From positions 2,597,757-2,661,756 of the forward strand of contig NZ_AP024619.1 in the NCBI RefSeq assembly GCF_019668485.1: 64,000 nucleotides of DNA. Direction: 5' to 3'. Each line of letters opens with the position of its first letter. Position 1 is the stretch's first letter. The position numbers and the translations under genes were made by a program. Source of the DNA: Gelria sp. Kuro-4 (GTDB lineage Bacteria; Bacillota; DTU030; DUMP01). Below the pieces are notes generated by a model. The model saw only the letters and a list, made by a program, of their open reading frames with translations. It did no database searches and had not been told where the DNA came from. This document shows positions 1 through 64,000 of this stretch, one piece after another.

Positions 1-492
1 TACTACAGGAAGCCCATCCGGGCCGAGGCTGAGCGCCCCGAAGGGGCAGGCGCGCACGCAGTTGCCGAGGCCCACACAGCCGAAGCTGCACGCCTTGCCG
101 CCCGAGCCGAAAGCCGCCGCGCTGCGGCAGTCGGTCAGGCCCTCGTACTTGGCGCGCTGCACCGCCGCACCGTGGCCCCCACGGCAGAGCAGGTGGGCGA
201 TCCGGCGTTCCTCGTCCCCGGCTGCCTGGACGCCCATTATCTCCGCCACCCTGGCCGCCACAGCCGCTCCGCCCACTTTACACCCGTTTACGGGCGCCTC
301 GCCCTTGGCGATGGCCGCGGCCAGACCGCTGCAGCCCGGGAAGCCGCAGGCGCCGCAGTTGGCACCCGGCAGCACCTCGGTGATTTCAACGGCCTTCGGG
401 TCCTTTTCCACGGCAAACTTACGCGCCGCGACCCCGAGCAGTACGCCGAAGACGAGGCCGAGGCCGCCCAGGCTGAGAATTGCTTCCACCAT
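1..492 (-). CDS. rnfB: Rnf complex subunit B (partial, C-terminus off left edge)
   Basis: Electron-transfer subunit of the membrane Rnf complex, which couples ferredoxin oxidation to NAD reduction and ion pumping. The visible N-terminal 164 residues start at the ATG at 492. They show one membrane helix followed by the RnfB cysteine motif GANCGACGFPGCSG (about residues 43-56), and near the window edge the first ferredoxin-type cysteines (CVGLGNCVRACPFGAL). The gene lies 18 bases after rnfA and is the last visible gene of the operon. The rest is outside the window, so the number of 4Fe-4S clusters and the next downstream gene cannot be seen. The call is sure for the family. Confidence 0.93.
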   Translation of the reverse strand, partial: MVEAILSLGGLGLVFGVLLGVAARKFAVEKDPKAVEITEVLPGANCGACGFPGCSGLAAAIAKGEAPVNGCKVGGAAVAARVAEIMGVQAAGDEERRIAHLLCRGGHGAAVQRAKYEGLTDCRSAAAFGSGGKACSFGCVGLGNCVRACPFGALSLGPDGLPVV

Positions 493-510
493 CTTTTCTC
501 ACCCCTTACG

Positions 511-1098
511 TTAAAAGAGAATGCCGCGGAAAAGCCCCTGGAAACCGAAGAAGGCGATGGACATAAGGCCCGTCGAAACCAGTGCAATGGGAAAGCCCCG
601 CATGCTGGGCGGGATGTCAATAAAGGCCCAGCGCTCGCGGATGCCGGCGAACAGGAGGATGGCCAGGGTCCAACCAACGGCGCTGGCGCCGCCGTTGATG
701 ACGGCTTCCAGGAAGTTGTAGCCCTCGGTGACGTTAAGCAGCGCCACGCCCAGCACAGCGCAGTTGGTGGTGATGAGCGGCAGGTAAATGCCCAGGGCCT
801 GGTAGAGCACCGGGCTGATCTTCATGATCACCATCTCGACAAACTGCACCAGGGCGGCAATCACCAGGATGAACGCAATGGTCTGCATGTATTCCAGGTG
901 GAGCGGAACCAGGATGAAATACTGAACCAGCCAGGCCACCGCGGAAGCCATGGTCATAACAAAGATAACCGCCATGCCCATGCCCGTGGCCGTCTCCAGC
1001 TGCTTGGACACCCCAAGGAAGGGGCAGAGCCCCAGGAAACGGCTGAAGATGTAGTTGTTAATGAAGATCCCGCCGATGATTATCGCCAGGTAATGCAT
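511..1098 (-). CDS. rnfA: Rnf complex membrane subunit A
   Basis: Integral membrane subunit of the Rnf complex, 195 aa, the usual family length, with about six hydrophobic helices. RnfA-type features include the N-terminal stretch IFINNYIFSRFLGLCPFLG with a conserved Cys and the inverted-topology partner motif ITTNCAVLGVAL. RnfA and RnfE are homologous and are thought to bind a shared iron-sulfur centre through these Cys residues within the membrane. The gene is separated from rnfE by a 95-base gap that holds a REP-like hairpin, unlike the other tight junctions in this operon. The start is the only ATG that preserves the first helix. Confidence 0.95.
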   Translation of the reverse strand: MHYLAIIIGGIFINNYIFSRFLGLCPFLGVSKQLETATGMGMAVIFVMTMASAVAWLVQYFILVPLHLEYMQTIAFILVIAALVQFVEMVIMKISPVLYQALGIYLPLITTNCAVLGVALLNVTEGYNFLEAVINGGASAVGWTLAILLFAGIRERWAFIDIPPSMRGFPIALVSTGLMSIAFFGFQGLFRGILF

Positions 1099-1116
1099 GC
1101 TTCACCCCTCCGTTTT

Positions 1117-1184
1117 CGGGGTCAGGTTTGAGCGCCCTCCGGAAGAAAGCTGCACCTTCGTACGGGTGCAGGCACAAACCTGAC
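1117..1184. repeat. REP-like nested inverted repeat inside the rnf operon
   Basis: The 10-base arms GTCAGGTTTG (1121-1130) and CAAACCTGAC (1175-1184) are perfect inverted copies. They enclose a second hairpin, TGCACC (1151-1156) with GGTGCA (1165-1170). The outer arm begins CGGGGTCAGGT, the same core as the dispersed repeat at 25623, 39423 and 45811. The element lies in the rnfE-rnfA gap and would be transcribed, so it may act as an mRNA-stabilising or attenuating hairpin. The structure is directly visible; the link to REP or RAYT elements is inference. Confidence 0.7.
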
Positions 1185-1193
1185 GCCGTTCCT

Positions 1194-1796
1194 CTATACT
1201 TCGCCGGTCTTATGCGTTAAAAGGTTCAAGGCCCCGAGAAGAAACCCCAGCGTGACAAAGGCCCCCGGCGGCAGGATCATGACAATGGCGGGTTCGAAAG
1301 CAGCCGGTAGAACCCGCAGTCCCCACCAGGTACCGTTGCCGAGCACCTCCCGGATGGTGCCCAGCACCAGCAAGGCCAGTGTAAAGCCGAGCCCCATTCC
1401 AAGCCCATCGGCCGTGGACGGCAGTACGGCGTTCTTGCTGGCGAAAGCCTCGGCGCGCGCCAGAATAATACAGTTCACCACAATCAGCGGCACAAACACG
1501 CCCAGCTTGGCGTGAATATCCGGCTGAATAGCCTTTAACGTTAGATCGGCAATGGTGGTGAAAGTGGCGATAACGACGATGAAAACCGGAATACGAATCT
1601 GGTCCGGGGTCACCTTGCGCAGCAGGGAGACCAGGATGTTAGAAGCGGTCAAGACGAAAATCACGGCGATTCCCATCCAAAAGCCGTTCGCCACCGCTGT
1701 GGTCACGGCCAGCGGTGCGCACATGCCGATAACCAACCTCAGGGTGGGGTTTTCATTGATGATGCCGTTCGCGAAGGTCGCCCAGAGCTTTCCCAC
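1194..1796 (-). CDS. rnfE: Rnf complex membrane subunit E
   Basis: Integral membrane subunit of the Rnf complex, 200 aa, about six helices and homologous to RnfA. The N-terminus (GIINENPTLRLVIGMCAPLAV, here in part) and the segment PLIVVNCIILARAEAFA carry the paired conserved Cys and are typical of RnfE. It begins 17 bases after the rnfD stop, so there is no room for rnfG, which normally lies between rnfD and rnfE in clostridial operons. Downstream is the hairpin-bearing gap before rnfA. The family call is sure. Confidence 0.95.
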   Translation of the reverse strand: MGKLWATFANGIINENPTLRLVIGMCAPLAVTTAVANGFWMGIAVIFVLTASNILVSLLRKVTPDQIRIPVFIVVIATFTTIADLTLKAIQPDIHAKLGVFVPLIVVNCIILARAEAFASKNAVLPSTADGLGMGLGFTLALLVLGTIREVLGNGTWWGLRVLPAAFEPAIVMILPPGAFVTLGFLLGALNLLTHKTGEV

Positions 1797-1813
1797 TTTC
1801 TCCTACCTCCTTG

Positions 1814-2791
1814 TTACGCCCGGGCCCGAGAAACGCCGTAAACGCGCGGCACAGCCCAGCGGTCAATGAAAGGCACTACCAGATTCATCAAGAGGATGGA
1901 GTAGGATACGCCCTCGGGGTAGCCGCCCCAGAGGCGGATGAGCACCGTGATAAACCCGCAGCCGATGCCGAAGATGAGCCGGCCCTTGGGCGTGATCGGC
2001 GATGTAACGTAGTCGGTGGCCATAAAGAAGGCCCCCAAGATGAGTCCGCCTGCCAGCACATGATACAGGGGATCGCCCGTGAGCAGGCCGCCCTTACCGC
2101 CAAAGACCCAGGTGAGAAGGGCTACCGTACCGATGAAGCTGACGGGCGTGCGCCAATCGATGACCTTCTGCCAGATGAGGTAGGCGCCGCCCACGAGAAG
2201 CGCCAGGGCCGAGGTCTCGCCCAGCACCCCGCCCACGTTGCCGATGAACAGGTCAAGGTAGGACGGCAGCGTGCCGGCGGCCGTCCCCTTGAGGATGGCC
2301 AGCGGCGTCGCCGCCGTAACGGAATCGAGCGGCACGGGGAACTTGCCGGTCATGTGCTGGGGCCAGGCCGCCAGCATGAAGGCGCGCGCCGCCAGCGCCG
2401 GGTTCACGAAGTTGGCCCCCAGCCCGCCAAAGGTCTGCTTGACCACGGCAATGGCAAAGGCGGCACCGATGGCCACCAGCCACCAGGGTGCGTCGGCCGG
2501 GACGTTGAAGGCCAAAAGCAGCCCGGTCACAGCCGCGCTCCCGTCGGCGACGGTCACCTCTTTGCCCAGCGCCTTCTGCACCAGGGCTTCCGTAAGCACC
2601 GCGCTCGCAACGCCCACTGCCATGAGCACCAGCGAACGGAAGCCAAAAAAGTATACGCTGACTACCGCTGCCGGCAGCAGGGCCACAAGCACCTGCCACA
2701 TCAGCTTATCCACCGTCTCCTCCGCCCGGATGTGCGGGGAAGACGCCACCACGAGCTTTTCCAAGCTTGGCATGGCCGTTTTCTCCTCCAT
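1814..2791 (-). CDS. rnfD: Rnf complex membrane subunit D
   Basis: Membrane subunit of the Rnf complex, 325 aa with about ten hydrophobic segments, related to NqrB. The motif SVTAATPLA (roughly residue 175) matches the RnfD/NqrB site where FMN is covalently attached to a threonine. The adjacent FVNPALAARAF and PLYHVLAGGLILGAFFMATD stretches are also typical. The gene starts 13 bases after rnfC. Because rnfG is missing, RnfD carries the only covalent-FMN site visible among the Rnf subunits of this window. Regulation is with the operon, from the promoter near 4265. Confidence 0.94.
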   Translation of the reverse strand: MEEKTAMPSLEKLVVASSPHIRAEETVDKLMWQVLVALLPAAVVSVYFFGFRSLVLMAVGVASAVLTEALVQKALGKEVTVADGSAAVTGLLLAFNVPADAPWWLVAIGAAFAIAVVKQTFGGLGANFVNPALAARAFMLAAWPQHMTGKFPVPLDSVTAATPLAILKGTAAGTLPSYLDLFIGNVGGVLGETSALALLVGGAYLIWQKVIDWRTPVSFIGTVALLTWVFGGKGGLLTGDPLYHVLAGGLILGAFFMATDYVTSPITPKGRLIFGIGCGFITVLIRLWGGYPEGVSYSILLMNLVVPFIDRWAVPRVYGVSRARA

Positions 2792-2804
2792 TCCCTGCTC
2801 CCTC

Positions 2805-4115
2805 CTACTTACGGCGCCGCCGCGCTAAAACCTCGGCCTTCCCCAGGCGCAGGGCCGGCACCAGGTGCCGCTTGGACGGGCACACGTAGGCGCAGGAGCC
2901 GCACTCGATGCAGTCCTGCACATGGTACTCCTCCGCCCGGTCCCACATCTCCTTGCGGCAGAACTGATCCAGGAAGGTCGGTATCAGACCGATGGGGCAG
3001 GCATCCACACAGCGCCCGCAGCGGATGCAGGCCCGCTCCGGTGGAATCTCAGCCTCCGCCGGCGTCAGAAGGAGAATGCCTGAGGTACCTTTGATCACCG
3101 GGACGTCGGTGGTGGGTAAGGCAATCCCCATCATCGGCCCGCCGGAGATCACCTTCCCCACCTCGCCCTCCAGGCCGCAGTAGGCCAGGAGATCGCTGAA
3201 GAGGGTCCCCAGCCGCACCTTCAGGTTCCGCGGAGCCTTAAGCGGCGTGCCGGTTACCGTTACCACGCGCTCCACCAGCGGCCGGCCGCTCTCGATGGCC
3301 GTCGCCAGGGCATAGGTGGTGCCCACGTTCTGCACCAGGGCGCCGGCATCCACCGGCAGGCCGCCGGAGGGCACCTCCCGCCCCAAGATGGCCTTGATGA
3401 GTTGTTTCTCCGAACCCTGCGGGTACTTGGTAAGAAGCGGCACAACCTCGACGTTCCCCTCGCCGGCGGCCGCCGCCTTAAGGGCGCTGATGGCCTCGGG
3501 CTTGTTGTTCTCAATGCCGATGTAGCCGCGCTCAGCCCCTGTAACCTTAAGCCAGGCCCTAAGACCCAGGATGATCTTCTCCGGCTCCTCCGTCATCAGG
3601 CGCTGGTCGCAGGTGAGGTAGGGTTCGCACTCAGCGCCGTTGATGATGACGCTGTCGAAGGTTTTACCCGGCGGCGGCGACACCTTGACGTGCGCAGGGA
3701 ACATGGCCCCGCCCATGCCGACCAGCCCCGCCTCGCGGATGAGGGCCTTGAGGTCCTCCACCGTGAGCCCGTCCAGGGCGTGGCCCTTTGTTTCCACCCA
3801 GGTGTCGCTCTCGTCGCCCTCGATCACCACCGCGGGTGCCTCGCGCCCGGTGGGGAGAAGGTGCGTCTCAATTGCCGTCACCTTGCCGGAGATGCTGGCG
3901 TGCACCGGAGCAGAAACGAAGGCCTTGCTCTCCCCGATTTTCTGCCCGGCCAGGACTGCGTCACCCTGTTTCACCAGCGGCTCGCAGGGTGCGCCGCCCT
4001 GCACGAGTGGAATGACCACCCGCTTAGGAAGAGGCGCGGCCTCGATGGGGCTCGCGGCCGTCCGGTCCTTCGACGGGGCCGGGTGCACCCCTCCCAGAAA
4101 AGTCCTCAGCTCCAT
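2805..4115 (-). CDS. rnfC: Rnf complex NADH-side subunit C
   Basis: Peripheral subunit of the Rnf complex, 436 aa, expected to hold the NADH/FMN site. It has an N-terminal barrel-sandwich region, a NuoF-like fold with GMGGAMFPAHVK and NGAECEPYLTCDQRLM, an SLBB-like segment, and two 4Fe-4S motifs, CIRCGRCVDACPIG (about 368-381) and CIECGSCAYVCPSK (about 407-420). It is the first gene of the operon. The start has an upstream GGAGA-type ribosome site, and a promoter with a perfect -10 box lies about 150 bases upstream. It is homologous to PduS at 56081 in this same window. Confidence 0.95.
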   Translation of the reverse strand: MELRTFLGGVHPAPSKDRTAASPIEAAPLPKRVVIPLVQGGAPCEPLVKQGDAVLAGQKIGESKAFVSAPVHASISGKVTAIETHLLPTGREAPAVVIEGDESDTWVETKGHALDGLTVEDLKALIREAGLVGMGGAMFPAHVKVSPPPGKTFDSVIINGAECEPYLTCDQRLMTEEPEKIILGLRAWLKVTGAERGYIGIENNKPEAISALKAAAAGEGNVEVVPLLTKYPQGSEKQLIKAILGREVPSGGLPVDAGALVQNVGTTYALATAIESGRPLVERVVTVTGTPLKAPRNLKVRLGTLFSDLLAYCGLEGEVGKVISGGPMMGIALPTTDVPVIKGTSGILLLTPAEAEIPPERACIRCGRCVDACPIGLIPTFLDQFCRKEMWDRAEEYHVQDCIECGSCAYVCPSKRHLVPALRLGKAEVLARRRRK

Positions 4116-4260
4116 GGTCTCTCCTTCACCCCTTCAGACTATAAAACGTTGTTATACTTCGATCAAACTCTCTATACTTCGGCACCCATTAAGCCAAATC
4201 CTTTTTTGGTCCGGAGAAAATTAACCAGGTCCCGCTTGGCAGCGGCTTTTAACCTTGTCC

Positions 4261-4269
4261 ATTATAACA
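4261..4269 (-). promoter_or_regulatory. Extended -10 promoter of the rnf operon
   Basis: Read on the minus strand, the sequence is TGTTATAAT, a perfect extended -10 element (TGnTATAAT), about 150 bases upstream of rnfC and inside an AT-rich patch. No good -35 box is spaced 17 bases away, which is common for extended -10 promoters. The transcript would have a leader of about 140 bases. Confidence 0.6.
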
Positions 4270-4333
4270 TAAAAACCCCGCTCGCTGACCACCTGAGATT
4301 CTCCCAGTTTTCACGCACGCTGGGAGAAAAGGG

Positions 4334-4365
4334 GGAAAAAAGAGGACGGCCGCAAGGGCCGTCCT
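4334..4365 (-). terminator. Intrinsic terminator of the hyd operon
   Basis: The 9-base perfect stem AGGACGGCC (4343-4351) and GGCCGTCCT (4357-4365) has a 5-base loop. Read on the minus strand it is followed by CTCTTTTTT. It sits 30 bases after the hydA stop. A second small stem, CTCCCAG/CTGGGAG (4301-4326), follows. Confidence 0.85.
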
Positions 4366-4394
4366 TTGCACGCGGTAGGCTGCACGGCAGGCTT

Positions 4395-6119
4395 TTAAAA
4401 GCGGGGTCGCGGCGTGTAGTGGGTGTGCAGGAGTTCGTGAGCCTTCTCAGAAAGGGGTGCGCCCAGGTACTCCTCGTAAAGGGTCTTCACCGCCGGGTTC
4501 TCGTGCGACTTTCTAAGCGGCATAGCCGCATCCACTTCGTAAATAGCCTTAATCCGCGCTGCGCGCTTCTTACGGTCCACCGGGACAGGCTGCCCGCCGC
4601 CGCCGATGCAGCCGCCGGGGCAGCACATGATCTCCACGAACTGCCAGTCGGCCTCGCCGGCCTTGATCTTCTCCAGCACCTTTTTGGCGTTGGCCAGGCC
4701 GTGGGCCACGGCTACCTTCACAGTCTTACCGTCCAGGTCCACCGCCGCTTCCTTCACGCCCTCGAGGCCGCGGACGGCGGTGAAGTCAAGGTTCTCCAAG
4801 GTTTTCCCGGTCACGACCTCATAAACCGTCCTGAGGGCCGCCTCCATCACGCCGCCCGTCGCGCCAAAGATGGCGCCGGCGCCGGTGGAGATACCAAGGG
4901 GCGCGTCGTATTCTTCCTCCGGCAGGCTTTCGAATTCGACGCCGGCCTCCTTCAGCATCCGGGCGAGCTCCCGCGTGGTAAGGACGGCGTCGACGTCGGC
5001 CGTACCGCTCGCCGTCATCTCCGGCCGCTGGGCCTCAAACTTCTTGGCCGTGCACGGCATGATGGAGACCACATAGATGTCCTCGGGTTTAAGACTCATC
5101 TTTTCGGCGTAATAGGTCTTGGTCACCGCCCCGAACATCTGCTGCGGGGACTTACAGGTGGAGAGGTTGGACAGGAGCTCCGGGTAGAAGTGCTCGCAGT
5201 ACTTGATCCAACCGGGGCTGCAAGAGGTGATAAGGGGCAGGGTGCCGCCTTCCTTGAGCCGCTCGAGAAGCTCGTGGCCTTCTTCCATAATCGTAAGGTC
5301 AGCGGAAAAGTCGGTGTCGAAGACGCGGTCGAAGCCGAGCCGCCTGAGCGCCGCCACCATCTTGCCGGTGACGACGGACCCGGGTGCCATCCCCATGGCC
5401 TCGCCCACCGAGACGCGCGTGGCCGGCGCCGTCTGCACCACCACGTGCTTCTTGGGATCGCCCAGGGCCTGCCACACCTCGTCCACGTAGCTCTTTTCTG
5501 TGATGGCGCCGGTGGGGCAGACGGTGGAACACTGGCCGCAGGTTACACAGGCCACGTCCGCCAGGTTGCGGTTAAACAGCGGCAGCACCAATGTATCCCA
5601 GCCGCGGCCGACATAGCCCAGGGCATCTACGCCCTGCACCTCGGAGCACATGCGCACGCAACGGCCGCAGAGGATGCACTTGTTGGGGTCGCGCACCAGG
5701 GAAGGGCTGGAGGTATCCTTCGGCACGTCGCGCTTCTCGCCCTGGTAGCGCACTTCGCGCACGCCCAGATCGTGGGCCAGGGTTTGCAGCTCGCAGTTGC
5801 CGCTCTTTTCGCAGGTGAGGCACTCAAAGGGGTGGTTCGCCAAGAGGAGTTCCAGCGCCGTGCGGCGCGCTTCACGGACAAAGGGGGTGTTGGTGTGCAC
5901 CTCCATGCCGTTCGCTGCCGGCATCACGCAGGAGGCCACCAGGCTCTTCGCGCCTTTCACCTCCACCACGCAGAGGCGGCACGCTCCCTCCGGCCTCAGT
6001 TCCGGGTGCCAGCAGAGGGTGGGGATCTTAAAGCCGGCCGCCTGGGCCGCCTCCAGCACGGTCGCGCCCTTAGGGGCCTGAACCTCCTGGCCGTCTATGG
6101 TCAAGGTGATGGTTTCCAT
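4395..6119 (-). CDS. hydA: [FeFe] hydrogenase catalytic subunit HydA of trimeric NADH-linked enzyme
   Basis: Catalytic subunit of the HydABC hydrogenase, 574 aa, cytoplasmic. Domains in order: 2Fe-2S ferredoxin domain (C36, C47, C50, C64), a His-Cys3 cluster region (HPFECLTCEKSGNC, about 95-108), two 4Fe-4S motifs (CILCGRCVRMC and CVTCGQCSTVCPTG), and the H-cluster domain. All three H-cluster signatures are intact: TSCSPGW, MPCTAKK and EIMCCPGGCIGGGGQP. With HydB and HydC it should oxidise ferredoxin and NADH together to make H2, or run in reverse. It lacks the extra C-terminal 2Fe-2S domain of the longer Thermotoga form. It is the last gene of the ten-gene operon, before a terminator. Confidence 0.95.
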   Translation of the reverse strand: METITLTIDGQEVQAPKGATVLEAAQAAGFKIPTLCWHPELRPEGACRLCVVEVKGAKSLVASCVMPAANGMEVHTNTPFVREARRTALELLLANHPFECLTCEKSGNCELQTLAHDLGVREVRYQGEKRDVPKDTSSPSLVRDPNKCILCGRCVRMCSEVQGVDALGYVGRGWDTLVLPLFNRNLADVACVTCGQCSTVCPTGAITEKSYVDEVWQALGDPKKHVVVQTAPATRVSVGEAMGMAPGSVVTGKMVAALRRLGFDRVFDTDFSADLTIMEEGHELLERLKEGGTLPLITSCSPGWIKYCEHFYPELLSNLSTCKSPQQMFGAVTKTYYAEKMSLKPEDIYVVSIMPCTAKKFEAQRPEMTASGTADVDAVLTTRELARMLKEAGVEFESLPEEEYDAPLGISTGAGAIFGATGGVMEAALRTVYEVVTGKTLENLDFTAVRGLEGVKEAAVDLDGKTVKVAVAHGLANAKKVLEKIKAGEADWQFVEIMCCPGGCIGGGGQPVPVDRKKRAARIKAIYEVDAAMPLRKSHENPAVKTLYEEYLGAPLSEKAHELLHTHYTPRPRF

Positions 6120-6141
6120 GTTTCACACTCCTTCTCCGCTT

Positions 6142-7935
6142 TTAACCCCGGACAACAGCGCCGAAGGGACAACGCTCCGCGCAGGCGCCGCACTTGATGC
6201 ACTTGTCCGGATCAATGACGTGGACCTCTTTCCTGGTCCCGCTGATGGCCCCCGCCGGGCAGACCTTGGTGCAGGCGGTGCAGCCGCGGCAAAGCTCGGG
6301 CTTGATGCGGTACACCAGAAGCGCCGTGCAGACACCGGCCGGGCAGCGCTTCTCGCGGATGTGGGTCTCATACTCATCGCGGAAGTAACGGAGGGTGGAA
6401 AGAATCGGGTTGGGCGCCGTCTGCCCCAGGCCGCAGAGAGCGCTCTGCTTCACCACGAGCGCGGTGCGCTCCAAGAGGTCGAGATCTTCCGGTTCACCTT
6501 TCCCGGCGGCAATCCGGTCCAGGATCTCCAGCATGCGCTTTATGCCCTCCCGGCAGGGAGTGCATTTGCCGCAGGACTCAGAGCGGGTGAAATTAAGGAA
6601 GAAGCGCGCCACGTCCACGATGCAGGTGTCCTCGTCCATCACCACCAGGCCGCCGGAACCCATGATGGCGCCGGCACCGGTAAGGGACTCGTAGTCCACC
6701 GGCAGGTCAAGCTGGCTCTCGGGGAGACAGCCGCCCGAGGGGCCGCCGATCTGCACGGCCTTGAACTTCTTGCCATTGGGGATGCCCCCGCCGATGTCGA
6801 AGATGATCTCGCGCAGGGTGATGCCCATGGGCACCTCCACCAAACCGGTGTTGCGCACCTTGCCGGTGAGGGCGAAGACCTTGGTGCCCTTGCTCTTTTC
6901 CGTACCCATGGCGGCATACCAGTCGCCGCCCTTGAGGATGATGTCCGGGATGTTGGCCCACGTCTCAACGTTGTTGATGTTGGTAGGCTTGTCCCAGAGG
7001 CCCTGGTTGGCCGGGAAAGGCGGCCGCGGGCGCGGCATACCGCGCTGGCCCATGATGGAAGCCATGAGCGCCGTCTCTTCGCCGCAGACAAACGCCCCGG
7101 CGCCTTCCTTAATATGAATGCGGAAGGAAAAGCCGCTTCCTAAGATGTTGTCGCCCAGGAGGCCCAGCTCTTCGGCCTGCTGGGTGGCGATGCGCAGGCG
7201 TTTCACCGCCAGCGGGTACTCGGCCCGGACATAGATGTAGCCTTCGCTGGCGCCGATGGCGTAGGCGCCGATGATCATGCCCTCGAGAACGCGGTGGGGG
7301 TCGCCCTCCATGACGCTGCGGTCCATGAACGCCCCGGGGTCACCCTCGTCGCCGTTGCAGATGATATACTTCGGTTCGCCCACAGCCTTGCGGCAGAACT
7401 CCCACTTCAGCCCGGTAGGGAAGCCGGCGCCGCCGCGGCCCCTGAGGCCCGACTTCTTGACCTCTGCAATTACCTCTTCCGGCTTCATACCGCCCAGCAC
7501 CTTGGCCAGGGCGGCATAGCCGTCGCGGGCAATGTACTCTTCGATCCGTTCCGGGTTGATATAACCGCAGTTTTGGAGTACCACCCGGTGCTGCTTGTGA
7601 TAGAAGGGGAGGTCGCCGTAGTGGGGCACCTTCTCCTCGGTGAGCGGCTCCTTGTAAAGCAGGCGCTGGACAATGCGGCCCTTGAGGAGGTGTTCCTCCA
7701 CGATGTCCGTCACGTCGTCCGGCGTGACGTGGGTGTACATGGTCCCCTCCGGGTAAACGATCACCAGCGGGCCCATCTCGCAGAGGCCGTGGCAACCGGT
7801 GGTGACGACCTTAACCTCTTTATCCAGTCCCTTGGCAGTCAGTTCCTTCTCCAGCCTGGCCCGGATCTCCGGCGAGCCGCCCGAGGTGCAACCGGTGCCG
7901 CCACAGACCAGGACATGGGCACGGAATAGATCCAT
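6142..7935 (-). CDS. hydB: NADH-linked [FeFe] hydrogenase flavoprotein subunit HydB
   Basis: NuoF-like diaphorase subunit, 597 aa, holding the NAD(H) and FMN site and thought to be the bifurcation centre of HydABC enzymes. It has an N-terminal thioredoxin-like 2Fe-2S domain (CGGTGCTSGG and CHGLCEMGP). The central NuoF domain carries GLRGRGGAGFPTGLKW, the N3-type 4Fe-4S motif ESCGKCTPCREG, and a C-terminal pair of 4Fe-4S motifs (CRGCTACTKVCPAG and CIKCGACAERCPFG). The gap to hydA is 22 bases. Length and domain order match clostridial HydB. The ATG at 7935 begins the ferredoxin-like domain cleanly. Confidence 0.95.
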   Translation of the reverse strand: MDLFRAHVLVCGGTGCTSGGSPEIRARLEKELTAKGLDKEVKVVTTGCHGLCEMGPLVIVYPEGTMYTHVTPDDVTDIVEEHLLKGRIVQRLLYKEPLTEEKVPHYGDLPFYHKQHRVVLQNCGYINPERIEEYIARDGYAALAKVLGGMKPEEVIAEVKKSGLRGRGGAGFPTGLKWEFCRKAVGEPKYIICNGDEGDPGAFMDRSVMEGDPHRVLEGMIIGAYAIGASEGYIYVRAEYPLAVKRLRIATQQAEELGLLGDNILGSGFSFRIHIKEGAGAFVCGEETALMASIMGQRGMPRPRPPFPANQGLWDKPTNINNVETWANIPDIILKGGDWYAAMGTEKSKGTKVFALTGKVRNTGLVEVPMGITLREIIFDIGGGIPNGKKFKAVQIGGPSGGCLPESQLDLPVDYESLTGAGAIMGSGGLVVMDEDTCIVDVARFFLNFTRSESCGKCTPCREGIKRMLEILDRIAAGKGEPEDLDLLERTALVVKQSALCGLGQTAPNPILSTLRYFRDEYETHIREKRCPAGVCTALLVYRIKPELCRGCTACTKVCPAGAISGTRKEVHVIDPDKCIKCGACAERCPFGAVVRG

Positions 7936-7974
7936 CGCTTAAACCTCCCTTAGCCCTACTCAGTTCGCTACGCG

Positions 7975-8340
7975 TCAGTTGGCCCGGCCGACCACCAGGT
8001 CTTCCACGATGCGGCCGTTGACCACGTGCTCGCCGATGATGCGCGGCACATCGCGCGGTGTCACGTGGCCGTAGGTGATGCGTTTCTCCCCCGGCCGGAT
8101 AACGTCCACCAGGGGCTCCTTCTCGCACATGCCGATGCACCCCGTCTGCAGCACCGTGGCCTTCAGGTTGCGTTTAGCCAGTTCCGCAAGAACAGCCGTC
8201 ATCACCTCGCGGGCGCCGGCCGCGATGCCGCAGGTCCCCATGCCGACGATGATTTGGACCTCGCCGCCCTCGCGCGTCTCGATTTCCCTTTGCGCTTCCG
8301 CCCGCAGCCGGCGCAGGTCATCCAAGCTTTTAAGCGTCAT
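7975..8340 (-). CDS. Thioredoxin-like 2Fe-2S ferredoxin protein of hyd operon
   Basis: A 121-aa stand-alone thioredoxin-like [2Fe-2S] protein. The four cluster cysteines lie in the pattern GTCGIAAGA and QTGCIGMCE, as in the N-terminal domain of HydB and in NuoE. Such a gene commonly sits between hydC and hydB in clostridial hyd clusters, where it is assumed to be an electron-transfer or assembly partner. I place the start at the ATG at 8340, which has GGAGGTGG seven bases upstream and overlaps the preceding ATPase gene by 11 bases. A longer version from 8415 would begin inside that gene with unlikely sequence. Confidence 0.88.
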   Translation of the reverse strand: MTLKSLDDLRRLRAEAQREIETREGGEVQIIVGMGTCGIAAGAREVMTAVLAELAKRNLKATVLQTGCIGMCEKEPLVDVIRPGEKRITYGHVTPRDVPRIIGEHVVNGRIVEDLVVGRAN

Positions 8341-8890
8341 CCTTTCCACCTCCATGTAAATTCCGCAGCGCTTCTTCCAGATACTCGCGCAGGAACACCA
8401 GCACCTTGGGTTCATTCAGCGGTAGCTCCTGGAGCTCTTCCCGGACCTTACGGGCGCCGAAGCTGAAGGTACGCCCGGCCACGGTGTGCCGGTAGGTAAG
8501 GTCCAGATTGGGCGCCCCCGCCAAAATGGTCACCAGGGTGGCCGGCAGGTCGCCCAGGGGCGGCCGATCCCAGTGCCGGAGCCGAAACGTGGCGGTGACG
8601 CGGGTCCCCTGCCCCTTTTCCGACTCAATCTTCACATCGCCCTCGCACTGGCGCGCCGTCATGGCCAGGAGCGACAGCCCCAGCCCCACCCGGCGGGTGG
8701 TGCGGGTGGTGGTAAAGGGATCCAGCACCCGGCGCACAAACTCCGGCTCCATCCCCCGCCCGTTGTCGGCGATGGTTATGGTAAGCCGGTCGGCGGCCAC
8801 GTCTTCCGCAACCGTAATCGCCAGGACCGTGGCTCCAGCCGCCAGTGAGTTTTGGGCCAGGTCCAGGATATGGAGGGCGAGCTCTTCCAT
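8330..8890 (-). CDS. HATPase-domain (GHKL) protein of hyd operon
   Basis: A 186-aa protein with a histidine-kinase-type ATP-binding fold but no histidine phosphotransfer domain. The N box is seen in HILDLAQNSLAAGA, G1 in ADNGRGMEPE, and G2 in TTRRVGLGLSLLAMTA. The C-terminal 60 residues do not match a known sensor. It sits 3 bases after hydC and overlaps the 2Fe-2S gene. Genes of this type recur in clostridial hyd operons with unproven function; a regulatory or anti-sigma-like role is inference. The Asn and Gly residues needed for ATP binding are present, so it should bind nucleotide. Confidence 0.85.
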   Translation of the reverse strand: MEELALHILDLAQNSLAAGATVLAITVAEDVAADRLTITIADNGRGMEPEFVRRVLDPFTTTRTTRRVGLGLSLLAMTARQCEGDVKIESEKGQGTRVTATFRLRHWDRPPLGDLPATLVTILAGAPNLDLTYRHTVAGRTFSFGARKVREELQELPLNEPKVLVFLREYLEEALRNLHGGGKDDA

Positions 8891-8893
8891 CTT

Positions 8894-9376
8894 TTATTCG
8901 TAACGGGCCAGCACACCGGCCACCTTGTCGGGGGTCATGCGGCCGTGGGTGTCCTCGTCCACCATCATCACCGGCGCCAGGCCGCAGCAGCCCAGGCAGG
9001 CCACCGGCTCGAGGCTGAAGCGCAGGTCTTTTGTGGTTTCACCCGGCTTAATCGCCAGTTCCTTTTGTACCTCCGCCAGGATTTTCGCGCCGCCTCGCAC
9101 GTGGCAGGCCGTACCCTGGCAGACCCGCACCACATGCCGGCCGCGGGGTTTGAGGTGAAACTGGGCGTAAAACGTGGCCACGCCGTAAATGGTGGTGGCG
9201 GGTATGTCGAGGGCCAGGGAGATCTCTTTAATGACGTCTTCCGAGATAAACCCGTAGGCTGCCTGAACCTCCTGCAGGATGGGGATGAGGGCTCCTTTCT
9301 CCCCCGCGTGCCGGGCCAGGATTTCCTGAAGCTCCGGGTACTTAGGGCCGGCGTTGCCGCAGGCACATGCGCTCAT
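8894..9376 (-). CDS. hydC: NADH-linked [FeFe] hydrogenase subunit HydC (NuoE-like)
   Basis: Small 2Fe-2S subunit of the HydABC hydrogenase, 160 aa, cytoplasmic, passing electrons between HydB and HydA. The helical N-terminal region (QEVQAAYGFISEDVIKEI) is followed by the thioredoxin-like fold with cluster ligands in VCQGTACHVRGG and EPVACLGCCGLAP, the typical NuoE pattern. The N-terminus has an extra CACGN stretch. A 15-base gap separates it from the PHP gene upstream, and 3 bases separate it from the ATPase downstream, so transcription is shared. Confidence 0.93.
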   Translation of the reverse strand: MSACACGNAGPKYPELQEILARHAGEKGALIPILQEVQAAYGFISEDVIKEISLALDIPATTIYGVATFYAQFHLKPRGRHVVRVCQGTACHVRGGAKILAEVQKELAIKPGETTKDLRFSLEPVACLGCCGLAPVMMVDEDTHGRMTPDKVAGVLARYE

Positions 9377-9391
9377 GCCGCGTTTCCTCCT

Positions 9392-10195
9392 TTAGCAGTT
9401 AAACTCAGGTAACGCTTCCTCTGAAACAGCAGGTGCTTTGTCCGAGCTGGGAGCGATCACCACCTTCCGGCCGTTCTTACCCGCACAGGCCAGGGCCACT
9501 TCGGCCAGGGTTGGAGCGGCCATATAAAACCAGGTAGTATGGGAAGTAACGAAATCGCTTAAACGATGGGCATCGGATGCAGTAAGGAGGGTGTAGCCCC
9601 CTAGCTGCGGGAACTTTTGCCGTGCTGCGCCCGGTGCCAGGCGGCTCGAGATCTCGAGCGCCGCCGGCTGCAGGCCCGGCGGCACCAGCCCCAGGTTGGC
9701 CAGAAGGCTGAACGCCGGCCGGTCGACGTGCGCGGGAATGATGAGCCCGCCGGCACCCACCGCAAGGTCCCGCACCGCTTCCAGGGAGAGGGCGGTGGAA
9801 GCCAGCAGCAGCTTCTCCTCAAAGCCGAGGATGTTCTCCTCTGCGTCCACGATCACCTGGTCGCCGAAAACCTCAGGCCGGTTCTTCAGCGGCGGCAGGT
9901 GCCGCCGGATTTGCGCGCCCACGGCCGCCAGAGCGGTGAGGTCGGGGAAAAAGGCCAGCACGTGTACGTCCTCCTGCGTCTGTACCTCCATTCCCGGCAG
10001 CACCGCTATTCCCTCCGGCGCCGCGCAGGCGGCCACCGCCGGGACGTTCTCCCAAGCGTTGTGGTCGGTGATGCCGAGAAGGGTAATGCCCTGCGCCGCC
10101 GCTGCCGCCACAATCGCCCGCGGTCCCATCTCCAGTTCGGCGCAGGGCGAAAGCACGGTGTGAACGTGCAGATCAGCCTTGAGCCACTTGAGCAT
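9392..10195 (-). CDS. PHP-domain metal-dependent phosphoesterase
   Basis: A 267-aa protein of the PHP (polymerase and histidinol phosphatase) superfamily. Metal-binding motifs are seen as ADLHVHTVLSPC near the N-terminus, ITDHNAW (about residue 42), a late PAHVDRP, and ASDAHRL near residue 210. The substrate is unknown; relatives cleave phosphate esters of nucleotides or sugars. The start overlaps the end of the upstream DRTGG gene by 23 bases, so the two are probably translationally coupled. PHP proteins next to DRTGG and hydrogenase-like genes recur in Clostridia, which suggests a signalling role, but this is inference. Confidence 0.88.
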   Translation of the reverse strand: MLKWLKADLHVHTVLSPCAELEMGPRAIVAAAAAQGITLLGITDHNAWENVPAVAACAAPEGIAVLPGMEVQTQEDVHVLAFFPDLTALAAVGAQIRRHLPPLKNRPEVFGDQVIVDAEENILGFEEKLLLASTALSLEAVRDLAVGAGGLIIPAHVDRPAFSLLANLGLVPPGLQPAALEISSRLAPGAARQKFPQLGGYTLLTASDAHRLSDFVTSHTTWFYMAAPTLAEVALACAGKNGRKVVIAPSSDKAPAVSEEALPEFNC

Positions 10196-10541
10196 AACCG
10201 CCCGCCGCCTTTATCCCCAAGGCGTAGAGCCGGCCGGCCGCCTCAAACGCCGGCAGATCGGTGGTTAAAAGGGGAATGCCCTCCGCCTCGGCCTTACTCA
10301 GGGTGTCCGCCTGCGGCTCGATGCCGCCGGCGATGATGATGCCCGCCAGGCCTAAAAGGACCGCCACCGCCACAATGTTCTGGTGCGCCTGCACCGTCAC
10401 CCAAACATCGCCCTCGTGCGCCCGGGCCATGACATGGCTCAGGAGATCCGAGGCGTAGCCGCCCCGCACCTCCCGCTCCAGCCCGGCGCGCCCGGCTTCA
10501 AGTTTGAGTCCCAGTTCCTGCACCGCCAGCAGGTCCGCCAT
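10173..10541 (-). CDS. DRTGG-domain protein (second copy)
   Basis: A 122-aa DRTGG-domain protein. The core is seen as LEREVRGGYASDLLSHVMARAHEGD and later VAVAVLLGLAGIIIAGGIEP, each described here in part. The domain is named for a motif found beside CBS and phosphotransacetylase domains and its ligand is unknown. The gene begins at the ATG at 10541 inside the end of the hydrogenase-like gene (44-base overlap) and ends inside the PHP gene. With the copy at 12308 it brackets an ATPase and an Fe-S protein, which suggests a ligand-sensing module. I saw no other plausible start. Confidence 0.8.
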   Translation of the reverse strand: MADLLAVQELGLKLEAGRAGLEREVRGGYASDLLSHVMARAHEGDVWVTVQAHQNIVAVAVLLGLAGIIIAGGIEPQADTLSKAEAEGIPLLTTDLPAFEAAGRLYALGIKAAGGYAQVAQG

Positions 10542-11874
10542 TTTCACCTTTGTTTCCCCCCTTTGCTGTCTTCGTCTGGTCCATGGCCGGGGGCACCGCC
10601 CGCGCCAGGTTGTATGTCTCCTGGGCCAGGGCCATAATCCGTTCCCGGAGCTTGAAGATGCAGTCTGTCTCCAGCGCTTTACCCACCGCAATATCCTCGG
10701 CCAGGGCCCGGCAGGTGGGGGCGCCGCAGGAACCGCAGTCCAGCCCGGGCAGATGCTCGATGAGCGTCTGCACCTGCTGCAGCTTTTGCATGGCCCGCTT
10801 GAGGTCGCGGTCCAGGCGGACGATGGGCCGCGGCTGCACTTCGATGCGCGGCACCGGCACGGAAGGGAAGCCCGCCGCAGCCAGGCGCTCCGCCAGCGGC
10901 TCCCGCGGCGGCAGGTCGCGCACCAGGTGCCGCAGGCGCACCCCGGCTACAAAGCGGTTGTTGACGTTGAGGATACCGCCCACACAACCGCCCGGGCAGG
11001 CCTGCGCTTCGATGAAGTCGATGTCGCCCAGGCGGCCCAGCTCGATCTCTTCGAGCACGCTGATGACGTTGTGGATCCCATCCACAATCAGCGCATTTTC
11101 GATCCCCGCCGCCGCCACCTCTCCACCCGAAGCGCCCCAGCCGATCCCCAGGCGGTCGGCCCGGGTAAGGCAGGGCTGCTCCTGGCGCAGGTTCTCGAGC
11201 AGCCGTCCGTAAACGTCCGCCACCGCCAGCACCCGGTCCACCTCCGACGGAAGGCCGCCCACCGGGTTCTTCACCGCCGTCACCTTGGCCGGGCAAGGGC
11301 TCAGGAAGAAGATGCCGATCTTTTCGGACGGCAGGCCCGTCTCCTGCGCCGTTTTCCTGCGCATGAACGAAGCGGTCACCTGCATGGGGCTTTCGAGGGG
11401 AATGATGTGGTCCACCAGTGCCGGAAAGCGCACTTGGACAAGGCGCACCACGGCAGGGCAGGCAGAGGAGACGAGCGGGCGCAGGTGGTGGTTGGCCTGG
11501 AGGTAATCGCGTACCGCCTGCGAGACCATTTCCGCCCCGAGAGCTACCTCGCAGACGTCATCAAACCCCAAGGCCTTCACAGCCGCCAGGATGCGCGCCG
11601 GGCTTACGTTGTCCCGGAATTGCCCGTAAAGGGAGGGGGCCGTCAGCGCCACGGTGTAGCTGAAGAGAGCGAGATCCTGTAAGGAATCGCGCTCGGCGTA
11701 CTTGGCATGGTTCGGGCACGCCCGGATGCACTCGCCGCAGTCGATGCAGCGCTCCTCCATGATCTCCGCCTTGCCGTGGCGCACCCGGATGGCTTCCACC
11801 GGGCACTTTTTAATGCAGTTAACGCAACCTTTACATTTCTCTTTATCCAAACGCACCGAGTGGAAGTACTCCAT
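10498..11874 (-). CDS. [FeFe]-hydrogenase-like Fe-S protein, sensory type (HydS-like)
   Basis: A 458-aa protein with two N-terminal 4Fe-4S motifs (CKGCVNCIKKCPVEAI, CIDCGECIRACPNHA), an H-cluster-type domain, and a C-terminal 4Fe-4S region (GLDCGSCGAPTCRALAED). The H-cluster cysteines are retained but the signatures are altered: SSACPAVV for TSCxPxW, LSPCPAKV for MPCxxKxxE, and ACPGGCVGG. This altered pattern resembles the group C/D sensory hydrogenases rather than a catalytic enzyme. Unlike HydS it has no PAS domain; the tail is Gly/Thr-rich and low-complexity. It lies in an operon with DRTGG, ATPase and PHP genes. The sensory role is inference. Confidence 0.85.
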   Translation of the reverse strand: MEYFHSVRLDKEKCKGCVNCIKKCPVEAIRVRHGKAEIMEERCIDCGECIRACPNHAKYAERDSLQDLALFSYTVALTAPSLYGQFRDNVSPARILAAVKALGFDDVCEVALGAEMVSQAVRDYLQANHHLRPLVSSACPAVVRLVQVRFPALVDHIIPLESPMQVTASFMRRKTAQETGLPSEKIGIFFLSPCPAKVTAVKNPVGGLPSEVDRVLAVADVYGRLLENLRQEQPCLTRADRLGIGWGASGGEVAAAGIENALIVDGIHNVISVLEEIELGRLGDIDFIEAQACPGGCVGGILNVNNRFVAGVRLRHLVRDLPPREPLAERLAAAGFPSVPVPRIEVQPRPIVRLDRDLKRAMQKLQQVQTLIEHLPGLDCGSCGAPTCRALAEDIAVGKALETDCIFKLRERIMALAQETYNLARAVPPAMDQTKTAKGGNKGENGGPAGGAGTGTQT

Positions 11875-11886
11875 ACCGCCCCCACC

Positions 11887-12318
11887 TTACGTTATCCTTA
11901 TGACAATCTCTACGCGCGTGCCCACCCCTACGGTGCTGGAAATCGTTAATTCATCGGCACATTTTCGCATGTTCGGCAGGCCCATCCCGGCACCGAAGCC
12001 CAGCTCCCGGATTTCATCCGGCGCGGTGGAGTATCCTTCCTGCATGGCCAGCTCGATGTCCACGATGCCCGGCCCTTCGTCTTCCGCCACCAGAGTCACC
12101 GCCGCGGGCGTCACTTTGAGGCCCAGCCGGCCCTGGCGGGCGTGGATGATGATGTTCATCTCCGCCTCGTAGGCGCAGATACTCGCCCGCCGTACCAGTT
12201 GCGGCGGCAGGTTCAAGGCCTGAAGCACGCGTTTGATGCGGCTGGCCGCCTCGCCGGCGCGGAGAAAGTCGCGTCCCGCTATCGGCAGGGTAAGGTCATA
12301 GCTGGCGTCACTTGCCAT
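11887..12318 (-). CDS. RsbW-like ATP-binding (anti-sigma-type) protein
   Basis: A 143-aa GHKL ATPase of the RsbW/SpoIIAB type. The N box is ICAYEAEMNIIIHA, G1 is AEDEGPGIVDIELAM, and the glycine-rich lid is GFGAGMGLPNMRKCAD. It is short and has no phosphoacceptor domain. I take the start at the ATG at 12318, 11 bases inside the end of the upstream DRTGG gene; a longer frame reading through that gene is not credible. Proteins of this family work as serine kinases or anti-sigma factors in partner switching. Here the partner is unknown, but the DRTGG and Fe-S neighbours are obvious candidates. Confidence 0.85.
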   Translation of the reverse strand: MASDASYDLTLPIAGRDFLRAGEAASRIKRVLQALNLPPQLVRRASICAYEAEMNIIIHARQGRLGLKVTPAAVTLVAEDEGPGIVDIELAMQEGYSTAPDEIRELGFGAGMGLPNMRKCADELTISSTVGVGTRVEIVIRIT

Positions 12319-12679
12319 AGCCGCCACCACGGCCCAACATACAGCCGCCCAGGCCGGCTTGAAAGAGCAGCCCGCAGGATTCATACATGGGAAAGCGCGT
12401 GAGGAACACGGGGAGGTTTTGCGCGCGTGCCAGCTCCAGCACGTCGGGGCCCGGCCGCTTGCCCCGGACAAACACAATCCCCGCCAGGTCGATGATCTCC
12501 GCCGTCCTTATCACCTGCGGGTTGGTGAGTCCGGTAAGGAGCAGGGTGCGCTCTTTAATGAAGGCCAGCACATCGCTCATGAGATCGGCCCCGCAGGCGC
12601 TTAAAACCTCCCGTTCCATGTCCGGAACCGGCACCAGCACCTCAGCCTGCAGAATGCGCACCACTTCCGCCAGCTTCAT
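12308..12679 (-). CDS. DRTGG-domain protein (first copy)
   Basis: A 123-aa protein and the first gene of the hyd operon. The DRTGG-type core runs from CGADLMSDVLAFIKERT through TAEIIDLAGIVFVRGKRP to the C-terminus, which ends in a Gly/Cys-rich stretch (GLGGCMLGRGGGYGK). It is similar in plan to the copy at 10173, which suggests an old duplication. The ligand is unknown. It starts at 12679 with the sequence GGGGAGGGAAAGC just upstream, a good ribosome site. Transcription probably begins in the AT-rich gap to copA. Confidence 0.82.
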   Translation of the reverse strand: MKLAEVVRILQAEVLVPVPDMEREVLSACGADLMSDVLAFIKERTLLLTGLTNPQVIRTAEIIDLAGIVFVRGKRPGPDVLELARAQNLPVFLTRFPMYESCGLLFQAGLGGCMLGRGGGYGK

Positions 12680-12974
12680 GCTTTCCCTCCCCTGCGACCC
12701 GTCTCGACCTGGGCAGCACGGCCGAAAAGGCCCCCTTTACCGGCCAATTGGCTATATGGATCCCTTATACCCCACAACTGGACTAATGGCTTTTGACTAA
12801 CTTGCAACAAATACTTATTCGCCCTTCTTAACAAGATTCCTGCTATAGGGCGTAAAAATTATCTTATTATGCTACCGAAGTATGTTTTGCCTGGCCCCCG
12901 GCCCCCGCCCGGCGGCGTGGCTCGGCGCATGCCTCCTCCAGGGCCGGGAAGACTAGCACCAGGAGGGAGTACCC
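12680..12974. other. Divergent promoter region between hyd operon and copA
   Basis: The 295 bases between divergent operons contain an AT-rich island at about 12740-12890. On the plus strand TTGACT (12793-12798) is followed after 17 bases by TATTCG (12816-12821), a moderate sigma-70-type promoter. TATTAT at 12865-12870 is another possible -10. The palindrome GCCAATTGGC lies at about 12742-12751. I could not single out a convincing minus-strand promoter for the hyd operon, nor a full Rex or CsoR operator. Confidence 0.4.
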
Positions 12975-15488
12975 ATGGCAGACAGCAAAACCGCCACCTT
13001 TAAGGTCCTCAATATGGAATGCGCGGCGTGCGCCGCCCGCATCGAGAAAAACCTGCGCCGGCTGCCGGGCATCGCGGAGGCCAATGTCAACTTCGCGCTC
13101 GAACAGGCCACGGTGAAGTACGACCCCGAGAAGGTCGGGCCGCGCGAGGTGCGCCGGGCCGTGGAGGCCGCCGGCTACAAGCTGGTGGCCGAACGGCTGG
13201 AGCTTAAGGTGGGCGGCATGGACTGCGCCTCCTGCGCCGCGCGCATCGAAAAGGCCCTGGCCCGCCTGGAGGGCGTGGTTTCCGCCACGGTGAACTTTGC
13301 CCTGGAACGGGCCACAGTGGAGTACTACCCGGCCGAACTTTCCGCCGAAGACATCAAGCGCGCCATCCGCACCGAGGGCTACGAGGCCCAGGAAGCCGCC
13401 CGGCGCTTCGATGAAGACAGCGAAAAGGCGGCCCGCGAACGGGAGGCCCGCCGTCAAACGCGCCTCTTTGTCCTGGCGGCTGTTCTTTCTGTTCCCCTCC
13501 TTTTGGTCATGTTCGCCGACCTCTTTCACTTCCCGGCGCCGCCGCTTCTAAGAAACAAGGTGTTTGAGTTCGCCCTGGCCACGCCGGTCCAGTTCATCGC
13601 CGGCTACCAGTTCTACCGGGGTGCCGTCATCACCTTAAGCCGCGGCTACGCCAATATGGATGTTCTCATCGCCCTGGGGACCTCGGCCGCTTACTTTTAC
13701 AGCGTGGCCACCACCTTCTTTATCCCGGGGCACGTCTACTACGAAACCGCTTCCGTCATCATCGCGCTCATTATCCTCGGCCGCCTGCTGGAGGCCCGGG
13801 CCAAGGGACGCACCTCAGAGGCCATCAAAAAGCTGATGGGCCTTGCAGCCAAGACAGCCCGTGTGGTGCGCGGCGGAGAAGAAGTGGACATTCCCGTGGA
13901 CGAGGTGCAAAAAGGAGACGTGGTGGTGGTGCGGCCGGGGGAAAAGGTGCCGGTGGACGGCATTATCATCCAAGGCGCCTCCAGCCTGGATGAGTCCATG
14001 CTCACCGGTGAGAGTCTCCCGGTGGACAAGCAGGCCGGCGACGAGGTGGTGGGCGGCACCCTCAACAAGTACGGCACATTCAAGTTCCGTGCCACCCGCG
14101 TGGGGGCCGAGACGGCGCTGGCCCAGATCGTCAAGATCGTGGAAGAAGCCCAGGGCTCCAAGGCGCCCATCCAGCGCCTGGCCGACGTGATCTCAGGGTA
14201 CTTCGTCCCCGTCGTGGTGGCCATCGCGCTGCTCACCTTCGCCGCCTGGTATTTCTTCGCCGCTCCCGGCGACCTGGCGCAGGCCGTCGTGAGCTTCACC
14301 GCCGTGCTGGTCATCGCCTGCCCCTGCGCTCTGGGGTTGGCCACCCCCACCTCCATCATGGTGGGCACCGGCCGCGGGGCGGAAAACGGCATCCTGATAA
14401 AGGGGGGTGAGCACCTGGAAAAGGCCCACGCGATAGATGCCGTGGTTCTCGATAAGACGGGTACCATCACCAAGGGGGAACCGGCCGTAACGGATGTTTT
14501 CGCCCTCCCGGGCCGCAGTGAAAAGGAGCTGCTCCAGCTGGCCGCTGCCGCCGAGCGGGGCTCGGAGCACCCACTGGGTGAGGCCATCGTGCGCGGCGCC
14601 AAGGCCCGGGGCCTTGAGCTCGACCAACCGCAGGAGTTTTCCGCCGTACCCGGACGCGGCGTCGCCGCCCGGGTAAGGGAGAAGCTGGTACTGGTGGGGA
14701 GCCGGCGCCTGCTCAGCGAAGCAGGGATTTCCTTTGACGCCCTCGCCCCCACGGCCGCCCGGTACGAAGGCGAAGGCAAAACGGCCATGCTGGTGGCCGT
14801 CGACGGCGCAGCCGCCGGCCTCATTGCCGTAGCGGACACAGTGAAGGAACACGCCGCTGAGGCCATTGCTGCGCTCCGCCAGATGGGGATCAAGGTGGTG
14901 ATGCTCACCGGGGATAACCGGCGCACCGCCGAGGCCATCGCCCGCCAGGTGGGAATCGACGCCGCGGACGTGCGGGCGGAGGTGCTGCCACAGGATAAGG
15001 CCGAAGAGGTGGCGAAGCTGCGCCGTGCCGGCCAGGTGGTGGCCATGGTGGGTGACGGCATCAACGACGCTCCGGCCCTGGCCACGGCCGACGTAGGGAT
15101 CGCCATCGGCACCGGCACCGACGTAGCCATGGAGGCGGCGGACATCACCCTCATGCGCGGCGACCTGCGGGGCGTCCCCGCCAGCATCGACCTCAGCCGG
15201 GCCACGCTCACCAACATCAAGCAAAACTTGTTCTGGGCCCTCGTCTACAACTCGGTGGGCATTCCCATCGCCGCCTTCGGTTACCTTTCCCCCGTTCTCG
15301 CCGGCGCGGCCATGGCCCTCAGCTCCGTCTCGGTGGTGAGCAATGCCCTGCGCCTGCGCAGTTTCGACCCTTACCGCCGGTTCCGTTCGCCGCGCCGGGA
15401 ACCCTTCCGCGCCGTCCTGCCTGAGCCGGCGCACAAACCCTCTCCGGAGGGCGGGCCCCAAGAAAATCGTGCGGAAGGGGGCGGCTAG
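12975..15488 (+). CDS. copA: Copper-exporting P1B-type ATPase
   Basis: Membrane P-type ATPase of the Cu(I) exporter class, 837 aa. Two N-terminal heavy-metal-binding domains carry CAAC (C16/C19) and CASC (C84/C87). They are followed by the membrane region, the actuator motif TGES, the metal-transport motif CPC in [11 protein letters not shown], the phosphorylation motif DKTGT, the HP of the nucleotide domain (SEHPLGEA) and the hinge GDGINDAP. All catalytic residues are intact. The C-terminus ends in an extra Arg/Pro-rich tail of about 35 residues. The start has GGAGG eight bases upstream. No CsoR or CopZ gene is adjacent, so its copper regulation must act from elsewhere. Confidence 0.95.
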
Positions 15489-15804
15489 CTCAAGCGCAGG
15501 GCCTGCAAGAAGCACCGGCACGCCTGCGCAGCTTCCGAGCCCGGCCGCAAAAACCAACGGCGGCCGCCGGGCCCCTGCGCCTCGACCGCCGCCTTATATA
15601 TCCTTGAGCTCGAATGCGTCCGCCGGCAGCACCGCCGCCCAGCCGAGCATGGCCGTGCCCGGCTCGTTCGCCGCGGCAAAGGGAGCGGTGTGAGCCCACG
15701 AGCAGGCTCTGCCCTCGCGCCGCTCCAGGCGCCGCCCGCCTACCGCGGTCCCATCCCGCGGCTGCTGCCGCCGGCCAGTTATGCACGGCGCTTCAGGCCC
15801 CGGC
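15489..15804. other. Non-coding or degraded stretch after copA
   Basis: The 316 bases lie between the convergent ends of copA and the SPOR-domain gene. A minus-strand open frame runs across it and ends at 15594, but it has no credible start and overlaps the SPOR gene. The arms GCGCAGG (15494-15500) and CCTGCGC (about 15531-15537) could pair after the copA stop, without a T-run. No recognisable gene is seen. Confidence 0.3.
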
Positions 15805-16602
15805 CTACCCAGCCAGTCCGGCGTACCAGCGGGCAAACTCCGCCAGCGCCCGGCTCACCGCCTGCTCGCGCCGGACGCCGCTCGCCTGGGCGGCCTGGCC
15901 CAAGTCGGCCTCCACCCGGCGGAGAAACTCCACCAACTCTGCCTTCGCGCCGGCTTCCGGGAGCTTTTCCGCCGCAGTCACCATGGCTTTTAGCTGGGCC
16001 CGGGCCTCACTTATCTGCCCTTCCTCGGCGGCGACGAGCGCCTCCGCCAGGCCGCCGGCCGCCGCCTGGACAAATTCGCAGTACGCTTTGTCCTCCGCCT
16101 GATAATTTAAGTCCTTGGCCGCCAGCACCTTGGTGACCACCACGGGCCGCAGCTGGTCCTCGGTATACCTGTCCTTCAGCGCCTCCGCCCGCTGGCGCCC
16201 GAAAAAGCTGCCGGCGCGCACCTGGGTTAAATTGCCGGCTGCGACCTCTTCCGCCGGCCAGCCCTGCTTTTCAATGGCAGCCACCAGCCGCGCAGCATTG
16301 GCCCTTTGGCTGAATGCCCCCAGCTGCACCTGAAAAACAGTCAGCTCAGGCAGGCTCACCTTCCCGGCCGCCGGCTGCGGCGCCGCCTGGGGAGGCTCCT
16401 CAGGCGCCGGGGCCGCCGGTGCCGGCTGGGTAGCTTGGGCCGGGGGCGCCGGTGGTTTTACCGCGGTGGTTTGTTGAAACAAGTAACTGCCAAAAAAATA
16501 CCCCAAAGCAACGGCACAAACAGCAGCCACCAGGAACTGCATCAGGCAGCCTGCACCGCCGCGGCGTTTCGGCTCCGGCCGGTGTACACGGCGCCCCGCC
16601 AT
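15805..16602 (-). CDS. SPOR-domain membrane protein
   Basis: A 265-aa protein with a short basic N-terminus, one membrane helix (about residues 20-42), a Pro/Ala-rich linker (about 48-80), then a SPOR-type domain beginning VFQVQLGAFSQRANAARLVAAI. A helical C-terminal region rich in Ala and Glu makes up the last 120 residues. SPOR domains bind denuded glycan strands of septal or spore-cortex peptidoglycan. The domain order predicts an envelope protein with its C-terminus outside the cytoplasm. It stands alone between convergent copA and the divergent MFS gene. The function of the helical tail is unknown. Confidence 0.85.
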   Translation of the reverse strand: MAGRRVHRPEPKRRGGAGCLMQFLVAAVCAVALGYFFGSYLFQQTTAVKPPAPPAQATQPAPAAPAPEEPPQAAPQPAAGKVSLPELTVFQVQLGAFSQRANAARLVAAIEKQGWPAEEVAAGNLTQVRAGSFFGRQRAEALKDRYTEDQLRPVVVTKVLAAKDLNYQAEDKAYCEFVQAAAGGLAEALVAAEEGQISEARAQLKAMVTAAEKLPEAGAKAELVEFLRRVEADLGQAAQASGVRREQAVSRALAEFARWYAGLAG

Positions 16603-16736
16603 GCCTTACTCCCCCCGCTTCCGGCAGATTCGTCACTAAGACTATTCGCCCTGCGCCCTGAAATTCCTCCCAGCGTAAAAAGGACGAGCAGCGGGAAGAT
16701 TAGAAGTGCTGCGATTCTCTGGTAAGGAGCTTAGGG

Positions 16737-18020
16737 ATGCACGGCAAAACGCTCAAAAGCTTCGCGGCCCTCTGTACAGTCCCCTTTATCCTGGTCCTCA
16801 GCAATTCCCTGCTCATCCCGGTTCTGCCGCAAATCCAAAAGGCGCTCAGGCTCACCCTCTTTCAGGCCGGGCTCATCATCACGGCTTTTTCCCTGACCGC
16901 CGGGGTAATAATCCCCTTTGCCGGCTACCTTTCCGACCGGGTGGGACGCAAGGCCGTCATGGTACCCGCCCTGGTGGTGTTCGGGCTGGGCGGCGTTTTG
17001 GCGGGCATCGCGGCCTCTCTCACGCCGCGCGCCTTCCCCTGGATTCTGGCCGGGCGCGTGCTGCAGGGCATCGGCGGCGGCGGCACCTACCAACTGGCCA
17101 TGGCGCTGGCCGGCGACATGTTCACCGACCATGAGCGCAGCAAGGCGCTCGGCTACCTGGAAGGTTCCAACGGGCTGGGCAAGGTTGTAGCGCCGCTCCT
17201 CGGCTCCGCCGCCGCCCTCCTCGTCTGGTTCGCGCCCTTTTTCGTTTACGGGCTTTTGGCCTGGCCGGCCGCCGCCCTGGTCTGGTTTGTCTGTAGAGAG
17301 CCGCCGCTACCGGCCCCGCCGGCGGGCAGCACCTACTTAGAGGACCTAAAAAGCGTTCTTTCCCGGCGGGGCCGCGGCCTCAGCGCCGCCTTCAGCGCCG
17401 GCTTCCTCGGCCTGTTCCTGCTCTTCGGCCTTTTGAGCTATCTGGCCGATGTCCTGGAGGAGCGCCTGGGGATTAAAGGCTTCACCCGGGGCCTGTTAGT
17501 GGCCTTACCCGTCCTCGCCATGACCATCACCTCCTCCAGCACAGGCGTTTACCTCCAAAAACGTCTGGGCCCGCCGCTGAAGACGGTTCTTCTCCTCGGT
17601 CTCGGCCTGGTGGCGGTTTCCCTGGCCGCCCTGGCCGTTATCCCGTCCGGCTTTCTCTTCCTCCTGCCGCTCACCACGGCCGGGATCGGCACCGGCCTCT
17701 TTCTCCCTGGCCTGAACCTGCTCATCACCAGCGCCGCCGAAGGCGAACGGGGACTGGTAACCGCCCTTTACGGCACGGTGCGTTTTTTCGGCGCCGCCCT
17801 GGGTCCACCTGCTTTAGGTCTGGGCTTGAAGGTGGGACGCCTACCGCTTTTTCTCGGGGCGGCGGCCGCCACCGCCCTGGTGCTGCTCCTGGCCTGGTTC
17901 CTCATCCACGTTGACGAAATGCTGCCGGCAGAGCTGGGAAAGAACCCCGGGGATGAAGCCGGTGCTTCCGGCCAGACTAAGAAGAGAAAAGCGCCCGCCA
18001 AAGGAGGTAAGCGCCGGTGA
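16737..18020 (+). CDS. MFS transporter (drug-exporter-like)
   Basis: A 427-aa major facilitator with twelve predicted helices. The N-terminal half has the motif GYLSDRVGRKAVMVPAL between helices 2 and 3 and the motif-B-like VLQGIGGGGTYQLAMA. This resembles proton-driven multidrug exporters of the DHA/ACDE kind. The C-terminus ends in a Lys-rich cytoplasmic tail. TAAGGAG lies eight bases before the ATG. The stop overlaps the start of the next gene by four bases (GTGA), so the two are coupled. The substrate is unknown. Confidence 0.85.
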   Translation: MHGKTLKSFAALCTVPFILVLSNSLLIPVLPQIQKALRLTLFQAGLIITAFSLTAGVIIPFAGYLSDRVGRKAVMVPALVVFGLGGVLAGIAASLTPRAFPWILAGRVLQGIGGGGTYQLAMALAGDMFTDHERSKALGYLEGSNGLGKVVAPLLGSAAALLVWFAPFFVYGLLAWPAAALVWFVCREPPLPAPPAGSTYLEDLKSVLSRRGRGLSAAFSAGFLGLFLLFGLLSYLADVLEERLGIKGFTRGLLVALPVLAMTITSSSTGVYLQKRLGPPLKTVLLLGLGLVAVSLAALAVIPSGFLFLLPLTTAGIGTGLFLPGLNLLITSAAEGERGLVTALYGTVRFFGAALGPPALGLGLKVGRLPLFLGAAAATALVLLLAWFLIHVDEMLPAELGKNPGDEAGASGQTKKRKAPAKGGKRR

Positions 18021-18442
18021 AGGAAAAAGAAAAGGAGGCCGCCGGCGGCAAGGTTTTCGCCCCGGCCACCCGCGGGGAAGAGGAAGACATGTTTGGGCAG
18101 GCCGCCTTGACCGACGGCGACCGTTTCGGTGAGCTAATCCCCAGCCTCCATGCCTGGATGCCGCCCGAGGCCATGCGCGAACGGGCAAAGTACATGGAGG
18201 AGGTGACGCAAAACTTGGCCGAAAAAGAAGCCGAAGCCCGGCGCCGGGCCGAGAAGCTGGACGTTCCCCCCTGGCCCACCGCCCAGTCCGACCAGGAGGC
18301 TTACGCCGCCCAGGCTGCCGCCCCACCCCGGAAGGGACGCGGCGCACCGCCCGGCAAGGAGTTCCTCGACGAGTACAGCGCCGAGCTGCAGCCTCGCCGG
18401 GACAAAGCGGCCCGGACCAACCTCAAACAACCGAACGGCTGA
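18017..18442 (+). CDS. Conserved-looking charged protein of unknown function
   Basis: A 141-aa hydrophilic protein starting at a GTG that overlaps the MFS stop codon. It is rich in Glu, Lys, Arg and Ala, with a likely helix or short coiled coil (MRERAKYMEEVTQNLAEKE, about 55-73) and a Pro-rich, probably disordered C-terminal third. No membrane segment, signal peptide or known motif is seen. Coupling to the transporter suggests a co-expressed accessory, but nothing shows this directly. A strong terminator follows the stop. Confidence 0.7.
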   Translation: MKEKEKEAAGGKVFAPATRGEEEDMFGQAALTDGDRFGELIPSLHAWMPPEAMRERAKYMEEVTQNLAEKEAEARRRAEKLDVPPWPTAQSDQEAYAAQAAAPPRKGRGAPPGKEFLDEYSAELQPRRDKAARTNLKQPNG

Positions 18443-18450
18443 TAAAATAC

Positions 18451-18479
18451 CAGCGCCGCGGTGCGGCGCCTATCTTTTT
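18451..18479 (+). terminator. Intrinsic terminator after 18017 gene
   Basis: GCGCCGC (18453-18459) pairs with GCGGCGC (18463-18469) across a GGT loop and is followed by CTATCTTTTTA. It lies just before the convergent DUF441 stop and may serve both strands. Confidence 0.8.
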
Positions 18480-18939
18480 AGAGCACCCCCAGCGCCCGGA
18501 GGACATCCAGGAGCACGGCCGTGAGCCCGGCCGCCATCACCGGGCCGACCGGGATGCCGCCGAAGAAGGCGATGGAAACCAGGGAGCCCAGCACCACCCC
18601 GGCGGCGACGCGCGGCTCCAGCTGCAAAAGGTCGACGCCTTTGTGGTTCATAATGGAAGACATGGTACCGCCCAGGACGGCTACTAAACCCACCGGCGAG
18701 AGCAGGGTGGCCACCACATCGGCAAAGCGCAGGTTCCCGGCCGCCAGCGGCGCCAGCACCGCCGTGGTGAGGAAAAAGAGCCCCAGAAAAACCCCGTAAC
18801 GGCAGAGAAAGCCGACACCGCTCCCCCCCGGCAGCAGGGCCAGCGCGAGAACGAAGGCTGCTGCCGTGCTTAAAATTCTGTTTCCCGTGACCGCCCCGGC
18901 CACAAAGATCAGGAGAACGAGGATGGCACCGTCACGCAC
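18478..18939 (-). CDS. DUF441/UPF0756 family membrane protein
   Basis: A 153-aa protein with four to five hydrophobic helices, matching the small DUF441 (UPF0756) family by length and by the pattern RILSTAAAFVLALALL, GVFLGLFFLTTAVLAPLA and GGTMSSIMNHKGVDLL. The family is common in Firmicutes and has no proven function; it is assumed to be an inner-membrane transporter-like protein. It is a single gene, convergent with the upstream pair and divergent from the lipoprotein gene at 19065. The start at 18939 is preceded by GGAGGTGGG. Confidence 0.85.
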   Translation of the reverse strand: MRDGAILVLLIFVAGAVTGNRILSTAAAFVLALALLPGGSGVGFLCRYGVFLGLFFLTTAVLAPLAAGNLRFADVVATLLSPVGLVAVLGGTMSSIMNHKGVDLLQLEPRVAAGVVLGSLVSIAFFGGIPVGPVMAAGLTAVLLDVLRALGVL

Positions 18940-19064
18940 GCCCCCACCTCCTTACCTCCATCACCATCATATGCCTTCCACTTACGCCAAATGTTCCCGC
19001 TCACCTTTTCCCTGCCCGGGCGATAAGCTGCTTAGAGTAAAAAGAACAGAAGGAGGTCAAGGAA

Positions 19065-20051
19065 GTGCAGCGTCATCTCTCCTGGTTCCTGGTCGTAACG
19101 CTTTTTCTCGCTCTAGTGTCCGTCGCGGGTTGCACGCCGGAAAAACCCGCCACCCAGGCTCCCCGTATCCGGCTGGCCGACCAGTTCGGTCTCGGTTACG
19201 CCCCGCTCACCATCATGCTGGAGAAGAAGTTCCTCGAAAAGCACCTGCCGGGAATTCAAATTGAGCGCAAAAAGTTCGGCTCCGGCGGTGCCGTGCGCGA
19301 AGCGGTGATCGCCGGCGACCTGGACGTGGGCTTCATGGGGATCCCGCCCTTTTTGGTCGGTTGGGACAAAGGGGTGGACTGGAAAATCGCCGGCGCCCTG
19401 GACAGCATGCCGCTTCTTCTTTTAACCTACCGGGCAGACGCCACAGGCATCAAAGACCTGGGGCCGGAGGACAAAGTGGCCCTGCCCGGCCCCGGCTCCA
19501 ACCAGCACATCCTCCTGGCCATGGCAGCGGAAAAAGAACTGGGCGATGCCCGGGCGCTCGACGACATCATCGTGGCCATGCCGCATCCGGACGCCGCCAC
19601 GGCGCTTCTCAGCCGCCAGGACGTCACCTGTTACTACGGCGCCCCGCCCTACCAGTACGAGCTTCTCAAGCAACCCGGGATAAAACAGATCGGCGACGGG
19701 TTTTCCGCTTTCGGCGATGCCTTTTCCTACATCGTCGCCGTGGCCGCCGGCAGGTTTTATCGCGAGCAACCCCAAACCTACCAGGCCTTCTGCGCCGCCT
19801 TGGCGGACAGCCTGGAGTTCATCCGGGCCCACCCCGAGGAAGCAGCAGAGATCCTGGCCCGGGTGGAAAAAACCGTTCCCGCCGCCACCTATAGGGAGCA
19901 CCTCACCTGGCCGGGTACCCGCTGGGACATCACCCCGCGCGGGATCACGCACTACGCCGCATACATGCAGCAGGCCGGCTACATCAAAAAAGCCCCTGCC
20001 TCCTGGAAGGAAGTCACCTATCCCAACCTGCATGCACTGCCGGGTAGTTGA
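19065..20051 (+). CDS. Orphan NMT1/SsuA-like ABC substrate-binding lipoprotein
   Basis: A 328-aa exported lipoprotein: an N-terminal signal with lipobox LVSVAGC (lipidated Cys23), then a periplasmic-binding fold of the NitT/TauT class. Features include DQFGLGYAPLTIMLEKKFLEKH (here in part), AGDLDVGFMGIPPFLVGWDKG, and a mid-protein PGPGSNQHILLA. This class binds sulfonates, nitrate or thiamine precursors; the ligand cannot be told here. No permease or ATPase gene is adjacent, so it must use a transporter encoded elsewhere. The start is a GTG with GGAGGT about ten bases upstream. A strong terminator follows at 20132. Confidence 0.87.
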   Translation: MQRHLSWFLVVTLFLALVSVAGCTPEKPATQAPRIRLADQFGLGYAPLTIMLEKKFLEKHLPGIQIERKKFGSGGAVREAVIAGDLDVGFMGIPPFLVGWDKGVDWKIAGALDSMPLLLLTYRADATGIKDLGPEDKVALPGPGSNQHILLAMAAEKELGDARALDDIIVAMPHPDAATALLSRQDVTCYYGAPPYQYELLKQPGIKQIGDGFSAFGDAFSYIVAVAAGRFYREQPQTYQAFCAALADSLEFIRAHPEEAAEILARVEKTVPAATYREHLTWPGTRWDITPRGITHYAAYMQQAGYIKKAPASWKEVTYPNLHALPGS

Positions 20052-20131
20052 TGCCAGTAAAAGGCAAAAAGCTACGCGTATATTTAACAATTGGTATGAA
20101 AGAATAACGGCGTAAACTTCCTTTTGCCAGC

Positions 20132-20176
20132 AAGAAAGAACGACCCGAGGAAAAGGGTGGTCGTTCTTTCTTTTCG
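20132..20176 (+). terminator. Strong intrinsic terminator after the lipoprotein gene
   Basis: A perfect 14-base stem: AAGAAAGAACGACC (20132-20145) with GGTCGTTCTTTCTT (20159-20172), loop of 13, followed by TTCG. It separates the lipoprotein gene from the spore-protein gene. Confidence 0.85.
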
Positions 20177-20255
20177 TTGGGATAAGTGGTAACAAGTTAA
20201 TGTCATAAGCCTTTTCCCTGCGGCCAAACTAAGAGCGAAAGGAGGTGAACCGGAA

Positions 20256-20504
20256 ATGGCAAGAGGAAGTTACAACCGTTCTCGGGGTGCGACGCACGTG
20301 GTTCCGGAAGCTTGGGACGCAATGAATAACTGGAAGTACGAAATTGCCCGTGAACTGGGGGTAGACACCCAGATTCAGAATGGGTACTGGGGTAACGTGG
20401 CTTCGCGTGATGCCGGTACCGTCGGAGGTCACATGACCCGCAAGATGGTTGAAATGGCGGAGCAGCAGCTGGCCGGCAAGGCCGGCCCGACGACTACCCG
20501 CTAA
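20256..20504 (+). CDS. Alpha/beta-type small acid-soluble spore protein
   Basis: An 82-aa DNA-binding spore protein. The alpha/beta SASP signatures are present: WKYEIARELGV with the Glu-Ile/Ala-Arg-Glu germination-protease region, and the C-terminal half GYWGNVASRDAGTVGGHMTRKMVEMAE. These proteins coat spore DNA and are degraded on germination. GGAGGTG lies eight bases upstream of the ATG. A possible forespore (sigma-G-like) -10, CATAAG, lies near 20200. The gene shows that this organism, or its recent ancestor, sporulates. Its base composition is lower in GC than its neighbours. Confidence 0.93.
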   Translation: MARGSYNRSRGATHVVPEAWDAMNNWKYEIARELGVDTQIQNGYWGNVASRDAGTVGGHMTRKMVEMAEQQLAGKAGPTTTR

Positions 20505-20985
20505 CGTGAGCGCATAAGGCGATGGGGTTTCAAGGTAACAACCTTGTACCAATTGAGCAGGAGGGGGCGGCAAGCCCCCGTCCTCTCACACCACAGTATG
20601 CCTTCCGGTGTACGGTGGTTCACCAAGTTTGGCGAGCTTTGGTAACGTACAGCTGAATTCAAGAGGCCCTGGGCATCCCGGCAGGCGATGCCCAGGGCCA
20701 TATTCATCGGCCCCTGGGCTGCTCCTTTGGGTTCCAAGGCCGGCTGCAGGTGGGCGGCTGGCCCTTTCCCCGGCGGAAGTCGCACCCGCTACATGATGCG
20801 ACCTCGCTCGGCCGCACCGCCCGGCGCCAATTAAGCCCCTACGGAACCAAAACGCAGCATATGACGTCACATATAATGGCGGATCCAATCTCGACCGATC
20901 TGACCGACCCGACAGGCAGCGCGGTGAAGAAAACGCGGTCTGATGCAAGCGCGCCAGCCAAGTGGTCACGTGAGGAGGTTAGTCA
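20505..20985. other. Non-coding stretch with two strong hairpins
   Basis: The 481 bases hold no credible gene. A GGGGGC/GCCCCC stem (20563-20579) follows the SASP gene and may act as its terminator, though without a T-run. A perfect 13-base inverted repeat, GGCCCTGGGCATC (20665-20677) with GATGCCCAGGGCC (20687-20699), stands alone with a 9-base loop. Near 20861-20877 the palindrome TGACGTCA is followed by TATAAT, a possible -10 for the gene at 20986, with no clear -35. Confidence 0.45.
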
Positions 20986-21921
20986 ATGAAAAGGCGTTCC
21001 CGGTTGAGCCTTGCTGTTCTTGTGCTTGTTTGCCTTTTGGGGTTCCTCCTCTGGAACAACGCGGCTTGGCTGAAGTCCGAGCTGGGCTCTGAGGCCGGGC
21101 CTCTCTCGGAAGAAAGCGAGCAGCGCGCCGTTGTAAGTCTTGTCGAAGATTTCGGCAAGAAACTTCAGCTGGTTTCACTTCTGGCTCCCGCCGACGCCGT
21201 GAAGAAGAGCATGGAAGAGAACTACGGCGGCCTCGTATCCCCCCAGACCATTGCGGAATGGGCGAAAGATCCCGAGAATGCGCCAGGGAGGTTGGTTTCG
21301 AGCCCGTGGCCCGACCGCATAGAGATTTTGAACATTACGAAGGCATCGGCCCAGGTTTTCAAAGTCGAAGGTGAAATCGTCGAAGTTACGAGCACGGAAA
21401 AGGAAAACAAAGGTGCTGCGGCAAGGCGGCCCATAACCCTGGAAGTCGAGAAGGCCGGTGAACGCTGGCTGATCACCTCTGTCACCTTCGGAGACTACAA
21501 AGACCTTGAAGCGATCCTGTACAGGAATACGCAGTACGGCTTCACTTTTTCTCTGCCCTCGTCTTGGCAAGGTTATTCAATCGTGACGAGCACTTGGAGC
21601 GGCACCGCCGTGGATGGCCCCAAGGCGGGACAGGTCGTTGAGACAGGGCCGTTAATTCTTATACGACATCCTGAGTGGACCGCCGAAAAGCCGCGACAAG
21701 ACATTCCGATCATGATATTTACCTTATCGCAGTGGACCCGGCTGCAAGATATGGAATTCAGCGTCAGTGCCGCCCCCATCGGGCCAAAGATGCTTGGACG
21801 TAACTCGAAATACGCGTTTGCGCTTCCCGCCCGTTACAACTACGCGTTTCCCACGGGATTTGAGGAAGTTGAGAGGATTCTTGAAAAGAATCCTCTCGAG
21901 CCGAACGAAGCGATACGTTAG
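20986..21921 (+). CDS. Membrane-anchored protein of unknown function
   Basis: A 311-aa protein with a basic N-terminus and one membrane helix (about residues 7-25), then an extracytoplasmic region in two parts. The first (about 40-170) looks like an NTF2-like or DUF4829-type domain ending in ERWLITSVTFGDYK. The second (about 178-300) begins NTQYGFTFSLPSSWQGY, a pattern seen in PsbP-like or lipoprotein-tail domains. GAGGAGG precedes the ATG. Codon use is less GC-biased than in the neighbouring operons. I do not recognise a specific function; signal transduction or envelope stress are only guesses. Confidence 0.75.
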   Translation: MKRRSRLSLAVLVLVCLLGFLLWNNAAWLKSELGSEAGPLSEESEQRAVVSLVEDFGKKLQLVSLLAPADAVKKSMEENYGGLVSPQTIAEWAKDPENAPGRLVSSPWPDRIEILNITKASAQVFKVEGEIVEVTSTEKENKGAAARRPITLEVEKAGERWLITSVTFGDYKDLEAILYRNTQYGFTFSLPSSWQGYSIVTSTWSGTAVDGPKAGQVVETGPLILIRHPEWTAEKPRQDIPIMIFTLSQWTRLQDMEFSVSAAPIGPKMLGRNSKYAFALPARYNYAFPTGFEEVERILEKNPLEPNEAIR

Positions 21922-21995
21922 ACAGCGCTGCAGAAGATAATGGCCCGATCGGAAACTCCTTACGCCTTGGAACGCCCATGCCGGGCGCACCAGAA

Positions 21996-22030
21996 GGGGC
22001 CCCCTGCGGGGCCCCAAAGCTATTTTAAAC
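21996..22030. terminator. Bidirectional terminator between convergent genes
   Basis: GGGGCCCC (21996-22003) and GGGGCCCC (22008-22015) form a self-complementary 8-base stem with loop CTGC, followed on the plus strand by AAAGCTATTTTAA. It lies between the stops of the 20986 gene and the MFS_3 gene. Confidence 0.7.
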
Positions 22031-23288
22031 TCTTCGGCGCGCGCCGCCGTACCAAGGCTGCAACGCACACCGCTAAAACGAGGCCGACGGCCGCGCCGGC
22101 CGCCAAAGCCGCCGGTGCTCCTATCCACCCGGCTATGGTGCCGGCAAACAGGCTGCCGAAGGGAATCACGCCGCCAAAGACGAGGGAATAGAGGCTCATG
22201 ATCCGCCCGCGGAGCTCAGCGGGGGAAGCCAGCTGAATGGTGGTGTTGACGGAGGCGGTAAAGGTGATCATCGACCAGCCCGTTAACATAAGAAGAAGAA
22301 AGGCCAGCGGGAACCAGCGCGTCAGCGCCAGGAGCGATTGAAAAAAGGTTATTCCCACCACACCGGCGACAAGCAGCGCCCGCTGCGGGCCGCGATGGCT
22401 GATAAAGGCCAGCATAACGGCACCGGCGAAGGCGCCGATGCCGAGCGCCGCCATGAGAAACCCGTACCCGGATTCCGTAAGGCTCAGGGTGTGCTTCGCG
22501 TAGGTCGGTACCAGCACGTTAAAGTTCATGGCAAAGGTGCTGAGCGCTGCCATAAGAAGTAGCGGTTCCAGAATGGCCGGTGTCTGGCGCGCGTAATTGA
22601 TGCCGGCGGCGATGTCGGCCCAGACGGGCTCCCGGCGCTGTGGCGCCGGTTTCTTCTCCGCTACGCGGATAAAGAGAAGGCCGATGATCACTGCCGCAAA
22701 ACTGGCCGCATTGATGAAAAAGCAAGGCGCTACCCCGAGCCAGCCCATCACCAGGCCGCCCACCGCCGGCCCGATCACGCGCGCAGCGTTGAAGATGGAG
22801 GAGTTTAAAGCGATGGCGTTCATGAGGTCTTCGCGCCCCACCAGTTCGATGATGAACGACTGGCGGGCGGGCATGTCGAGCGTGTTCGCCAGACCCAGGC
22901 CCAGCGCCAAAAGGAGCACGTGCCAGTAACGCACCACGCCCAGGTACGTGAGCGTGCCTAAGATGGCGGCCATGAGCATCATGGTCGTCTGCGTGGCCAG
23001 CACCAGCCGCCGCTTGGGGAAGCGGTCGGCGATGACTCCGGCGAAGAGAGAGAGCACCAACATCGGCACGAATTGGGTAGCGGCCACCAGGCCCAGGAGA
23101 AAGGCCGAATCCGTCAGCTGCAGCACCAGCCAGGCCTGGGCCACGTTTTGCATCCAGGTGCCGATGAGCGAAACGCACTGCCCGCTCCAAAAAAGGCGGA
23201 GATTGCGGTGCCGGAGGGCGGAGAAAGCCTGGGGCAAACCTACCGTCTCCCTATTCCTTAGCTTGCCGGCCAAACTCAGAAGTGGCAA
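22020..23288 (-). CDS. MFS_3-family exporter (EntS-like)
   Basis: A 422-aa major facilitator of the MFS_3 class, related to enterobactin exporter EntS. The N-terminus FSALRHRNLRLFWSGQCVSLIGTWMQ and motif VIADRFPKRRLVLATQ are characteristic, as is DMPARQSFIIELVGREDLMNAIALN (in part). Twelve helices are predicted. It is a single gene, convergent with the 20986 gene. The predicted start carries about 18 extra N-terminal residues before the family core, so a later start is possible. The substrate is unknown; siderophore or drug export is typical for the family. Confidence 0.88.
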   Translation of the reverse strand: MPLLSLAGKLRNRETVGLPQAFSALRHRNLRLFWSGQCVSLIGTWMQNVAQAWLVLQLTDSAFLLGLVAATQFVPMLVLSLFAGVIADRFPKRRLVLATQTTMMLMAAILGTLTYLGVVRYWHVLLLALGLGLANTLDMPARQSFIIELVGREDLMNAIALNSSIFNAARVIGPAVGGLVMGWLGVAPCFFINAASFAAVIIGLLFIRVAEKKPAPQRREPVWADIAAGINYARQTPAILEPLLLMAALSTFAMNFNVLVPTYAKHTLSLTESGYGFLMAALGIGAFAGAVMLAFISHRGPQRALLVAGVVGITFFQSLLALTRWFPLAFLLLMLTGWSMITFTASVNTTIQLASPAELRGRIMSLYSLVFGGVIPFGSLFAGTIAGWIGAPAALAAGAAVGLVLAVCVAALVRRRAPKSLK

Positions 23289-23350
23289 CCCACTAAGTCC
23301 TTACCCTAAGGTTGAAGGAACTCAGAGCCATAAATAGAGTACCACCTTCC

Positions 23351-23469
23351 CAGCGTATTCGGCAAGCGATTGATGAACTCTTGACGCAGGGATTCAGGGA
23401 GACATGGATGTACTCAACGAACTGATTCGACTCGGATCCAAACGCTCGATCCAGGACCTTTCTGCGTAG
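23351..23469 (+). pseudogene. Remnant of an IS256-like (mutator-type) transposase N-terminus
   Basis: The plus strand encodes QRIRQAIDELLTQGFRET in one frame and, one base out of phase, MDVLNELIRLGSKRSIQDL before a stop at 23467-23469. Joined across the frameshift near 23403, these match the start of IS256-family transposases as I remember them (a helix ending in LLxQGF, then VLxELIRLxxxRxIQxLL). Nothing of the catalytic domain follows. I see no inverted repeats. It is a decayed fragment; the family assignment is from pattern memory. Confidence 0.5.
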
Positions 23470-23658
23470 TCACACGGATGTGTCGGACCGCCTGGCGGCA
23501 GAAAGATGCCTTTAAGGACAGCACAGCACCTAAGACAAGCTCCTTAGCCGAACCGCAGCCAGCCGGGTAACGGAATCCCTTGGGGCTAAAGAAGGCGTGC
23601 GTTGCGCTTGGGCTATTCTCACTGGCGGGCGTCGCGTTTGCTGCACCTTGGGTGGTGC

Positions 23659-24459
23659 CTAACGGCTGGCGCCGCCTCCGCCGGACGAACCGCCGCCGAA
23701 ACCGCCGCCGCCGAAGCCACCGCCGAAACCGCCCCAGCCGCCGCCACCGAAGCCGCCCCACCACCAGATGCCGCGGCGCCGCCGGCGGCCCCAACCGCTC
23801 ATCAGGAAAATGAACAGGAAAAAGAGCAGCGGAAGAAGCTCCCAGGGCAGGCCGTCGGAGCCGCGCTCCGCTGCCCGATAGCCATCCAGCACGTTCAAGG
23901 TGCGGTCGGCGCTGAGGTCTACCTGATACTCCTCGGCCACCGCCGCCGCCACCGCCAGGTAGCCGGCCCGGATGCCTGCGGCGTACTTTTTCTCCTGCCA
24001 CAGGGGTAGAACCCTTTCGTCCAGAATCCGGCCGGCCCTGCCGTCGGGAATGGCCCCTTCCAGGCCGTAGCCCACCTCAATGCGTACCTTGCCGCTCTCC
24101 CCGCTTAAGAGCCGCTCTTTGTCCACCAGCAACAGCACACCGTTGTTCTTCTCCCGGTCCCCTAGGCCCCAGGCGCGGAAAAGCTGCAGGGCGTAATCTT
24201 CGATGGGGCTGCCGTCCAGGGAGGGTACGGTGACCACCACCACTTCCGCCCCGGTCTTTTCATCCAGGGCCCGGCCGATCTCGCTGAGCTCATTGCGCGT
24301 GCCAGCGTCGAGCAAGCCGGCGAAGTCATTGACGTACGTGGCCGTCGCCGGGCGGGGCGGGAGCTCGGGCGCGGCCGGAGCCGGCAGCGCCGCAACGAGA
24401 ACAACACCAACGAGGGAAAGAGCCAGCGCCCACCCGGCGCTGCGGCGTGCCGCAAACAT
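23659..24459 (-). CDS. TPM-domain (YgcG-type) membrane protein
   Basis: A 266-aa protein with a signal peptide or N-terminal anchor, a TPM domain (YVNDFAGLLDAGTRNELSEI through GYGLEGAIPDGRAGRIL), a second membrane helix (about 222-238), and an extreme Gly-rich tail of the form WGGFGGGGWGGFGGG ending GGASR. The tail is typical of YgcG-like proteins. I set the start at the ATG at 24459, giving a proper signal sequence, rather than the longer frame from 24528, which overlaps lemA. It follows lemA by 13 bases. The TPM/LemA pair is widespread and membrane-linked; its function is not settled. Confidence 0.9.
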   Translation of the reverse strand: MFAARRSAGWALALSLVGVVLVAALPAPAAPELPPRPATATYVNDFAGLLDAGTRNELSEIGRALDEKTGAEVVVVTVPSLDGSPIEDYALQLFRAWGLGDREKNNGVLLLVDKERLLSGESGKVRIEVGYGLEGAIPDGRAGRILDERVLPLWQEKKYAAGIRAGYLAVAAAVAEEYQVDLSADRTLNVLDGYRAAERGSDGLPWELLPLLFFLFIFLMSGWGRRRRRGIWWWGGFGGGGWGGFGGGFGGGGFGGGSSGGGGASR

Positions 24460-24472
24460 CGCTCCGCCCTCC

Positions 24473-25051
24473 TTACTGCCGGGCGGCCGGCGGAGTGCCG
24501 AAGTCCACCTTCGGCACCGACTGGGCACCCGGCTCAGCCTGGAAGTAATCCTTGGGTGTAAAGCCCAGAAGGCGCGCGAAGATCACCGTGGGAAAGCGCC
24601 GGATGGCAGCGTTGAAGCGCCGGACAGCGTTGTTGTAGTCCATGCGCGCCACGGCAATACGGTTTTCAGTGCCGGCCAGCTCATCCTGCAGCCGGCGGAA
24701 GTTGGCGTCGGCCTTGAGGTTGGGGTAGTTCTCAACCACCGCGAGGAGCCGGCTCAGGGCGCCGCTGAGCCGGGCATCCGCCTGCGCCGCATCGCGCACG
24801 CTCTGGGCGCCGGCGAGTTTCGCCCGCGCTTCGTTCACCTGGGTAAAGACAGCTTCTTCGTGGGCCGCGTAGCCTTTCACCGTCGCCACCAGGTTCGGAA
24901 TCAGGTCGGCGCGCCGCTGCAGCTGGTTGTCAATCTGGCTCCAGCAGCTCTCAACCGTTTCATCCAGGTTCACCAGGCTGTTGTAGCTGCCGAAGCCAAA
25001 AAGCGCCAGCAGCACAAGCACCGCCACAACGACAATAAGGGGCTTCGACAT
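24473..25051 (-). CDS. lemA: LemA family protein
   Basis: A 192-aa LemA-family protein: an N-terminal membrane helix (about residues 4-22) and a long helical domain beginning YNSLVNLDETVESCWSQIDNQLQRR, with the signature RADLIPNLVATVKGYA and later YNNAVRRFNAAIRRFPTVIFA. It matches the family in length. It is followed by the TPM gene and preceded by a PH-like membrane gene, so the three probably form one transcription unit. I place the start at the ATG at 25051; the longer frame to 25096 has no ribosome site. The molecular role is unknown. Confidence 0.92.
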   Translation of the reverse strand: MSKPLIVVVAVLVLLALFGFGSYNSLVNLDETVESCWSQIDNQLQRRADLIPNLVATVKGYAAHEEAVFTQVNEARAKLAGAQSVRDAAQADARLSGALSRLLAVVENYPNLKADANFRRLQDELAGTENRIAVARMDYNNAVRRFNAAIRRFPTVIFARLLGFTPKDYFQAEPGAQSVPKVDFGTPPAARQ

Positions 25052-25165
25052 ACAGTCTCTCCTTTCCCAAGTACAAAAGTGAAAACCCTCCGGCACGGGT
25101 GCTGCCCTGTTCCCTGCCGTCTCTCCGCAGTACGCGCGCAGGCGGCAAAAGTTTCACCCGCCGGG

Positions 25166-25606
25166 CTACTTTTTCTTCTTGGCCCGCCGGATAAGGTGCA
25201 CCAGCTCCGCGGAAGGGCTGATGATGGCCCAGCGTTCCTTCTCCTTCGGTCCCCAGCGGATGGCGAGGAGGTTGCTCATGGTGATGGCGGCCCGTAGTTT
25301 GGGACCCCGGGGCAGGTTGCGCCCGCCCGGGCAAGAACGGATTTCCTTGATCTCGTCCACCGGGATGCTCGCCCCCCGCCAGGCCTGCCGCACCTTAAGC
25401 CGCCCCTCCGCCAGGGTGTACACCGTCAAGGCGCGCTGCAGAAGGTCCAGGAGCAGCGCAAACGCCAGCGATCCCCACACCACAAAGCCCAGCTCCGAGG
25501 CGCGGTTCCTCCAGGCCTGCCAGAAAAGCAGCACCAGCAAAACGTAGTTCAGTAGGTGCGCCACGCTCCGATTCTCCGCCAAAAACACCGGATACTCCCG
25601 CTTCAC
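25166..25606 (-). CDS. Small membrane protein with PH-like domain
   Basis: A protein of about 146 aa with two hydrophobic segments near the N-terminus (LLNYVLLVLLFW, and VVWGSLAFALLLDLL). The C-terminal beta-rich region (VYTLAEGRLKVRQAWRGASIPVDEI in part) resembles the bacterial PH-like domain of YdbS/DUF304-type proteins. It ends in a Lys-rich tail. I prefer the GTG at 25606, with GGAGGGAAAAG just upstream, over the ATG at 25621, which touches the dispersed repeat. It lies before lemA. No precise function can be given. Confidence 0.7.
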   Translation of the reverse strand: MKREYPVFLAENRSVAHLLNYVLLVLLFWQAWRNRASELGFVVWGSLAFALLLDLLQRALTVYTLAEGRLKVRQAWRGASIPVDEIKEIRSCPGGRNLPRGPKLRAAITMSNLLAIRWGPKEKERWAIISPSAELVHLIRRAKKKK

Positions 25607-25622
25607 CCTTTTCCCTCCCATC

Positions 25623-25640
25623 GGGGTCAGGTATCAACTT
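25623..25640. repeat. Dispersed 18-base repeat, copy 1
   Basis: GGGGTCAGGTATCAACTT, identical over 18 bases to the copy at 39423-39440 and nearly to the inverted copy at 45811-45829. It sits next to the start of the PH-like membrane gene. Related to the arms of the hairpin at 1117-1184. Confidence 0.75.
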
Positions 25641-25747
25641 TTCAAAGTAACTTGCGCCGTGCTCTTATACTTTCGTGTCGTACCGCTCCTATCCCTGCCC
25701 GCCAAAAAAATCTCCCCACCGGAAAAAGCGGGGAGATCGCAAGGTCC

Positions 25748-26140
25748 TTACGCCCGGACGGGTTGGAACAGCTCAATGTGTTCGCCGTCCGGGCCCCGTA
25801 GAAACGCAATCTGGCAGCCACCCCCCACAGCGCGCGGCGCTTCGTCCTCCAGCCGGACACCGGCACGCTTAAGGGCCGCCAGTGCAGCAGCGATGTCCGT
25901 CACGGTGAGCGCCAGGTGCGCCACCGGCCCGTCGGCAGCGGGCACCGCCTTATCCTGGTACTCCAGGAGTTCAATCTGCCCCGTCCCCACAGCGATGAGA
26001 GCCTTGCGCAGGCCCCGCTGCGGAATCTCGCTCCGTTCGCGCAGGGTAAGCCCCAACGTCGCGGTGTAAAAGGCCAGCGAACGCTCCAGGTCGGCCACCT
26101 GCACCGCCACGTGCTCAAAGCCGGTGATGCCAAGGTTCAT
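25748..26140 (-). CDS. VOC (glyoxalase-fold) family protein
   Basis: A 130-aa vicinal-oxygen-chelate protein related to glyoxalase I and methylmalonyl-CoA epimerase. Metal-site residues fit: His in ITGFEHVAVQVADLERSLAFY, Glu in QIELLEYQDKA, His in GPVAHLALTVTD, and Glu in GPDGEHIELFQP. It starts at the ATG at 26140, with AGGGGGAAGGAAG upstream. The open frame continues upstream without a stop but into degraded sequence, which I do not count. The reaction is unknown; epimerase or lyase are equally open. Confidence 0.87.
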   Translation of the reverse strand: MNLGITGFEHVAVQVADLERSLAFYTATLGLTLRERSEIPQRGLRKALIAVGTGQIELLEYQDKAVPAADGPVAHLALTVTDIAAALAALKRAGVRLEDEAPRAVGGGCQIAFLRGPDGEHIELFQPVRA

Positions 26141-26562
26141 CTTCCTTCCCCCTCGTATTGTTCTTAGAAAAAGCGCCTTTGGACTAGATTCGCCGGCCCG
26201 CCGTGCCCCGTATTCCTCGATCAGCCGTTCTACTAAACTGCTGCCCGGCGCGGGGACCCGCAGCATGAGCGTGCCCTGGCCCAGGTCGATCCGGGCCAAC
26301 GCCGTCGCCGCCCCTGCGTTAATGCGGCGGCCAAAACCGCGGCCGCCGGACTAGGTAGGTAAAGGATCTCGCAGGCATCGGCGACCCGCGTCTGAGCAGG
26401 ACCGGGCGGGGTGAGCAAGTCCACTGTGTCGTTTTCACCGGCGGCGGTCATGCCGCTTGAAGGCCGAGGCCACAGGCAGTCGCCACCTCCACCAGAGCGT
26501 TTTCAATCCGCCCCGGCTCCGCCGGCCGCAGGAAGACCCAGGCGAAGAAGAAACATGTCGCA
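26141..26562 (-). pseudogene. Frameshifted remnant of an unidentified gene
   Basis: Three coding-looking segments lie in different minus-strand frames: one ending about 26450 (FFAWVFLRPAEPGRIENALV then VEVATACGLGLQAA), one from 26451 (TVDLLTPPGPAQTRVADACE then ILYLPSPAAAVLAA), and one running to 26140 (ATALARIDLGQGTLMLRV then PGSSLVERLIEEYGARR). Together they look like one protein of about 140 aa broken by two frameshifts. I do not recognise the family. The last segment reads in frame into the VOC gene. Confidence 0.4.
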
Positions 26563-26606
26563 CCCCCCTCAGCGTTCGATAAAGGCACACAAGCAAACTT
26601 AGGTTA

Positions 26607-26735
26607 CTAAACAGGTATTCGTCGGGCGGCAGGTTTATCCTGCTCCGCAGGAACTGTCAAGTCATCCACCTCGTCCGGCGACACTTCCGCCGGCATGTTC
26701 GGCCAAATGTGAAGTTTCCGGTGCTTGCTTTCCAA
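26607..26735 (-). CDS. Possible 42-aa small ORF opposite the candidate sRNA
   Basis: A TTG start at 26735 has GGAGAG five bases upstream. It opens a 42-residue hydrophilic frame beginning with Leu/Met-ESKHRKLHIWPNMPAEV and ending in AARRIPV. The N-terminal third is basic and the middle acidic (SPDEVDD). No homolog is known to me. The frame is open for a further 15 codons upstream, so it may instead be the tail of a lost gene. It lies between the decayed gene at 26562 and the membrane-peptide locus, with its start on the promoter of the convergent RNA. Confidence 0.3.
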   Translation of the reverse strand: MESKHRKLHIWPNMPAEVSPDEVDDLTVPAEQDKPAARRIPV

Positions 26736-26753
26736 CAGCTCTCCGTATAAAAT
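26725..26753 (+). promoter_or_regulatory. Candidate promoter of a small RNA
   Basis: TTGCTT (26725-26730) is followed after 17 bases by TAAAAT (26748-26753), within TATAAAAT. It points into the hairpin-terminator region at 26758-26852. Confidence 0.45.
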
Positions 26754-26755
26754 AA

Positions 26756-26852
26756 GAGCAGGAAGTCCCGCAAGACTTCCTGCTCCCGGAGGGCATAGCG
26801 ACCCGGGGGTAGGCGATTACTCGATTTGCCCGCTTAATAGCGGGCTATTTTT
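26756..26852 (+). ncRNA. Candidate small RNA convergent to a membrane-peptide gene
   Basis: Downstream of the promoter is a 10-base perfect stem, GCAGGAAGTC (26758-26767) with GACTTCCTGC (26774-26783). About 40 unpaired bases follow, then an intrinsic terminator, GCCCGC (about 26828-26833) with GCGGGC (26840-26845), followed by TATTTTTT. The predicted RNA is about 95 nt. Its end overlaps the 3' end of the 31-codon minus-strand gene by about eight bases. This layout resembles RatA/SR4-type antitoxin RNAs, but function is inference. Confidence 0.45.
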
Positions 26853-26940
26853 TCGACTTGTACTGGAAGTACAGCCGGAGTAGCACAATGGCTACCAACG
26901 GCGCAACGGCGAATTCAATTGGTCCGATCTTGAGTTCCAA
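26845..26940 (-). CDS. 31-aa hydrophobic membrane peptide (candidate type I toxin)
   Basis: The minus-strand TTG at 26940 opens a 31-codon frame. The N-terminus is short and mildly charged (ELKIGPIEF). A hydrophobic segment follows, AVAPLVAIVLLRLYF, and then the basic tail QYKSKK. The ribosome site GAGAGGGGG is just upstream. It is predicted to be a single-span membrane peptide. The leader (TSS about 27038) contains GGCACCCC (complement of 26998-27005), which can pair with GGGGTGCC at the ribosome site (26944-26951) and would hide it. Size, tail and RBS sequestration are features of type I toxins. I know of no certain homolog. Confidence 0.6.
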   Translation of the reverse strand: MELKIGPIEFAVAPLVAIVLLRLYFQYKSKK

Positions 26941-27045
26941 CGCGGCACCCCCTCTCCCGAGTTCTCCCCGGGCCGCATGCCCCTCGGCCACAGAGAAGGG
27001 GTGCCTCCTATCCCCGAATCGGCAGGTTTCGACCTGTCCACTCCA

Positions 27046-27054
27046 ATTATACCA
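27046..27054 (-). promoter_or_regulatory. Extended -10 promoter of the membrane-peptide gene
   Basis: On the minus strand the sequence is TGGTATAAT, a perfect extended -10. The leader to the TTG start would be about 100 bases, long for a 31-codon gene. Confidence 0.6.
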
Positions 27055-27238
27055 AAAAATGCAGTCTTGTGCTGAGTTCGGGATGATTCCCCGGACTTTT
27101 TGTCTGCCTGCAGATGGCGCACTCCACGAGTGCTTACAGTATTGCTCCGCTCACGGGGCGGGAACCAAAAAGAGCCAGCAAACGTCTTTACAGATAGCAA
27201 AGGTAGTAAAGGCAAGCGGACAAGGGGGAGGATGCTAA

Positions 27239-28831
27239 GTGACGCTGCGTTACCTGTTCAAAACCCACCTGGGTATGATGGTCGTGGCACTGGTGCTAGT
27301 ACTGGCCCTAGCAGGCTGCAGCACCGCGCCCACCGCCCCGCCTGCGGGAGGCGATGCTGCGACACCGGAAGAGAACCCGGCTCCCGGGGCACCGCCACCG
27401 CCCGCTGCGCCCCTGAAGGTGAAGGAGAAAGCCAAGATCAGCCTTCCGCCCGGCCCCGTCGGCTACATCGACCACACCCTTTCCCCGGACGGCCGGTGGG
27501 CAGTGGTGCTCACTACACCGGGCGGGAAAAACCCAGTCAGGAACAAGGCCGGGCTCTGGCTCTACCCGGTCGGGCAAGGAGAAGGAAGGGTGCTCGCCGA
27601 AACGAGCGAACAAGACTACGCCGCCGGCCGCCTACTGTTGCGGTCGCTGGGGTGGGCTGAAGACAACACGCTCATCTTCGCCCGCCAGGGCACGCAGCCG
27701 GACGGAGCGCACAAGGGTCAGCGGGGTTTGGTTTTCTTTACCGTCAAGGCCGGCGGCGCCGCCACTGCCCCCGCGGAGGTCGCCTGGCTCCCGGTCCAAG
27801 GCGGTTACGTCACTGAGGTGTACCCGAGCCTCGCGCAAGGGGCGGTCTTCGTCCATGCGGACAAGGCCATCTGGCGGGTGCCCCTGGACGGGGCTCCACC
27901 CACCGCCCTACGCCAAAACCTCCCCAGCTACGACGGGCTCTTTTACCCCCGCCTGTCGCCGGCCGGTACGCACTTCGCCTACGAGCTGTGGGAACCGAAT
28001 AAGAGCGGGATTTATGTGCTGGATACAGTCACCGAAGTGGAGACCTGCCTAGCGCCGCGCGCCGAAACCATGAGCTTCGGGCCGCAGTGGTCCCCGGACG
28101 GCCGTTACCTGGCCTACTACACGGCCCCCACGAAAAAGGGCAGCACCGACCCCTACGACCGATACGACATCATCATGGGCGAGGACACGCCGCTCCCCAT
28201 CGCTGTTCAAGTCACCATCGCCACACCGGACGGCCAGAAGGTCGCTGAGCTTTCTCTCCCGGATAAGAAACTGGGCTACTTCACCTGGTCTGTGGACGGT
28301 ACTCACCTGGCCTTCATCGCCGGCCAGGTGCAGGGGAAGTCGCCGGCGGAGTCGGGCGAACTCCCCGCCTTCCAGGACACCTCGCTCTATCTGGCGGATG
28401 TGACCGGAAAACTGACCGAGGTAGGCAGCCTGGGGGCCGCCCCGCGGCAGATTATCACCCTCCCGGCGGTCTTCGCCGAGGAGCCTGCGGTCTATCTCTT
28501 GACCGCGGAGAAAGACGGCAACGCCCTCTGGCTGGCCCGGGCGGGCAAAGAACCGCTGCGCCTTACGCCCCCGGGTGAGACGAAGGGTTACTGGTCCGGC
28601 TATCCCTGGCTGACCGTAGGCGAGAGCCTCTTTCTCACCTTTGACGCAGCCAATTACAACCCGGCCGGCAGCCGGCAGATGGTGCAGGTATGGCAGGATC
28701 AGGTACTGCCGGTGGTTAAAGGCGAGCTTACGGGCTTTCTGGCCGGTAGAAGCGGTTCGCGTCTGGCCTACCTCCAAGAAGATCCGGACGGGAAAAAGGG
28801 TGAACTGGTCATCTTTGAGCTAGGCCAGTAA
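27239..28831 (+). CDS. TolB-like beta-propeller lipoprotein
   Basis: A 530-aa exported lipoprotein with lipobox LALAGC (Cys27), then a Pro/Ala-rich linker (about 28-60). The large domain has repeats of the TolB/WD40-like kind: DHTLSPDGRWAVVL, FYPRLSPAGTHFAYELW, FGPQWSPDGRYLAYYT and GYFTWSVDGTHLAFIAG. These SPDG...A blades predict a six- or seven-bladed propeller at the outer face of the membrane. The start is a GTG with GGGGGAGG seven bases upstream. The gene stands alone. The ligand is unknown; such proteins often bind proteins or sugars. Confidence 0.85.
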   Translation: MTLRYLFKTHLGMMVVALVLVLALAGCSTAPTAPPAGGDAATPEENPAPGAPPPPAAPLKVKEKAKISLPPGPVGYIDHTLSPDGRWAVVLTTPGGKNPVRNKAGLWLYPVGQGEGRVLAETSEQDYAAGRLLLRSLGWAEDNTLIFARQGTQPDGAHKGQRGLVFFTVKAGGAATAPAEVAWLPVQGGYVTEVYPSLAQGAVFVHADKAIWRVPLDGAPPTALRQNLPSYDGLFYPRLSPAGTHFAYELWEPNKSGIYVLDTVTEVETCLAPRAETMSFGPQWSPDGRYLAYYTAPTKKGSTDPYDRYDIIMGEDTPLPIAVQVTIATPDGQKVAELSLPDKKLGYFTWSVDGTHLAFIAGQVQGKSPAESGELPAFQDTSLYLADVTGKLTEVGSLGAAPRQIITLPAVFAEEPAVYLLTAEKDGNALWLARAGKEPLRLTPPGETKGYWSGYPWLTVGESLFLTFDAANYNPAGSRQMVQVWQDQVLPVVKGELTGFLAGRSGSRLAYLQEDPDGKKGELVIFELGQ

Positions 28832-29153
28832 GGCTGAAAAGTACAGGAAGCGGCCCTCCTGCATGAACCGGCACTGAGCCTGAGTGAAAGGATAGCGGCT
28901 CAGGACCCCAAGGTATGCCTGCGATCGCACCCCCCTTTTAACCGAGCCACCGCTTACGAGACCGGATGTCCAGGCCGTGCAGCCCAATAGCGGCGGGTAG
29001 CGGCGAGATTGCGCGTGCTCCAGGCCCTCCAGTATCAGGCCCGCACCGGCGGTTCACACCGGGTGACTGGTACCCCGGCCTTACCGGCCTCCTGCCGCAG
29101 CGGGAGAACGTGGGAAAATACTGATTTTGCCGGCGGTACAAGCCACCGGGTTG
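28832..29153. other. Gap upstream of DUF134 gene
   Basis: No gene is seen. CCTGAG (about 28877) and CTCAGG (about 28899) could form a weak hairpin after the lipoprotein stop, without a T-run. The rest is GC-rich and open in several frames but has no plausible ribosome sites. Confidence 0.35.
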
Positions 29154-29182
29154 TTGACAGGGAAACAGAATGGATTTACAGT
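29154..29182 (+). promoter_or_regulatory. Promoter of the DUF134 gene
   Basis: TTGACA (29154-29159), 17 bases, TACAGT (29177-29182), 33 bases before the DUF134 start. Confidence 0.7.
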
Positions 29183-29214
29183 AAACGTAAGAGCTAGAAC
29201 TGCGCAGGGGAGAG

Positions 29215-29751
29215 ATGGGGGTGCCACGGCCGAAAAAATGCCGCCGCGTGGAGTTTCTTCCCACGGTAACAGTCTTTAAGCCGGCAGGAGTACGCCGCTG
29301 CGGCCTGGAAGAAATAGTGCTTACCGTGGAAGAACTGGAAGCCATCCGCCTGAAAGACCAGGAAGGGCTGGAGCAGGAAGAGTGTGCTGCACGCATGCAG
29401 GTCTCCCGCCCCACCTTCCAGCGTATTCTCACCTCGGCCCGTGCCAAGGTCGCCCGTATGCTCACGGGCGGGTTGGCCCTGCGGGTGGAAGGCGGGACGT
29501 ACGAACTTGCGGGGCGGCGCCGGCGCTGCCGCCGCTGCCAGGGTGAATTTGCCGCGCCCGCCCGCCCTGCCTCTCCGGCGGACGAGGCCCTTTGCCCCAC
29601 GTGCCGGGACGACGACCGCGAAGGTCCCCCCGCGCCGGACGGCCGGCACCGGCGCCACCGTCGCCTCCGGCGGCGGCCAATGGTCACGCCCGAAGCCCCC
29701 TCCCCCGCTGAACCGCCCGGCGACGAATCGGAAGACACCTCCCAGCGCTAA
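29215..29751 (+). CDS. DUF134 (UPF0251) helix-turn-helix protein
   Basis: A 178-aa DNA-binding-type protein. The N-terminus MGVPRPKKCRRVEFLP and the following sigma-like HTH (LTVEELEAIRLKDQEGLEQE, then ECAARMQVSRPTFQRIL) are the DUF134 signature. A C-terminal zinc ribbon has CRRCQGEF and CPTCRDD, and the tail is disordered and Arg/Pro-rich. DUF134 genes usually lie beside NifX/NifB-like iron-molybdenum cofactor domain proteins and Mrp ATPases. Here such a neighbour is present but destroyed (29758-30099). The protein is a bit longer than most relatives, owing to the tail. Confidence 0.9.
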   Translation: MGVPRPKKCRRVEFLPTVTVFKPAGVRRCGLEEIVLTVEELEAIRLKDQEGLEQEECAARMQVSRPTFQRILTSARAKVARMLTGGLALRVEGGTYELAGRRRRCRRCQGEFAAPARPASPADEALCPTCRDDDREGPPAPDGRHRRHRRLRRRPMVTPEAPSPAEPPGDESEDTSQR

Positions 29752-29757
29752 CTCCTG

Positions 29758-30099
29758 GGCTCATCCCCCGACCTACGCCTGACAACAGCGAAGCCGGCGG
29801 CTTTCAGCTGCCGGCCGCTTTTTCGGCCGCGTGCCCCCTGGGCGCGTATTGCGCCCCGCCGCCGCCAGAGCCCGGGCGGCATTCGGGCCGATGTTGCCGG
29901 CAACGAGGGCCTCAACCTTTTCCCGGGCCAGGGCTGGGCCATGGCGATGCCGGCACCGCCGGGTTCCCCCTGTGCCGGGTTGGGGCCGCCCGCCGGGTTC
30001 CCGCTGCCGTGTCACTCAAGATGAGGTACCGGCAGCGCCCGAACGGGGATCCACAGCACTCGCCAGGTCGTCGCCCTGGGACGTAATCGCAACCTTCAT
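29758..30099 (-). pseudogene. Decayed NifX/NifB-like (dinitrogenase cofactor family) gene
   Basis: The minus-strand start at 30099 reads MKVAITSQGDDLASAVDPR, typical of this family. Sense is then lost by a one-base deletion (expected FGRCRYLIL is found in the next frame). Further on, EKVEALVAGNIGPNAARAL, the family's AGxIGPxA region, is in another frame, and the C-terminal piece QLKAAGFAVV in yet another. At least three frameshifts separate these pieces. The gene must be inactive. It faces DUF134, its usual genomic partner. Confidence 0.8.
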
Positions 30100-30279
30100 G
30101 TTAACCCCCCTGCTTCTGGCGCCCCGCCCGCAGCCTCCCCGTCCGCCCGGATCGGCGCGGTGCACCAGGCCGCCGCACTTGGGGCAACGCAGCCGTGCGC
30201 CCTGCATACCCGCCCTGTAGGCCAGGCCGAACTCGTAACCACCGGTAGCACAGCGAAACTTACGCTCCACCGGCCTCAC
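30100..30279 (-). CDS. Zinc-ribbon-like ORF fused to the NifX remnant (possibly also decayed)
   Basis: A frame starting at a GTG at 30279 encodes about 60 residues with FRCATGGYEF and LRCPKCGGLVHRA, then a Gly/Arg-rich stretch. It resembles a small rubredoxin- or zinc-ribbon protein in which the first CxxC has lost its second cysteine (C-x-x-G). No stop separates it from the MKVAIT start of the NifX remnant; the same frame continues to 30016. It is probably part of the same decayed operon. The start is uncertain, since a second GTG lies three codons later. Confidence 0.45.
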
Positions 30280-30369
30280 CCCCTTGGCCCTCTCAGCCTA
30301 ACGCTTCAGGTCTTCTAAGCCATACGTAAGTCAATAACAGCCGGAAAAAACAAGAAAATTCTCATGAAA

Positions 30370-30410
30370 TCCTAATCGAATCCTAATCCTTTTTTCACCC
30401 CATTCTAATC
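30370..30410 (+). promoter_or_regulatory. Direct repeats upstream of the PepSY gene
   Basis: TCCTAATC at 30370-30377 and 30381-30388, and TTCTAATC at 30403-30410, spaced 11 and 22 bases, that is, on one face of the helix. This is the arrangement of OmpR/PhoB-family binding sites. A gene for such a regulator lies 0.7 kb downstream. Confidence 0.5.
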
Positions 30411-30472
30411 CAGCTCAGCCATAATAAGACGTGAAGGTGGCCACCTTGCAGAGAAGAAAGGAGCTGGATACA

Positions 30473-31033
30473 ATGATGTGGTTCGCGACGGCCAAAAAGG
30501 CCGCTGTACCTCTTCTGGGTGCCACGCTGGTATTTAGCTACGTGAGCGCCAGCGGCACCGCAGCAGCCAAACCCCCGGCCGCACCGGCGGCAGCGGTGCA
30601 GGAGGTTGAGCAAAAACTCCCCGAAATCAAGGGCTCTATTTTCCTGGGGCGGGCGGCGCATGATACCGCCAAAGCTCAGGAGGCTGAGCATCCAGCAGCC
30701 AAGGAAGACGCACCTGATCCGGCCCTGGCCGCGAAAGCCAAGCTCAGCCCCGCCCGGGCCGAAGCGGCGGCCCTCCAGGCCTACCCCGGAGCCAAGGTGG
30801 TTAAGACTGAGTTGGGGGATGAGAATGGGTACCTGGTTTACCAGGTGGAACTCACCGCTAAGACTGGTGAGTCCCTGGATGTTAAGGTAGACGCCGGGAG
30901 TGGCCGGGTCCTAGCCCAGGAAAAGGATGCCGGCGGCGAAACCGAGCAGGAAAAGCTGGAAAGCGAGAAGTCCGGTGCCGAAGCCGACACGGACAACATC
31001 CAGGTGGAACAAGAAGGCGAGTTTCAAAACTGA
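30473..31033 (+). CDS. Exported PepSY-domain protein
   Basis: A 186-aa protein with an N-terminal signal or anchor (residues about 4-24), a low-complexity Ala/Pro linker, and a C-terminal PepSY domain: KLSPARAEAAALQAYPGAKV, then YLVYQVELTAKTGESLDVKV and AGSGRVLAQEKD. The tail is acidic. PepSY proteins are thought to inhibit proteases or act as ligands for sensor kinases. I start it at the ATG at 30473, with AAAGGAG eight bases upstream, not at 30431. It is followed by a terminator and then by a two-component system, a frequent arrangement in Firmicutes. Confidence 0.82.
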   Translation: MMWFATAKKAAVPLLGATLVFSYVSASGTAAAKPPAAPAAAVQEVEQKLPEIKGSIFLGRAAHDTAKAQEAEHPAAKEDAPDPALAAKAKLSPARAEAAALQAYPGAKVVKTELGDENGYLVYQVELTAKTGESLDVKVDAGSGRVLAQEKDAGGETEQEKLESEKSGAEADTDNIQVEQEGEFQN

Positions 31034-31084
31034 CCTGGGTGAACCAGCCGGCGCCACTTTCGACCTGATCCCCCCTGCGAAAAA

Positions 31085-31122
31085 GCTCCCTCGCCCGCCT
31101 AGGTGAGGGAGCGCCTTTTTTA
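31085..31122 (+). terminator. Intrinsic terminator after PepSY gene
   Basis: GCTCCCTC (31085-31092) pairs with GAGGGAGC (31105-31112) and is followed by GCCTTTTTTA. Confidence 0.85.
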
Positions 31123-31149
31123 TACCGGGACGCAGCTTAGCGAGCCGCT

Positions 31150-31181
31150 TTAACCTGACCTTAACATTCTGGAGGTACAAT
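31150..31181 (+). promoter_or_regulatory. Putative autoregulated promoter of the two-component operon
   Basis: TTAACC (31150-31155) and TTAACA (31161-31166) are spaced exactly 11 bases, matching PhoP-type direct repeats. They replace the -35 box of a promoter with -10 TACAAT (31176-31181). This suggests that the OmpR-family regulator activates its own gene. Confidence 0.5.
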
Positions 31182-31205
31182 AGACTAAATGAAGGAGGGA
31201 CCCGT

Positions 31206-31883
31206 GTGCGCCTGTTGGTGGTCGAAGACGAGCCCGATCTCGCCCGGGTGGTCGTTCGCCGTCTCAAGGAAGCAGGCTACGCTGTGGACCTGGCAAGGGA
31301 CGGAGAGGAAGCGCTCGATTTTCTCGCGGCCGTGCGCTACGACTGCGTCATCTTGGACCAGCTGCTGCCGAAACAGGACGGCCGCAGCGTCCTCAAAGCG
31401 CTGCGCAGCCGTGGCGACAACACGCCCGTTTTAATCCTCACCGCCCTCGACGCGCTGGAAGACAAGGTGAAGGGACTGGACGCCGGGGCGGACGACTACC
31501 TCACCAAGCCCTTCGCCTTTGAGGAGCTCCTGGCGCGCGTGCGCGCGCTCCTTAGGCGTAGCGGCGAGGAACACCGGGGCCCCATTTTAACGGTAGCCGA
31601 CCTGGAGCTCAATACGGTGACACACCAGGTAACGCGTGACGGACAGGAGATTAAGCTTACGGCCAAGGAATACGCCCTGCTCGAGTACCTCATGCGTCAC
31701 CCCAATCAGGTCTTGAGCCGGAGCCAGATTGCCGAGCACGTTTGGGATTACGACTTTACAGGCCTCTCCAACGTGGTGGACGTTTACATCCGCTATCTGC
31801 GCCGCAAGGTGGATGACGGGTTCGAACCCAAGCTCATCCAAACAGTGCGCGGTACTGGTTACCAGTTGAGGGCGCCGGAATGA
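31206..31883 (+). CDS. OmpR-family response regulator
   Basis: A 225-aa response regulator. The receiver domain has acidic residues E7 and D8, the phosphoacceptor D51 (CVILDQLLP), and Lys in LTKPFAF. The C-terminal winged-helix DNA-binding domain runs from ILTVADLELNTVTHQV to VRGTGYQL. It resembles the PhoP/PrrA/MprA class. The start is a GTG with GGAGGG six bases upstream. Its stop overlaps the kinase start by four bases (ATGA). Direct repeats upstream of it and of the PepSY gene are its likely targets. Confidence 0.93.
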   Translation: MRLLVVEDEPDLARVVVRRLKEAGYAVDLARDGEEALDFLAAVRYDCVILDQLLPKQDGRSVLKALRSRGDNTPVLILTALDALEDKVKGLDAGADDYLTKPFAFEELLARVRALLRRSGEEHRGPILTVADLELNTVTHQVTRDGQEIKLTAKEYALLEYLMRHPNQVLSRSQIAEHVWDYDFTGLSNVVDVYIRYLRRKVDDGFEPKLIQTVRGTGYQLRAPE

Positions 31884-33292
31884 TGCTGAAAAAATTGCGC
31901 GCCCTGGCCGGCGCCGCACTGCGTCTTCTGGAACGGAACCTTACCATCAGTGCCCGCCTAACCCTCTGGTTCTCGATGCTCTTGACAGTCGTCTTAGCTT
32001 TTTTCAGTTCTGTGGTCTACCTCACCTTGGACCGTGGCGGGAAGGCGGAAGTGGCAACCCTGGTCGCAACCCACGCCCAACAGGTTTTAGCCCAGGTGGA
32101 GGTGGAAGACGGCCACCCCCGCGTTTCAGAACCCATTCACCTGGCACCTTCCGGCACACAGGTGGCATTATACGATGGACGCGGCAACCGGCTCCTGGGC
32201 GAGGCGGTCCCGGGCGTCTTACCAGAGAAAATGGGGGTACCCCCCACCGGTTCGCAACCCCAGCACTTAGAAGTTCACGGCCAGGGCTGGTTTGTGGTCA
32301 CCCTGCCGGTAGAGGACGGTGGCCGGGTAATCGCCTGGGTGCGGGCGGCACGCACCACCCAAGGCGTGGAAGCAACCAGCCACCGTTTTCTGTTCCTCCT
32401 CCTGGCGGCGGCACCCCCGTTTCTCCTGGTGGGTGCGCTCGGCGGGCTCTTTATCAGCCGGCGCGCCCTGGGCGCCATCGACCGGATCACCCGAACGGCC
32501 CGGGCCATCGGACAGGGCAACCTGTCCGAACGGGTCAGGGTTCCCAGCGCCAATGACGAAGTAGGCCATCTGGCCCAAACCTTCAATGAAATGCTAGGCC
32601 GCCTGGAAGCAGCCTTTGAACGCCAGCGCCAGTTTACGGCCGATGCCTCGCACGAGCTGCGCACGCCGCTGGCGGTGGTGGCTGCACAAACAGAGGATGC
32701 CCTGCACCTGCCCGCGCTGCCTCCAGAGGCCAGGGCCGCCCTGACCACCATTCAAGCGGAAACCCAGCGCATGGCCAAACTTATCGCCCAGCTGCTTTTT
32801 TTGGCCCGCAGTGACAGCTCCCGCCTGGGGCTGGAGTACGAAGAGTTGGACCTGGCCGCGCTGGTACGCGATGTAGCGGCGGAACTGGCCGCTGCGGCTG
32901 CAGCCAAGGGCCTGGAGTTCAAGGTTGAGGCCCCGTCCTCCCTTACCTTTTGGGGCGATCAAACACAGCTCACGCGGCTCCTCATTAACCTGGTGGAAAA
33001 CGCCATCAAGTACACGTACCGGGGACAGGTCAGGGTGCGGCTTACGGCCCAGGAAGGCGGGATTGTCCTGGCCGTAGCAGACACCGGGCCCGGGATCCCG
33101 CCGGAGGCCCTGCCGCACATTTTTGAGCGCTTTTACCGGTTGGACAAGGCGCGTTCCCGGGCAAACGGCGGAACCGGCCTGGGCCTGGCCATCGCGCGCT
33201 GGATCGTCACCGCCCACGGCGGCCGTATCGACGTTCAGAGCCAGGTAGGGCGCGGCACCACCTTTACCGTTTGGCTGCCGCCGGGCTCTTGA
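31880..33292 (+). CDS. Sensor histidine kinase
   Basis: A 470-aa membrane kinase partner of the upstream regulator. It has a helix at about 28-50, an extracytoplasmic sensor of about 110 residues, a second helix (about 168-192), and a HAMP domain (ARAIGQGNLSERVRVPSANDE in part). HisKA carries the phosphorylated His in TADASHELRTPLAVV (about 260). HATPase motifs are N box LVENAIKY, G1 ADTGPGIP, and G2 GGTGLGLAIARW. The sensor domain shows no known fold to me. Next to a PepSY protein, the signal may be envelope stress, protein misfolding or an antimicrobial, but this is inference. Confidence 0.93.
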   Translation: MMLKKLRALAGAALRLLERNLTISARLTLWFSMLLTVVLAFFSSVVYLTLDRGGKAEVATLVATHAQQVLAQVEVEDGHPRVSEPIHLAPSGTQVALYDGRGNRLLGEAVPGVLPEKMGVPPTGSQPQHLEVHGQGWFVVTLPVEDGGRVIAWVRAARTTQGVEATSHRFLFLLLAAAPPFLLVGALGGLFISRRALGAIDRITRTARAIGQGNLSERVRVPSANDEVGHLAQTFNEMLGRLEAAFERQRQFTADASHELRTPLAVVAAQTEDALHLPALPPEARAALTTIQAETQRMAKLIAQLLFLARSDSSRLGLEYEELDLAALVRDVAAELAAAAAAKGLEFKVEAPSSLTFWGDQTQLTRLLINLVENAIKYTYRGQVRVRLTAQEGGIVLAVADTGPGIPPEALPHIFERFYRLDKARSRANGGTGLGLAIARWIVTAHGGRIDVQSQVGRGTTFTVWLPPGS

Positions 33293-33317
33293 CAGCTCCC
33301 GTTTTCCATGCTAATAT
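33289..33317 (+). promoter_or_regulatory. Promoter of the SAM-I riboswitch / met operon
   Basis: TTGACA (33289-33294), 17 bases, TAATAT (33312-33317). The -35 box overlaps the stop codon of the sensor kinase gene. Confidence 0.8.
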
Positions 33318-33344
33318 TCATGCCAACAAGTGAATAGCTGAGGG

Positions 33345-33500
33345 CTCTTATCCAGAGAGGTGGAGGGACTGGCCCTGTGAAACCTCGGCAACCAGCCGCT
33401 CATGCGCGGCCCGGTGCCAATTCCAGCAGGACGAGAGGTGCTGTCCTGGCAGATGAGAGTGCGGAATTAAACCCCTCCGTCTGTCGGAGGGGTTTTTGTT
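33345..33500 (+). ncRNA. SAM-I (S-box) riboswitch with terminator
   Basis: The leader begins CTCTTATCCAGAGAGGTGGAGGGA, seen here in part, the S-box P1/P2 signature. It continues through GGCCCTGTGAAACCTCGGCAACC and GGTGCCAATTCC to GATGAGAG. An intrinsic terminator follows: CCCCTCCG (33472-33479) with CGGAGGGG (33485-33492), then TTTTTGTT. With SAM bound, transcription should stop; without SAM it reads into metN. The class and direction of control are well established. Confidence 0.96.
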
Positions 33501-33521
33501 GCTTCAAGGAGGGAGAAAAAA

Positions 33522-34307
33522 GTGATCGAGGTGAAGCACCTGACAAAGGTGTATGAGACACCCACCGGGAAGGTAACGGCGCTTACGGACGTGTCCTTCC
33601 GGGTGGCGCAGGGAGAGATCTTCGGCGTGATGGGCCTTTCCGGCGCCGGTAAGAGCACCCTCATCCGCTGCCTTAACCTCCTCGAGCGGCCCACCGCCGG
33701 CGAGGTCTGGGTGGCGGGCCGGAACCTGGCGACACTCGACCGGAGCGAGCTGGCCCGGGCGCGCCAAGGCATCGGCATGATCTTCCAGCACTTCAATCTC
33801 CTCAAGCTCCGCACCGTAGCCGAGAACGTAGCCTTCCCGCTGGAGATTGTCCACGCACGGCCGGCGGCCATCAAAACGCGCGTGGCGGAGTTGCTGGAGC
33901 TGGTGGGGCTGGCGGACAAAGCCGGCGCCTACCCGCACCAGCTCTCCGGCGGCCAGAAGCAGCGGGTGGGCATCGCCCGGGCGCTGGCCTGTCGCCCGAA
34001 GCTCCTCCTTTCCGACGAAGCCACCTCGGCCCTCGACCCGGAAACCACCCAGTCCATCCTGGCGCTCCTTAAGGAGATCAACACCGGCCTGGGCGTAACC
34101 ATTGTTCTCATCACCCACGAGCTGCCCGTAATCCAGGCCGTGTGCGACCGGGTGGCCGTGCTGGAACAGGGCCGGCTGGTGGAGGAAGGGCCGGTCCGGG
34201 AGGTCTTCAGCCGCCCGCGGGCGGCGGCCACGCGGCGCCTGCTCAGCATCAGCGGGCTCTTGCCGCCAAGCCGGGTGACCCTGGCCCCGGCGGCGGGGGT
34301 GGTGTAA
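33522..34307 (+). CDS. metN: Methionine ABC transporter ATPase (short form)
   Basis: ATP-binding subunit of the MetNIQ methionine importer, 261 aa. Walker A is GLSGAGKST, the signature LSGGQKQRVGIARAL, Walker B LLLSDEATSALD, and the switch His is in LITHELPV. MetN proteins are usually about 340 aa, with a C-terminal NIL (ACT-like) domain that binds methionine and inhibits transport. Here the protein stops some 25 residues after the ATPase domain, so this feedback domain is missing. The GTG start has AGGAGGG seven bases upstream. It lies directly under SAM-I control. Confidence 0.93.
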   Translation: MIEVKHLTKVYETPTGKVTALTDVSFRVAQGEIFGVMGLSGAGKSTLIRCLNLLERPTAGEVWVAGRNLATLDRSELARARQGIGMIFQHFNLLKLRTVAENVAFPLEIVHARPAAIKTRVAELLELVGLADKAGAYPHQLSGGQKQRVGIARALACRPKLLLSDEATSALDPETTQSILALLKEINTGLGVTIVLITHELPVIQAVCDRVAVLEQGRLVEEGPVREVFSRPRAAATRRLLSISGLLPPSRVTLAPAAGVV

Positions 34308-34308
34308 G

Positions 34309-34995
34309 GTGCGCGCGCTGCTCACCGATGCGGCCCTGCAACGCCTCATCCTGGAGGCCACTGGGCAGACCCTCTCCATGGTCGGCCTTTCCTTGGCTAT
34401 CGCCCTGGCCGCTGGGGTACCCCTGGGGGTGCTGCTGGTGGTGACGGCACCGGAGCACCTGCTGCCCCGGCCCCGGCTTAACGCCGTCCTGGGGGCCGTG
34501 GTCAACGCTGGGCGCTCCATCCCTTTTATCATCCTTCTCTTTCTCCTTATGCCCGTCACCAAACTCCTGGTCGGTGTCGCCATCGGCACCCGCGGGGCCA
34601 TCGTCCCCCTGGCGGCGGCCGCCATCCCCTTTGTGGCGCGCGTGGTGGAGAGCGCGCTCAAGGAGGTGGATCCGGGCGTGGTGGAAGCGGCGCAGGCCAT
34701 GGGCGCCTCACCGGCCCAGATCATTTTCAAGGTGCTTCTCCCGGAGGCCTGGCCGGCGCTCCTTCTGGGATTCACCCTCACGGCGATCAACCTGGTGGGT
34801 TACTCGGCCATGGCGGGAGCCATCGGAGGAGGTGGTTTAGGGGACATCGCCATCCGTTACGGCTACCAAAGATTCCGTGACGATGTGCTCTTAGAGACCG
34901 TCGTCATCCTGATCGCTCTGGTACAGGTTGCCCAGTCGGCCGGCAACTGGCTGGCCCGGCGGGCGGCCAAAGATCAAAGGGGGTTCAGTGCATGA
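34309..34995 (+). CDS. metI: Methionine ABC transporter permease
   Basis: Membrane subunit of MetNIQ, 228 aa, with five or six helices and the EAA loop VVEAAQAMGASPAQIIFKVLLPEA (in part) that docks on MetN. The start is a GTG two bases after the metN stop. The stop overlaps the metQ start (ATGA). Length is normal for MetI. It is regulated with metN by the SAM-I riboswitch. Confidence 0.95.
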   Translation: MRALLTDAALQRLILEATGQTLSMVGLSLAIALAAGVPLGVLLVVTAPEHLLPRPRLNAVLGAVVNAGRSIPFIILLFLLMPVTKLLVGVAIGTRGAIVPLAAAAIPFVARVVESALKEVDPGVVEAAQAMGASPAQIIFKVLLPEAWPALLLGFTLTAINLVGYSAMAGAIGGGGLGDIAIRYGYQRFRDDVLLETVVILIALVQVAQSAGNWLARRAAKDQRGFSA

Positions 34996-35834
34996 AAACA
35001 AAAGTTCGCCTGGCGCTCTTCATTGTCGCCGTCCTCGTCGCCACGAGCCTGGCGGCCTGCGCGCCGGCCAAGCCCCAGGAAAATGGCGGCAGCTCGGAAC
35101 CTGCCGCCCAGGCCCAGGTGACGCTTAAGGTAGGCGCTACCACCGTGCCGCACGCGGAAATCCTCAACTTTGTCAAACCCGCCTTGGCAAAAGAAGGCAT
35201 CACCCTGGAAGTAAAGGAATTCAGCGACTACACGCAGCTTAATCCCGCTCTGGCGGCCAAGGAGCTCGACGCCAACTACTTCCAACACATCCCGTACCTG
35301 GAGAGCTTCAATAAGGGCACCGGCAACAGCCTCACCTACATCGCCCGCGTTCACATCGAACCCATGGGCATCTACTCTAAGAAGCTTAAGGACCTCAAGG
35401 ATGTGCCGGCCGGTGCCAGCGTCGCCATCCCCAACGACGCCACCAACGGCGGGCGGGCCCTGCTCCTTTTGCAGAGCGCCGGGCTTCTTAAGCTGAAAGA
35501 AGGCGTGGGCATCACCGCCACGCCCCTCGACATCGCCGAGAACCCGCACAACCTGAAGATCAAGGAGCTGGATGCGGCCTCCCTGCCGCGCACGCTCGCA
35601 GACGTGGACCTGGCCGTGATCAACACCAACTACGCCCTGGAAGCGAAGCTGGTGCCCACCCAGGATGCGCTTTTTATCGAAGACAAGGATTCGCCCTATG
35701 TGAACGTCCTGGTGGTGCGGCCGGAGGACAAGGATAAAGAGCCGCTTCAAAAACTGGCCGCTGCCCTCAACACACCCGAGGTGAAGCAGTTCATCGAGGA
35801 GAAATACCAGGGCGCCGTGGTACCGGCCTTCTGA
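34992..35834 (+). CDS. metQ: Methionine-binding lipoprotein
   Basis: Substrate-binding lipoprotein of MetNIQ, 280 aa. The signal peptide ends in the lipobox SLAAC (Cys23). The fold matches the NlpA/MetQ family: VGATTVPHAEILNFVKPALAKEG (in part), ELDANYFQHIPYLESFN, then NDATNGGRALLLLQSAGLL. These hold the residues that bind the methionine ligand. It is the last gene of the operon. No clear terminator follows within 100 bases, though the gap to the next gene is GC-rich. Confidence 0.95.
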   Translation: MKTKVRLALFIVAVLVATSLAACAPAKPQENGGSSEPAAQAQVTLKVGATTVPHAEILNFVKPALAKEGITLEVKEFSDYTQLNPALAAKELDANYFQHIPYLESFNKGTGNSLTYIARVHIEPMGIYSKKLKDLKDVPAGASVAIPNDATNGGRALLLLQSAGLLKLKEGVGITATPLDIAENPHNLKIKELDAASLPRTLADVDLAVINTNYALEAKLVPTQDALFIEDKDSPYVNVLVVRPEDKDKEPLQKLAAALNTPEVKQFIEEKYQGAVVPAF

Positions 35835-35991
35835 CGGCCGCCGCCCGCTTTCGCCCTTTGTCCGGCCGGTCCCGGCCTTCCCGTGGCGGAGCAACGTACT
35901 CTGCGCGGCCTGGGACCGGCTTGTCTTGTGCGGCTGCAGCGCCGGGTAGAGTGAAGGCGCTTCCGGGTTAAACTAAACCGGGGTGATAGCG

Positions 35992-37383
35992 ATGGAACTT
36001 GAACTTACCCCGACCCAGGCTTTGCGCCGGCGCCTCTTTCGGGAGGTGGCAGGCGCGCTCCAGGCCGGAACACTGGTCGCAAAAGTGGAGGACTTGGCAA
36101 AAAGCCTGACCCCGTTCTGGCGCGAGCGGGGGCAGAGCGAAGCGGCGGCCCGGCAGGCGGCCGCCGGGCACGTGCGCTGTGCGCTGGGGCTCAACCCGCA
36201 CCCGGCGGGCGGGGAAACCCTTGCCCAGGCGGCGCGGCGCGCCCTGGAGACAGGTACACCGGAAACGCCCACCATTGTGGCGGTTCCCGGCGCCTGCGCC
36301 GGTTGCCGGGACATGGAGTGCGCCGCCGAAGCCGCCTGTGTCACCGGAGCACTAAAAAAAGGACCGGCGGGTACGGTCCAAGTTGACAACGAGCGCTGCC
36401 TCAACTGCGGGCTCTGCATCGGCGCCTGCCGGGCGGCCGCGCTGTCGGACAAAGCGGAGATAGTGCAGGTGGCCAAGCTCCTCCTTGACGGGCGGGGGCC
36501 GGTGGCGGCAGTGGTGGCCCCGGCCTTCGCCGGGCAGTTCGGGCCGGACGTTTTCGGCGAGGAAGTGGCGGCGGCACTCCGGGAGTTCGGCTTTCACCGG
36601 GTGGTGGAGGTGGCCTTGGGGGCGGACGTCATCACCATTAAGGAAGCAGAGGAGTACCTGCGGCGCATCCGGCGCGGTGACCCCTTTATGATCACGTCCT
36701 GCTGCTGCCCGCCCTTTATCCGCCTGGTACAGAAGTTCCGCCCGCGCCTGGCGCACCTTATTTCCGATTCAGTTTCCCCCATGATCGCCATCGGCCGCCT
36801 GGAGAAGGCTGAGCACCCCGGTACGCGCGTGGTGTTCATCGGTCCCTGCATCGCCAAAAAGTCGGAGGCGCGCCAGAGGGAGCTGGCCGACGCCGTGGAC
36901 TTTGTCCTCACCTTCGAGGAGGCGGCCGCCCTGCTGGAAGCGGGGGGCATCACCGTGCCGCGCCGGGCGGCGGCGCCCGCCCTGCGGGACGCCAGCCACG
37001 ACGGCCGTATCTACGGGCACACCGGCGGCGTTACAGCCGCCATCATGCGCAGCATCGCGAAACTGGCCCCCGGCACGGCGGTGGCCGCGCGCCAGGGCAA
37101 CGGCATTAAAGAGTGCAGTGAACTTCTCAAGAAGGCCGAAGCCGGCGAACTTAAGGCCACCTTCCTCGAAGGCATGGCCTGCCCGGGCGGCTGCGTGGGC
37201 GGCCCGGGGAAGCTCGTCCCGCCGGAGGTCGGCCGTCAAGAGGTCGATGAGTTCGCCGCCGAGGCCCCGGTGCTGGAGGCGGTCAGCAACGAGCGGGCCC
37301 GCTCGCTGTACGCCCGCCACGCCCCGGCGGTAAACCTTACCTCCGTAAAACCCCCCGACCCGGTATCACCGGCGGACAAGTAA
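35992..37383 (+). CDS. [FeFe]-hydrogenase-like protein, group B type
   Basis: A protein of about 463 aa with an N-terminal helical region (about 1-100), two 4Fe-4S motifs (CAGCRDMECAAEAACVTGAL, CLNCGLCIGACRAAAL) and an H-cluster domain. Signatures are TSCCCPPF (L1), GPCIAKKSE (L2) and GMACPGGCVGGPG (L3). The cluster cysteines and the Lys/Glu of L2 are kept, so it may be catalytic. This is the group B (monomeric, ferredoxin-linked) pattern. I choose the ATG at 35992, with GGGGTGAT upstream, over the GTG at 35983. It is a single gene. It is the third hydrogenase-family protein in the window. Confidence 0.88.
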   Translation: MELELTPTQALRRRLFREVAGALQAGTLVAKVEDLAKSLTPFWRERGQSEAAARQAAAGHVRCALGLNPHPAGGETLAQAARRALETGTPETPTIVAVPGACAGCRDMECAAEAACVTGALKKGPAGTVQVDNERCLNCGLCIGACRAAALSDKAEIVQVAKLLLDGRGPVAAVVAPAFAGQFGPDVFGEEVAAALREFGFHRVVEVALGADVITIKEAEEYLRRIRRGDPFMITSCCCPPFIRLVQKFRPRLAHLISDSVSPMIAIGRLEKAEHPGTRVVFIGPCIAKKSEARQRELADAVDFVLTFEEAAALLEAGGITVPRRAAAPALRDASHDGRIYGHTGGVTAAIMRSIAKLAPGTAVAARQGNGIKECSELLKKAEAGELKATFLEGMACPGGCVGGPGKLVPPEVGRQEVDEFAAEAPVLEAVSNERARSLYARHAPAVNLTSVKPPDPVSPADK

Positions 37384-37462
37384 AAACACGGGCACAGGAA
37401 CTTCCTTCTTAACCCCTCCGGTAGTGCTCGTAATTTTCCGACGCATCCCTGCAGGCTTTATA

Positions 37463-37506
37463 CCGGCGCAAACCGTAGGGGCGCATTTATTGCGCCCCTA
37501 CGCCGG
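37463..37506. repeat. Palindromic repeat between convergent genes
   Basis: A perfect 12-base inverted repeat: CGTAGGGGCGCA (37474-37485) and TGCGCCCCTACG (37491-37502), loop TTTAT, flanked by CCGG on both sides. The GTAGGGGCGCA...TGCGCCCCTAC form is a familiar dispersed palindrome in clostridial genomes. It may also serve as a bidirectional terminator for the group B gene and typA. Confidence 0.65.
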
Positions 37507-37519
37507 CACTCTATACATC

Positions 37520-39358
37520 CTACGCCGAGGCCTGGGCTTGGCGGCGGGCGTCCTTGCGCTCGCCCTTGGCCAGGACGGCCTTGCGCAGGCGGATGCTCTT
37601 GGGCGTTATCTCCACCAGCTCGTCGTCGCGGATGTAGGCCAGGGCCTGCTCCAGCGTGAGGATGCGCGGCTCATCCAGCTTCACCGCAATATCCGACGTG
37701 GACGAACGCATGTTGGTGACGTGCTTCTTCTTCGCGATATTCACATCGATATCGTCGGGGCGGGAATTCTCGCCCACGATCATGCCCTCGTACACCCGGG
37801 TGCCCGGCGTCACAAAGAGGGTACCCCGTTCCTGGATACTGCTGATGGCGTAGGCCGTGGCCTCACCCTCTTCCCAGGCCACCAGGCTGCCGCCGGAGCG
37901 GGTCGGGATCGGGCCCCGGTAGGGGCCGTAGCCGGCGAAGTTCTGGGTCAGGATGCCGTTACCTTTGGTTAAGGTGGCAAATTCCGAGGCATAGCCGATG
38001 AGGCCGCGCATGGGTACGGTAAACTCCAGGCGCACGCGGTCCTCACCGCGCGGCATCATCCCGGTCATTTCCCCTTTGCGCGCGCCCAAAGACTCGATCG
38101 CCGGTCCCACATACTCCTGCGGTACGTCGATCACCACGCGCTCCAGTGGTTCTTCTACACCCTGCGCGCCTTCTTTGAGGATAACGCGCGGCTTGGAGAC
38201 CGCCAGCTCGTAGCCCTCACGGCGCATGGTTTCGATGAGGATGCTGAGGTGGAGTTCACCCCGTCCCGCCACCTCGAAGGCATCGGGGCTGTCGGTTTCG
38301 CGCACGCGCAGGGCCACGTTGGTGCGCGCCTCCTTGAACAGGCGCTCGCGCAGCTGGCGCGAGGTGACGTAGGTGCCTTCTTCCCCGGCAAAGGGGCTGT
38401 CGTTCACCCGGAAGGTCATGGTGAGGGTGGGCTCGTCCACGGTAATCGGCGGGAGCGGCTGCGGTGCAAGCGGGTCCATGATGGTCTCGCCGATCTTAAC
38501 CTCCCCGAGGCCGGTAACGGCTACGATGTCGCCTGCCGTGGCGCGCTCGATGGGCACCCGCTTCAGGCTCTGGAAGGTGAACACCTCGGCCACCTTCGCC
38601 TGACGGGGCTGCGCGTCGCCGTAGGCCACCGCCACCCCCTGCCCGGGAGTGAGCGTGCCGTTGGCCAGGCGGCCGATGGCGATCCGGCCCACGTAGTCAC
38701 TCCAGTCGAGTGTAGTGATCAGGAGCTGGAGCGGCGCCGCCGCATCTCCGCCCGGGGCCGGCACCCAGTCCACCACCGCATCGAGGAGAGGCAGAACATT
38801 GGGCGTGCCGGCGGCCAACAGCCGCCGGGCCTCCTCTAGGTCCGGGTGGGCCACCCCCGCCCGGGCCGAGGCATAGATGATCGGAAAATCGATCTGCTCG
38901 TCGCCGGCGCCCAGGTTGATGAACAGCTCCAGGACCTCGTCCACCACCTCGAGCGGCCGCGCCCCCGGCCGGTCGATCTTGTTCACCACCAGGAGCGGCT
39001 TTACGCCTTGGCCCAGGGCCTTTTCCAGCACGAAGCGCGTCTGCGGCATGGGGCCGTCAAAGGCGTCCACCACGAGCAGCGCCCCATCCACCATGCTGAG
39101 CACCCGCTCCACCTCGCCGCCGAAGTCGGCGTGGCCGGGCGTGTCGACGATGTTGATTTTGGTATCTTTGTAGAACACGGCCGTGTTCTTGGCCAGAATG
39201 GTGATGCCGCGCTCCCGTTCCAGGTCGTTGGAGTCGAGGACCCGCTCCCTGACCTCCTGGTTGCTGCGGAAAACCCCCGTCTGCCGGAGGACGCAGTCCA
39301 CCAGCGTGGTTTTACCGTGATCCACATGGGCGATAATGGCAATGTTTCTAAGCTGCAT
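37520..39358 (-). CDS. typA: Translational GTPase TypA/BipA
   Basis: A ribosome-associated GTPase of the elongation-factor superfamily, 612 aa. G motifs: [10 protein letters not shown], the switch II region [17 protein letters not shown] and [10 protein letters not shown]. Domain II, an EF-G-like domain III/V and the BipA-specific C-terminal domain follow, the last ending in a Lys/Arg/Gln-rich tail. It acts in ribosome assembly and stress adaptation. Length and motifs are standard. It is transcribed alone, between a palindromic repeat and a copy of the dispersed 18-base repeat. Confidence 0.96.
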
Positions 39359-39422
39359 ACAGCGACCCCTCGTTTCTTGTACACAGCCTAGACTAGCAAT
39401 TCACCGCCCTTTTGTCAACCCC

Positions 39423-39440
39423 GGGGTCAGGTATCAACTT
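39423..39440. repeat. Dispersed 18-base repeat, copy 2
   Basis: GGGGTCAGGTATCAACTT, preceded by CC, identical to copy 1 at 25623 and inverted relative to copy 3 at 45811. It lies between typA and the capA-like gene. Confidence 0.75.
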
Positions 39441-39483
39441 ATCCAACTTTTTCTCACGTTTGAGAAGACGGGTGCGCCGGCGG

Positions 39484-40641
39484 CTACTCGTCCACAAGCG
39501 CAGCGGGCACCACGCGGATCACGCGCCCGCGCAGCACCCGGGTGGGCAAAACCCGGTAGGAGCTGATGAGCACCCGGTGGTTCAGCGGGTCGCGCGTGAG
39601 GGTGACATAGAGGATCTGCCCCCGATCGGTGTGGGGGTCGCGTTGGTTGGAGATGAAGTTCCCGAGCGAGTAGGCCGCCAGGACCCGTTCGTCGCCGCCC
39701 GGTCTGATGATTTCCGCCAGGGGCTGCAGCACATGGGGGTGGCTGCCCAGGATGAGGTCCGCCCCGGCACCCGCCAGCTTTCTGGCGAGCTCTTCCTGCT
39801 CCGCCGCAGGCCGCCTCTGGTATTCCTGGCCCCAGTGCATGCTCACCACCACGAACTCGGCGCCGCCCGCCCGCGCCGCCGCGATGTCCTTGGCCGCCTG
39901 CTCCCAATTCCAGGTGTTTACCAGGTACTCCTTCCCAGCGGGAGGCTTAAGCCCGTTGGTGCTCAGGGTGTAGGCCAAAAAGGCCAGTTTAAACCCCTTC
40001 AGAGTATGCAGCAGCGGCCCGCGGTCGGCTGCGCCGGCGAAGGTGCCGGTGGAAAGGAGTCCGGCCGCCTTGAGGTTCCGGAGCGTGGCCAGGACCCCGG
40101 CCTCGCCTTGATCCAAGGCGTGGTTGTTGGCGGTGGTGACGATGTCCACGCCGGCGCCGGACAGGGCCTGGGCCAGGACCGCCGGGGAGTTGAAGCGGGG
40201 ATAGCCGCGGTAAGGGCGCGCGTCGTCGAGCACCGTTTCCAGGTTGGCTACGGTAAGGTCGGCAGCGCGCAGGTGGGGCGCCACGGCCGCAAAGGCCGGG
40301 CTGAAGTCGTAGACCTTTCGTTCCGCGTCCCAGGCCGCCCGCACCTGCGGCAGGTGGCACATGATATCTCCCACGGCGGCCAGGGTTAAGGTGGCCAGGG
40401 GTGCCGGTGCAAGCACCGCCGCCTCCGGGGTGCTCGGCGGCACCGCCGGCGTGCGCCTCCATCCGGCCAGAGCCGCCAGTGCAAGGAGCGCTGCCAGCAC
40501 GACGGAGAAGAGCGGGACGAGGGCAGCCCCCGCCCTTTGTTCCGGCCGCCGGTTGAACCGGGTTTCCCGCACTCCAGTCGCCTCCTTCGCCGCCGAACGT
40601 CCGCCAACACCGTCACACCCGGGCGCAGGCTCCGCTACCAT
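39484..40641 (-). CDS. CapA-family (PGA_cap) metallophosphatase-like protein
   Basis: A 385-aa membrane-anchored protein of the CapA/PgsA family, named for poly-gamma-glutamate capsule synthesis. There is one N-terminal helix (about 43-62). The outer domain has metal-site motifs AAVGDIMCH, DLTVANLETVL, VTTANNHALDQG, VVSMHWGQEY and GSHPHVLQPL, then GNFISNQ. The calcineurin-like metal residues are all present. No pgsB or pgsC gene is near, so a capsule role is unproven; many such proteins are orphan phosphatases. I start at the ATG at 40641, with GAAAGGATAGG upstream. Confidence 0.87.
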   Translation of the reverse strand: MVAEPAPGCDGVGGRSAAKEATGVRETRFNRRPEQRAGAALVPLFSVVLAALLALAALAGWRRTPAVPPSTPEAAVLAPAPLATLTLAAVGDIMCHLPQVRAAWDAERKVYDFSPAFAAVAPHLRAADLTVANLETVLDDARPYRGYPRFNSPAVLAQALSGAGVDIVTTANNHALDQGEAGVLATLRNLKAAGLLSTGTFAGAADRGPLLHTLKGFKLAFLAYTLSTNGLKPPAGKEYLVNTWNWEQAAKDIAAARAGGAEFVVVSMHWGQEYQRRPAAEQEELARKLAGAGADLILGSHPHVLQPLAEIIRPGGDERVLAAYSLGNFISNQRDPHTDRGQILYVTLTRDPLNHRVLISSYRVLPTRVLRGRVIRVVPAALVDE

Positions 40642-40729
40642 TTTATTCCTATCCTTTCCATCGTACTCCATCCGGCTCTGCCCGTCAACCCGGTCAATCG
40701 GCCCGGCGGCCGCCCACACCGGCGGAAAG

Positions 40730-40756
40730 AGGAAGGGGGCGGCCGGAGCCGCCCCG
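40730..40756 (-). terminator. Weak terminator-like hairpin after the M14 gene
   Basis: GGGGCGGC (40736-40743) and GCCGCCCC (40748-40755) form an 8-base stem. On the minus strand a pyrimidine tract, CTTCCTCTTTCC, follows. Convincing as a structure but poor in T. Confidence 0.45.
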
Positions 40757-40803
40757 CGCATCCTACCACCGCTTTTCTTTCCGGGTTGGTTTGCTTTACA
40801 GAA

Positions 40804-43332
40804 TCAATGCCAATGCTGGCTGGCGTAATACGCCGATGCCGTGCTCAGAATGCTGTTGAAGAAGAAGGGGATCGTGCCCTGCGCCTGGAAACGGTACACC
40901 AGATCCGGGCTGGAAAGGATCACACGGCCGTCCCCCACCGGTACGTCGAGAATGGCCGCCTTGCCGGAGAGTTTCTTCTCTTTGTCATCAAGGAAACCGG
41001 AAAGAAGCGGGTCCGCAGTGAAGCTCGCCACCACCCGGCCCTGTTCGGCCACAAAGGCGGGGTTGTTCTCGTAGAAAACGGCCTCCTCGGCATCAAAGCC
41101 GTAGCCCACCGGCTGAGACGCGTCCACCTTTATCCCCAGGATGGAGCCGGGCGCGTTCACTCCCTTAAGATCTACCAGCTTTACTCCCGGCACCAGGCCC
41201 TGTTCCACCGGGAAGGCCGCCGCCTTCCCCATGGCGAGAAGCGTCCCCCCGTTGTTGACGTAGGCCGCAAGTTTGGCCACGCCCTCCTTACCTAAGCCGC
41301 CCTGGTACGGCGGGGGCATTTTGCTGCTGCCTTCGAGAATGTTCTGCGGCCGCATATCCGGGAGGACGATGATATCGTACTGGCTGAGGTCGCCCGTCTT
41401 TACCGCCGTGTTGTCCAACCGGTCGTACTTCAGGCCGTAGTAGTCCAGCACATAGCGCGTCCAGCCCTCGTCCATGGTGTCCACCCAGCCGTGGTAGAGG
41501 CCGATCTTGGGCTCGTGCAGCGCCTTGAAGGAACCGGAGGGGGCCGCGGCCAGGGCCTGCCCGCTGAGGCCGAGGCTTTCCACCTGGGCCTTGAAGTCGG
41601 CGAAAGCCATACGGCCCAGCTTCTGCACCCAAAGTGTGCCGGCTGCAAAAGTCTGGCTGCCGACGCTGAAGGGAGCCGTCGCCTGGGCGACCTCTGCACC
41701 CTGGGCCCAGAGCTCGCCCAGGAGCTTCACCAGGTTGTTGTTGCTTTGGTGCTTCACCAGATAGCCGACGCTGCTCTCTTCACCGTTCAGCGTTCCCTCA
41801 AGCTCCGCCTTCTCTACCGGACGGAGCGGCACGTCAAAGACCGCCTTGTCCGTAACCGCCGCCGTGGCTACGTCCCGCAAGAGCCCGTAGGTCCAGGCGG
41901 TGACATCGTACGGTTCGTTGAAGTAGGGCTGGTAGACCTGTTTCTCCAACAAGGTCTTGGCCAGCCGGCCGTACGGCTGGTTGAGAAGCACCACGTAGCT
42001 TCCGGCCGGGTAGGTTTTCCCGCCGGCCGTGAAGGCGGCGGTAGCCTCTTTGACCTCGATGCGGTGTTTGAGGAGGTTCGCCACCAGGTCGGCCACCGCG
42101 GCCGGATCCTCCTGCCCCGCCGGGATGACGTAGGCGTAGGGCGGTTCGTTCGTCCCCGCCTCTACCGCCTGCTTCCCCTTGAGGTAGAAGTGCTCGAGGA
42201 CGGTATCCTTGTCCTTGGCGGTGAGCTCCAGGGAAAGCAGCACGCCCGTCTCCTGGTAGTCGATGTTGTCCCGCAGGCGCCAGACGCTGCCCTTCCACGG
42301 CAGGGGCATGTACCAGTGGATTTCTTTCTCCGAGTCGGCGGGGCCGCTGGTCTCCGGGTCGGCGCCCCAGCCGCCTTCCGTCTCAAAGAGGAGGCCCATG
42401 CCGTTGTGGTAGGTGGTGAACTGGTCGTTGTAGCCCGGGTACCAGTTGTCAAAGAGGCTGGCCGTCACCACGCCGGCCATCCCTTTGGCCGTCATGCCGG
42501 AGATAATATAGCCGCCGTACTTGATCCAGTCGGCCTGAGTGATGGGGCTGATGTTGGGGTCGTTCGGATCCTGGGTGGGGTTGATCCACATGCGGGGTAC
42601 ACCCTGGTGCAGGTCGTGGTAGACCTGGGGATGGAAAAGGAAGCGTGCCTCGACGTTCTGGCTGATCTCGGGGAGCGCCAGCGCGATCAGGTCGCGGTTG
42701 TTATCGTGGCTGACGTACTTGCCGTAGTACGGCGGGCGGGACCCCGCCCACTCCGTCCCTTTGTACTTGTTGTACCACTCCGTAAAGATGTCGTGGCCGT
42801 CCGGGTTGATGGAGGGGTCGATCACCACGATCACGTTGTCCAGTATGTTTTTCGTTTGGGCGTCAGTGCCGCCGGCCAGCTTGTAGGCTAGTTCCATGAC
42901 CATCTCGGCGCTGCCCACTTCCGTGGAGTGGATGTTGGCGCAGATCCAGTAGATGGCCTTGCCTTCTTTAATGAGCTTTTGCGCCTCTTTCTCGCCGAGG
43001 CCCCGCGGGTCGGCCAGGCGGGCGCTGATCTCCTGGTATTTCTTGAGGTTCTTGATGTTCTCTTCGGACGAAACCACGGTGAGGATGAGCGGTTTGCCCT
43101 CCGGCGTGGTGCCGTAAGGAATCACTTGAACACGCGGCGAGGCTTTGTCCAGGGCCTCCATGTAGCCGACGATCTTGGACCACTCCGTTAGGTGATAGTC
43201 GGCGCCCACGGGATAGCCCAGCATGCTCTCAGGCGTCGGTACAGGCGGGGCGGCCAGTACTCCCGAGCTGAAGACAACAAGAAACGCCACCAGCAGCGCG
43301 GCGAACCGCAGCCAACCTTTTCTCCCTAACAT
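40804..43332 (-). CDS. Secreted M14-family zinc carboxypeptidase
   Basis: An 842-aa exported protein with a signal peptide (about 1-27). The M14 catalytic domain follows: zinc ligands in ANIHSTEVGSAE, later YHDLHQGVPRMW, substrate-binding DNNRDLIALAL, and the catalytic Glu in LLFETEGGWG. The C-terminal half (about 420-842) has an extra domain with GLYHGWVDTMDEGWTRYVLD and IIVLPDM, resembling a class I glutamine-amidotransferase-like or DJ-1-like fold. It probably cleaves peptides or cell-wall links outside the cell. It stands alone. The 220-base gap upstream is AT-rich but shows no clear promoter. Confidence 0.9.
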   Translation of the reverse strand: MLGRKGWLRFAALLVAFLVVFSSGVLAAPPVPTPESMLGYPVGADYHLTEWSKIVGYMEALDKASPRVQVIPYGTTPEGKPLILTVVSSEENIKNLKKYQEISARLADPRGLGEKEAQKLIKEGKAIYWICANIHSTEVGSAEMVMELAYKLAGGTDAQTKNILDNVIVVIDPSINPDGHDIFTEWYNKYKGTEWAGSRPPYYGKYVSHDNNRDLIALALPEISQNVEARFLFHPQVYHDLHQGVPRMWINPTQDPNDPNISPITQADWIKYGGYIISGMTAKGMAGVVTASLFDNWYPGYNDQFTTYHNGMGLLFETEGGWGADPETSGPADSEKEIHWYMPLPWKGSVWRLRDNIDYQETGVLLSLELTAKDKDTVLEHFYLKGKQAVEAGTNEPPYAYVIPAGQEDPAAVADLVANLLKHRIEVKEATAAFTAGGKTYPAGSYVVLLNQPYGRLAKTLLEKQVYQPYFNEPYDVTAWTYGLLRDVATAAVTDKAVFDVPLRPVEKAELEGTLNGEESSVGYLVKHQSNNNLVKLLGELWAQGAEVAQATAPFSVGSQTFAAGTLWVQKLGRMAFADFKAQVESLGLSGQALAAAPSGSFKALHEPKIGLYHGWVDTMDEGWTRYVLDYYGLKYDRLDNTAVKTGDLSQYDIIVLPDMRPQNILEGSSKMPPPYQGGLGKEGVAKLAAYVNNGGTLLAMGKAAAFPVEQGLVPGVKLVDLKGVNAPGSILGIKVDASQPVGYGFDAEEAVFYENNPAFVAEQGRVVASFTADPLLSGFLDDKEKKLSGKAAILDVPVGDGRVILSSPDLVYRFQAQGTIPFFFNSILSTASAYYASQHWH

Positions 43333-43552
43333 CTCTGAGCACCCCTAACGTTAAGTAGTGTTAGATTCAGGCGGTAACCGGCCAAGGCAGACGCACCCCT
43401 CCTCGCAAGTGATAATGGATGCATATTCAACATGGTGTATAAGTATTCCTGCCACAGGGCGGAAATCTGCTAAGAAATGTTCCAGCAAGAAGAAAAGGAC
43501 AAGGCCCGGATCAATCCGCAGCCTCGTCCGTTGTCGTTTGGCTTACCAGCGC

Positions 43553-43795
43553 TCAGGCCTCTTCGGCGAGGAGCTTTTTAACCTCATCCTTACCGGGCAC
43601 GCGGCCCGCCACCTTCACCTTTTCGTTTACCACCAGGGCCGGCGTCATCATGATGTCGTAAGACATGATCTTATCCATGTCCTTGACCTCTTCGAATTCA
43701 GCCTCCAGGCCCAGTTCGGCCACCGCCTGCCGCGCGTAAGCCTCCAGGGCGCGGCAGTTCCGGCAGCCCATTCCCAGGATCTTGATGTTCAGCAT
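43553..43795 (-). CDS. Small thioredoxin-like protein
   Basis: An 80-aa redox protein of the small thioredoxin family (TM0996/MTH895 type). The active site is GMGCRNCRAL (CxxC about residues 11-14). The cis-Pro loop is in IMMTPALVVNEK. Such genes often accompany permeases of the DUF318/ArsP class. Here the permease gene is just upstream in the same direction, so they likely share a transcript controlled by the ArsR gene. The start has GAGGAGGACTTGC upstream. A role in reducing metal or metalloid adducts is inference. Confidence 0.88.
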   Translation of the reverse strand: MLNIKILGMGCRNCRALEAYARQAVAELGLEAEFEEVKDMDKIMSYDIMMTPALVVNEKVKVAGRVPGKDEVKKLLAEEA

Positions 43796-43876
43796 CGCAA
43801 GTCCTCCTCGATTTGTTATTCATTGCGGGCCGCTGAGGTTGTTTGCAGCCCATAGCTCCCTGCTTCTGGAAATGAG

Positions 43877-44896
43877 TCAAGCTATTGTTCCGAAGAGCAT
43901 CCCCGTGAGGGTGGCCATAACCACAACGAGGGAAACGTAGGCGGCCGTCTTTTTCGTGCCCATGATGTTACGGATGGCCAGCATGTTGGGAAGGCTCAGC
44001 GCCGGCCCGGCCAGAAGGAGCGCCAGTGCCGGTCCCTGCCCCATGCCGAGATCGGTTAGAGCCTTCACGATCGGCACCTCGGTAAGCGTCGAAAAGTACA
44101 TGAGCGCCCCAAACACCGAAGCCAGCAGGTTGGCACCCAGGCTATTGCCACCTACAAAGCGCGAAATCCACGCCGGCGGGAGGATGACCTTAATGGCGCC
44201 GGCAATGAACACCCCCACCAGGAGCACGGGAAAAATCATCCGGACATACTTCCACGTCTCCTGCATCCAGCCCTGAAACTCGCCCGTGCGGAACCAGCGG
44301 GTTACCGTAAGGGCCACAGCGGTGATTAAGCTGATAAGAATGGCCACCTTGCTCCAGAGCGGAATCTTCGCCGTCCCAAAGAGAAGAATGGCAACCAAGA
44401 GCCCGAAGAAGATCAGGAGTTGCCAGCCCGGGCGGTCATCCGCGGCGCCGCTGAACATGGCCAAATTGAGGGCGCGCTGCTTCTTCTGCGCTTCTTCGCC
44501 GGCAAAGAATGCCGCCATGATAAGGCCGATGATAAGGGAGAAAAGAATCGCCCCCAGGGCGCGGGCGAGGCCCATTTTGAAGCCGATGGCCCGGGCGGTG
44601 AGCACGATGGCAAGAATGTTGATGGCCGGGCCGGAGTAAAGAAAGGCGATGGCCGGGCCGAGGCCGGCACCCTTCTTATAGATCCCGGCAAAAAGCGGCA
44701 GCACCGTACAGGAGCAGACCGCCAGGATCGCACCCGACACCGAAGCCACACCGTATGACAGGTATTTATTGGCCTGGGGACCAAAGTACTTTAAGACAGC
44801 AGCGGTAGAAAGCAAGGCCGCGATGCCGCCCGCGATAAAGAACGCCGGCACCAGGCAGGTGAGCACGTGGGCGGAAAGGTACTCGCCCAGCTCCAT
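43877..44896 (-). CDS. DUF318/ArsP-like permease
   Basis: A membrane permease of about 339 aa and eight helices. The helix SGAILAVCSCTVLPLFAGIYKKGAGLG, in part, holds the Cys-Ser-Cys motif of this family, and the second half repeats STLTEVPIVKALTDLGMGQGPALALLLAGPALSLP (in part). Relatives include ArsP, which exports trivalent organoarsenicals. I take the ATG at 44896; a start at 44929 is possible. It lies between an ArsR-type repressor and a small thioredoxin, an arrangement typical for metalloid or metal resistance. Confidence 0.88.
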   Translation of the reverse strand: MELGEYLSAHVLTCLVPAFFIAGGIAALLSTAAVLKYFGPQANKYLSYGVASVSGAILAVCSCTVLPLFAGIYKKGAGLGPAIAFLYSGPAINILAIVLTARAIGFKMGLARALGAILFSLIIGLIMAAFFAGEEAQKKQRALNLAMFSGAADDRPGWQLLIFFGLLVAILLFGTAKIPLWSKVAILISLITAVALTVTRWFRTGEFQGWMQETWKYVRMIFPVLLVGVFIAGAIKVILPPAWISRFVGGNSLGANLLASVFGALMYFSTLTEVPIVKALTDLGMGQGPALALLLAGPALSLPNMLAIRNIMGTKKTAAYVSLVVVMATLTGMLFGTIA

Positions 44897-45004
44897 GATA
44901 CCGCCTTGTAGCATACGCACTAAAATCACACTTCGCCACTCCTCACCTTTAAGCCTACCAATTCAATCCCTGAATTTCAAAAGCGCTGCCGGCTTGTGGT
45001 TACC

Positions 45005-45382
45005 CTAGGCCGTTCCACCGCTGCGCCCGGCCTCGGCGCTGAGCTCCCCGTCCGCACCGGAAAGCTCGGCCAGGACATCCTGCCCGGCCTCCACCTGCCG
45101 CACCAGCACCTTGGCCGCCGAGTTCAAGAGGTCAAACACCTCGGGGTGTTCCACCCGGTAGATCACGCGCAGGCCGTCTTTATATGAGCTCACCAGCCCC
45201 TCGCGCCGGAGCACGGCCAGGTGCTGCGAAACGTTCGACTGCTCCAGCCCCAGCCTGGGGATGAGCTCGCACACGCACAGCTCCCCACCTTTCAGGAGTT
45301 CGAGGATCTTAAGCCGTGTGGGGTGGGCCAGGGCCTTAAAGAGGTCGGCCATCATCCTTTCTGCGTTCCTTGCCGCCGGCAT
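45005..45382 (-). CDS. ArsR/SmtB-family metalloregulatory repressor
   Basis: A 125-aa winged-helix repressor. The DNA-recognition helix is LGLEQSNVSQHLAVLRREGL. It is preceded by ELCVCELI, whose CVC resembles the As(III)/Sb(III) site of classical ArsR proteins. The C-terminal tail is acidic and Gly-rich. It opens a transcription unit with the permease and thioredoxin genes. Its own promoter at 45473-45501 is a close consensus and probably includes the operator. Induction by arsenite-type metalloids is the best guess. Confidence 0.9.
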   Translation of the reverse strand: MPAARNAERMMADLFKALAHPTRLKILELLKGGELCVCELIPRLGLEQSNVSQHLAVLRREGLVSSYKDGLRVIYRVEHPEVFDLLNSAAKVLVRQVEAGQDVLAELSGADGELSAEAGRSGGTA

Positions 45383-45472
45383 AGGATCACCACCTTCCCG
45401 TCACCGTCAAGTTTCTCCTGGGCCCCGCTGACCTTCCGGGGTCTAGATTCGATTGCTTGCTTTCATTATGTT

Positions 45473-45501
45473 ATTCTAATATAGTTATCGTCTAATGTCA
45501 A
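45473..45501 (-). promoter_or_regulatory. Promoter of the arsR-permease-thioredoxin unit
   Basis: On the minus strand TTGACA (45501-45496), 17 bases, TAGAAT (45478-45473), in a distinct AT-rich block. The sequence ATATTAGAATAACATAAT could hold the repressor's operator. Confidence 0.8.
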
Positions 45502-45699
45502 GTCTCCTCCCCCCAGGGAAAAGACTTTTCCACAGGGAGAAGTCCTGGACGATTAAGCAGAACGCTATTATCCTCCCAGCCCAGTGCGGGGCCAGCAGGC
45601 CGCACCCACACCCGGCCTGTTGTGAAGGGTCGCCTGGAGAAGACAGGGATACGGAAAACCTCTGAAGTTCTGCGCTGCGGGATAAAGGCGGGCAAGAAC

Positions 45700-45732
45700 A
45701 AAACCCCAGCCCCCATAAAGGGCTGGGGTTTT
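45700..45732. terminator. Bidirectional intrinsic terminator
   Basis: AAAACCCCAGCCC (45700-45712) pairs perfectly with GGGCTGGGGTTTT (45720-45732), loop of 7. Downstream of the dipeptidase gene on the minus strand. Confidence 0.85.
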
Positions 45733-45808
45733 GTGAGTGAGCAGCCTCGTGCCCCGCCCGCCGGCGTTCAGCTCGCAGGCGCTTTTTTGCAGAGTTGAAA
45801 AACTTCGA

Positions 45809-46762
45809 TTAGTTGATACCTGACCCCGGAAGGAGGCGGAGGAGGTTTTCACCCATGATCTGGGCGATGGCGGCGTCGCTGTAGCCTCGCTCCTTGAGGG
45901 CGGCGGCGAGGGCGGGGAAGCGGTGCGGGCCTTCCAGGCCCTGGGGTGGCGCCGGGATGCCGTCGAAGTCCGAGCCCAGGCCGACGTGTTCCGGGCCGAC
46001 CAGCTCCACCAGGTAGTCGATGTGGTGCACGACGTCATCCAGGGTAGCTGCTCCCTCCCGCCGCAGGAAGGGCGCGTGGAAGTTCACCCCGATCACGCCG
46101 CCCCGCGCAGCCAGGGCCCGGGCCTGGGTATCGGTAAGGTTGCGCGGGTGCGGGCGGCGGGCATGCACCGAGGAGTGGGAGGCAAAAACCGGCCCCGCGG
46201 CCGCCTCCAGCACATCCCAAAACGAACGCGCATTAAGGTGCGACACATCCACCAGCATGCCCAGGCGTCCCGCGAGCTTCACCGCCTCCCGGCCCAGCGC
46301 CGTGAGCCCGCTTCCCGAGTCGTCCGCCACTCCGCCGGCCAGGAGGTTGCGCTCGTTCCAGGTAAGGCCGACGGCGCGCACCCCCAGGCGGTAAAAGACC
46401 TCGAGCAGGCCCGGGTCGTCGCCCAGGGGCTCCCCGCCTTCCAGGCTCAGGATGGCCGCCACCTTCCCTTCCTGGGCCGCCCGGCGCACGTCTGCGGCGC
46501 TGCCCGCCAGCACGAGGTCCTGACCCGCCGCCAGCTCGCGGTAAAAGAGCTTGATTTGCGTCAGCACGCTGGGCAGGGCCCGCAGGGCGCGCTGCGGCGC
46601 TCCGGTGTAGAGGGCGAAGAACTGCCCCGCCACCCCACCCTCTTTCAGCCGCTTTAAGTCCACCTGCCCCGCTGGGCGTTCCTTTAGGTTGCCGCCGTCT
46701 TTCTCCAGTTGGTAGAGTACGTCACAGTGCCCGTCCACAACCAAAAAGCCCGTGCCCTGCAT
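45809..46762 (-). CDS. Membrane dipeptidase (M19, renal dipeptidase family)
   Basis: A 317-aa zinc dipeptidase. Metal and active-site motifs: VDGHCDVLYQ near the N-terminus, Glu in SLEGGEPLGDD, VDVSHLNARSFWDVLE, FASHSSVHA, and HVGLGSDFDGI. These enzymes hydrolyse dipeptides and some D-amino-acid or beta-lactam substrates. I start at the ATG at 46762, just before the conserved core; the longer frame to 46900 runs into a livF remnant. The last codons (SGIN) and the stop are formed by copy 3 of the dispersed repeat, so the natural C-terminus may have been replaced. Confidence 0.9.
   Translation of the reverse strand: MQGTGFLVVDGHCDVLYQLEKDGGNLKERPAGQVDLKRLKEGGVAGQFFALYTGAPQRALRALPSVLTQIKLFYRELAAGQDLVLAGSAADVRRAAQEGKVAAILSLEGGEPLGDDPGLLEVFYRLGVRAVGLTWNERNLLAGGVADDSGSGLTALGREAVKLAGRLGMLVDVSHLNARSFWDVLEAAAGPVFASHSSVHARRPHPRNLTDTQARALAARGGVIGVNFHAPFLRREGAATLDDVVHHIDYLVELVGPEHVGLGSDFDGIPAPPQGLEGPHRFPALAAALKERGYSDAAIAQIMGENLLRLLPGSGIN
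45811..45829. repeat. Dispersed 18-base repeat, copy 3 (inverted)
   Basis: AGTTGATACCTGACCCCGG is the exact complement of 19 bases at 39421-39439. It overlaps the last codons of the dipeptidase gene. Confidence 0.75.
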
Positions 46763-46868
46763 CGTCTTTGCCTGGACCGGAGCGGCCGGAACCCGCCGCA
46801 GCGGATTCGCGGCCGGTCTTCCGCCCAGGCTATCGCTCCTTTCCGGCTCACAATGGTTCGGCGCGGCG

Positions 46869-46975
46869 TTAGATGCGGCGCCCTTCCGGCACATGGGCAA
46901 TGCCCGCTGCTACAATTCTATTCGGTGCCCAGCCGGTGATGTCCTGCCCTTGGAAGACGATTTTGCTCACCGTTA
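46869..46975 (-). pseudogene. Fragment of a livF-like ABC ATPase gene
   Basis: A minus-strand frame encodes KIVFQGQDITGWAPNRIVAA followed by GIAHVPEGRRI and a stop. This is the segment between Walker A and the signature motif of LivF (compare FRGQDITGARADTVVRAGIA then LVPEGRRVF in the intact livF at 49846). Neither Walker motif is present. It is a small internal relic, suggesting that another liv-type transporter once stood here. Confidence 0.6.
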
Positions 46976-47097
46976 CGCCTTCGGTGATCATTTTTTGCGT
47001 CACGCCGGCGGCCATCCGGTGGCGTCAGGAAAGACGACACGCCCACATATATCCTGAACTGCCGGTCATCCTAAAGAAAAGTGCGGAGGTGACACCC

Positions 47098-48273
47098 GTG
47101 GCAGAACTCGTTTTTGCGGTGCTGGGCGGGGGCAACGGGGGGCTGGCCACCGCTGCGGACCTGGCACTGAAAGGTTTTCCTGTCCGCCTGTACTCGAGCT
47201 ATGAAGAGACCATCGCCCCCATCGCCGCCCAAGGCGGCCTGGAGCTCGAGGTCCTCCCGTCGAGCGGCCTTAAAGGCGGCTTTGCCCGCCTGGAGCGGGC
47301 CACCACCGACATCGCCGCCGCGGTGGCAGGCGCAGACGTCATCCTGGTGGTGACGCCGGCGCCCTCGCAGCGGCGCTACGCGGAAAAGGTGGCGCCGCAC
47401 CTCAGGCGCGGTCAGGTGGTGGTACTCAATCCAGGCAGCTTCGGCGGCTCCCTGGAGTTTACCCAGGTGCTGGCGGCACGCGGCGCCCCGCCCGTGACCG
47501 TGGCCGAGACCGAGTGCCTCATCTACGCCGGGCGCAAAAAAGGCCCCACCCACATGTGGATCCGCGGTTACAAGAAAGGCCTGCGCCTGGCCGCCTTCCC
47601 GGCCCGGGAGACGGCCCGGGTACTCTCCCTTCTCAGGCAGGCGTACCCGGACCTGGCCGAAGCGGATTCGGTTCTGGAGACCGGCCTCAGCAACCCCAAT
47701 CCCATCATCCACATCCCCATCATGATCCTCAACGCGGCGCGCATCGAGGCGCCGGGCGACTTCCTCTTTTACTGGGAAGGGGTGACACCGGCCGTGGGGC
47801 GCGTCATCGAGGCCCTGGACGCCGAGCGCCTGGCTGTGGGCGAGGCTCTGGGCGTGCCGCTCCGCTCCGCCTACGAGCAGGACCTGGAGTGGTACGGCCA
47901 CCAGGGAACGCACGGCGAGAATATCTATGAAACCCACGTCAACAACCCCATCTACCAGTGGAGCCTGGCCCCTACCAGTTTTGAACACCGCTACCTTACG
48001 GAAGACACACCTTACGGCCTGGTCCCCATCGAAGACCTGGGCCGGCGTCTCGGTGTGCCGACCCCGCGCCTGAGCGCCACCATCGAGTACGTCTCCCTCC
48101 TCACCCGCCGGGACCTGCGCCGCGGCGCGCGCACCATCGAGAAGCTGGGCCTGGCCGATCTCTCCCCCGGTGAACTCAGACACTACGTAAGAACCGGCCG
48201 TCGGGAAGGTGAAAGCCCGTGCTGGCCCTCACCAATGCGACCGTCATCACCGGCGACGGAAGAACGCTCCTAG
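47098..48273 (+). CDS. NAD(P)-dependent dehydrogenase of the octopine/nopaline dehydrogenase family
   Basis: A 391-aa two-domain oxidoreductase. The N-terminal Rossmann fold has LGGGNGGLATAADLALKGF. The C-terminal octopine-dehydrogenase domain has LSNPNPIIHIPIMILNAARIE, with the catalytic-region His, and YEQDLEWYGHQGTHGENIYE. Relatives reductively join or oxidatively split an amino acid and a keto acid (opines). I start at the GTG at 47098, with GGAGGTGA upstream; the frame from 46873 is not credible. The 3' end overlaps the amidohydrolase start by 55 bases. The substrate is unknown. Confidence 0.87.
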   Translation: MAELVFAVLGGGNGGLATAADLALKGFPVRLYSSYEETIAPIAAQGGLELEVLPSSGLKGGFARLERATTDIAAAVAGADVILVVTPAPSQRRYAEKVAPHLRRGQVVVLNPGSFGGSLEFTQVLAARGAPPVTVAETECLIYAGRKKGPTHMWIRGYKKGLRLAAFPARETARVLSLLRQAYPDLAEADSVLETGLSNPNPIIHIPIMILNAARIEAPGDFLFYWEGVTPAVGRVIEALDAERLAVGEALGVPLRSAYEQDLEWYGHQGTHGENIYETHVNNPIYQWSLAPTSFEHRYLTEDTPYGLVPIEDLGRRLGVPTPRLSATIEYVSLLTRRDLRRGARTIEKLGLADLSPGELRHYVRTGRREGESPCWPSPMRPSSPATEERS

Positions 48274-49541
48274 CGCGCGCCACCGTCCTGGCGGCCGATG
48301 GGCGCATCACTGAGCTGCGGGCGGGAAGCGGCGTCCCACCCGGCGCCCGGGTGCTGGACTTAGATGGCGACTACCTCCTGCCCGGTTTCATCAACAGCCA
48401 TGTCCACGGCGTGACCTTTGGGCCCCTTTTTGCCAGCGGCGCGCCGCCTCTGGCCGAAGAGGCCATCCGGCGGAACCTGGTCAGGCACCTGGCGGCAGGC
48501 ACCACCACCGTGCTCAGCGTGGACGGCTTCGCCCTGCCCGAGGAGGTGGCAGAGGCGCAGCACCTCAGCCCGCTTACCATCAAGACCAGTGCCGGCCTGA
48601 CGCCGGCCGCCCTCACCGCAGCGCAGGCGGTGGATGGAGCGGGCCTCACCGAGCGTCACCTGGCCGCTTCCCTTAAGGAGCAGGTTGAGGCAGGCGCCGT
48701 CGCCATCGGCGAGGCCGGGAGCGGCCACACCCTGGGCGGAGGCGGCAGCGAGTATATGTACATCCCGCGGCGCATTAAAGAAGAGACCGGGGTGGAGATC
48801 TCCCCGGCCCAGGCCCGGGCCCTCAAGGAGGCGGCGTTGGGCAAAGAACTGGACCCGGCCGCCCGCGACGAAGCGGCCCTCCAAGCAGCCCTGGCCGGTG
48901 CCGGGCTGGCCGGCCGCCTGACGCCGGCGCGTGCGCAGGCGCTCATCGCAGCGTGCGTACTGCCGGGCCTGAAGCCGGCCCGCCGGAGCATCGCCGAGGC
49001 CGCCGCCACGGCGCGGCACTTTGGTCTCCCCCTCATCGCCCACACCGCGCCGCCCTCATTGGCCGCGGTGCTGGCCGCCGCCCGGGCAGGCACGCACACC
49101 ATCGCCGCCCACACCAACCACGACAGCTTCACCGCAGGCGCCATGCTGGCGGCCGCCCGCGCGTTGAAACGAGCCGGGGCGATCCTCGACGGCGCCACCT
49201 TCGACAGCTTCGGGGCCCGCCGCACCACAGAAAGCCCGGCCAACCTCGTGACCCTCCTTAAGGCCGGCCTGGTGGACCTGATTACCACCGACTACGGCGG
49301 CGGATTTTTTGATCCGCTGCCCCTCGCCCTCAAAGCCATCGTCGGCGCCGGCATCCTCCCCTTACCCGCCGCCGTGCACCTGCTGACGGCCGCGCCGGCC
49401 GCCGCCCTGCCCGGCCTCGCCCCGGAGCGCGGCCGTATCGCCCCCGGTTACATCGCCGACCTCACTGTACTCGCCCGCGCCGACCTGGCTCGCGTGCGCT
49501 ACGTCTTCATCGGCGGCCGCCAAGTTTTTCATCCGAGGTAA
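48219..49541 (+). CDS. Amidohydrolase-superfamily enzyme
   Basis: A 440-aa amidohydrolase with the metal motif GFINSHVHGVTF and the later His in LIAHTAPP and IAAHTNHDS. A catalytic Asp lies in LITTDYGGGFFDP, and the C-terminal beta strand is GRIAPGYIADLTVL. The fold is like hydantoinase, adenine deaminase or isoaspartyl dipeptidase, but no specific match is evident. It starts at a GTG inside the dehydrogenase gene, with GGAAGGTGAAAG upstream, so the two are translationally coupled and probably act in one pathway. I cannot name the substrate. Confidence 0.87.
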   Translation: MLALTNATVITGDGRTLLARATVLAADGRITELRAGSGVPPGARVLDLDGDYLLPGFINSHVHGVTFGPLFASGAPPLAEEAIRRNLVRHLAAGTTTVLSVDGFALPEEVAEAQHLSPLTIKTSAGLTPAALTAAQAVDGAGLTERHLAASLKEQVEAGAVAIGEAGSGHTLGGGGSEYMYIPRRIKEETGVEISPAQARALKEAALGKELDPAARDEAALQAALAGAGLAGRLTPARAQALIAACVLPGLKPARRSIAEAAATARHFGLPLIAHTAPPSLAAVLAAARAGTHTIAAHTNHDSFTAGAMLAAARALKRAGAILDGATFDSFGARRTTESPANLVTLLKAGLVDLITTDYGGGFFDPLPLALKAIVGAGILPLPAAVHLLTAAPAAALPGLAPERGRIAPGYIADLTVLARADLARVRYVFIGGRQVFHPR

Positions 49542-49614
49542 CCTCTGGTATTACATCCAGTTCAGACGTATAATTTAAGCAGCACAGTCATTCAATAATG
49601 AAAGGAGAGTGTCC

Positions 49615-49803
49615 ATGCCGTTTATTCAGATTGACGGCCCCGTGCTCACCAAGGAAAAAAAGGCGCAACTTATTAAGGCCCTCACCGAAGCCGCCAGCAC
49701 CACGCTGGGCATCCCCGGCCAGGCTTTCTCGGTGCTGATCCGGGAGACTCCGCCGGACAACGTCGGGGTAGGCGGGACCCAACTTTCCGAGCTACGCAAA
49801 TAG
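49615..49803 (+). CDS. 4-oxalocrotonate tautomerase-family protein
   Basis: A 62-aa tautomerase. After removal of Met the catalytic Pro1 is exposed (M-PFIQIDGPVLTKEKKAQLI), and the family core continues with TLGIPGQAFSVLIRE. These enzymes move double bonds in keto-enol substrates such as 2-hydroxymuconate. I start at the ATG at 49615, with AAAGGAG eight bases upstream, because the alternative start two codons earlier would bury Pro1. It lies just after the amidohydrolase, suggesting a linked catabolic step. A hairpin-like CCGGCGGTCGGAGGCGCCGG follows the stop. Confidence 0.9.
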   Translation: MPFIQIDGPVLTKEKKAQLIKALTEAASTTLGIPGQAFSVLIRETPPDNVGVGGTQLSELRK

Positions 49804-49845
49804 TAGAGGTCAAACCGCCGGCGGTCGGAGGCGCCGGTTTTTCTT

Positions 49846-50550
49846 TTATTCCCCCAGGTAGGCGCGGCGCACGTCGTCGCTGGCGAGAAGTTCCGCGGCG
49901 GGGGCGGCCTTGACGATACGCCCCGTCTCGAGGATGTAGCCGTGCCGGGCCAGGCTGAGGGCCAGGTGCGCGTTCTGCTCCACCAGGAGAATCGTGGTAC
50001 CTTGACGGTTGATCTCGGCGATGATGCCGAAGATCTGTTCCACCACCAGGGGGGCCAGGCCCATGGAGGGTTCATCCAAGAGAAGCAGCTCGGGGCGCGC
50101 CATCAGCGCCCGCCCGATGGCCAGCATCTGCTGTTCCCCGCCGCTCAAGGTCCCGGCCAGCTGCCGGCGCCGTTCGGCCAGTACGGGAAACTGCGCGTAA
50201 ACGCGTTCCAGGTCCTCAGCCACGGTGCTGCGGTCCCGGCGCACGGTGGCGCCCAGGACTAAGTTCTCCCACACCGTCATTTGGGGAAAGACCCGGCGCC
50301 CCTCCGGCACCAAGGCGATCCCGGCCCGCACCACGGTGTCCGCCCGGGCGCCGGTGATGTCCTGCCCGCGGAAGAGAACGCGGCCGCTCCGGGGCCGCAG
50401 AAGGCCGCAGATGGTCTTTAAGGTGGTGGTCTTGCCGGCGCCGTTGGCACCGATGAGCGTGGCGATCTCGCCCTCCTCTACAGCAAAGGAGATGCCCTGC
50501 AACGCAGCAATGTTGTCGTAGTAGGTGCTAACGTTGGTGAGCTGCAGCAT
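49846..50550 (-). CDS. livF: Branched-chain amino acid ABC transporter ATPase LivF
   Basis: ATPase subunit, 234 aa. Walker A is GANGAGKTT, the signature LSGGEQQMLAIGRAL, Walker B LLLLDEPSMGL, and the switch region VEQNAHLAL. The LivF type is shown by its short length and by IALVPEGRRVFPQMTVWENL. The start at 50550 lies inside the end of livG (23-base overlap). It is the last gene of the liv operon. Its product pairs with LivG at the cytoplasmic face of LivH/LivM. Confidence 0.95.
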   Translation of the reverse strand: MLQLTNVSTYYDNIAALQGISFAVEEGEIATLIGANGAGKTTTLKTICGLLRPRSGRVLFRGQDITGARADTVVRAGIALVPEGRRVFPQMTVWENLVLGATVRRDRSTVAEDLERVYAQFPVLAERRRQLAGTLSGGEQQMLAIGRALMARPELLLLDEPSMGLAPLVVEQIFGIIAEINRQGTTILLVEQNAHLALSLARHGYILETGRIVKAAPAAELLASDDVRRAYLGE

Positions 50551-51299
50551 TTTCACCCTGCCTCCCCAGATAGGCCTGGATAACGGCCGCATCGCGCCGC
50601 ACCTCGGCCGGGGTCCCCTCGGCGATCTTCTTGCCGTGGTCGAGGACAACCACCCGGTCAGAGATCTCCATCACCAGGCGCATGTCGTGCTCGATGAGCA
50701 GGATGGTCAGCCCACGCCTGCGGATCCGCTCGATCAGCGCCATGAGCTCCTTCGTTTCCTGGGGGTTCATTCCGGCCGCCGGCTCGTCGAGAAGGAGCAC
50801 CCCGGCACCCGTGGCCAGCGCCCGGGCGATCTCCAGGCGGCGCTGCTGGCCGTAGGCCAGGCTGCCGGCTTTCGCTCCCGCCTGTGCGGCCAGCCCGACA
50901 AAATCCAGCGCTTCAAGGGCCGCCGCGCGGCTTTCCTGCTCTTCCCGCCGCGCCGCCTTAAGCGGCAGAAGCGCCCCGCCCAGCCCCGCGCGCCCATGGC
51001 CGTGGCGCGCCACCAGGCAGTTCTCCAGCGCCGACATGTTCCGGAAAAGGCGGATGTTCTGGAAGGTGCGGGCGAGGCCGCGGCGGGTGATCTGAAAGGG
51101 TTTCAGCCCCTTGATGCTCTCGCCCCGCAACAGCACCTCTCCCGCCGCCGGCCGGTAGATGCCGGTGAAAACGTTAAAGAGGGTGGTTTTGCCAGCCCCG
51201 TTCGGGCCGATCAGGCTCAGCACCTGGCCTTCCTGAAGCGCCAGGTCCACCGCGCTTACGGCCGTCACACCGCCGAAGCGCACGGTCACACCGCGGCTC

Positions 51300-51313
<14 letters not shown>
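50528..51313 (-). CDS. livG: Branched-chain amino acid ABC transporter ATPase LivG
   Basis: ATPase subunit, 261 aa. Walker A is GPNGAGKTTLFNVFTGIY, the degenerate signature LAYGQQRRLEIARAL typical of LivG, Walker B VLLLDEPAAGMNP, and the switch IEHDMRLV. The C-terminal extension after GTPAEVRRDAAVIQAYLG is also the LivG form. It overlaps livM by 14 bases and livF by 23, so translation of the set is coupled. Confidence 0.95.
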
Positions 51314-52184
<871 letters not shown>

Positions 52185-52194
52185 CGGCTTCACC

Positions 52195-53076
52195 TCACAC
52201 CTTTTCTTGCGCCGGGCTGCCCATGATCCCGGCCGGTTTAACGAGGAGGACGACAATCAGGATGGCGAAGGCGATGGCGTCCCGGTACTGGGAAAGGTAG
52301 ACCGCCCCCAGAACCTCGGCGAAGCCGAGGAGAAGCCCGCCCACCATGGCCCCGGGGATGTTGCCGATGCCGCCGAGCACCGCGGCGACGAAGCCTTTGA
52401 GCCCGGGTTGAAAGCCCATCAGGGGATCCACCGAGTTGAAGTACAGCCCGATGAGAAGCCCCGCCGCCGCCCCGAGGGCGGAGCCCAGGGCGAAGGTGAG
52501 GGCGATCACCCGGTCGATGTCGATGCCCATGAGGCGTGCCGTCTCCTGGTCCTGGGCGGTGGCCCGCATGGCCCGGCCCAGCGCCGTGCTCCGGATGAGA
52601 AAGTTAAGGCCCAGCATCAAGAGGACGGCCACGGCGATGATGACAATCTGCAGGGTGGAAACGGTGAGGCCCCCGGGCAGGCGAAAGACGTGCACCGCAA
52701 AAGGGCGCGGGAAGGGACGGGTGGCCGGGCCGGCGACGGCCAGGGCCAGGTTTTGGAGGAAAATGGACACGCCGATGGCGCTGATGAGCACGGACAGCCG
52801 CGGCGAGGTCCGGAGCGGCCGGTAGGCCAGGCGTTCCACGCCCACCCCCAGGAGCGCCGCCCCCGCCATGGCCAGGAGAAAGGCCGCCGGAGCCGGCAGC
52901 TTGGCGACGGTAACCAAAAACAGGCCCAGAAACGCCCCTGCCATATAGATCTCGCCGTGGGCAAAGTTGATGAGGCCGAGGATGCCGTAGACCATGGTGT
53001 ATCCCAGGGCGATCAGGGCGTAGGTGGTGCCAAGGATAAGGCCGTTCAAGAGTTGTTCCAGCAGCACTGCTTGCAC
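52195..53076 (-). CDS. livH: Branched-chain amino acid ABC transporter permease LivH
   Basis: Membrane permease, 293 aa, with eight or nine helices. The LivH signature is NGLILGTTYALIALGYTMVYGILGLINFAHGEIYM (in part). The cytoplasmic loop is GRAMRATAQDQETARLMGIDIDR, the LivH form of the ATPase-contact loop. The start is a GTG after a GGGGGG tract. It is 68 bases from the end of livJ and 10 bases before livM. Confidence 0.94.
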   Translation of the reverse strand: MQAVLLEQLLNGLILGTTYALIALGYTMVYGILGLINFAHGEIYMAGAFLGLFLVTVAKLPAPAAFLLAMAGAALLGVGVERLAYRPLRTSPRLSVLISAIGVSIFLQNLALAVAGPATRPFPRPFAVHVFRLPGGLTVSTLQIVIIAVAVLLMLGLNFLIRSTALGRAMRATAQDQETARLMGIDIDRVIALTFALGSALGAAAGLLIGLYFNSVDPLMGFQPGLKGFVAAVLGGIGNIPGAMVGGLLLGFAEVLGAVYLSQYRDAIAFAILIVVLLVKPAGIMGSPAQEKV

Positions 53077-53144
53077 CCCCCGGTTAAAGGCCGAGGCACG
53101 CGGCAGCGGGCAGGTTTCCCTGCCCGCCCGAACGCGCCGGCCGC

Positions 53145-54305
53145 TTAGCGCACGCGCACGAACTTACCCTGTTCCACCTTGAGGATAACGATGTCTTTCT
53201 CGGCGTCGCCGTTGGCCGTGAACGAAGTGGTGCCGGTGATACCGGGGAAGTCCCGGGTGGCGGCCAGGGCCGCCTGGATCTTGGTCGTATCCGTGCTACC
53301 CGCCTTCTTGATCGCCTCGAGCACGATCTTGGCCGCATCGTAGGCCTGGGCGGCAAACATATCGGGCTCTTCGTTAAACTTCGCCTTGTAGGCCGCCACA
53401 AAGTTCTGTACCGCCGGACTGGTATCGCCGGAGTAGAAGCCGGCGGTGAAGACGGCGCCTTCTACCGCGTCGCCGCCCAGCTCCGTGAGCTTGCTGGAGT
53501 AAAAGCCGTCGGCGCCGAGAAGCTGGACCTTAAGGCCCATTTCCTTGGCCTGCTGCGCGATTTTGGCCGCTTCTGTGTAATAGCCGCCGATATAAAGGGC
53601 GTCCGGATTCTGGGCCTTGATCTTGGTGAGCTGGGCACTGAAGTTGGCGTCGCCGTCAGTGTAGGCCTCCACCGCCACCACCTCACCCAACTCCTTGGCC
53701 TTGGCCGTAAAACCGTCGCGCAGGGCCATGCCGTAGTCGTTGTTGGTAAACATCACCGCAAAGCGCTTGACCTTGAGCTCCTGTACCGCGTACTCGGCCA
53801 GCTGGGCGGCCTGCACGTTGTCGGAGATGCAGTTGCGGAAGATGTAGGGACCGATATCGGGAATGCCCGGGGCGGTGGAAGAAGAGGAGATCATCGGGAC
53901 CTTGGCGTCGTTGGCGATCGGCCCGCCGCTCAAGGTCTCAGAGCTCAGGACCGCCCCCACAATGGCCACCACTTTGTCCTGCTCCACCAGCTTGCGGGTG
54001 GCGTTGGCCGCCTCCGTCTGGTCGCCCCGGCTGTCCTCCGGGACCAGCTCCACCTGCGTGCCGCTGATCCCACCCGCCTTGTTCACCTCGTCCACGGCGA
54101 TCTCTACCCCGTGTTTCGTGCTCTGGCCGTAAGTGGCGGCGTTGCCGCTCAGGGGCCCGACGGTGCCGATCTTGATCACCGCCGCTTCGCTGCCGCCGCT
54201 CGCCCCCTCTTTCTCCGCCGCCGGCTTGCTGCCGCTACACCCGGCCAGCACCACTGCCGCCGCTACCACCGCTGCTGCCAACCCGAACCACCGTTTTCGT
54301 CCCAT
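53145..54305 (-). CDS. livJ: Branched-chain amino acid-binding lipoprotein LivJ
   Basis: Substrate-binding lipoprotein of the liv transporter, 386 aa. The signal ends in lipobox VVLAGC (Cys23), then an acidic spacer. The type I periplasmic-binding fold has IKIGTVGPLSGNAATYGQSTKHGVEIAVDE (in part), the ligand-site motif ISSSSTAPGIPDIGPYIFRN (in part), and YDAAKIVLEAIKKAGSTD. Ligands may be Leu/Ile/Val or other amino acids or amides. It is the first gene of the operon and follows a ykkC-type riboswitch and terminator, so its transcription is controlled at the leader. Confidence 0.94.
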   Translation of the reverse strand: MGRKRWFGLAAAVVAAAVVLAGCSGSKPAAEKEGASGGSEAAVIKIGTVGPLSGNAATYGQSTKHGVEIAVDEVNKAGGISGTQVELVPEDSRGDQTEAANATRKLVEQDKVVAIVGAVLSSETLSGGPIANDAKVPMISSSSTAPGIPDIGPYIFRNCISDNVQAAQLAEYAVQELKVKRFAVMFTNNDYGMALRDGFTAKAKELGEVVAVEAYTDGDANFSAQLTKIKAQNPDALYIGGYYTEAAKIAQQAKEMGLKVQLLGADGFYSSKLTELGGDAVEGAVFTAGFYSGDTSPAVQNFVAAYKAKFNEEPDMFAAQAYDAAKIVLEAIKKAGSTDTTKIQAALAATRDFPGITGTTSFTANGDAEKDIVILKVEQGKFVRVR

Positions 54306-54429
54306 CGCTTCAGTCTCTCCCCTCAGTTTAAGTATGAGTTCGGTCCCCTCTCAGACAGTGCATCCGGCGCCGACGCGCAGCGCCTCGGTTGAAAAGGCTG
54401 CACCTCCCCCCTTCCGCAAAAAGGGTGCA

Positions 54430-54600
54430 ACAAAAAGACCCCGGTGGCAATTCCCACAGGCTTACGCTTGAGGGGAACTTGCCGCTGGGGTCTTTTCTAC
54501 CCACGGTGTGGCGCGCTGCGCCCTGTACCGCTTGGACCAGACCGGGACTTGCCCGCGGAACCCTAGGTACACTTCCATCCTCAGTTCATGAGAGTGTTTG
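54430..54600 (-). ncRNA. ykkC-superfamily riboswitch (context suggests ppGpp type) with terminator
   Basis: On the minus strand the leader contains GTACCTAGGGTTCCG (54570-54556), CTGGTCCAAGCGGTAC (54540-54525) and CACCGTGGGTAGAAAAGACCCC, seen in part (to 54487). These match the CUAGGGUUCCG / CUGGUCC / GGG-AAAAG core of ykkC RNAs, with the two GTAC blocks forming a basal stem. AAAAGACCCC (54496-54487) is also the 5' arm of an intrinsic terminator whose 3' arm is GGGGTCTTTTTG, so ligand binding should block termination. BCAA-transport context points to subtype 2a (ppGpp) rather than guanidine or PRPP; that choice is inference. Confidence 0.82.
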
Positions 54601-54606
54601 GTACGT

Positions 54607-54635
54607 AGTATAGCAAAGAGTCCGCGTGCGGGCAA
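54607..54635 (-). promoter_or_regulatory. Promoter of the liv operon leader
   Basis: On the minus strand TTGCCC (54635-54630), 17 bases, TATACT (54612-54607). Transcription would start about 54600, just upstream of the riboswitch. Confidence 0.7.
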
Positions 54636-54644
54636 GCCCTTTTT

Positions 54645-54806
54645 TTATTTTTCTTTGGTGTCGGGCAGGATTTCTGCCCGGTCGGCTCGGGCGCGGGCGC
54701 GGATTTTGGCGTTAATCAGCTCGTCCGCCGCAATCGGCGGGTTCATGCCGTCGCTCATGATGTTATCGGTGGCGTAGACTTCTTCTTTGCTTCTTTTCCT
54801 CCTCAC
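54645..54806 (-). CDS. 53-aa protein of unknown function at the end of the pdu operon
   Basis: A small hydrophilic protein from a GTG that overlaps the preceding stop codon by four bases (GTGA), which supports translation. It begins with a basic stretch (RRKRSKEEVYATDN) and continues NIMSDGMNPPIAADELINAK then IRARARADRAEILPDTKEK. The second half could form an amphipathic helix. No homolog or motif is known to me. Its position as the last gene of a microcompartment operon suggests a shell- or cargo-associated role, but that is only context. Confidence 0.5.
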   Translation of the reverse strand: MRRKRSKEEVYATDNIMSDGMNPPIAADELINAKIRARARADRAEILPDTKEK

Positions 54807-55078
54807 CCCCGCCCCGCCTCCTTGCTTCCCCCCGGGCCGAACTGCTCGTAAGCGCGCCGTGCTTCGGCCAACAGCGCGCGGCATTCCGGGTGGTGCAGGA
54901 ACTCGGCGTGCGCCTCTCCAAAGGCCCGGCGCAGCTCCGGGCTCTCCCGGAGCAGGGCCCGGCCCAGCTCCATGGCGCTCACCATCACGCGGGCCAGGCG
55001 CTCGCGCTCGGCCGGCTCGGCGGCCTTGAGCTTCTCCAGGCCGTTCTCGCTCAAACCCATCAGGAGATCGGTCAGCAT
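54803..55078 (-). CDS. 91-aa helical protein of unknown function in the pdu operon
   Basis: A 91-aa protein, almost all helix-favouring, rich in Leu, Glu, Ala and Arg (AEPAERERLARVMVSAMELGR, FLHHPECRALLAEARRAYEQ, in part). It has no membrane segment, signal or motif. It lies 115 bases after the PduU-like gene, and its stop overlaps the next small gene. It does not resemble PduM, PduV or PduX. I leave the function open. Confidence 0.6.
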   Translation of the reverse strand: MLTDLLMGLSENGLEKLKAAEPAERERLARVMVSAMELGRALLRESPELRRAFGEAHAEFLHHPECRALLAEARRAYEQFGPGGSKEAGRG

Positions 55079-55193
55079 CTACTCACCCCCGCCTTAGTTT
55101 GCCCCGCCCGGCGCCCGGCATGCCGGGCATGCAAAAGCGGCCCGCACGCTGGGCGTCGAGCCGCCCTTGGGGGTCCGCCATCGTCATCGCCTT

Positions 55194-55505
55194 TCACTTC
55201 TTCTCGCTCCGAGCGCCGGCCGCTTCCACCGCCGCCAAGGCGGCGCCCACCGCGGCCGTATCGCCGAAAAAGGCGACGGTGCTGATGTGCTGCGGGCAGT
55301 TACCGCTGATCTCCACCGCCACCACGTCGCCCGCCTTCTGCCCGACATCGGCGAAATAGAACAGGCTGGGAAGATCAGTCTGCACCAGACCCACCGCGTC
55401 GAAGCGCCGCCCCTCCACCGCTTGGCGCGCCGCCGGCACCATACGTCGGAGCAGCATGGCCGTGGTTCCCGGGCGCGGGGCCCGGATGAGACGGGTAGTG
55501 AGCAC
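55194..55505 (-). CDS. PduU/EutS-like circularly permuted microcompartment shell protein
   Basis: A 103-aa protein with the layout of PduU/EutS: an N-terminal strand RLIRAPRPGTTAMLL (compare the RIIxxxxPG start of that family), then GLVQTDLPSLFYFADVGQKAGDVVAVEI and FFGDTAAVGAALAAVEAAG, which correspond to the permuted BMC core. The central stretch (SGNCPQHISTVAF) departs from the usual sequence and adds a Cys-Pro. It should form hexamers with a small beta-barrel over the pore. The GTG start has AGGGGG upstream. It follows pduT by 20 bases. Confidence 0.7.
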   Translation of the reverse strand: MLTTRLIRAPRPGTTAMLLRRMVPAARQAVEGRRFDAVGLVQTDLPSLFYFADVGQKAGDVVAVEISGNCPQHISTVAFFGDTAAVGAALAAVEAAGARSEKK

Positions 55506-55525
55506 AAGAGGGTCCCCCTTTGCGC

Positions 55526-56074
55526 TTAGAACGTCAGGTCGGGATGCGGCGAGGCGATCACCGCCGTGGCCACGAGGACGCCTTCTTCGGCCAGCCGGTT
55601 TTCAGCGCTGCGCACGGCCGCCTCCACCGCCGCCAGCTCCCCGCAGAGGAAGACGAAGGCCTTGCCGCCCATTCCCCGGGCCAAGCGAATTTCCAGGAGC
55701 TCCACATTGCCGGCCTTCGCCGCCGTATCGCCCGCCACCACCGCTGAGGCGGCGTCGATGGTCTCGACCACGCCGAAGGCACCCCGGGGCTCCACCGGCG
55801 TGGTGGCGGTGAGGGCGGGGAAGATCGCCGGGTGCACGTTGGGCAGCACGAAGCGGTCGACGGCGAAGGTGGGATCAAAATTAAAGCCCCGCTCCACCGC
55901 CGCCTGCACTGCGCCCACATCCCCGGCCACCAGGGCGATGAACTTGCCCGGGCAGAGGACCGTGGCCTGGATCAGCTCCACATGGCCGGCCTTAAGCATG
56001 GCGTCGGCCGCCGCTAAACCCCGGGCGATACTCTTATACTCGATAAGGCCTAAAGCCTGTTTCACCTCTCCCAC
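55526..56074 (-). CDS. pduT: Tandem-domain microcompartment shell protein PduT
   Basis: A BMC-T shell protein of 182 aa with two BMC domains (about 5-80 and 97-178), forming pseudohexameric trimers. The first domain has ALGLIEYKSIARGLAAADAMLKA, and its pore loop is VLCPGKFIALVAGD. The Cys here matches the pore cysteine of Salmonella PduT that binds a 4Fe-4S cluster at the threefold axis. The cluster is thought to pass electrons across the shell, in concert with PduS. pduS is the adjacent upstream gene (6-base gap). Family length and order are normal. Confidence 0.92.
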   Translation of the reverse strand: MGEVKQALGLIEYKSIARGLAAADAMLKAGHVELIQATVLCPGKFIALVAGDVGAVQAAVERGFNFDPTFAVDRFVLPNVHPAIFPALTATTPVEPRGAFGVVETIDAASAVVAGDTAAKAGNVELLEIRLARGMGGKAFVFLCGELAAVEAAVRSAENRLAEEGVLVATAVIASPHPDLTF

Positions 56075-56080
56075 CCCTTT

Positions 56081-57421
56081 CTACGGCCGCCGCCGAACCA
56101 GCACCAGGGCCGTCGGCGTCTGCTCCGCCACCCAGCCGCTGAGGCTGGCAAACAGGCGGCTCCCCAGTTTTCCCGCCGGGATCTCCGCCACCAGCTGCCC
56201 GGCCTCCACCCGGTCGCCCACCGCTACCACCGCTTCGGCCGGGGCACCCACATGCTGCTTCAGGGGAAGGGTCACCTGCTCCGGTTCCCAGGTTACCTCC
56301 CGCGCCGGCGCCGGGCGCGCGTAGGGTTTCAGGCCGAGGCGCGGCAGGAGGCGTGCCACCGGCACCCGCCGGTAGGACCGCCATGAGTGTACACCCGCCG
56401 GGGCGCCCTTGTGCGGGTTCTTCACCCCCTGGCGGGCCAGTTCCTCCTTGAGGGCCTGGCTCACCCGCCGGGGGGATAGTCCCAGGGGGCAGGCGTAGAG
56501 GTCACAAACACCGCACTCCGAGCAAAGGAAGGCCGCCGTCACCGGCGCCGCCACCCGGCTCCCGCCGTAGCTCGCAGCCAGCATCACCTTGTGGGGAGCG
56601 AGCCCGTGCCCCAAAAGGTGCCGGGGGCAAAGGTCGGTGCACTCCTGGCACTGACAACAGGCTGCACGCGCCTGCCGCAGGATGCCGGCCAGCGGCCGCG
56701 CCCGCACCTGAACGACGGGGCTGAGGCGCGGCAGGACCACCAAACCCTTGGTGGTCTTGGTGACGGGCTCGGCCAGGTTCTCCACCAGCTTCCCCATCAT
56801 GGGGCCGCCGTTTAAGACGGCAAAGTCGGGCACGCCCGCCCCGCCGGCCAGGGTGAGCATCTCCCCTATGCTCACCCCGAGCGGCACCCGGAACGTGCCG
56901 GGGCTCTTTACCGCCCCGGCCACGGTAACCCACTTGTGAGTCACCGGCCGCCCTTCTTTAGCTTCCGCCAGGTTCCAGAGGGTCTCGACGTTGAGCACCA
57001 CCACCCCCACCTGGAGAGGGATGCCGCCCTGGGGCACCAAGCGCCCGGTGGTCTCGTAGACCAGCACAAACTCATCGCCCGCCGGGTAAAAGTCGCCCAG
57101 GGGCACCACTTGCAGGGCCGGATAGGGGGCGACGGCCGCCTTGCCCGCCGCCACCGCTTTCTCGTGTTTGGCCTTGATGGCGATGCGCGCCTCCTGGGCG
57201 CCCAGGGCCTGGCGCACCTCTTCCAGCATGGCGGCCAGGCGCTCCCCGTCCCGGATGAGAAGCGTTTGGTCCACCGTGAGGAGCGGCTCGCACTCCGCCC
57301 CGTTCACCACCACGTATTCCACCCGGGCGTCCAGCTTCACGTGCGTCGGAAAACCGGCCCCGCCCGCGCCGACCACGCCCGCGCGCCGGGCCAGCTCAGC
57401 TACAGCGTTCATCGCCTTCAC
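56081..57421 (-). CDS. pduS: Microcompartment flavo-Fe-S protein PduS (RnfC-like)
   Basis: An electron carrier of 446 aa, related to RnfC and held to reduce cob(II)alamin for PduO. It has the NuoF-like flavin domain (GVVGAGGAGFPTHVK, NGAECEPLLTVDQTLL), an SLBB-like middle, and two 4Fe-4S motifs with CCQCQECTDLCPRHLL and CSECGVCDLYACPLGLSPRR. The C-terminal part is a lipoyl-like sandwich. The first cluster motif is not fully canonical, as in other PduS proteins. It lies between pduP and pduT. The homologous rnfC lies at 2805 in this window. Confidence 0.92.
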   Translation of the reverse strand: MKAMNAVAELARRAGVVGAGGAGFPTHVKLDARVEYVVVNGAECEPLLTVDQTLLIRDGERLAAMLEEVRQALGAQEARIAIKAKHEKAVAAGKAAVAPYPALQVVPLGDFYPAGDEFVLVYETTGRLVPQGGIPLQVGVVVLNVETLWNLAEAKEGRPVTHKWVTVAGAVKSPGTFRVPLGVSIGEMLTLAGGAGVPDFAVLNGGPMMGKLVENLAEPVTKTTKGLVVLPRLSPVVQVRARPLAGILRQARAACCQCQECTDLCPRHLLGHGLAPHKVMLAASYGGSRVAAPVTAAFLCSECGVCDLYACPLGLSPRRVSQALKEELARQGVKNPHKGAPAGVHSWRSYRRVPVARLLPRLGLKPYARPAPAREVTWEPEQVTLPLKQHVGAPAEAVVAVGDRVEAGQLVAEIPAGKLGSRLFASLSGWVAEQTPTALVLVRRRP

Positions 57422-57427
57422 CTCCGC

Positions 57428-58837
57428 CTAGCGGATGGAAAAGGCATCCACCAGCACGCAGCGGCGCTTGCGGGTGAAGGTCCGCGCCGAGGTCAGCCCC
57501 TCGCCGGTGGGCCCGGCGATGGTAAAGGTTGTAAAGCCTTCACCGCCCACCCCGATGCCGGCATAAGAAGGACCGTTCTTGACAAAGATCGTGGTCTGGA
57601 TCTCACGCGCCAGGCGCGTCATGTGATCCACGTTCTTGGAGTGCATGATGGCCGTGTGGCGGTTGCCGTGTTCCACCGCCACGGCGAAGGCGATGGCCTC
57701 GTCGATATCTTTCACGCGCACCAGCGGCAGGATGGGCATCATGAGCTCCTCTTGCACGAAGGGATGCTCCTTTTCCACCTCCACCACAATGCCGCGCGTC
57801 TCCGGCGGCACCTCCTTGCCGATGGCCTTAAGCAGCACCGCCGCGTCGCGGCCGATGTACTTGCGGCTGGGCCTGCCCTCCTTGGTGAGCACCGCCTCGG
57901 CCAGCCGGTCGATGTCGCGCCGGTCCTTCAGCTGGACGGCGCCGTTCTTGAGGAGGTTAAAGAGCAGGTAGTCGGCGATGCTCTCCACGGCAACGATCTC
58001 TTTTTCCGCGATGCAGGGCAGGTTGTTGTCAAAGGTGCCACCCGCGACGATATCGTGCCCCGCTTTTTCAATGTCGGCCGTGTCGTCCACCACCACCGGC
58101 GGGTTACCCGCCCCGGCGCCGATGGCCTTTTTGCCCGAGCTGAGGACGGCGTGCACGATGCCCGGGCCCCCGGTGGCCACCAAGAGCCGTACCGCCGGGT
58201 GTTTGAACAGCACCTGGGTCGCCTCAATGCTCGGTTCAGCCACCGAGGTAACCGCATCCTCCGGCCCGCCGGCGCTCACAATGGCCTCATTGATCAACTC
58301 CACCGCCCGTAGCGAGGCCGCCTTGGCCCCCGGGTGCGGGCTGAAGACCACGCTGTTGCCGGCGGCGAACATGCCGATGGCGTTACAGAAGACCGTTTCA
58401 GTGGGGTTGGTGGAAGGGGTGATGGCCCCGATGACCCCGAAGGGGGACATCTCCACCAGGGTGAGCCCGGCGTCGCCGCTCCAGGCCTCCGTGGTGAGGT
58501 CCTCGGTACCCGGGGTCTTGTCGGCCACCAGGTTGTTCTTGACAATTTTGTCGCCGATGCGGCCCATACCCGTCTCCTTGACGGCCATCTCCGCCAGTTC
58601 CCCGGCGTGCGCCCTCAAGGCCGCCCGGACGGCAGCGATACACTTTTCCCGTTCCGCCAGCGTCAGGCGCGCGACTTTTTTCTGAGCCGCCGTCGCCCGG
58701 TCAATCGCTTCTTCCATGGAGGCGTACACGCCCGGCGGCGCCTGCGACCCCGGTACGCCCCTTTCCACATCCTGCAGGCGCAACAGCACCTGGCGAACAA
58801 CTTCTGCTATCTCGACGGCACCGGCACTACTTCCCAC
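57428..58837 (-). CDS. pduP: CoA-acylating aldehyde dehydrogenase PduP
   Basis: Converts propionaldehyde (or a related aldehyde) plus CoA and NAD to acyl-CoA inside the microcompartment, 469 aa. The catalytic Cys is in FDNNLPCIAEKEIV. Cofactor-binding motifs include ITPSTNPTETVFCNAIGM and GAGNPPVVVDDTADIEKA. The N-terminal helix VEIAEVVRQVLLRLQ is an encapsulation peptide of the usual amphipathic type. It overlaps pduO by 11 bases. Length and motifs match PduP/EutE. Confidence 0.94.
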   Translation of the reverse strand: MGSSAGAVEIAEVVRQVLLRLQDVERGVPGSQAPPGVYASMEEAIDRATAAQKKVARLTLAEREKCIAAVRAALRAHAGELAEMAVKETGMGRIGDKIVKNNLVADKTPGTEDLTTEAWSGDAGLTLVEMSPFGVIGAITPSTNPTETVFCNAIGMFAAGNSVVFSPHPGAKAASLRAVELINEAIVSAGGPEDAVTSVAEPSIEATQVLFKHPAVRLLVATGGPGIVHAVLSSGKKAIGAGAGNPPVVVDDTADIEKAGHDIVAGGTFDNNLPCIAEKEIVAVESIADYLLFNLLKNGAVQLKDRRDIDRLAEAVLTKEGRPSRKYIGRDAAVLLKAIGKEVPPETRGIVVEVEKEHPFVQEELMMPILPLVRVKDIDEAIAFAVAVEHGNRHTAIMHSKNVDHMTRLAREIQTTIFVKNGPSYAGIGVGGEGFTTFTIAGPTGEGLTSARTFTRKRRCVLVDAFSIR

Positions 58838-59816
58838 TTACGTTCTCCTCCTCCCAAACTCGCACCGCCGCCTGCGCCACCTCCATGTCCTGCTCCACCG
58901 TACCGCCGCTCACCCCCAGCGCGCCCACGACTTCACCTCCGGCCAGGAGCGGGAAGCCCCCGCCGAAGATCACCAGGCGCCCCTCGTTGGTGGCTTCGAT
59001 GCCGAAGAGCGGCTGCCCCGGCTGCGCCAGATCGGCCAGGGTGTGCGTGGGCATTTTGAGGACGGCGGCGGTGTACGCCTTCTTCCAGGCGATGTCGATG
59101 CTGGCGATGAGGGCGCCCACCTGGCGCTCCAGAAGGAGCAGCTGACCGGCACTGTCCACCACGGCCGCCACCACCGGCAGGCCCAGCCGCTCAGCCTGCT
59201 TTTGAGCCGCTGTTACCAGGCGGCGCGCCGCTTCCAGGGTAAGCCCGCGCTCTCGGCCCACCCCCAAGCGCTCCAGCACCTTCTCCTTGACCAGCTGCAC
59301 CAGTTCCTCATCCCCTTCGGCCCGGGCCAAAACATAGAGTAGGTCAGAGAGACGGTTCAGGTAACGCACCAGTTCTTCCCGCACGCGGCGTTCCTGCCGC
59401 AGGCGCACCACCAGCCGCTCGGCCCGGCGCACCACGGTGCGGGCCACGTCCAGCGCCCCGGCGCCCCGCGTGCCGCCCGGCAAGACAAAGCCCTTCTGGG
59501 GCGGCAGGGTGGCCTGGATCTCATCGATGGCCTGCTCCAGGCGCCGGATGTCATCTTCCTGCAGCCTTTCCTTGAGCTTGAGGAGCCCCTCCGGCGTGCT
59601 GGCCAGCTCCGAGGCCAGGATCTGCAGCCTCGCCTGCAGCACGGGCAAAAGTTCCTGGGCGCGCCGGCTGCGCACCAGGCCCCGGGCCAGGCCGAGCCAA
59701 GAGTTGGCCTCGTCCACGGTGCCGTAGCACTCCACCTGCAGGTCGGCCTTGGAAACCCGCCGGCCGCCCCAGAGGCTCGTTTCCCCCTTGTCCCCGGTCC
59801 GGGTGTAAACTTTCAT
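58827..59816 (-). CDS. pduO: Corrinoid adenosyltransferase PduO with GlcG-like domain
   Basis: Makes adenosylcobalamin from cob(I)alamin and ATP, 329 aa. The N-terminal adenosyltransferase domain has YTRTGDKGETSLWGGRRV (ATP-binding), and DEANSWLGLARG and LYVLAR segments typical of the PduO type. The C-terminal domain (about 187-320) is the heme/corrinoid-binding GlcG/DUF336 domain with AAVVDSAGQLLLLERQVGA. This supplies and recycles B12 for diol dehydratase. It lies between pduN and pduP and overlaps both slightly. Confidence 0.94.
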   Translation of the reverse strand: MKVYTRTGDKGETSLWGGRRVSKADLQVECYGTVDEANSWLGLARGLVRSRRAQELLPVLQARLQILASELASTPEGLLKLKERLQEDDIRRLEQAIDEIQATLPPQKGFVLPGGTRGAGALDVARTVVRRAERLVVRLRQERRVREELVRYLNRLSDLLYVLARAEGDEELVQLVKEKVLERLGVGRERGLTLEAARRLVTAAQKQAERLGLPVVAAVVDSAGQLLLLERQVGALIASIDIAWKKAYTAAVLKMPTHTLADLAQPGQPLFGIEATNEGRLVIFGGGFPLLAGGEVVGALGVSGGTVEQDMEVAQAAVRVWEEENVSGK

Positions 59817-60085
59817 CGCTCCTCAACCTCCATGGTATCCACTATCCCCACAATGGCCGCGTCGATGGGCGAATCCGGCTGCCGCACGGCCTGCCGGGCG
59901 GAGCTTCCCTCCGCCACCAGCACCACTTCACCGATCCCGGCGCCCACCGCGTCCACCGCCACCTGGCTTTCGCCGTCCGGCTCGCCTTTGGGGGTTATGG
60001 GCCGGACAATGAGGAGCTTCGTCCCCACCAGCCGCTCGTCTTTCTTCGTCGCCACAACGTTTCCGATGACCCTGCCGACAAACAT
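59813..60085 (-). CDS. pduN: Microcompartment vertex protein PduN/EutN
   Basis: A pentameric BMC-P vertex protein of 90 aa. The family pattern is seen in VGRVIGNVVATKKDERLVGTKLLIVRP (in part), then VAVDAVGAGIGEVVLVAEGSSARQA and DAAIVGIVDTMEV. It closes the corners of the polyhedral shell. It overlaps pduO by four bases and starts five bases after the flavoprotein gene. Confidence 0.95.
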   Translation of the reverse strand: MFVGRVIGNVVATKKDERLVGTKLLIVRPITPKGEPDGESQVAVDAVGAGIGEVVLVAEGSSARQAVRQPDSPIDAAIVGIVDTMEVEER

Positions 60086-60089
60086 CCTC

Positions 60090-60857
60090 TCACCCTCTCG
60101 CCGGGAGTTGGCCGACTACAATCTCGATCCCCCGGTCCCGGGCCAGGTCGCGCGCCAGCGGGGTTACCAACGTTCCAGCGCTCACCTGCAGCACCCGTCC
60201 TTCCCAGGCCGCCACGTCGCTCCGGCTGAGAACCCGGCCGCTGAACACCCGGCCGGCCGCGGGAGCCGGCGGCGCCGCCGGGGCCTCACCCTGGACCGCC
60301 GCCGCGAGTTCACGGGCGGCAACCAGCCGCACGCCGAACTCCGTAAGGCGCGCCAGGTTCCCGCTCAAAAGCGCCCGGTAGGGAGCAGCCGCCTTGTTCA
60401 TACCGAGTTGGGCCCGTACCGGGTTCGCCGGATCGCAGGCATCCCGGGCGGCAAAAACAGGCCGGCCGGTGAGCAGGCTGTCCATGATGAGTGTCGCCGC
60501 CAGCGTATCTGCGATCCCGTGCGCCACCTTGGCCGCGGTGTTCAAGGTAAGTACCGGCACCAGCGTCAAATCGGCCTCCTTTAAAACGGCGCCCGGGGCC
60601 TGCCCGTCCGCCTCGGTGATAATCTCAATATCGCCCAGCTCGCTCTTGAGCCACTCTTTTCCCAGCACCCGCTCGGCGCTGGGCGTGAGCACCGCACGCA
60701 CGCTGTAGCCCGCCGCCAGAAGTTTCTTCACTTCCGCCCGGCCCTCGGGGGCGCCGATGGTGCCACCGCAGAACAGGGCCAGGGCCCGTCGGCCGCGGCC
60801 CGCCAGGCGCCGCAGCACCTGCGCCACAATCTTTTCCACCAGGGCGTTTTCGTCCAT
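60090..60857 (-). CDS. Microcompartment-associated flavoprotein
   Basis: A 255-aa protein with a flavoprotein (HFCD-like) fold: ALALFCGGTIGAPEGRAEVK, then VLTLNTAAKVAHGIADTLAAT and PVFAARDACDP. Such flavoproteins occur in many ethanolamine- and propanediol-type loci; a flavin-linked redox or decarboxylase-like role is suggested but not proven. The first 20 residues (DENALVEKIVAQVLRRLAG) form an encapsulation-type helix. The C-terminal segment (about 195-255) appears to be a separate small domain. Confidence 0.85.
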   Translation of the reverse strand: MDENALVEKIVAQVLRRLAGRGRRALALFCGGTIGAPEGRAEVKKLLAAGYSVRAVLTPSAERVLGKEWLKSELGDIEIITEADGQAPGAVLKEADLTLVPVLTLNTAAKVAHGIADTLAATLIMDSLLTGRPVFAARDACDPANPVRAQLGMNKAAAPYRALLSGNLARLTEFGVRLVAARELAAAVQGEAPAAPPAPAAGRVFSGRVLSRSDVAAWEGRVLQVSAGTLVTPLARDLARDRGIEIVVGQLPARG

Positions 60858-60863
60858 CGCCTA

Positions 60864-61691
60864 TCACCCCTCACAAGCGGCCATCGCAATCCCCAGCGGC
60901 GTCACCAAAAGCGGGTGCCGGGGTAGGTAGACGGGCAGCCCCAGCTCATCCTCCATCACCCGCTCAAAACCGGGAAAGGCGCAGGTTCCACCCACCAGGT
61001 ACACGGCCGGTACCGCGCGGCCGGCCAGGTGGCGGCGCGCGATGGTCGCCATTTTCTCCAGCACGGGGCGGACCACCGGAAAAAGCGCCGCCTGCTCTTT
61101 CGGGTCACGCTTGCGCCGCTCGGCCTCTTCCGTGGTAATGCCAAAGCGCCCGGCGATCACCAGGTCCAGGTGGGTCCCGCCGGTAGGCTCATCGGCCGTG
61201 TAAACCACGCGCCCGTCCTTAAGCACCGAGATCCCGGTGGTGCCGCCGCCCACGTCGACCACCGCGCCGTCCTTTATGCCCAGCACGCGGGCAGCGGCGC
61301 TGGGTTCGTCGATGATCACCTTAACCTCCAGGTCCGCGGCCTCGAGCACATGGCGGGTAACCTTGGCGTTGCCGGCCTCGGTCCCGGGCGGGACGGCCGA
61401 GGCGCCCTCCCTGAGTTCACACCCCAGGCGCGCCCGGAGCGAATCCAGCTGGCGGCGCACAATGTCCACCGCCCCGACGTAGTCGACGATCATCCCTTCG
61501 CGTACCACCCGCGCCGGCGTGATCTCCCCCGCCAGCGGGGTGCCGGCGGCGCCCAAGGCTACGCTTACAACGTTGGCCGTCCCCACATCCACGCCCACGT
61601 GCACCGGTCCCGTGGGGGGCAGGGCAGGATGGGGCGCCAGGCGCTCCGCCAGCGCGGCGATCAGGGCGTTCGCCTCCGCCAATTCAGCCAT
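60864..61691 (-). CDS. eutJ: EutJ-like actin/Hsp70-fold ATPase
   Basis: A 275-aa protein of the EutJ family, resembling a shortened Hsp70/FtsA fold. The phosphate-1 motif is GVDVGTANVVSVAL, phosphate-2 is AVVDVGGGTTGISVL, and the adenosine motif is YLVGGTCAFPGF. It is presumed to be a chaperone or reactivation factor for the microcompartment enzyme. I start at the ATG at 61691, eight bases inside pduL; the longer frame to 62126 lies in pduL's shadow. EutJ genes in pdu-type loci are common in Firmicutes. Confidence 0.9.
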   Translation of the reverse strand: MAELAEANALIAALAERLAPHPALPPTGPVHVGVDVGTANVVSVALGAAGTPLAGEITPARVVREGMIVDYVGAVDIVRRQLDSLRARLGCELREGASAVPPGTEAGNAKVTRHVLEAADLEVKVIIDEPSAAARVLGIKDGAVVDVGGGTTGISVLKDGRVVYTADEPTGGTHLDLVIAGRFGITTEEAERRKRDPKEQAALFPVVRPVLEKMATIARRHLAGRAVPAVYLVGGTCAFPGFERVMEDELGLPVYLPRHPLLVTPLGIAMAACEG

Positions 61692-62367
61692 CTGCCCTCT
61701 CCCCGCCCGGCACAAGTTCCACGTAATCGCCCGACTGCAAGCCGGCGGCGTTGGCCTCGTCGGTGTCGATGTGCAGCTCCAACCGGGAAGCTGCCGACAC
61801 CCGCACCAGCACCTGGCCAAAGGTGAGGGCCCGCTCCCCTCCCGGCACCACCACCTGGACGCGGTCGCCGTCCTTGAGGCCCCAGGCAGCCGCTTCCGGC
61901 GGCGTGATGTGGATGTGCCGCAGGGCCACAATGACGCCTTCCCGCAGGTAACGCGCCCCCTTGGGACCCACCACCGCCACGCCCGGCGTGCCGGCAATAT
62001 GTCCGGAGGGGCGCACCAGGGGCGGAATCCCCAGGGCGAAGCAATCGCTCTGCGCCACCTCCACTTGGGTGTGCCTGCGCGGCGGCCCCAGCACCCGCAC
62101 CTTGCTGAACACTCCCTTGGGCCCAACCAGGGTTACCGTCTCCTCGGCGGCGTACTGGCCGGGCTGCAGGGGTTTTTTCGGTGTCAAGTTGTAGCCGGGA
62201 CCGAAAAGTTCTGCCAGGTCCTCGGGCGCAAGGTGCACATGCCGTGCCGACACCCCTACGGGTATGCGCAGGATACGGCCCTGCCCACCGGCAGGGTCCG
62301 GCTCGGCCTTGAGGCGGGCCAGAACCTGCGCCACCACCTGGGCCACCAGTTTATCGCTCTCCGCCAT
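61684..62367 (-). CDS. pduL: Phosphotransacylase PduL
   Basis: Converts acyl-CoA to acyl-phosphate in the microcompartment, recycling CoA, 227 aa. Zinc-site motifs of the two-barrel PduL fold: VGVSARHVHLAPEDLAELFG and REGVIVALRHIHITPPEA, plus LELHIDTDEANAAGL. The N-terminal helix SDKLVAQVVAQVLARLK is the encapsulation peptide. No acetate/propionate kinase gene is seen in the window, so the ATP-yielding step must be encoded elsewhere. Confidence 0.95.
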   Translation of the reverse strand: MAESDKLVAQVVAQVLARLKAEPDPAGGQGRILRIPVGVSARHVHLAPEDLAELFGPGYNLTPKKPLQPGQYAAEETVTLVGPKGVFSKVRVLGPPRRHTQVEVAQSDCFALGIPPLVRPSGHIAGTPGVAVVGPKGARYLREGVIVALRHIHITPPEAAAWGLKDGDRVQVVVPGGERALTFGQVLVRVSAASRLELHIDTDEANAAGLQSGDYVELVPGGERADG

Positions 62368-62437
62368 CAGGCTGTTTCCTCCTCGCCGCAGCGAAAACTA
62401 TGCCCCCGCCCCCGCCGGGGCGGCTCTGCCCCTCACC

Positions 62438-62710
62438 CTAAGCGCGGGGCAGGATTTTCTCCGTATCGGTGTGCGGCCGCGGGATGACGTGCACGGAAAC
62501 CACCTTACCCACCCGGCCGGCGGCAGCAGCGCCGGCATCGGTGGCCGCTTTAACCGCGCCCACATCGCCGCGCACCATCACCGTCACCAGGCCGTGCCCG
62601 ATCTTCTCGTAGCCGATTAAGGTAACATTGGCCGCCTTCACCATGGCATCGGCCGCCTCAATGGCAGCCACCAGGCCCTGGGTTTCTATGAGGCCCAGCG
62701 CTTCGCCCAT
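62438..62710 (-). CDS. pduA: Hexameric microcompartment shell protein (PduA/PduJ/EutM-like)
   Basis: A BMC-H protein of 90 aa with the standard core [28 protein letters not shown] (in part), the pore loop [19 protein letters not shown], and the C-terminal [17 protein letters not shown]. It is the major shell facet building block. The pore sequence GHG resembles the common GSG/GHG types. It lies 70 bases before pduL, a longer gap than others in this operon, and contains no obvious gene. Confidence 0.94.
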
Positions 62711-62722
62711 GTTTTACCCTCC

Positions 62723-63421
62723 TCACTCCGCGTAGTGAATACAACGCGACCGCGGTTCACCCTTGCGCCGCGGGCAGGCCGGATCACCGCACAGGTTGCA
62801 CACTTCCGGGGGAGCGGGTTTCTCGGCGCTGGCCGCCGCCGGCAGCACCGCTTCCGGGTATTCCCCGCCCGGGGCGGCACCCGCCTCCTCCGGCGGTTCG
62901 GCCACCGGCGCCGGCCCCTCCCGCCTGCTCCGGGGCTGCTCCCGGGGCTCAGGTTCAGGCTCCGGCTCGGCGGCCGGCTCTACCTCGGCCGGCTCCGGCA
63001 GGGGAACGGTTCCGGCCGGTCCTCCTGTTTCCACGCCGGGGGTTTCCGGTTGCTCAGCCGGTTCTTGCCGGTCCGCGCCGGCCTTTTCTTCGCCGGCGGG
63101 CTGCCCGGCGGGGCGTTTCTCTTGCCCCACCGTCTCCGGCGAGTGGATGAGCTTGGTCAGATCGGGATGCGGCCGCGGGATCACGAGCGTACTGACGACT
63201 TTGCCCACCCGGCCGGCCGCCTGGGCCCCGGCCGTCACCGCCGCCTGGACCGCGGCCACGTCACCGCCGAGCTTCACCGCCACCATGCCGCCGCCGCGGG
63301 TAAGCTCGTAACCCAGGAGCCGGACGTTGGCCGCCTTCACGGCCGCGTCCGCGCCCTCCACCGCCGCCGTCAAACCGACAGTTTCAATGAGTCCCAGCGC
63401 TTGTTGCTGCACCGCGCTCAC
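62723..63421 (-). CDS. pduK: Shell protein with Cys-rich tail, PduK-like
   Basis: A 232-aa protein: an N-terminal BMC domain (1-95, with ALGLIETVGLTAAVEGADAA and VSTLVIPRPHPDLTKLI), a long Pro/Glu/Ala-rich disordered linker (about 100-195), and a C-terminal metal-binding-like tail, CNLCGDPACPRRKG...CIHY. This plan is that of PduK. The tail could hold an iron-sulfur cluster or zinc. The linker is much longer and more acidic than in Salmonella PduK. The gene overlaps the end of pduH by 38 bases. Confidence 0.9.
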   Translation of the reverse strand: MSAVQQQALGLIETVGLTAAVEGADAAVKAANVRLLGYELTRGGGMVAVKLGGDVAAVQAAVTAGAQAAGRVGKVVSTLVIPRPHPDLTKLIHSPETVGQEKRPAGQPAGEEKAGADRQEPAEQPETPGVETGGPAGTVPLPEPAEVEPAAEPEPEPEPREQPRSRREGPAPVAEPPEEAGAAPGGEYPEAVLPAAASAEKPAPPEVCNLCGDPACPRRKGEPRSRCIHYAE

Positions 63422-63914
63422 CTCCTTCGGCCCGGCTCATTTCCGCCAGCACTCTTTGCACCACCGCCGCCACCAGTTCCCTGAGGCCATCTCCGTCCGC
63501 CGGCTGCGTACGGGCAGCCGGCGCCGGCGGTGGGTCTTCCTGCTCCTTGAAGGGGATGCCCTTCACCAGCCGGGCCGCGTTGGCGCCCAAGCGCCGGGCC
63601 GCGGCCGGGCTGCACTCGCTCCGGGGCAGGAAGAACAGGGGCCTCTCGCGCGGCAGGCGGCTGTAGTGCACGGCCAGGCCATCGGCGGCCAGGCCCACAC
63701 CTGTACCGAGAGGTGAGGCCTGGGCAGCGGCGTAGGCGAGCTCGGCCGCACCGGCTTCCCCCGCCTCAACCTGGAGTTCGCCGGGGATGCCTTCCTCTTC
63801 CAAGCCCAGCTCCACCTCCCGGCAGAGCTCGTCGCTCAGGGCGCCCGCACCCCGGTACAGCTTGACGTGAGGCTTCTCTTTTCGTGCCCGCTCTTCCAGG
63901 CCCACGCTTTTCAC
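63384..63914 (-). CDS. pduH: Diol dehydratase reactivase small subunit PduH
   Basis: Small subunit of the chaperone that exchanges damaged cobalamin in diol/glycerol dehydratase, 176 aa. The core is VKLYRGAGALSDELCREVELGLEEEGIP (in part), and the middle has PLGTGVGLAADGLAVHYSRLP. The C-terminal 40 residues are an extra helix (GLRELVAAVVQRVLAEM) of encapsulation-peptide type, joined by a Pro/Ala linker. The GTG start overlaps the pduG stop (GTGA). The presence of PduH/PduG implies a B12-dependent dehydratase upstream, outside the window. Confidence 0.88.
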   Translation of the reverse strand: MKSVGLEERARKEKPHVKLYRGAGALSDELCREVELGLEEEGIPGELQVEAGEAGAAELAYAAAQASPLGTGVGLAADGLAVHYSRLPRERPLFFLPRSECSPAAARRLGANAARLVKGIPFKEQEDPPPAPAARTQPADGDGLRELVAAVVQRVLAEMSRAEGGERGAATSAGTH

Positions 63915-64000
63915 TCCCTGCTTTCTTGGTACGCCAGCACCAAACCGGTGGCTACGGCGTTGCGCGGTCCCTCGCTGCCCCGGATGTTGGCCTGGCCGGC
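63911..64000 (-). CDS. pduG: Diol dehydratase reactivase large subunit PduG (C-terminal fragment)
   Basis: The last 29 residues of PduG are visible: AGQANIRGSEGPRNAVATGL followed by VLAYQESRE and the stop at 63911. The NIRGxEGPRNAVATGLV pattern is a hallmark of the large reactivase subunit (an Hsp70-like ATPase). The rest lies beyond the right edge, with the dehydratase genes presumably upstream of it. Confidence 0.85.
   Translation of the reverse strand, partial: AGQANIRGSEGPRNAVATGLVLAYQESRE

What the first reader, a model, noticed from the sequence alone, without database searches (positions are those of the whole stretch)
26725..27054. Candidate type I toxin-antitoxin-like locus
Seen: a 31-codon minus-strand gene (26845-26940) for a single-span hydrophobic peptide with a basic tail. 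It has a perfect extended -10 (TGGTATAAT) 100 bases upstream, and its ribosome site lies within an 8-base perfect complement of the leader (26944-26951 with 26998-27005). On the other strand are a promoter, a 10-base hairpin and an intrinsic terminator that would make a convergent RNA of about 95 nt overlapping the gene's 3' end. Known: TxpA/RatA and BsrG/SR4 loci combine these features. Inference: this is a type I system with an unfamiliar peptide, in an accessory stretch flanked by pseudogenes.
Basis: partly seen in the sequence, partly recalled or inferred. Interest (0 to 1): 0.72.

Follow-up and report, generated by a model that had tools for sequence, protein, structure and literature searches.

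The report
New multicopy toxin-antisense RNA family
The locus is one of eight copies in this bacterium (twelve more in one distant relative) of a previously uncatalogued gene pair, a tiny membrane peptide plus a convergent antisense RNA, whose messenger carries a conserved self-pairing between its two ends that the antisense RNA seems built to interrupt.

Summary
In detail: a 31-codon minus-strand peptide gene (TTG start), an extended -10, an anti-ribosome-site stem, and a convergent RNA with its own terminator. It is not a one-off. The window genome holds 8 copies (5 with the peptide intact) and one other genome of the same phylum, MAG FK_Sedi_A_Bin.38, holds 12 (7 intact); none in about 396 other genomes of the phylum. 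An exact sRNA-motif scan of 84,980 species found only the MAG. Peptide (pN/pS about 0.5), anti-SD stem, sRNA promoter, hairpins and terminator persist where the DNA has diverged strongly. No intact peptide lacks its sRNA; most broken copies keep only the sRNA. This supports a type I toxin-antitoxin-like system; toxicity is untested.

New here: the mRNA leader and its own 3' UTR are complementary (17-19 bp, about 200 nt apart, covarying), and the sRNA carries the same motif as the leader. This pairing is nearly isoenergetic with, and excludes, the anti-SD hairpin. Best model: the sRNA captures the 3' UTR, blocks that pairing and keeps the ribosome site closed. Peptides match no Pfam, NCBIfam, PHROG or PADLOC family; Fst and BsrG/TxpA systems are the nearest analogues.

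The parts
26845..26940 (-). Toxin-like peptide gene, 31 codons, TTG start; one hydrophobic span (IAP-x-VA-L core) and basic C-terminus; the lysine codons before the stop are the complement of the sRNA terminator's U-run
   Evidence: family conserved in 12 intact copies; dN/dS below 1
27046..27054 (-). Extended -10 (TGGTATAAT) of the peptide mRNA; transcript starts near 27039 (inferred)
   Evidence: TATAAT at the same place in all intact copies except L003
27021..27039 (-). 5'-end hairpin of the mRNA (GGACAGGUcgaaACCUGCC)
   Evidence: compensatory changes in homologues
26998..27005 (-). Anti-Shine-Dalgarno arm GGCACCCC, pairs with 26944-26951
   Evidence: 8-12 bp equivalents in most homologues
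26944..26954 (-). Shine-Dalgarno region (GAGGGGGTGCC) of the peptide, sequestered by the anti-SD arm
26966..26983 (-). Leader segment GGGGCAUGCGGCCCGGGG inside the anti-SD hairpin loop; complementary to the mRNA's own 3' UTR (26788-26809) and nearly identical in sequence to the sRNA core motif
26788..26809 (-). 3' UTR segment CCCCCGGGUCGCUAUGCCCUCC, partner of the leader segment and perfect complement of the sRNA core motif
26754..26787 (-). Intrinsic terminator of the peptide mRNA; its U-rich tail is the complement of the sRNA -10 region
   Evidence: hairpin kept with compensatory changes in homologues
26725..26753 (+). Promoter of the convergent sRNA: TTGCTT - 17 - TAAAAT
   Evidence: homologues TTGACA-17-CATAAT
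26757..26853 (+). Convergent antisense sRNA (about 95 nt; 5' end inferred), lying wholly within the mRNA 3' UTR and last codons
   Evidence: model R1 finds 8 copies in G000 and 12 in G174
26828..26853 (+). sRNA intrinsic terminator (GCCCGCTTAATAGCGGGC + T-run)
   Evidence: compensatory changes among copies

Best explanation
A type I toxin-antitoxin-like locus of a family not in the libraries searched. Shown from sequence: a small hydrophobic peptide with a basic tail is encoded by an mRNA of about 295 nt whose ribosome site is masked by an anti-SD hairpin. A convergent sRNA of about 95 nt is perfectly complementary to that mRNA's 3' UTR and last codons. The loop of the anti-SD hairpin is also complementary to the mRNA's own 3' UTR, and the sRNA core has nearly the same sequence as that loop. 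Inferred: the nascent mRNA folds with its ribosome site closed; once the 3' UTR is made, the leader can pair with it, which excludes the anti-SD hairpin and makes the ribosome site more accessible; the sRNA, a mimic of the leader with perfect complementarity where the leader uses G-U pairs, captures the 3' UTR first, so the leader stays closed and the duplex is open to RNase III. When the sRNA falls short, the peptide is made and acts on the membrane. The direction of the switch (long-range pairing = ON) is the weakest step.
For: Family: 8 copies in G000 and 12 in G174. Peptide under constraint: pooled pN/pS 0.54 and 0.50, every pair below 1; single hydrophobic span and +3 to +6 C-terminus in the intact copies. 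Anti-SD arm of 8-12 bp in 11 of 13 leaders, its sequence changing in step with the SD. sRNA fold conserved with compensatory changes. Long-range pairing: 92.6% of cells paired over 18 pairs, 5 pairs with changes on both sides; for the whole structure tested (this helix plus two hairpins) sliding the partner by 1-3 columns drops pairing from 89.5% to 45-61%. Own-pair duplexes -26 to -40 kcal/mol against shuffle means -12 to -24. Leader versus sRNA differences: A>G 18, C>T 9, T>C 1, G>A 0, transversions 5, the pattern expected if the leader must pair with the 3' UTR. Switch: anti-SD and long-range states within 0.3-6.3 kcal/mol in 11 of 12 copies; forcing the long-range pairing lowers mean SD-leader pairing from 0.54 to 0.12 and raises mean SD openness from 0.14 to 0.29. 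The sRNA has no better-than-shuffle pairing with the translation start region, so it should act through the 3' UTR. Asymmetric decay: no intact peptide without sRNA; 7 of 8 broken copies keep the sRNA 5' module.
Against: No transcript, toxicity or structure-probing data. Copies within a genome are related, so counts are not independent events. Nested folding forbids a pseudoknot in which both pairings coexist. SD openness in the long-range state is still only about 0.3. In L020 the forced long-range state costs 19 kcal/mol. In hok and AapA mRNAs end-to-end pairing is the OFF state (PMC6733600), so the direction could be the reverse. Perfect anti-SD runs in L002 and L003 are only 5-6 bp. The window copy starts with TTG and its sRNA -35 is weak, so this particular copy may be attenuated. 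L003 keeps its peptide and sRNA but has lost the usual mRNA promoter and 5' half of the leader.
Confidence: 0.55

Rival explanations
1. Same type I toxin-antitoxin locus, opposite switch: the leader-3' UTR pairing is the translationally inert full-length state (as in hok and AapA), activated by 3' trimming, and the sRNA acts mainly by driving RNase III decay of the duplex, as RatA does.
For: Hok and AapA precedents (PMC6733600); the SD remains largely paired in the forced long-range state; sRNA and mRNA overlap by about 95 nt at their 3' ends as in TxpA/RatA (PMC6562991).
Against: In hok and AapA the antitoxin targets the leader region; here it targets the 3' partner and mimics the leader. The long-range pairing removes the leader's anti-SD pairing instead of adding one.
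Confidence: 0.3
2. A small membrane peptide that is not a toxin (a regulatory or stress peptide) with an antisense RNA tuning its dose.
For: No toxicity data; peptides match no toxin profile.
Against: Many dispersed copies, a tandem pair, asymmetric decay (toxin lost, sRNA kept) and double-layer silencing fit a selfish or addictive module better.
Confidence: 0.12
3. A repetitive element (MITE or RNA-like repeat) whose peptide frame is incidental.
For: Multicopy, intergenic, limited to two sampled genomes.
Against: Synonymous-biased change, frame kept where DNA is hardly alignable, SD and start placement conserved, two promoters and two terminators conserved.
Confidence: 0.03

Closest known systems
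Fst/par (pAD1) and Fst/Ldr family
   Same: Convergent promoters; a peptide of about 33 residues with one transmembrane span containing an Ala-Pro and a charged tail; 5'-end helix and SD-sequestering stem-loop in the toxin mRNA (PMC7472228, PMC8309996)
   Different: No PXXXG motif (the essential glycine is absent) and no Fst_toxin profile match to these peptides even at E 10; no shared bidirectional terminator; repeats are inverted, not direct, so the sRNA mimics the leader instead of pairing with the start site
BsrG/SR4 and TxpA/RatA of Bacillus subtilis
   Same: Toxin mRNA and convergent antisense RNA overlap at their 3' ends by about 100 nt; for SR4, 3' binding alters the structure around the SD (PMC6562991)
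   Different: Different peptide sequence; a conserved end-to-end pairing and leader/sRNA mimicry are not described there in what I read; here many chromosomal copies
hok/Sok and aapA/IsoA
   Same: 5'-3' long-distance pairing of the toxin mRNA and metastable anti-SD hairpins; aapA is also multicopy (PMC6733600)
   Different: Their antitoxins target the 5' region (own knowledge); here the antitoxin targets the 3' partner of the long-range pairing
timP/TimR
   Same: Mutually exclusive mRNA folds, one translation-competent; the sRNA destabilises that fold (PMC11228461)
   Different: timP uses a pseudoknot within its 5' UTR; here the pairing spans leader and 3' UTR

Membership tests
Type I toxin-antitoxin (functional class) | Small hydrophobic peptide (under 60 aa) with one membrane span | tested here: met
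   31-35 aa, max 17-residue hydropathy 2.1-2.8, basic tail
Type I toxin-antitoxin (functional class) | Antisense RNA encoded with and complementary to the toxin mRNA, co-conserved with it | tested here: met
   Promoter, hairpin, motif and terminator kept in 12 of 12 intact copies
Type I toxin-antitoxin (functional class) | Peptide inhibits growth; sRNA prevents it | not testable with these tools
   No wet data
Type I toxin-antitoxin (functional class) | Both RNAs are transcribed | not testable with these tools
   Promoter and terminator sequences only
Fst/Ldr | Fst_toxin profile (PF13955) | tested here: not met
   No match to these peptides in G000 or G174 at E<=10; none in hmmscan of 11 peptides
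Fst/Ldr | PXXXG motif in the membrane span | tested here: not met
   AP then x-V-A/V-L/I; no glycine at P+4
Fst/Ldr (par) | Direct repeats making the sRNA complementary to the toxin start region | tested here: not met
   Repeats are inverted; sRNA pairing with the start region no better than shuffles
TxpA/BsrG/BsrE/YonT | 3'-end overlap of convergent toxin mRNA and sRNA | tested here: met
   sRNA 26757-26853 lies in the mRNA 3' UTR and last codons
TxpA/BsrG/BsrE/YonT | Homologous toxin sequence | tested here: inconclusive
   No Pfam, NCBIfam or PHROGs toxin family reached significance; no direct comparison with each of these toxins was run
hok/aapA-type | Conserved 5'-3' pairing of the toxin mRNA | tested here: met
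   18-pair helix, 92.6% of cells paired, 5 pairs with compensatory change
hok/aapA-type | Activation by 3' processing | not testable with these tools
   Needs RNA mapping

The most novel reading that the evidence does not exclude
A type I toxin family regulated by competition: the antitoxin RNA is a molecular mimic of the toxin mRNA's own leader and wins the 3' UTR because it pairs without wobbles, so the 3' UTR is a translational activator in cis and the antitoxin's only target.
Probability: 0.4. Interest if true: 0.75.

Novelty: new variant of a known kind. Interest (0 to 1): 0.62.

Why it matters
It adds an uncatalogued, multicopy peptide-antisense RNA family outside the usual enteric, Bacillus and Helicobacter models. 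It also offers a natural set of 12 diverged intact copies in which end-to-end mRNA pairing and antitoxin mimicry can be read from covariation. How an antisense RNA bound only to a toxin mRNA's 3' end can control translation at its 5' end is a live question for systems such as BsrG and TxpA; this family makes a specific answer testable with a few compensatory mutations.

Tried and rejected
Rfam scan of the region: only chance-level hits. Tail hits of the first phylum peptide search (L023, L024, L025) lie inside longer unrelated frames and lack the sRNA; L026 was real and opened the second genome. A single-peptide query was too short for the search for related loci. An IMG/VR motif scan and a profile scan gave no member; plasmids and phages none. 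RNA model R1 lacks the 5' hairpin because its arms differ in register between the two genomes; it was used as a sequence/motif model only. Column-wise counting of the anti-SD stem on A5 was not used because the SD is shifted by 2 nt between groups; per-copy complements were used instead, and there the perfect runs in L002 and L003 are short (5-6 bp), no better than shuffles. par-type direct-repeat pairing was tested and rejected. A LexA-box idea for G174 toxin promoters was looked at and left open.

Full report
What is in the window. On the minus strand a 31-codon gene (26845-26940, TTG start) encodes LELKIGPIEFAVAPLVAIVLLRLYFQYKSKK. Its promoter has the extended -10 TGGTATAAT (27054-27046); the leader is about 100 nt, holds a 5' hairpin and an 8-base anti-SD arm, and the mRNA ends at an intrinsic terminator (26787-26754). 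On the plus strand TTGCTT-17-TAAAAT (26725-26753) would start an RNA of about 95 nt that ends at a terminator at 26828-26853. The packing is tight: the mRNA terminator's U-rich tail is the complement of the sRNA -10 region, and the sRNA terminator's U-run is the complement of the peptide's C-terminal lysine codons (direct reading).

It is a family. The locus DNA finds six further copies in its own genome and the peptide profile an eighth, L020, whose DNA is hardly alignable but which keeps every element. A marginal hit in a distant genome, G174 (MAG Bacillota bacterium FK_Sedi_A_Bin.38; a different family of the same phylum), proved real. That genome has twelve sRNA copies and seven intact peptides, two of the loci in tandem 0.6 kb apart. 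Among 398 sampled genomes of the phylum only these two have it, by peptide profile and by RNA model. An exact scan of 84,980 species with a sRNA-motif pattern finds only G174, records of the window's own genome being possibly left out there. Viral, plasmid and phage collections gave none. Close relatives of the window genome lack it.

The peptide is selected as a peptide. Intact copies share an N-terminal M-(E)-x, a core (I/V/L)-A-P-x-V-A with few exceptions, and a basic tail. Pooled pN/pS is 0.54 within G000 and 0.50 within G174.

The sRNA is selected as an RNA. Its 5' hairpin, core motif (about GGAGRGYRTWRYRRCCCGRG) and terminator recur, with compensatory changes in both hairpins. Its promoter is a near-consensus TTGACA-17-CATAAT in G174. 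Every copy with an intact peptide has an intact sRNA gene. Of the eight broken copies (L005, L006, L007, L030, L033, L047, L049, L066), all have lost the peptide by truncation, deletion, insertion or rearrangement, while seven keep the sRNA 5' module. That asymmetry is what a toxin and its antitoxin should show.

The new element: end-to-end pairing and mimicry. The leader segment in the loop of the anti-SD hairpin (26983-26966) is complementary to the mRNA's own 3' UTR (26809-26788). Since the sRNA is the complement of that 3' UTR, leader and sRNA carry the same motif. On the alignment of 12 mRNAs this 18-pair helix is 92.6% paired and five pairs change on both sides. For the whole structure tested (this helix plus two hairpins), sliding the partner by 1-3 columns lowers pairing from 89.5% to 45-61%. 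Own duplexes are -26 to -40 kcal/mol; at most 3 of 1000 shuffles match any of them. Where leader and sRNA differ, 27 of 33 differences are A>G or C>T in the leader, which keep a G-U pair with the 3' UTR; only one is of the opposite transition kind. Copies are related, so these are not 33 independent events, but the C>T changes fall at several different positions in different copies.

How it probably works. In models of the leader plus coding region alone, the SD is paired, mostly to the leader, in most copies. In the full mRNA the anti-SD hairpin and the long-range pairing exclude each other (nested folding) and lie within 0.3-6.3 kcal/mol in 11 of 12 copies. Forcing the long-range pairing drops mean SD-leader pairing from 0.54 to 0.12 and doubles mean SD openness (0.14 to 0.29); masking the 3' UTR, as a bound sRNA would, restores the closed leader. 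The sRNA shows no pairing with the start region beyond shuffles. I therefore favour a model in which the sRNA denies the 3' UTR to the leader and also exposes the duplex to RNase III. The opposite polarity, with long-range pairing as the inert state as in hok and AapA (PMC6733600), is the main rival.

Known relatives. By geometry it resembles TxpA/RatA and BsrG/SR4 (3' overlap; PMC6562991). By peptide size, Ala-Pro in the membrane span, convergent promoters, 5' helix and SD stem it resembles par/Fst (PMC7472228), but the Fst profile, the PXXXG motif and the direct-repeat pairing were all tested and not met. By end-to-end pairing it resembles hok and aapA; by exclusive folds, timP (PMC11228461). 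No Pfam, NCBIfam, PHROGs or PADLOC family matches significantly. Literature searches did not turn up this family, but the library holds only open papers and the T1TAdb database could not be queried.

Limits. No expression or toxicity data; only two genomes; paralogous copies; the window copy itself has a TTG start and a weak sRNA -35.

Noticed in passing
G174 toxin promoters (e.g. L028, L031, L044): Between -35 and -10 lies a sequence close to a Gram-positive LexA box (CGAAGGTATGTTCG and similar). Four of the five sites in that genome within 2 mismatches of CGAACATATGTTCG are in these promoters, but the reversed-pattern control gives 9 sites, the copies are homologous, and the recA upstream region shows only a loose GAACATCAGTTT. 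Possible SOS control, unproven; not seen in the window genome's copies.
   Followed up: partly
L030 and L033, inside the peptide frame: The same small insertion of about 55 bp (CCGCTCTCGCACCTCCTGTGCTTCGCGGTGCC...) interrupts the toxin frame in two copies of G174.
   Followed up: no
L006:1393-1600: A decayed copy lies about 20 bp downstream of a tRNA-Sec gene, itself near a selB gene.
   Followed up: partly
L010:3265-3624 and 7158-7556; L013:2420-2857: PIN-domain and DUF5615 genes (typical type II toxins) sit near three of the copies.
   Followed up: no
window 33345-33459: SAM riboswitch (Rfam RF00162, 94.6 bits).
   Followed up: no
L007:1510-1620: A deletion derivative fuses part of the toxin leader directly to the sRNA 5' module, leaving the sRNA promoter region but no peptide.
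   Followed up: no
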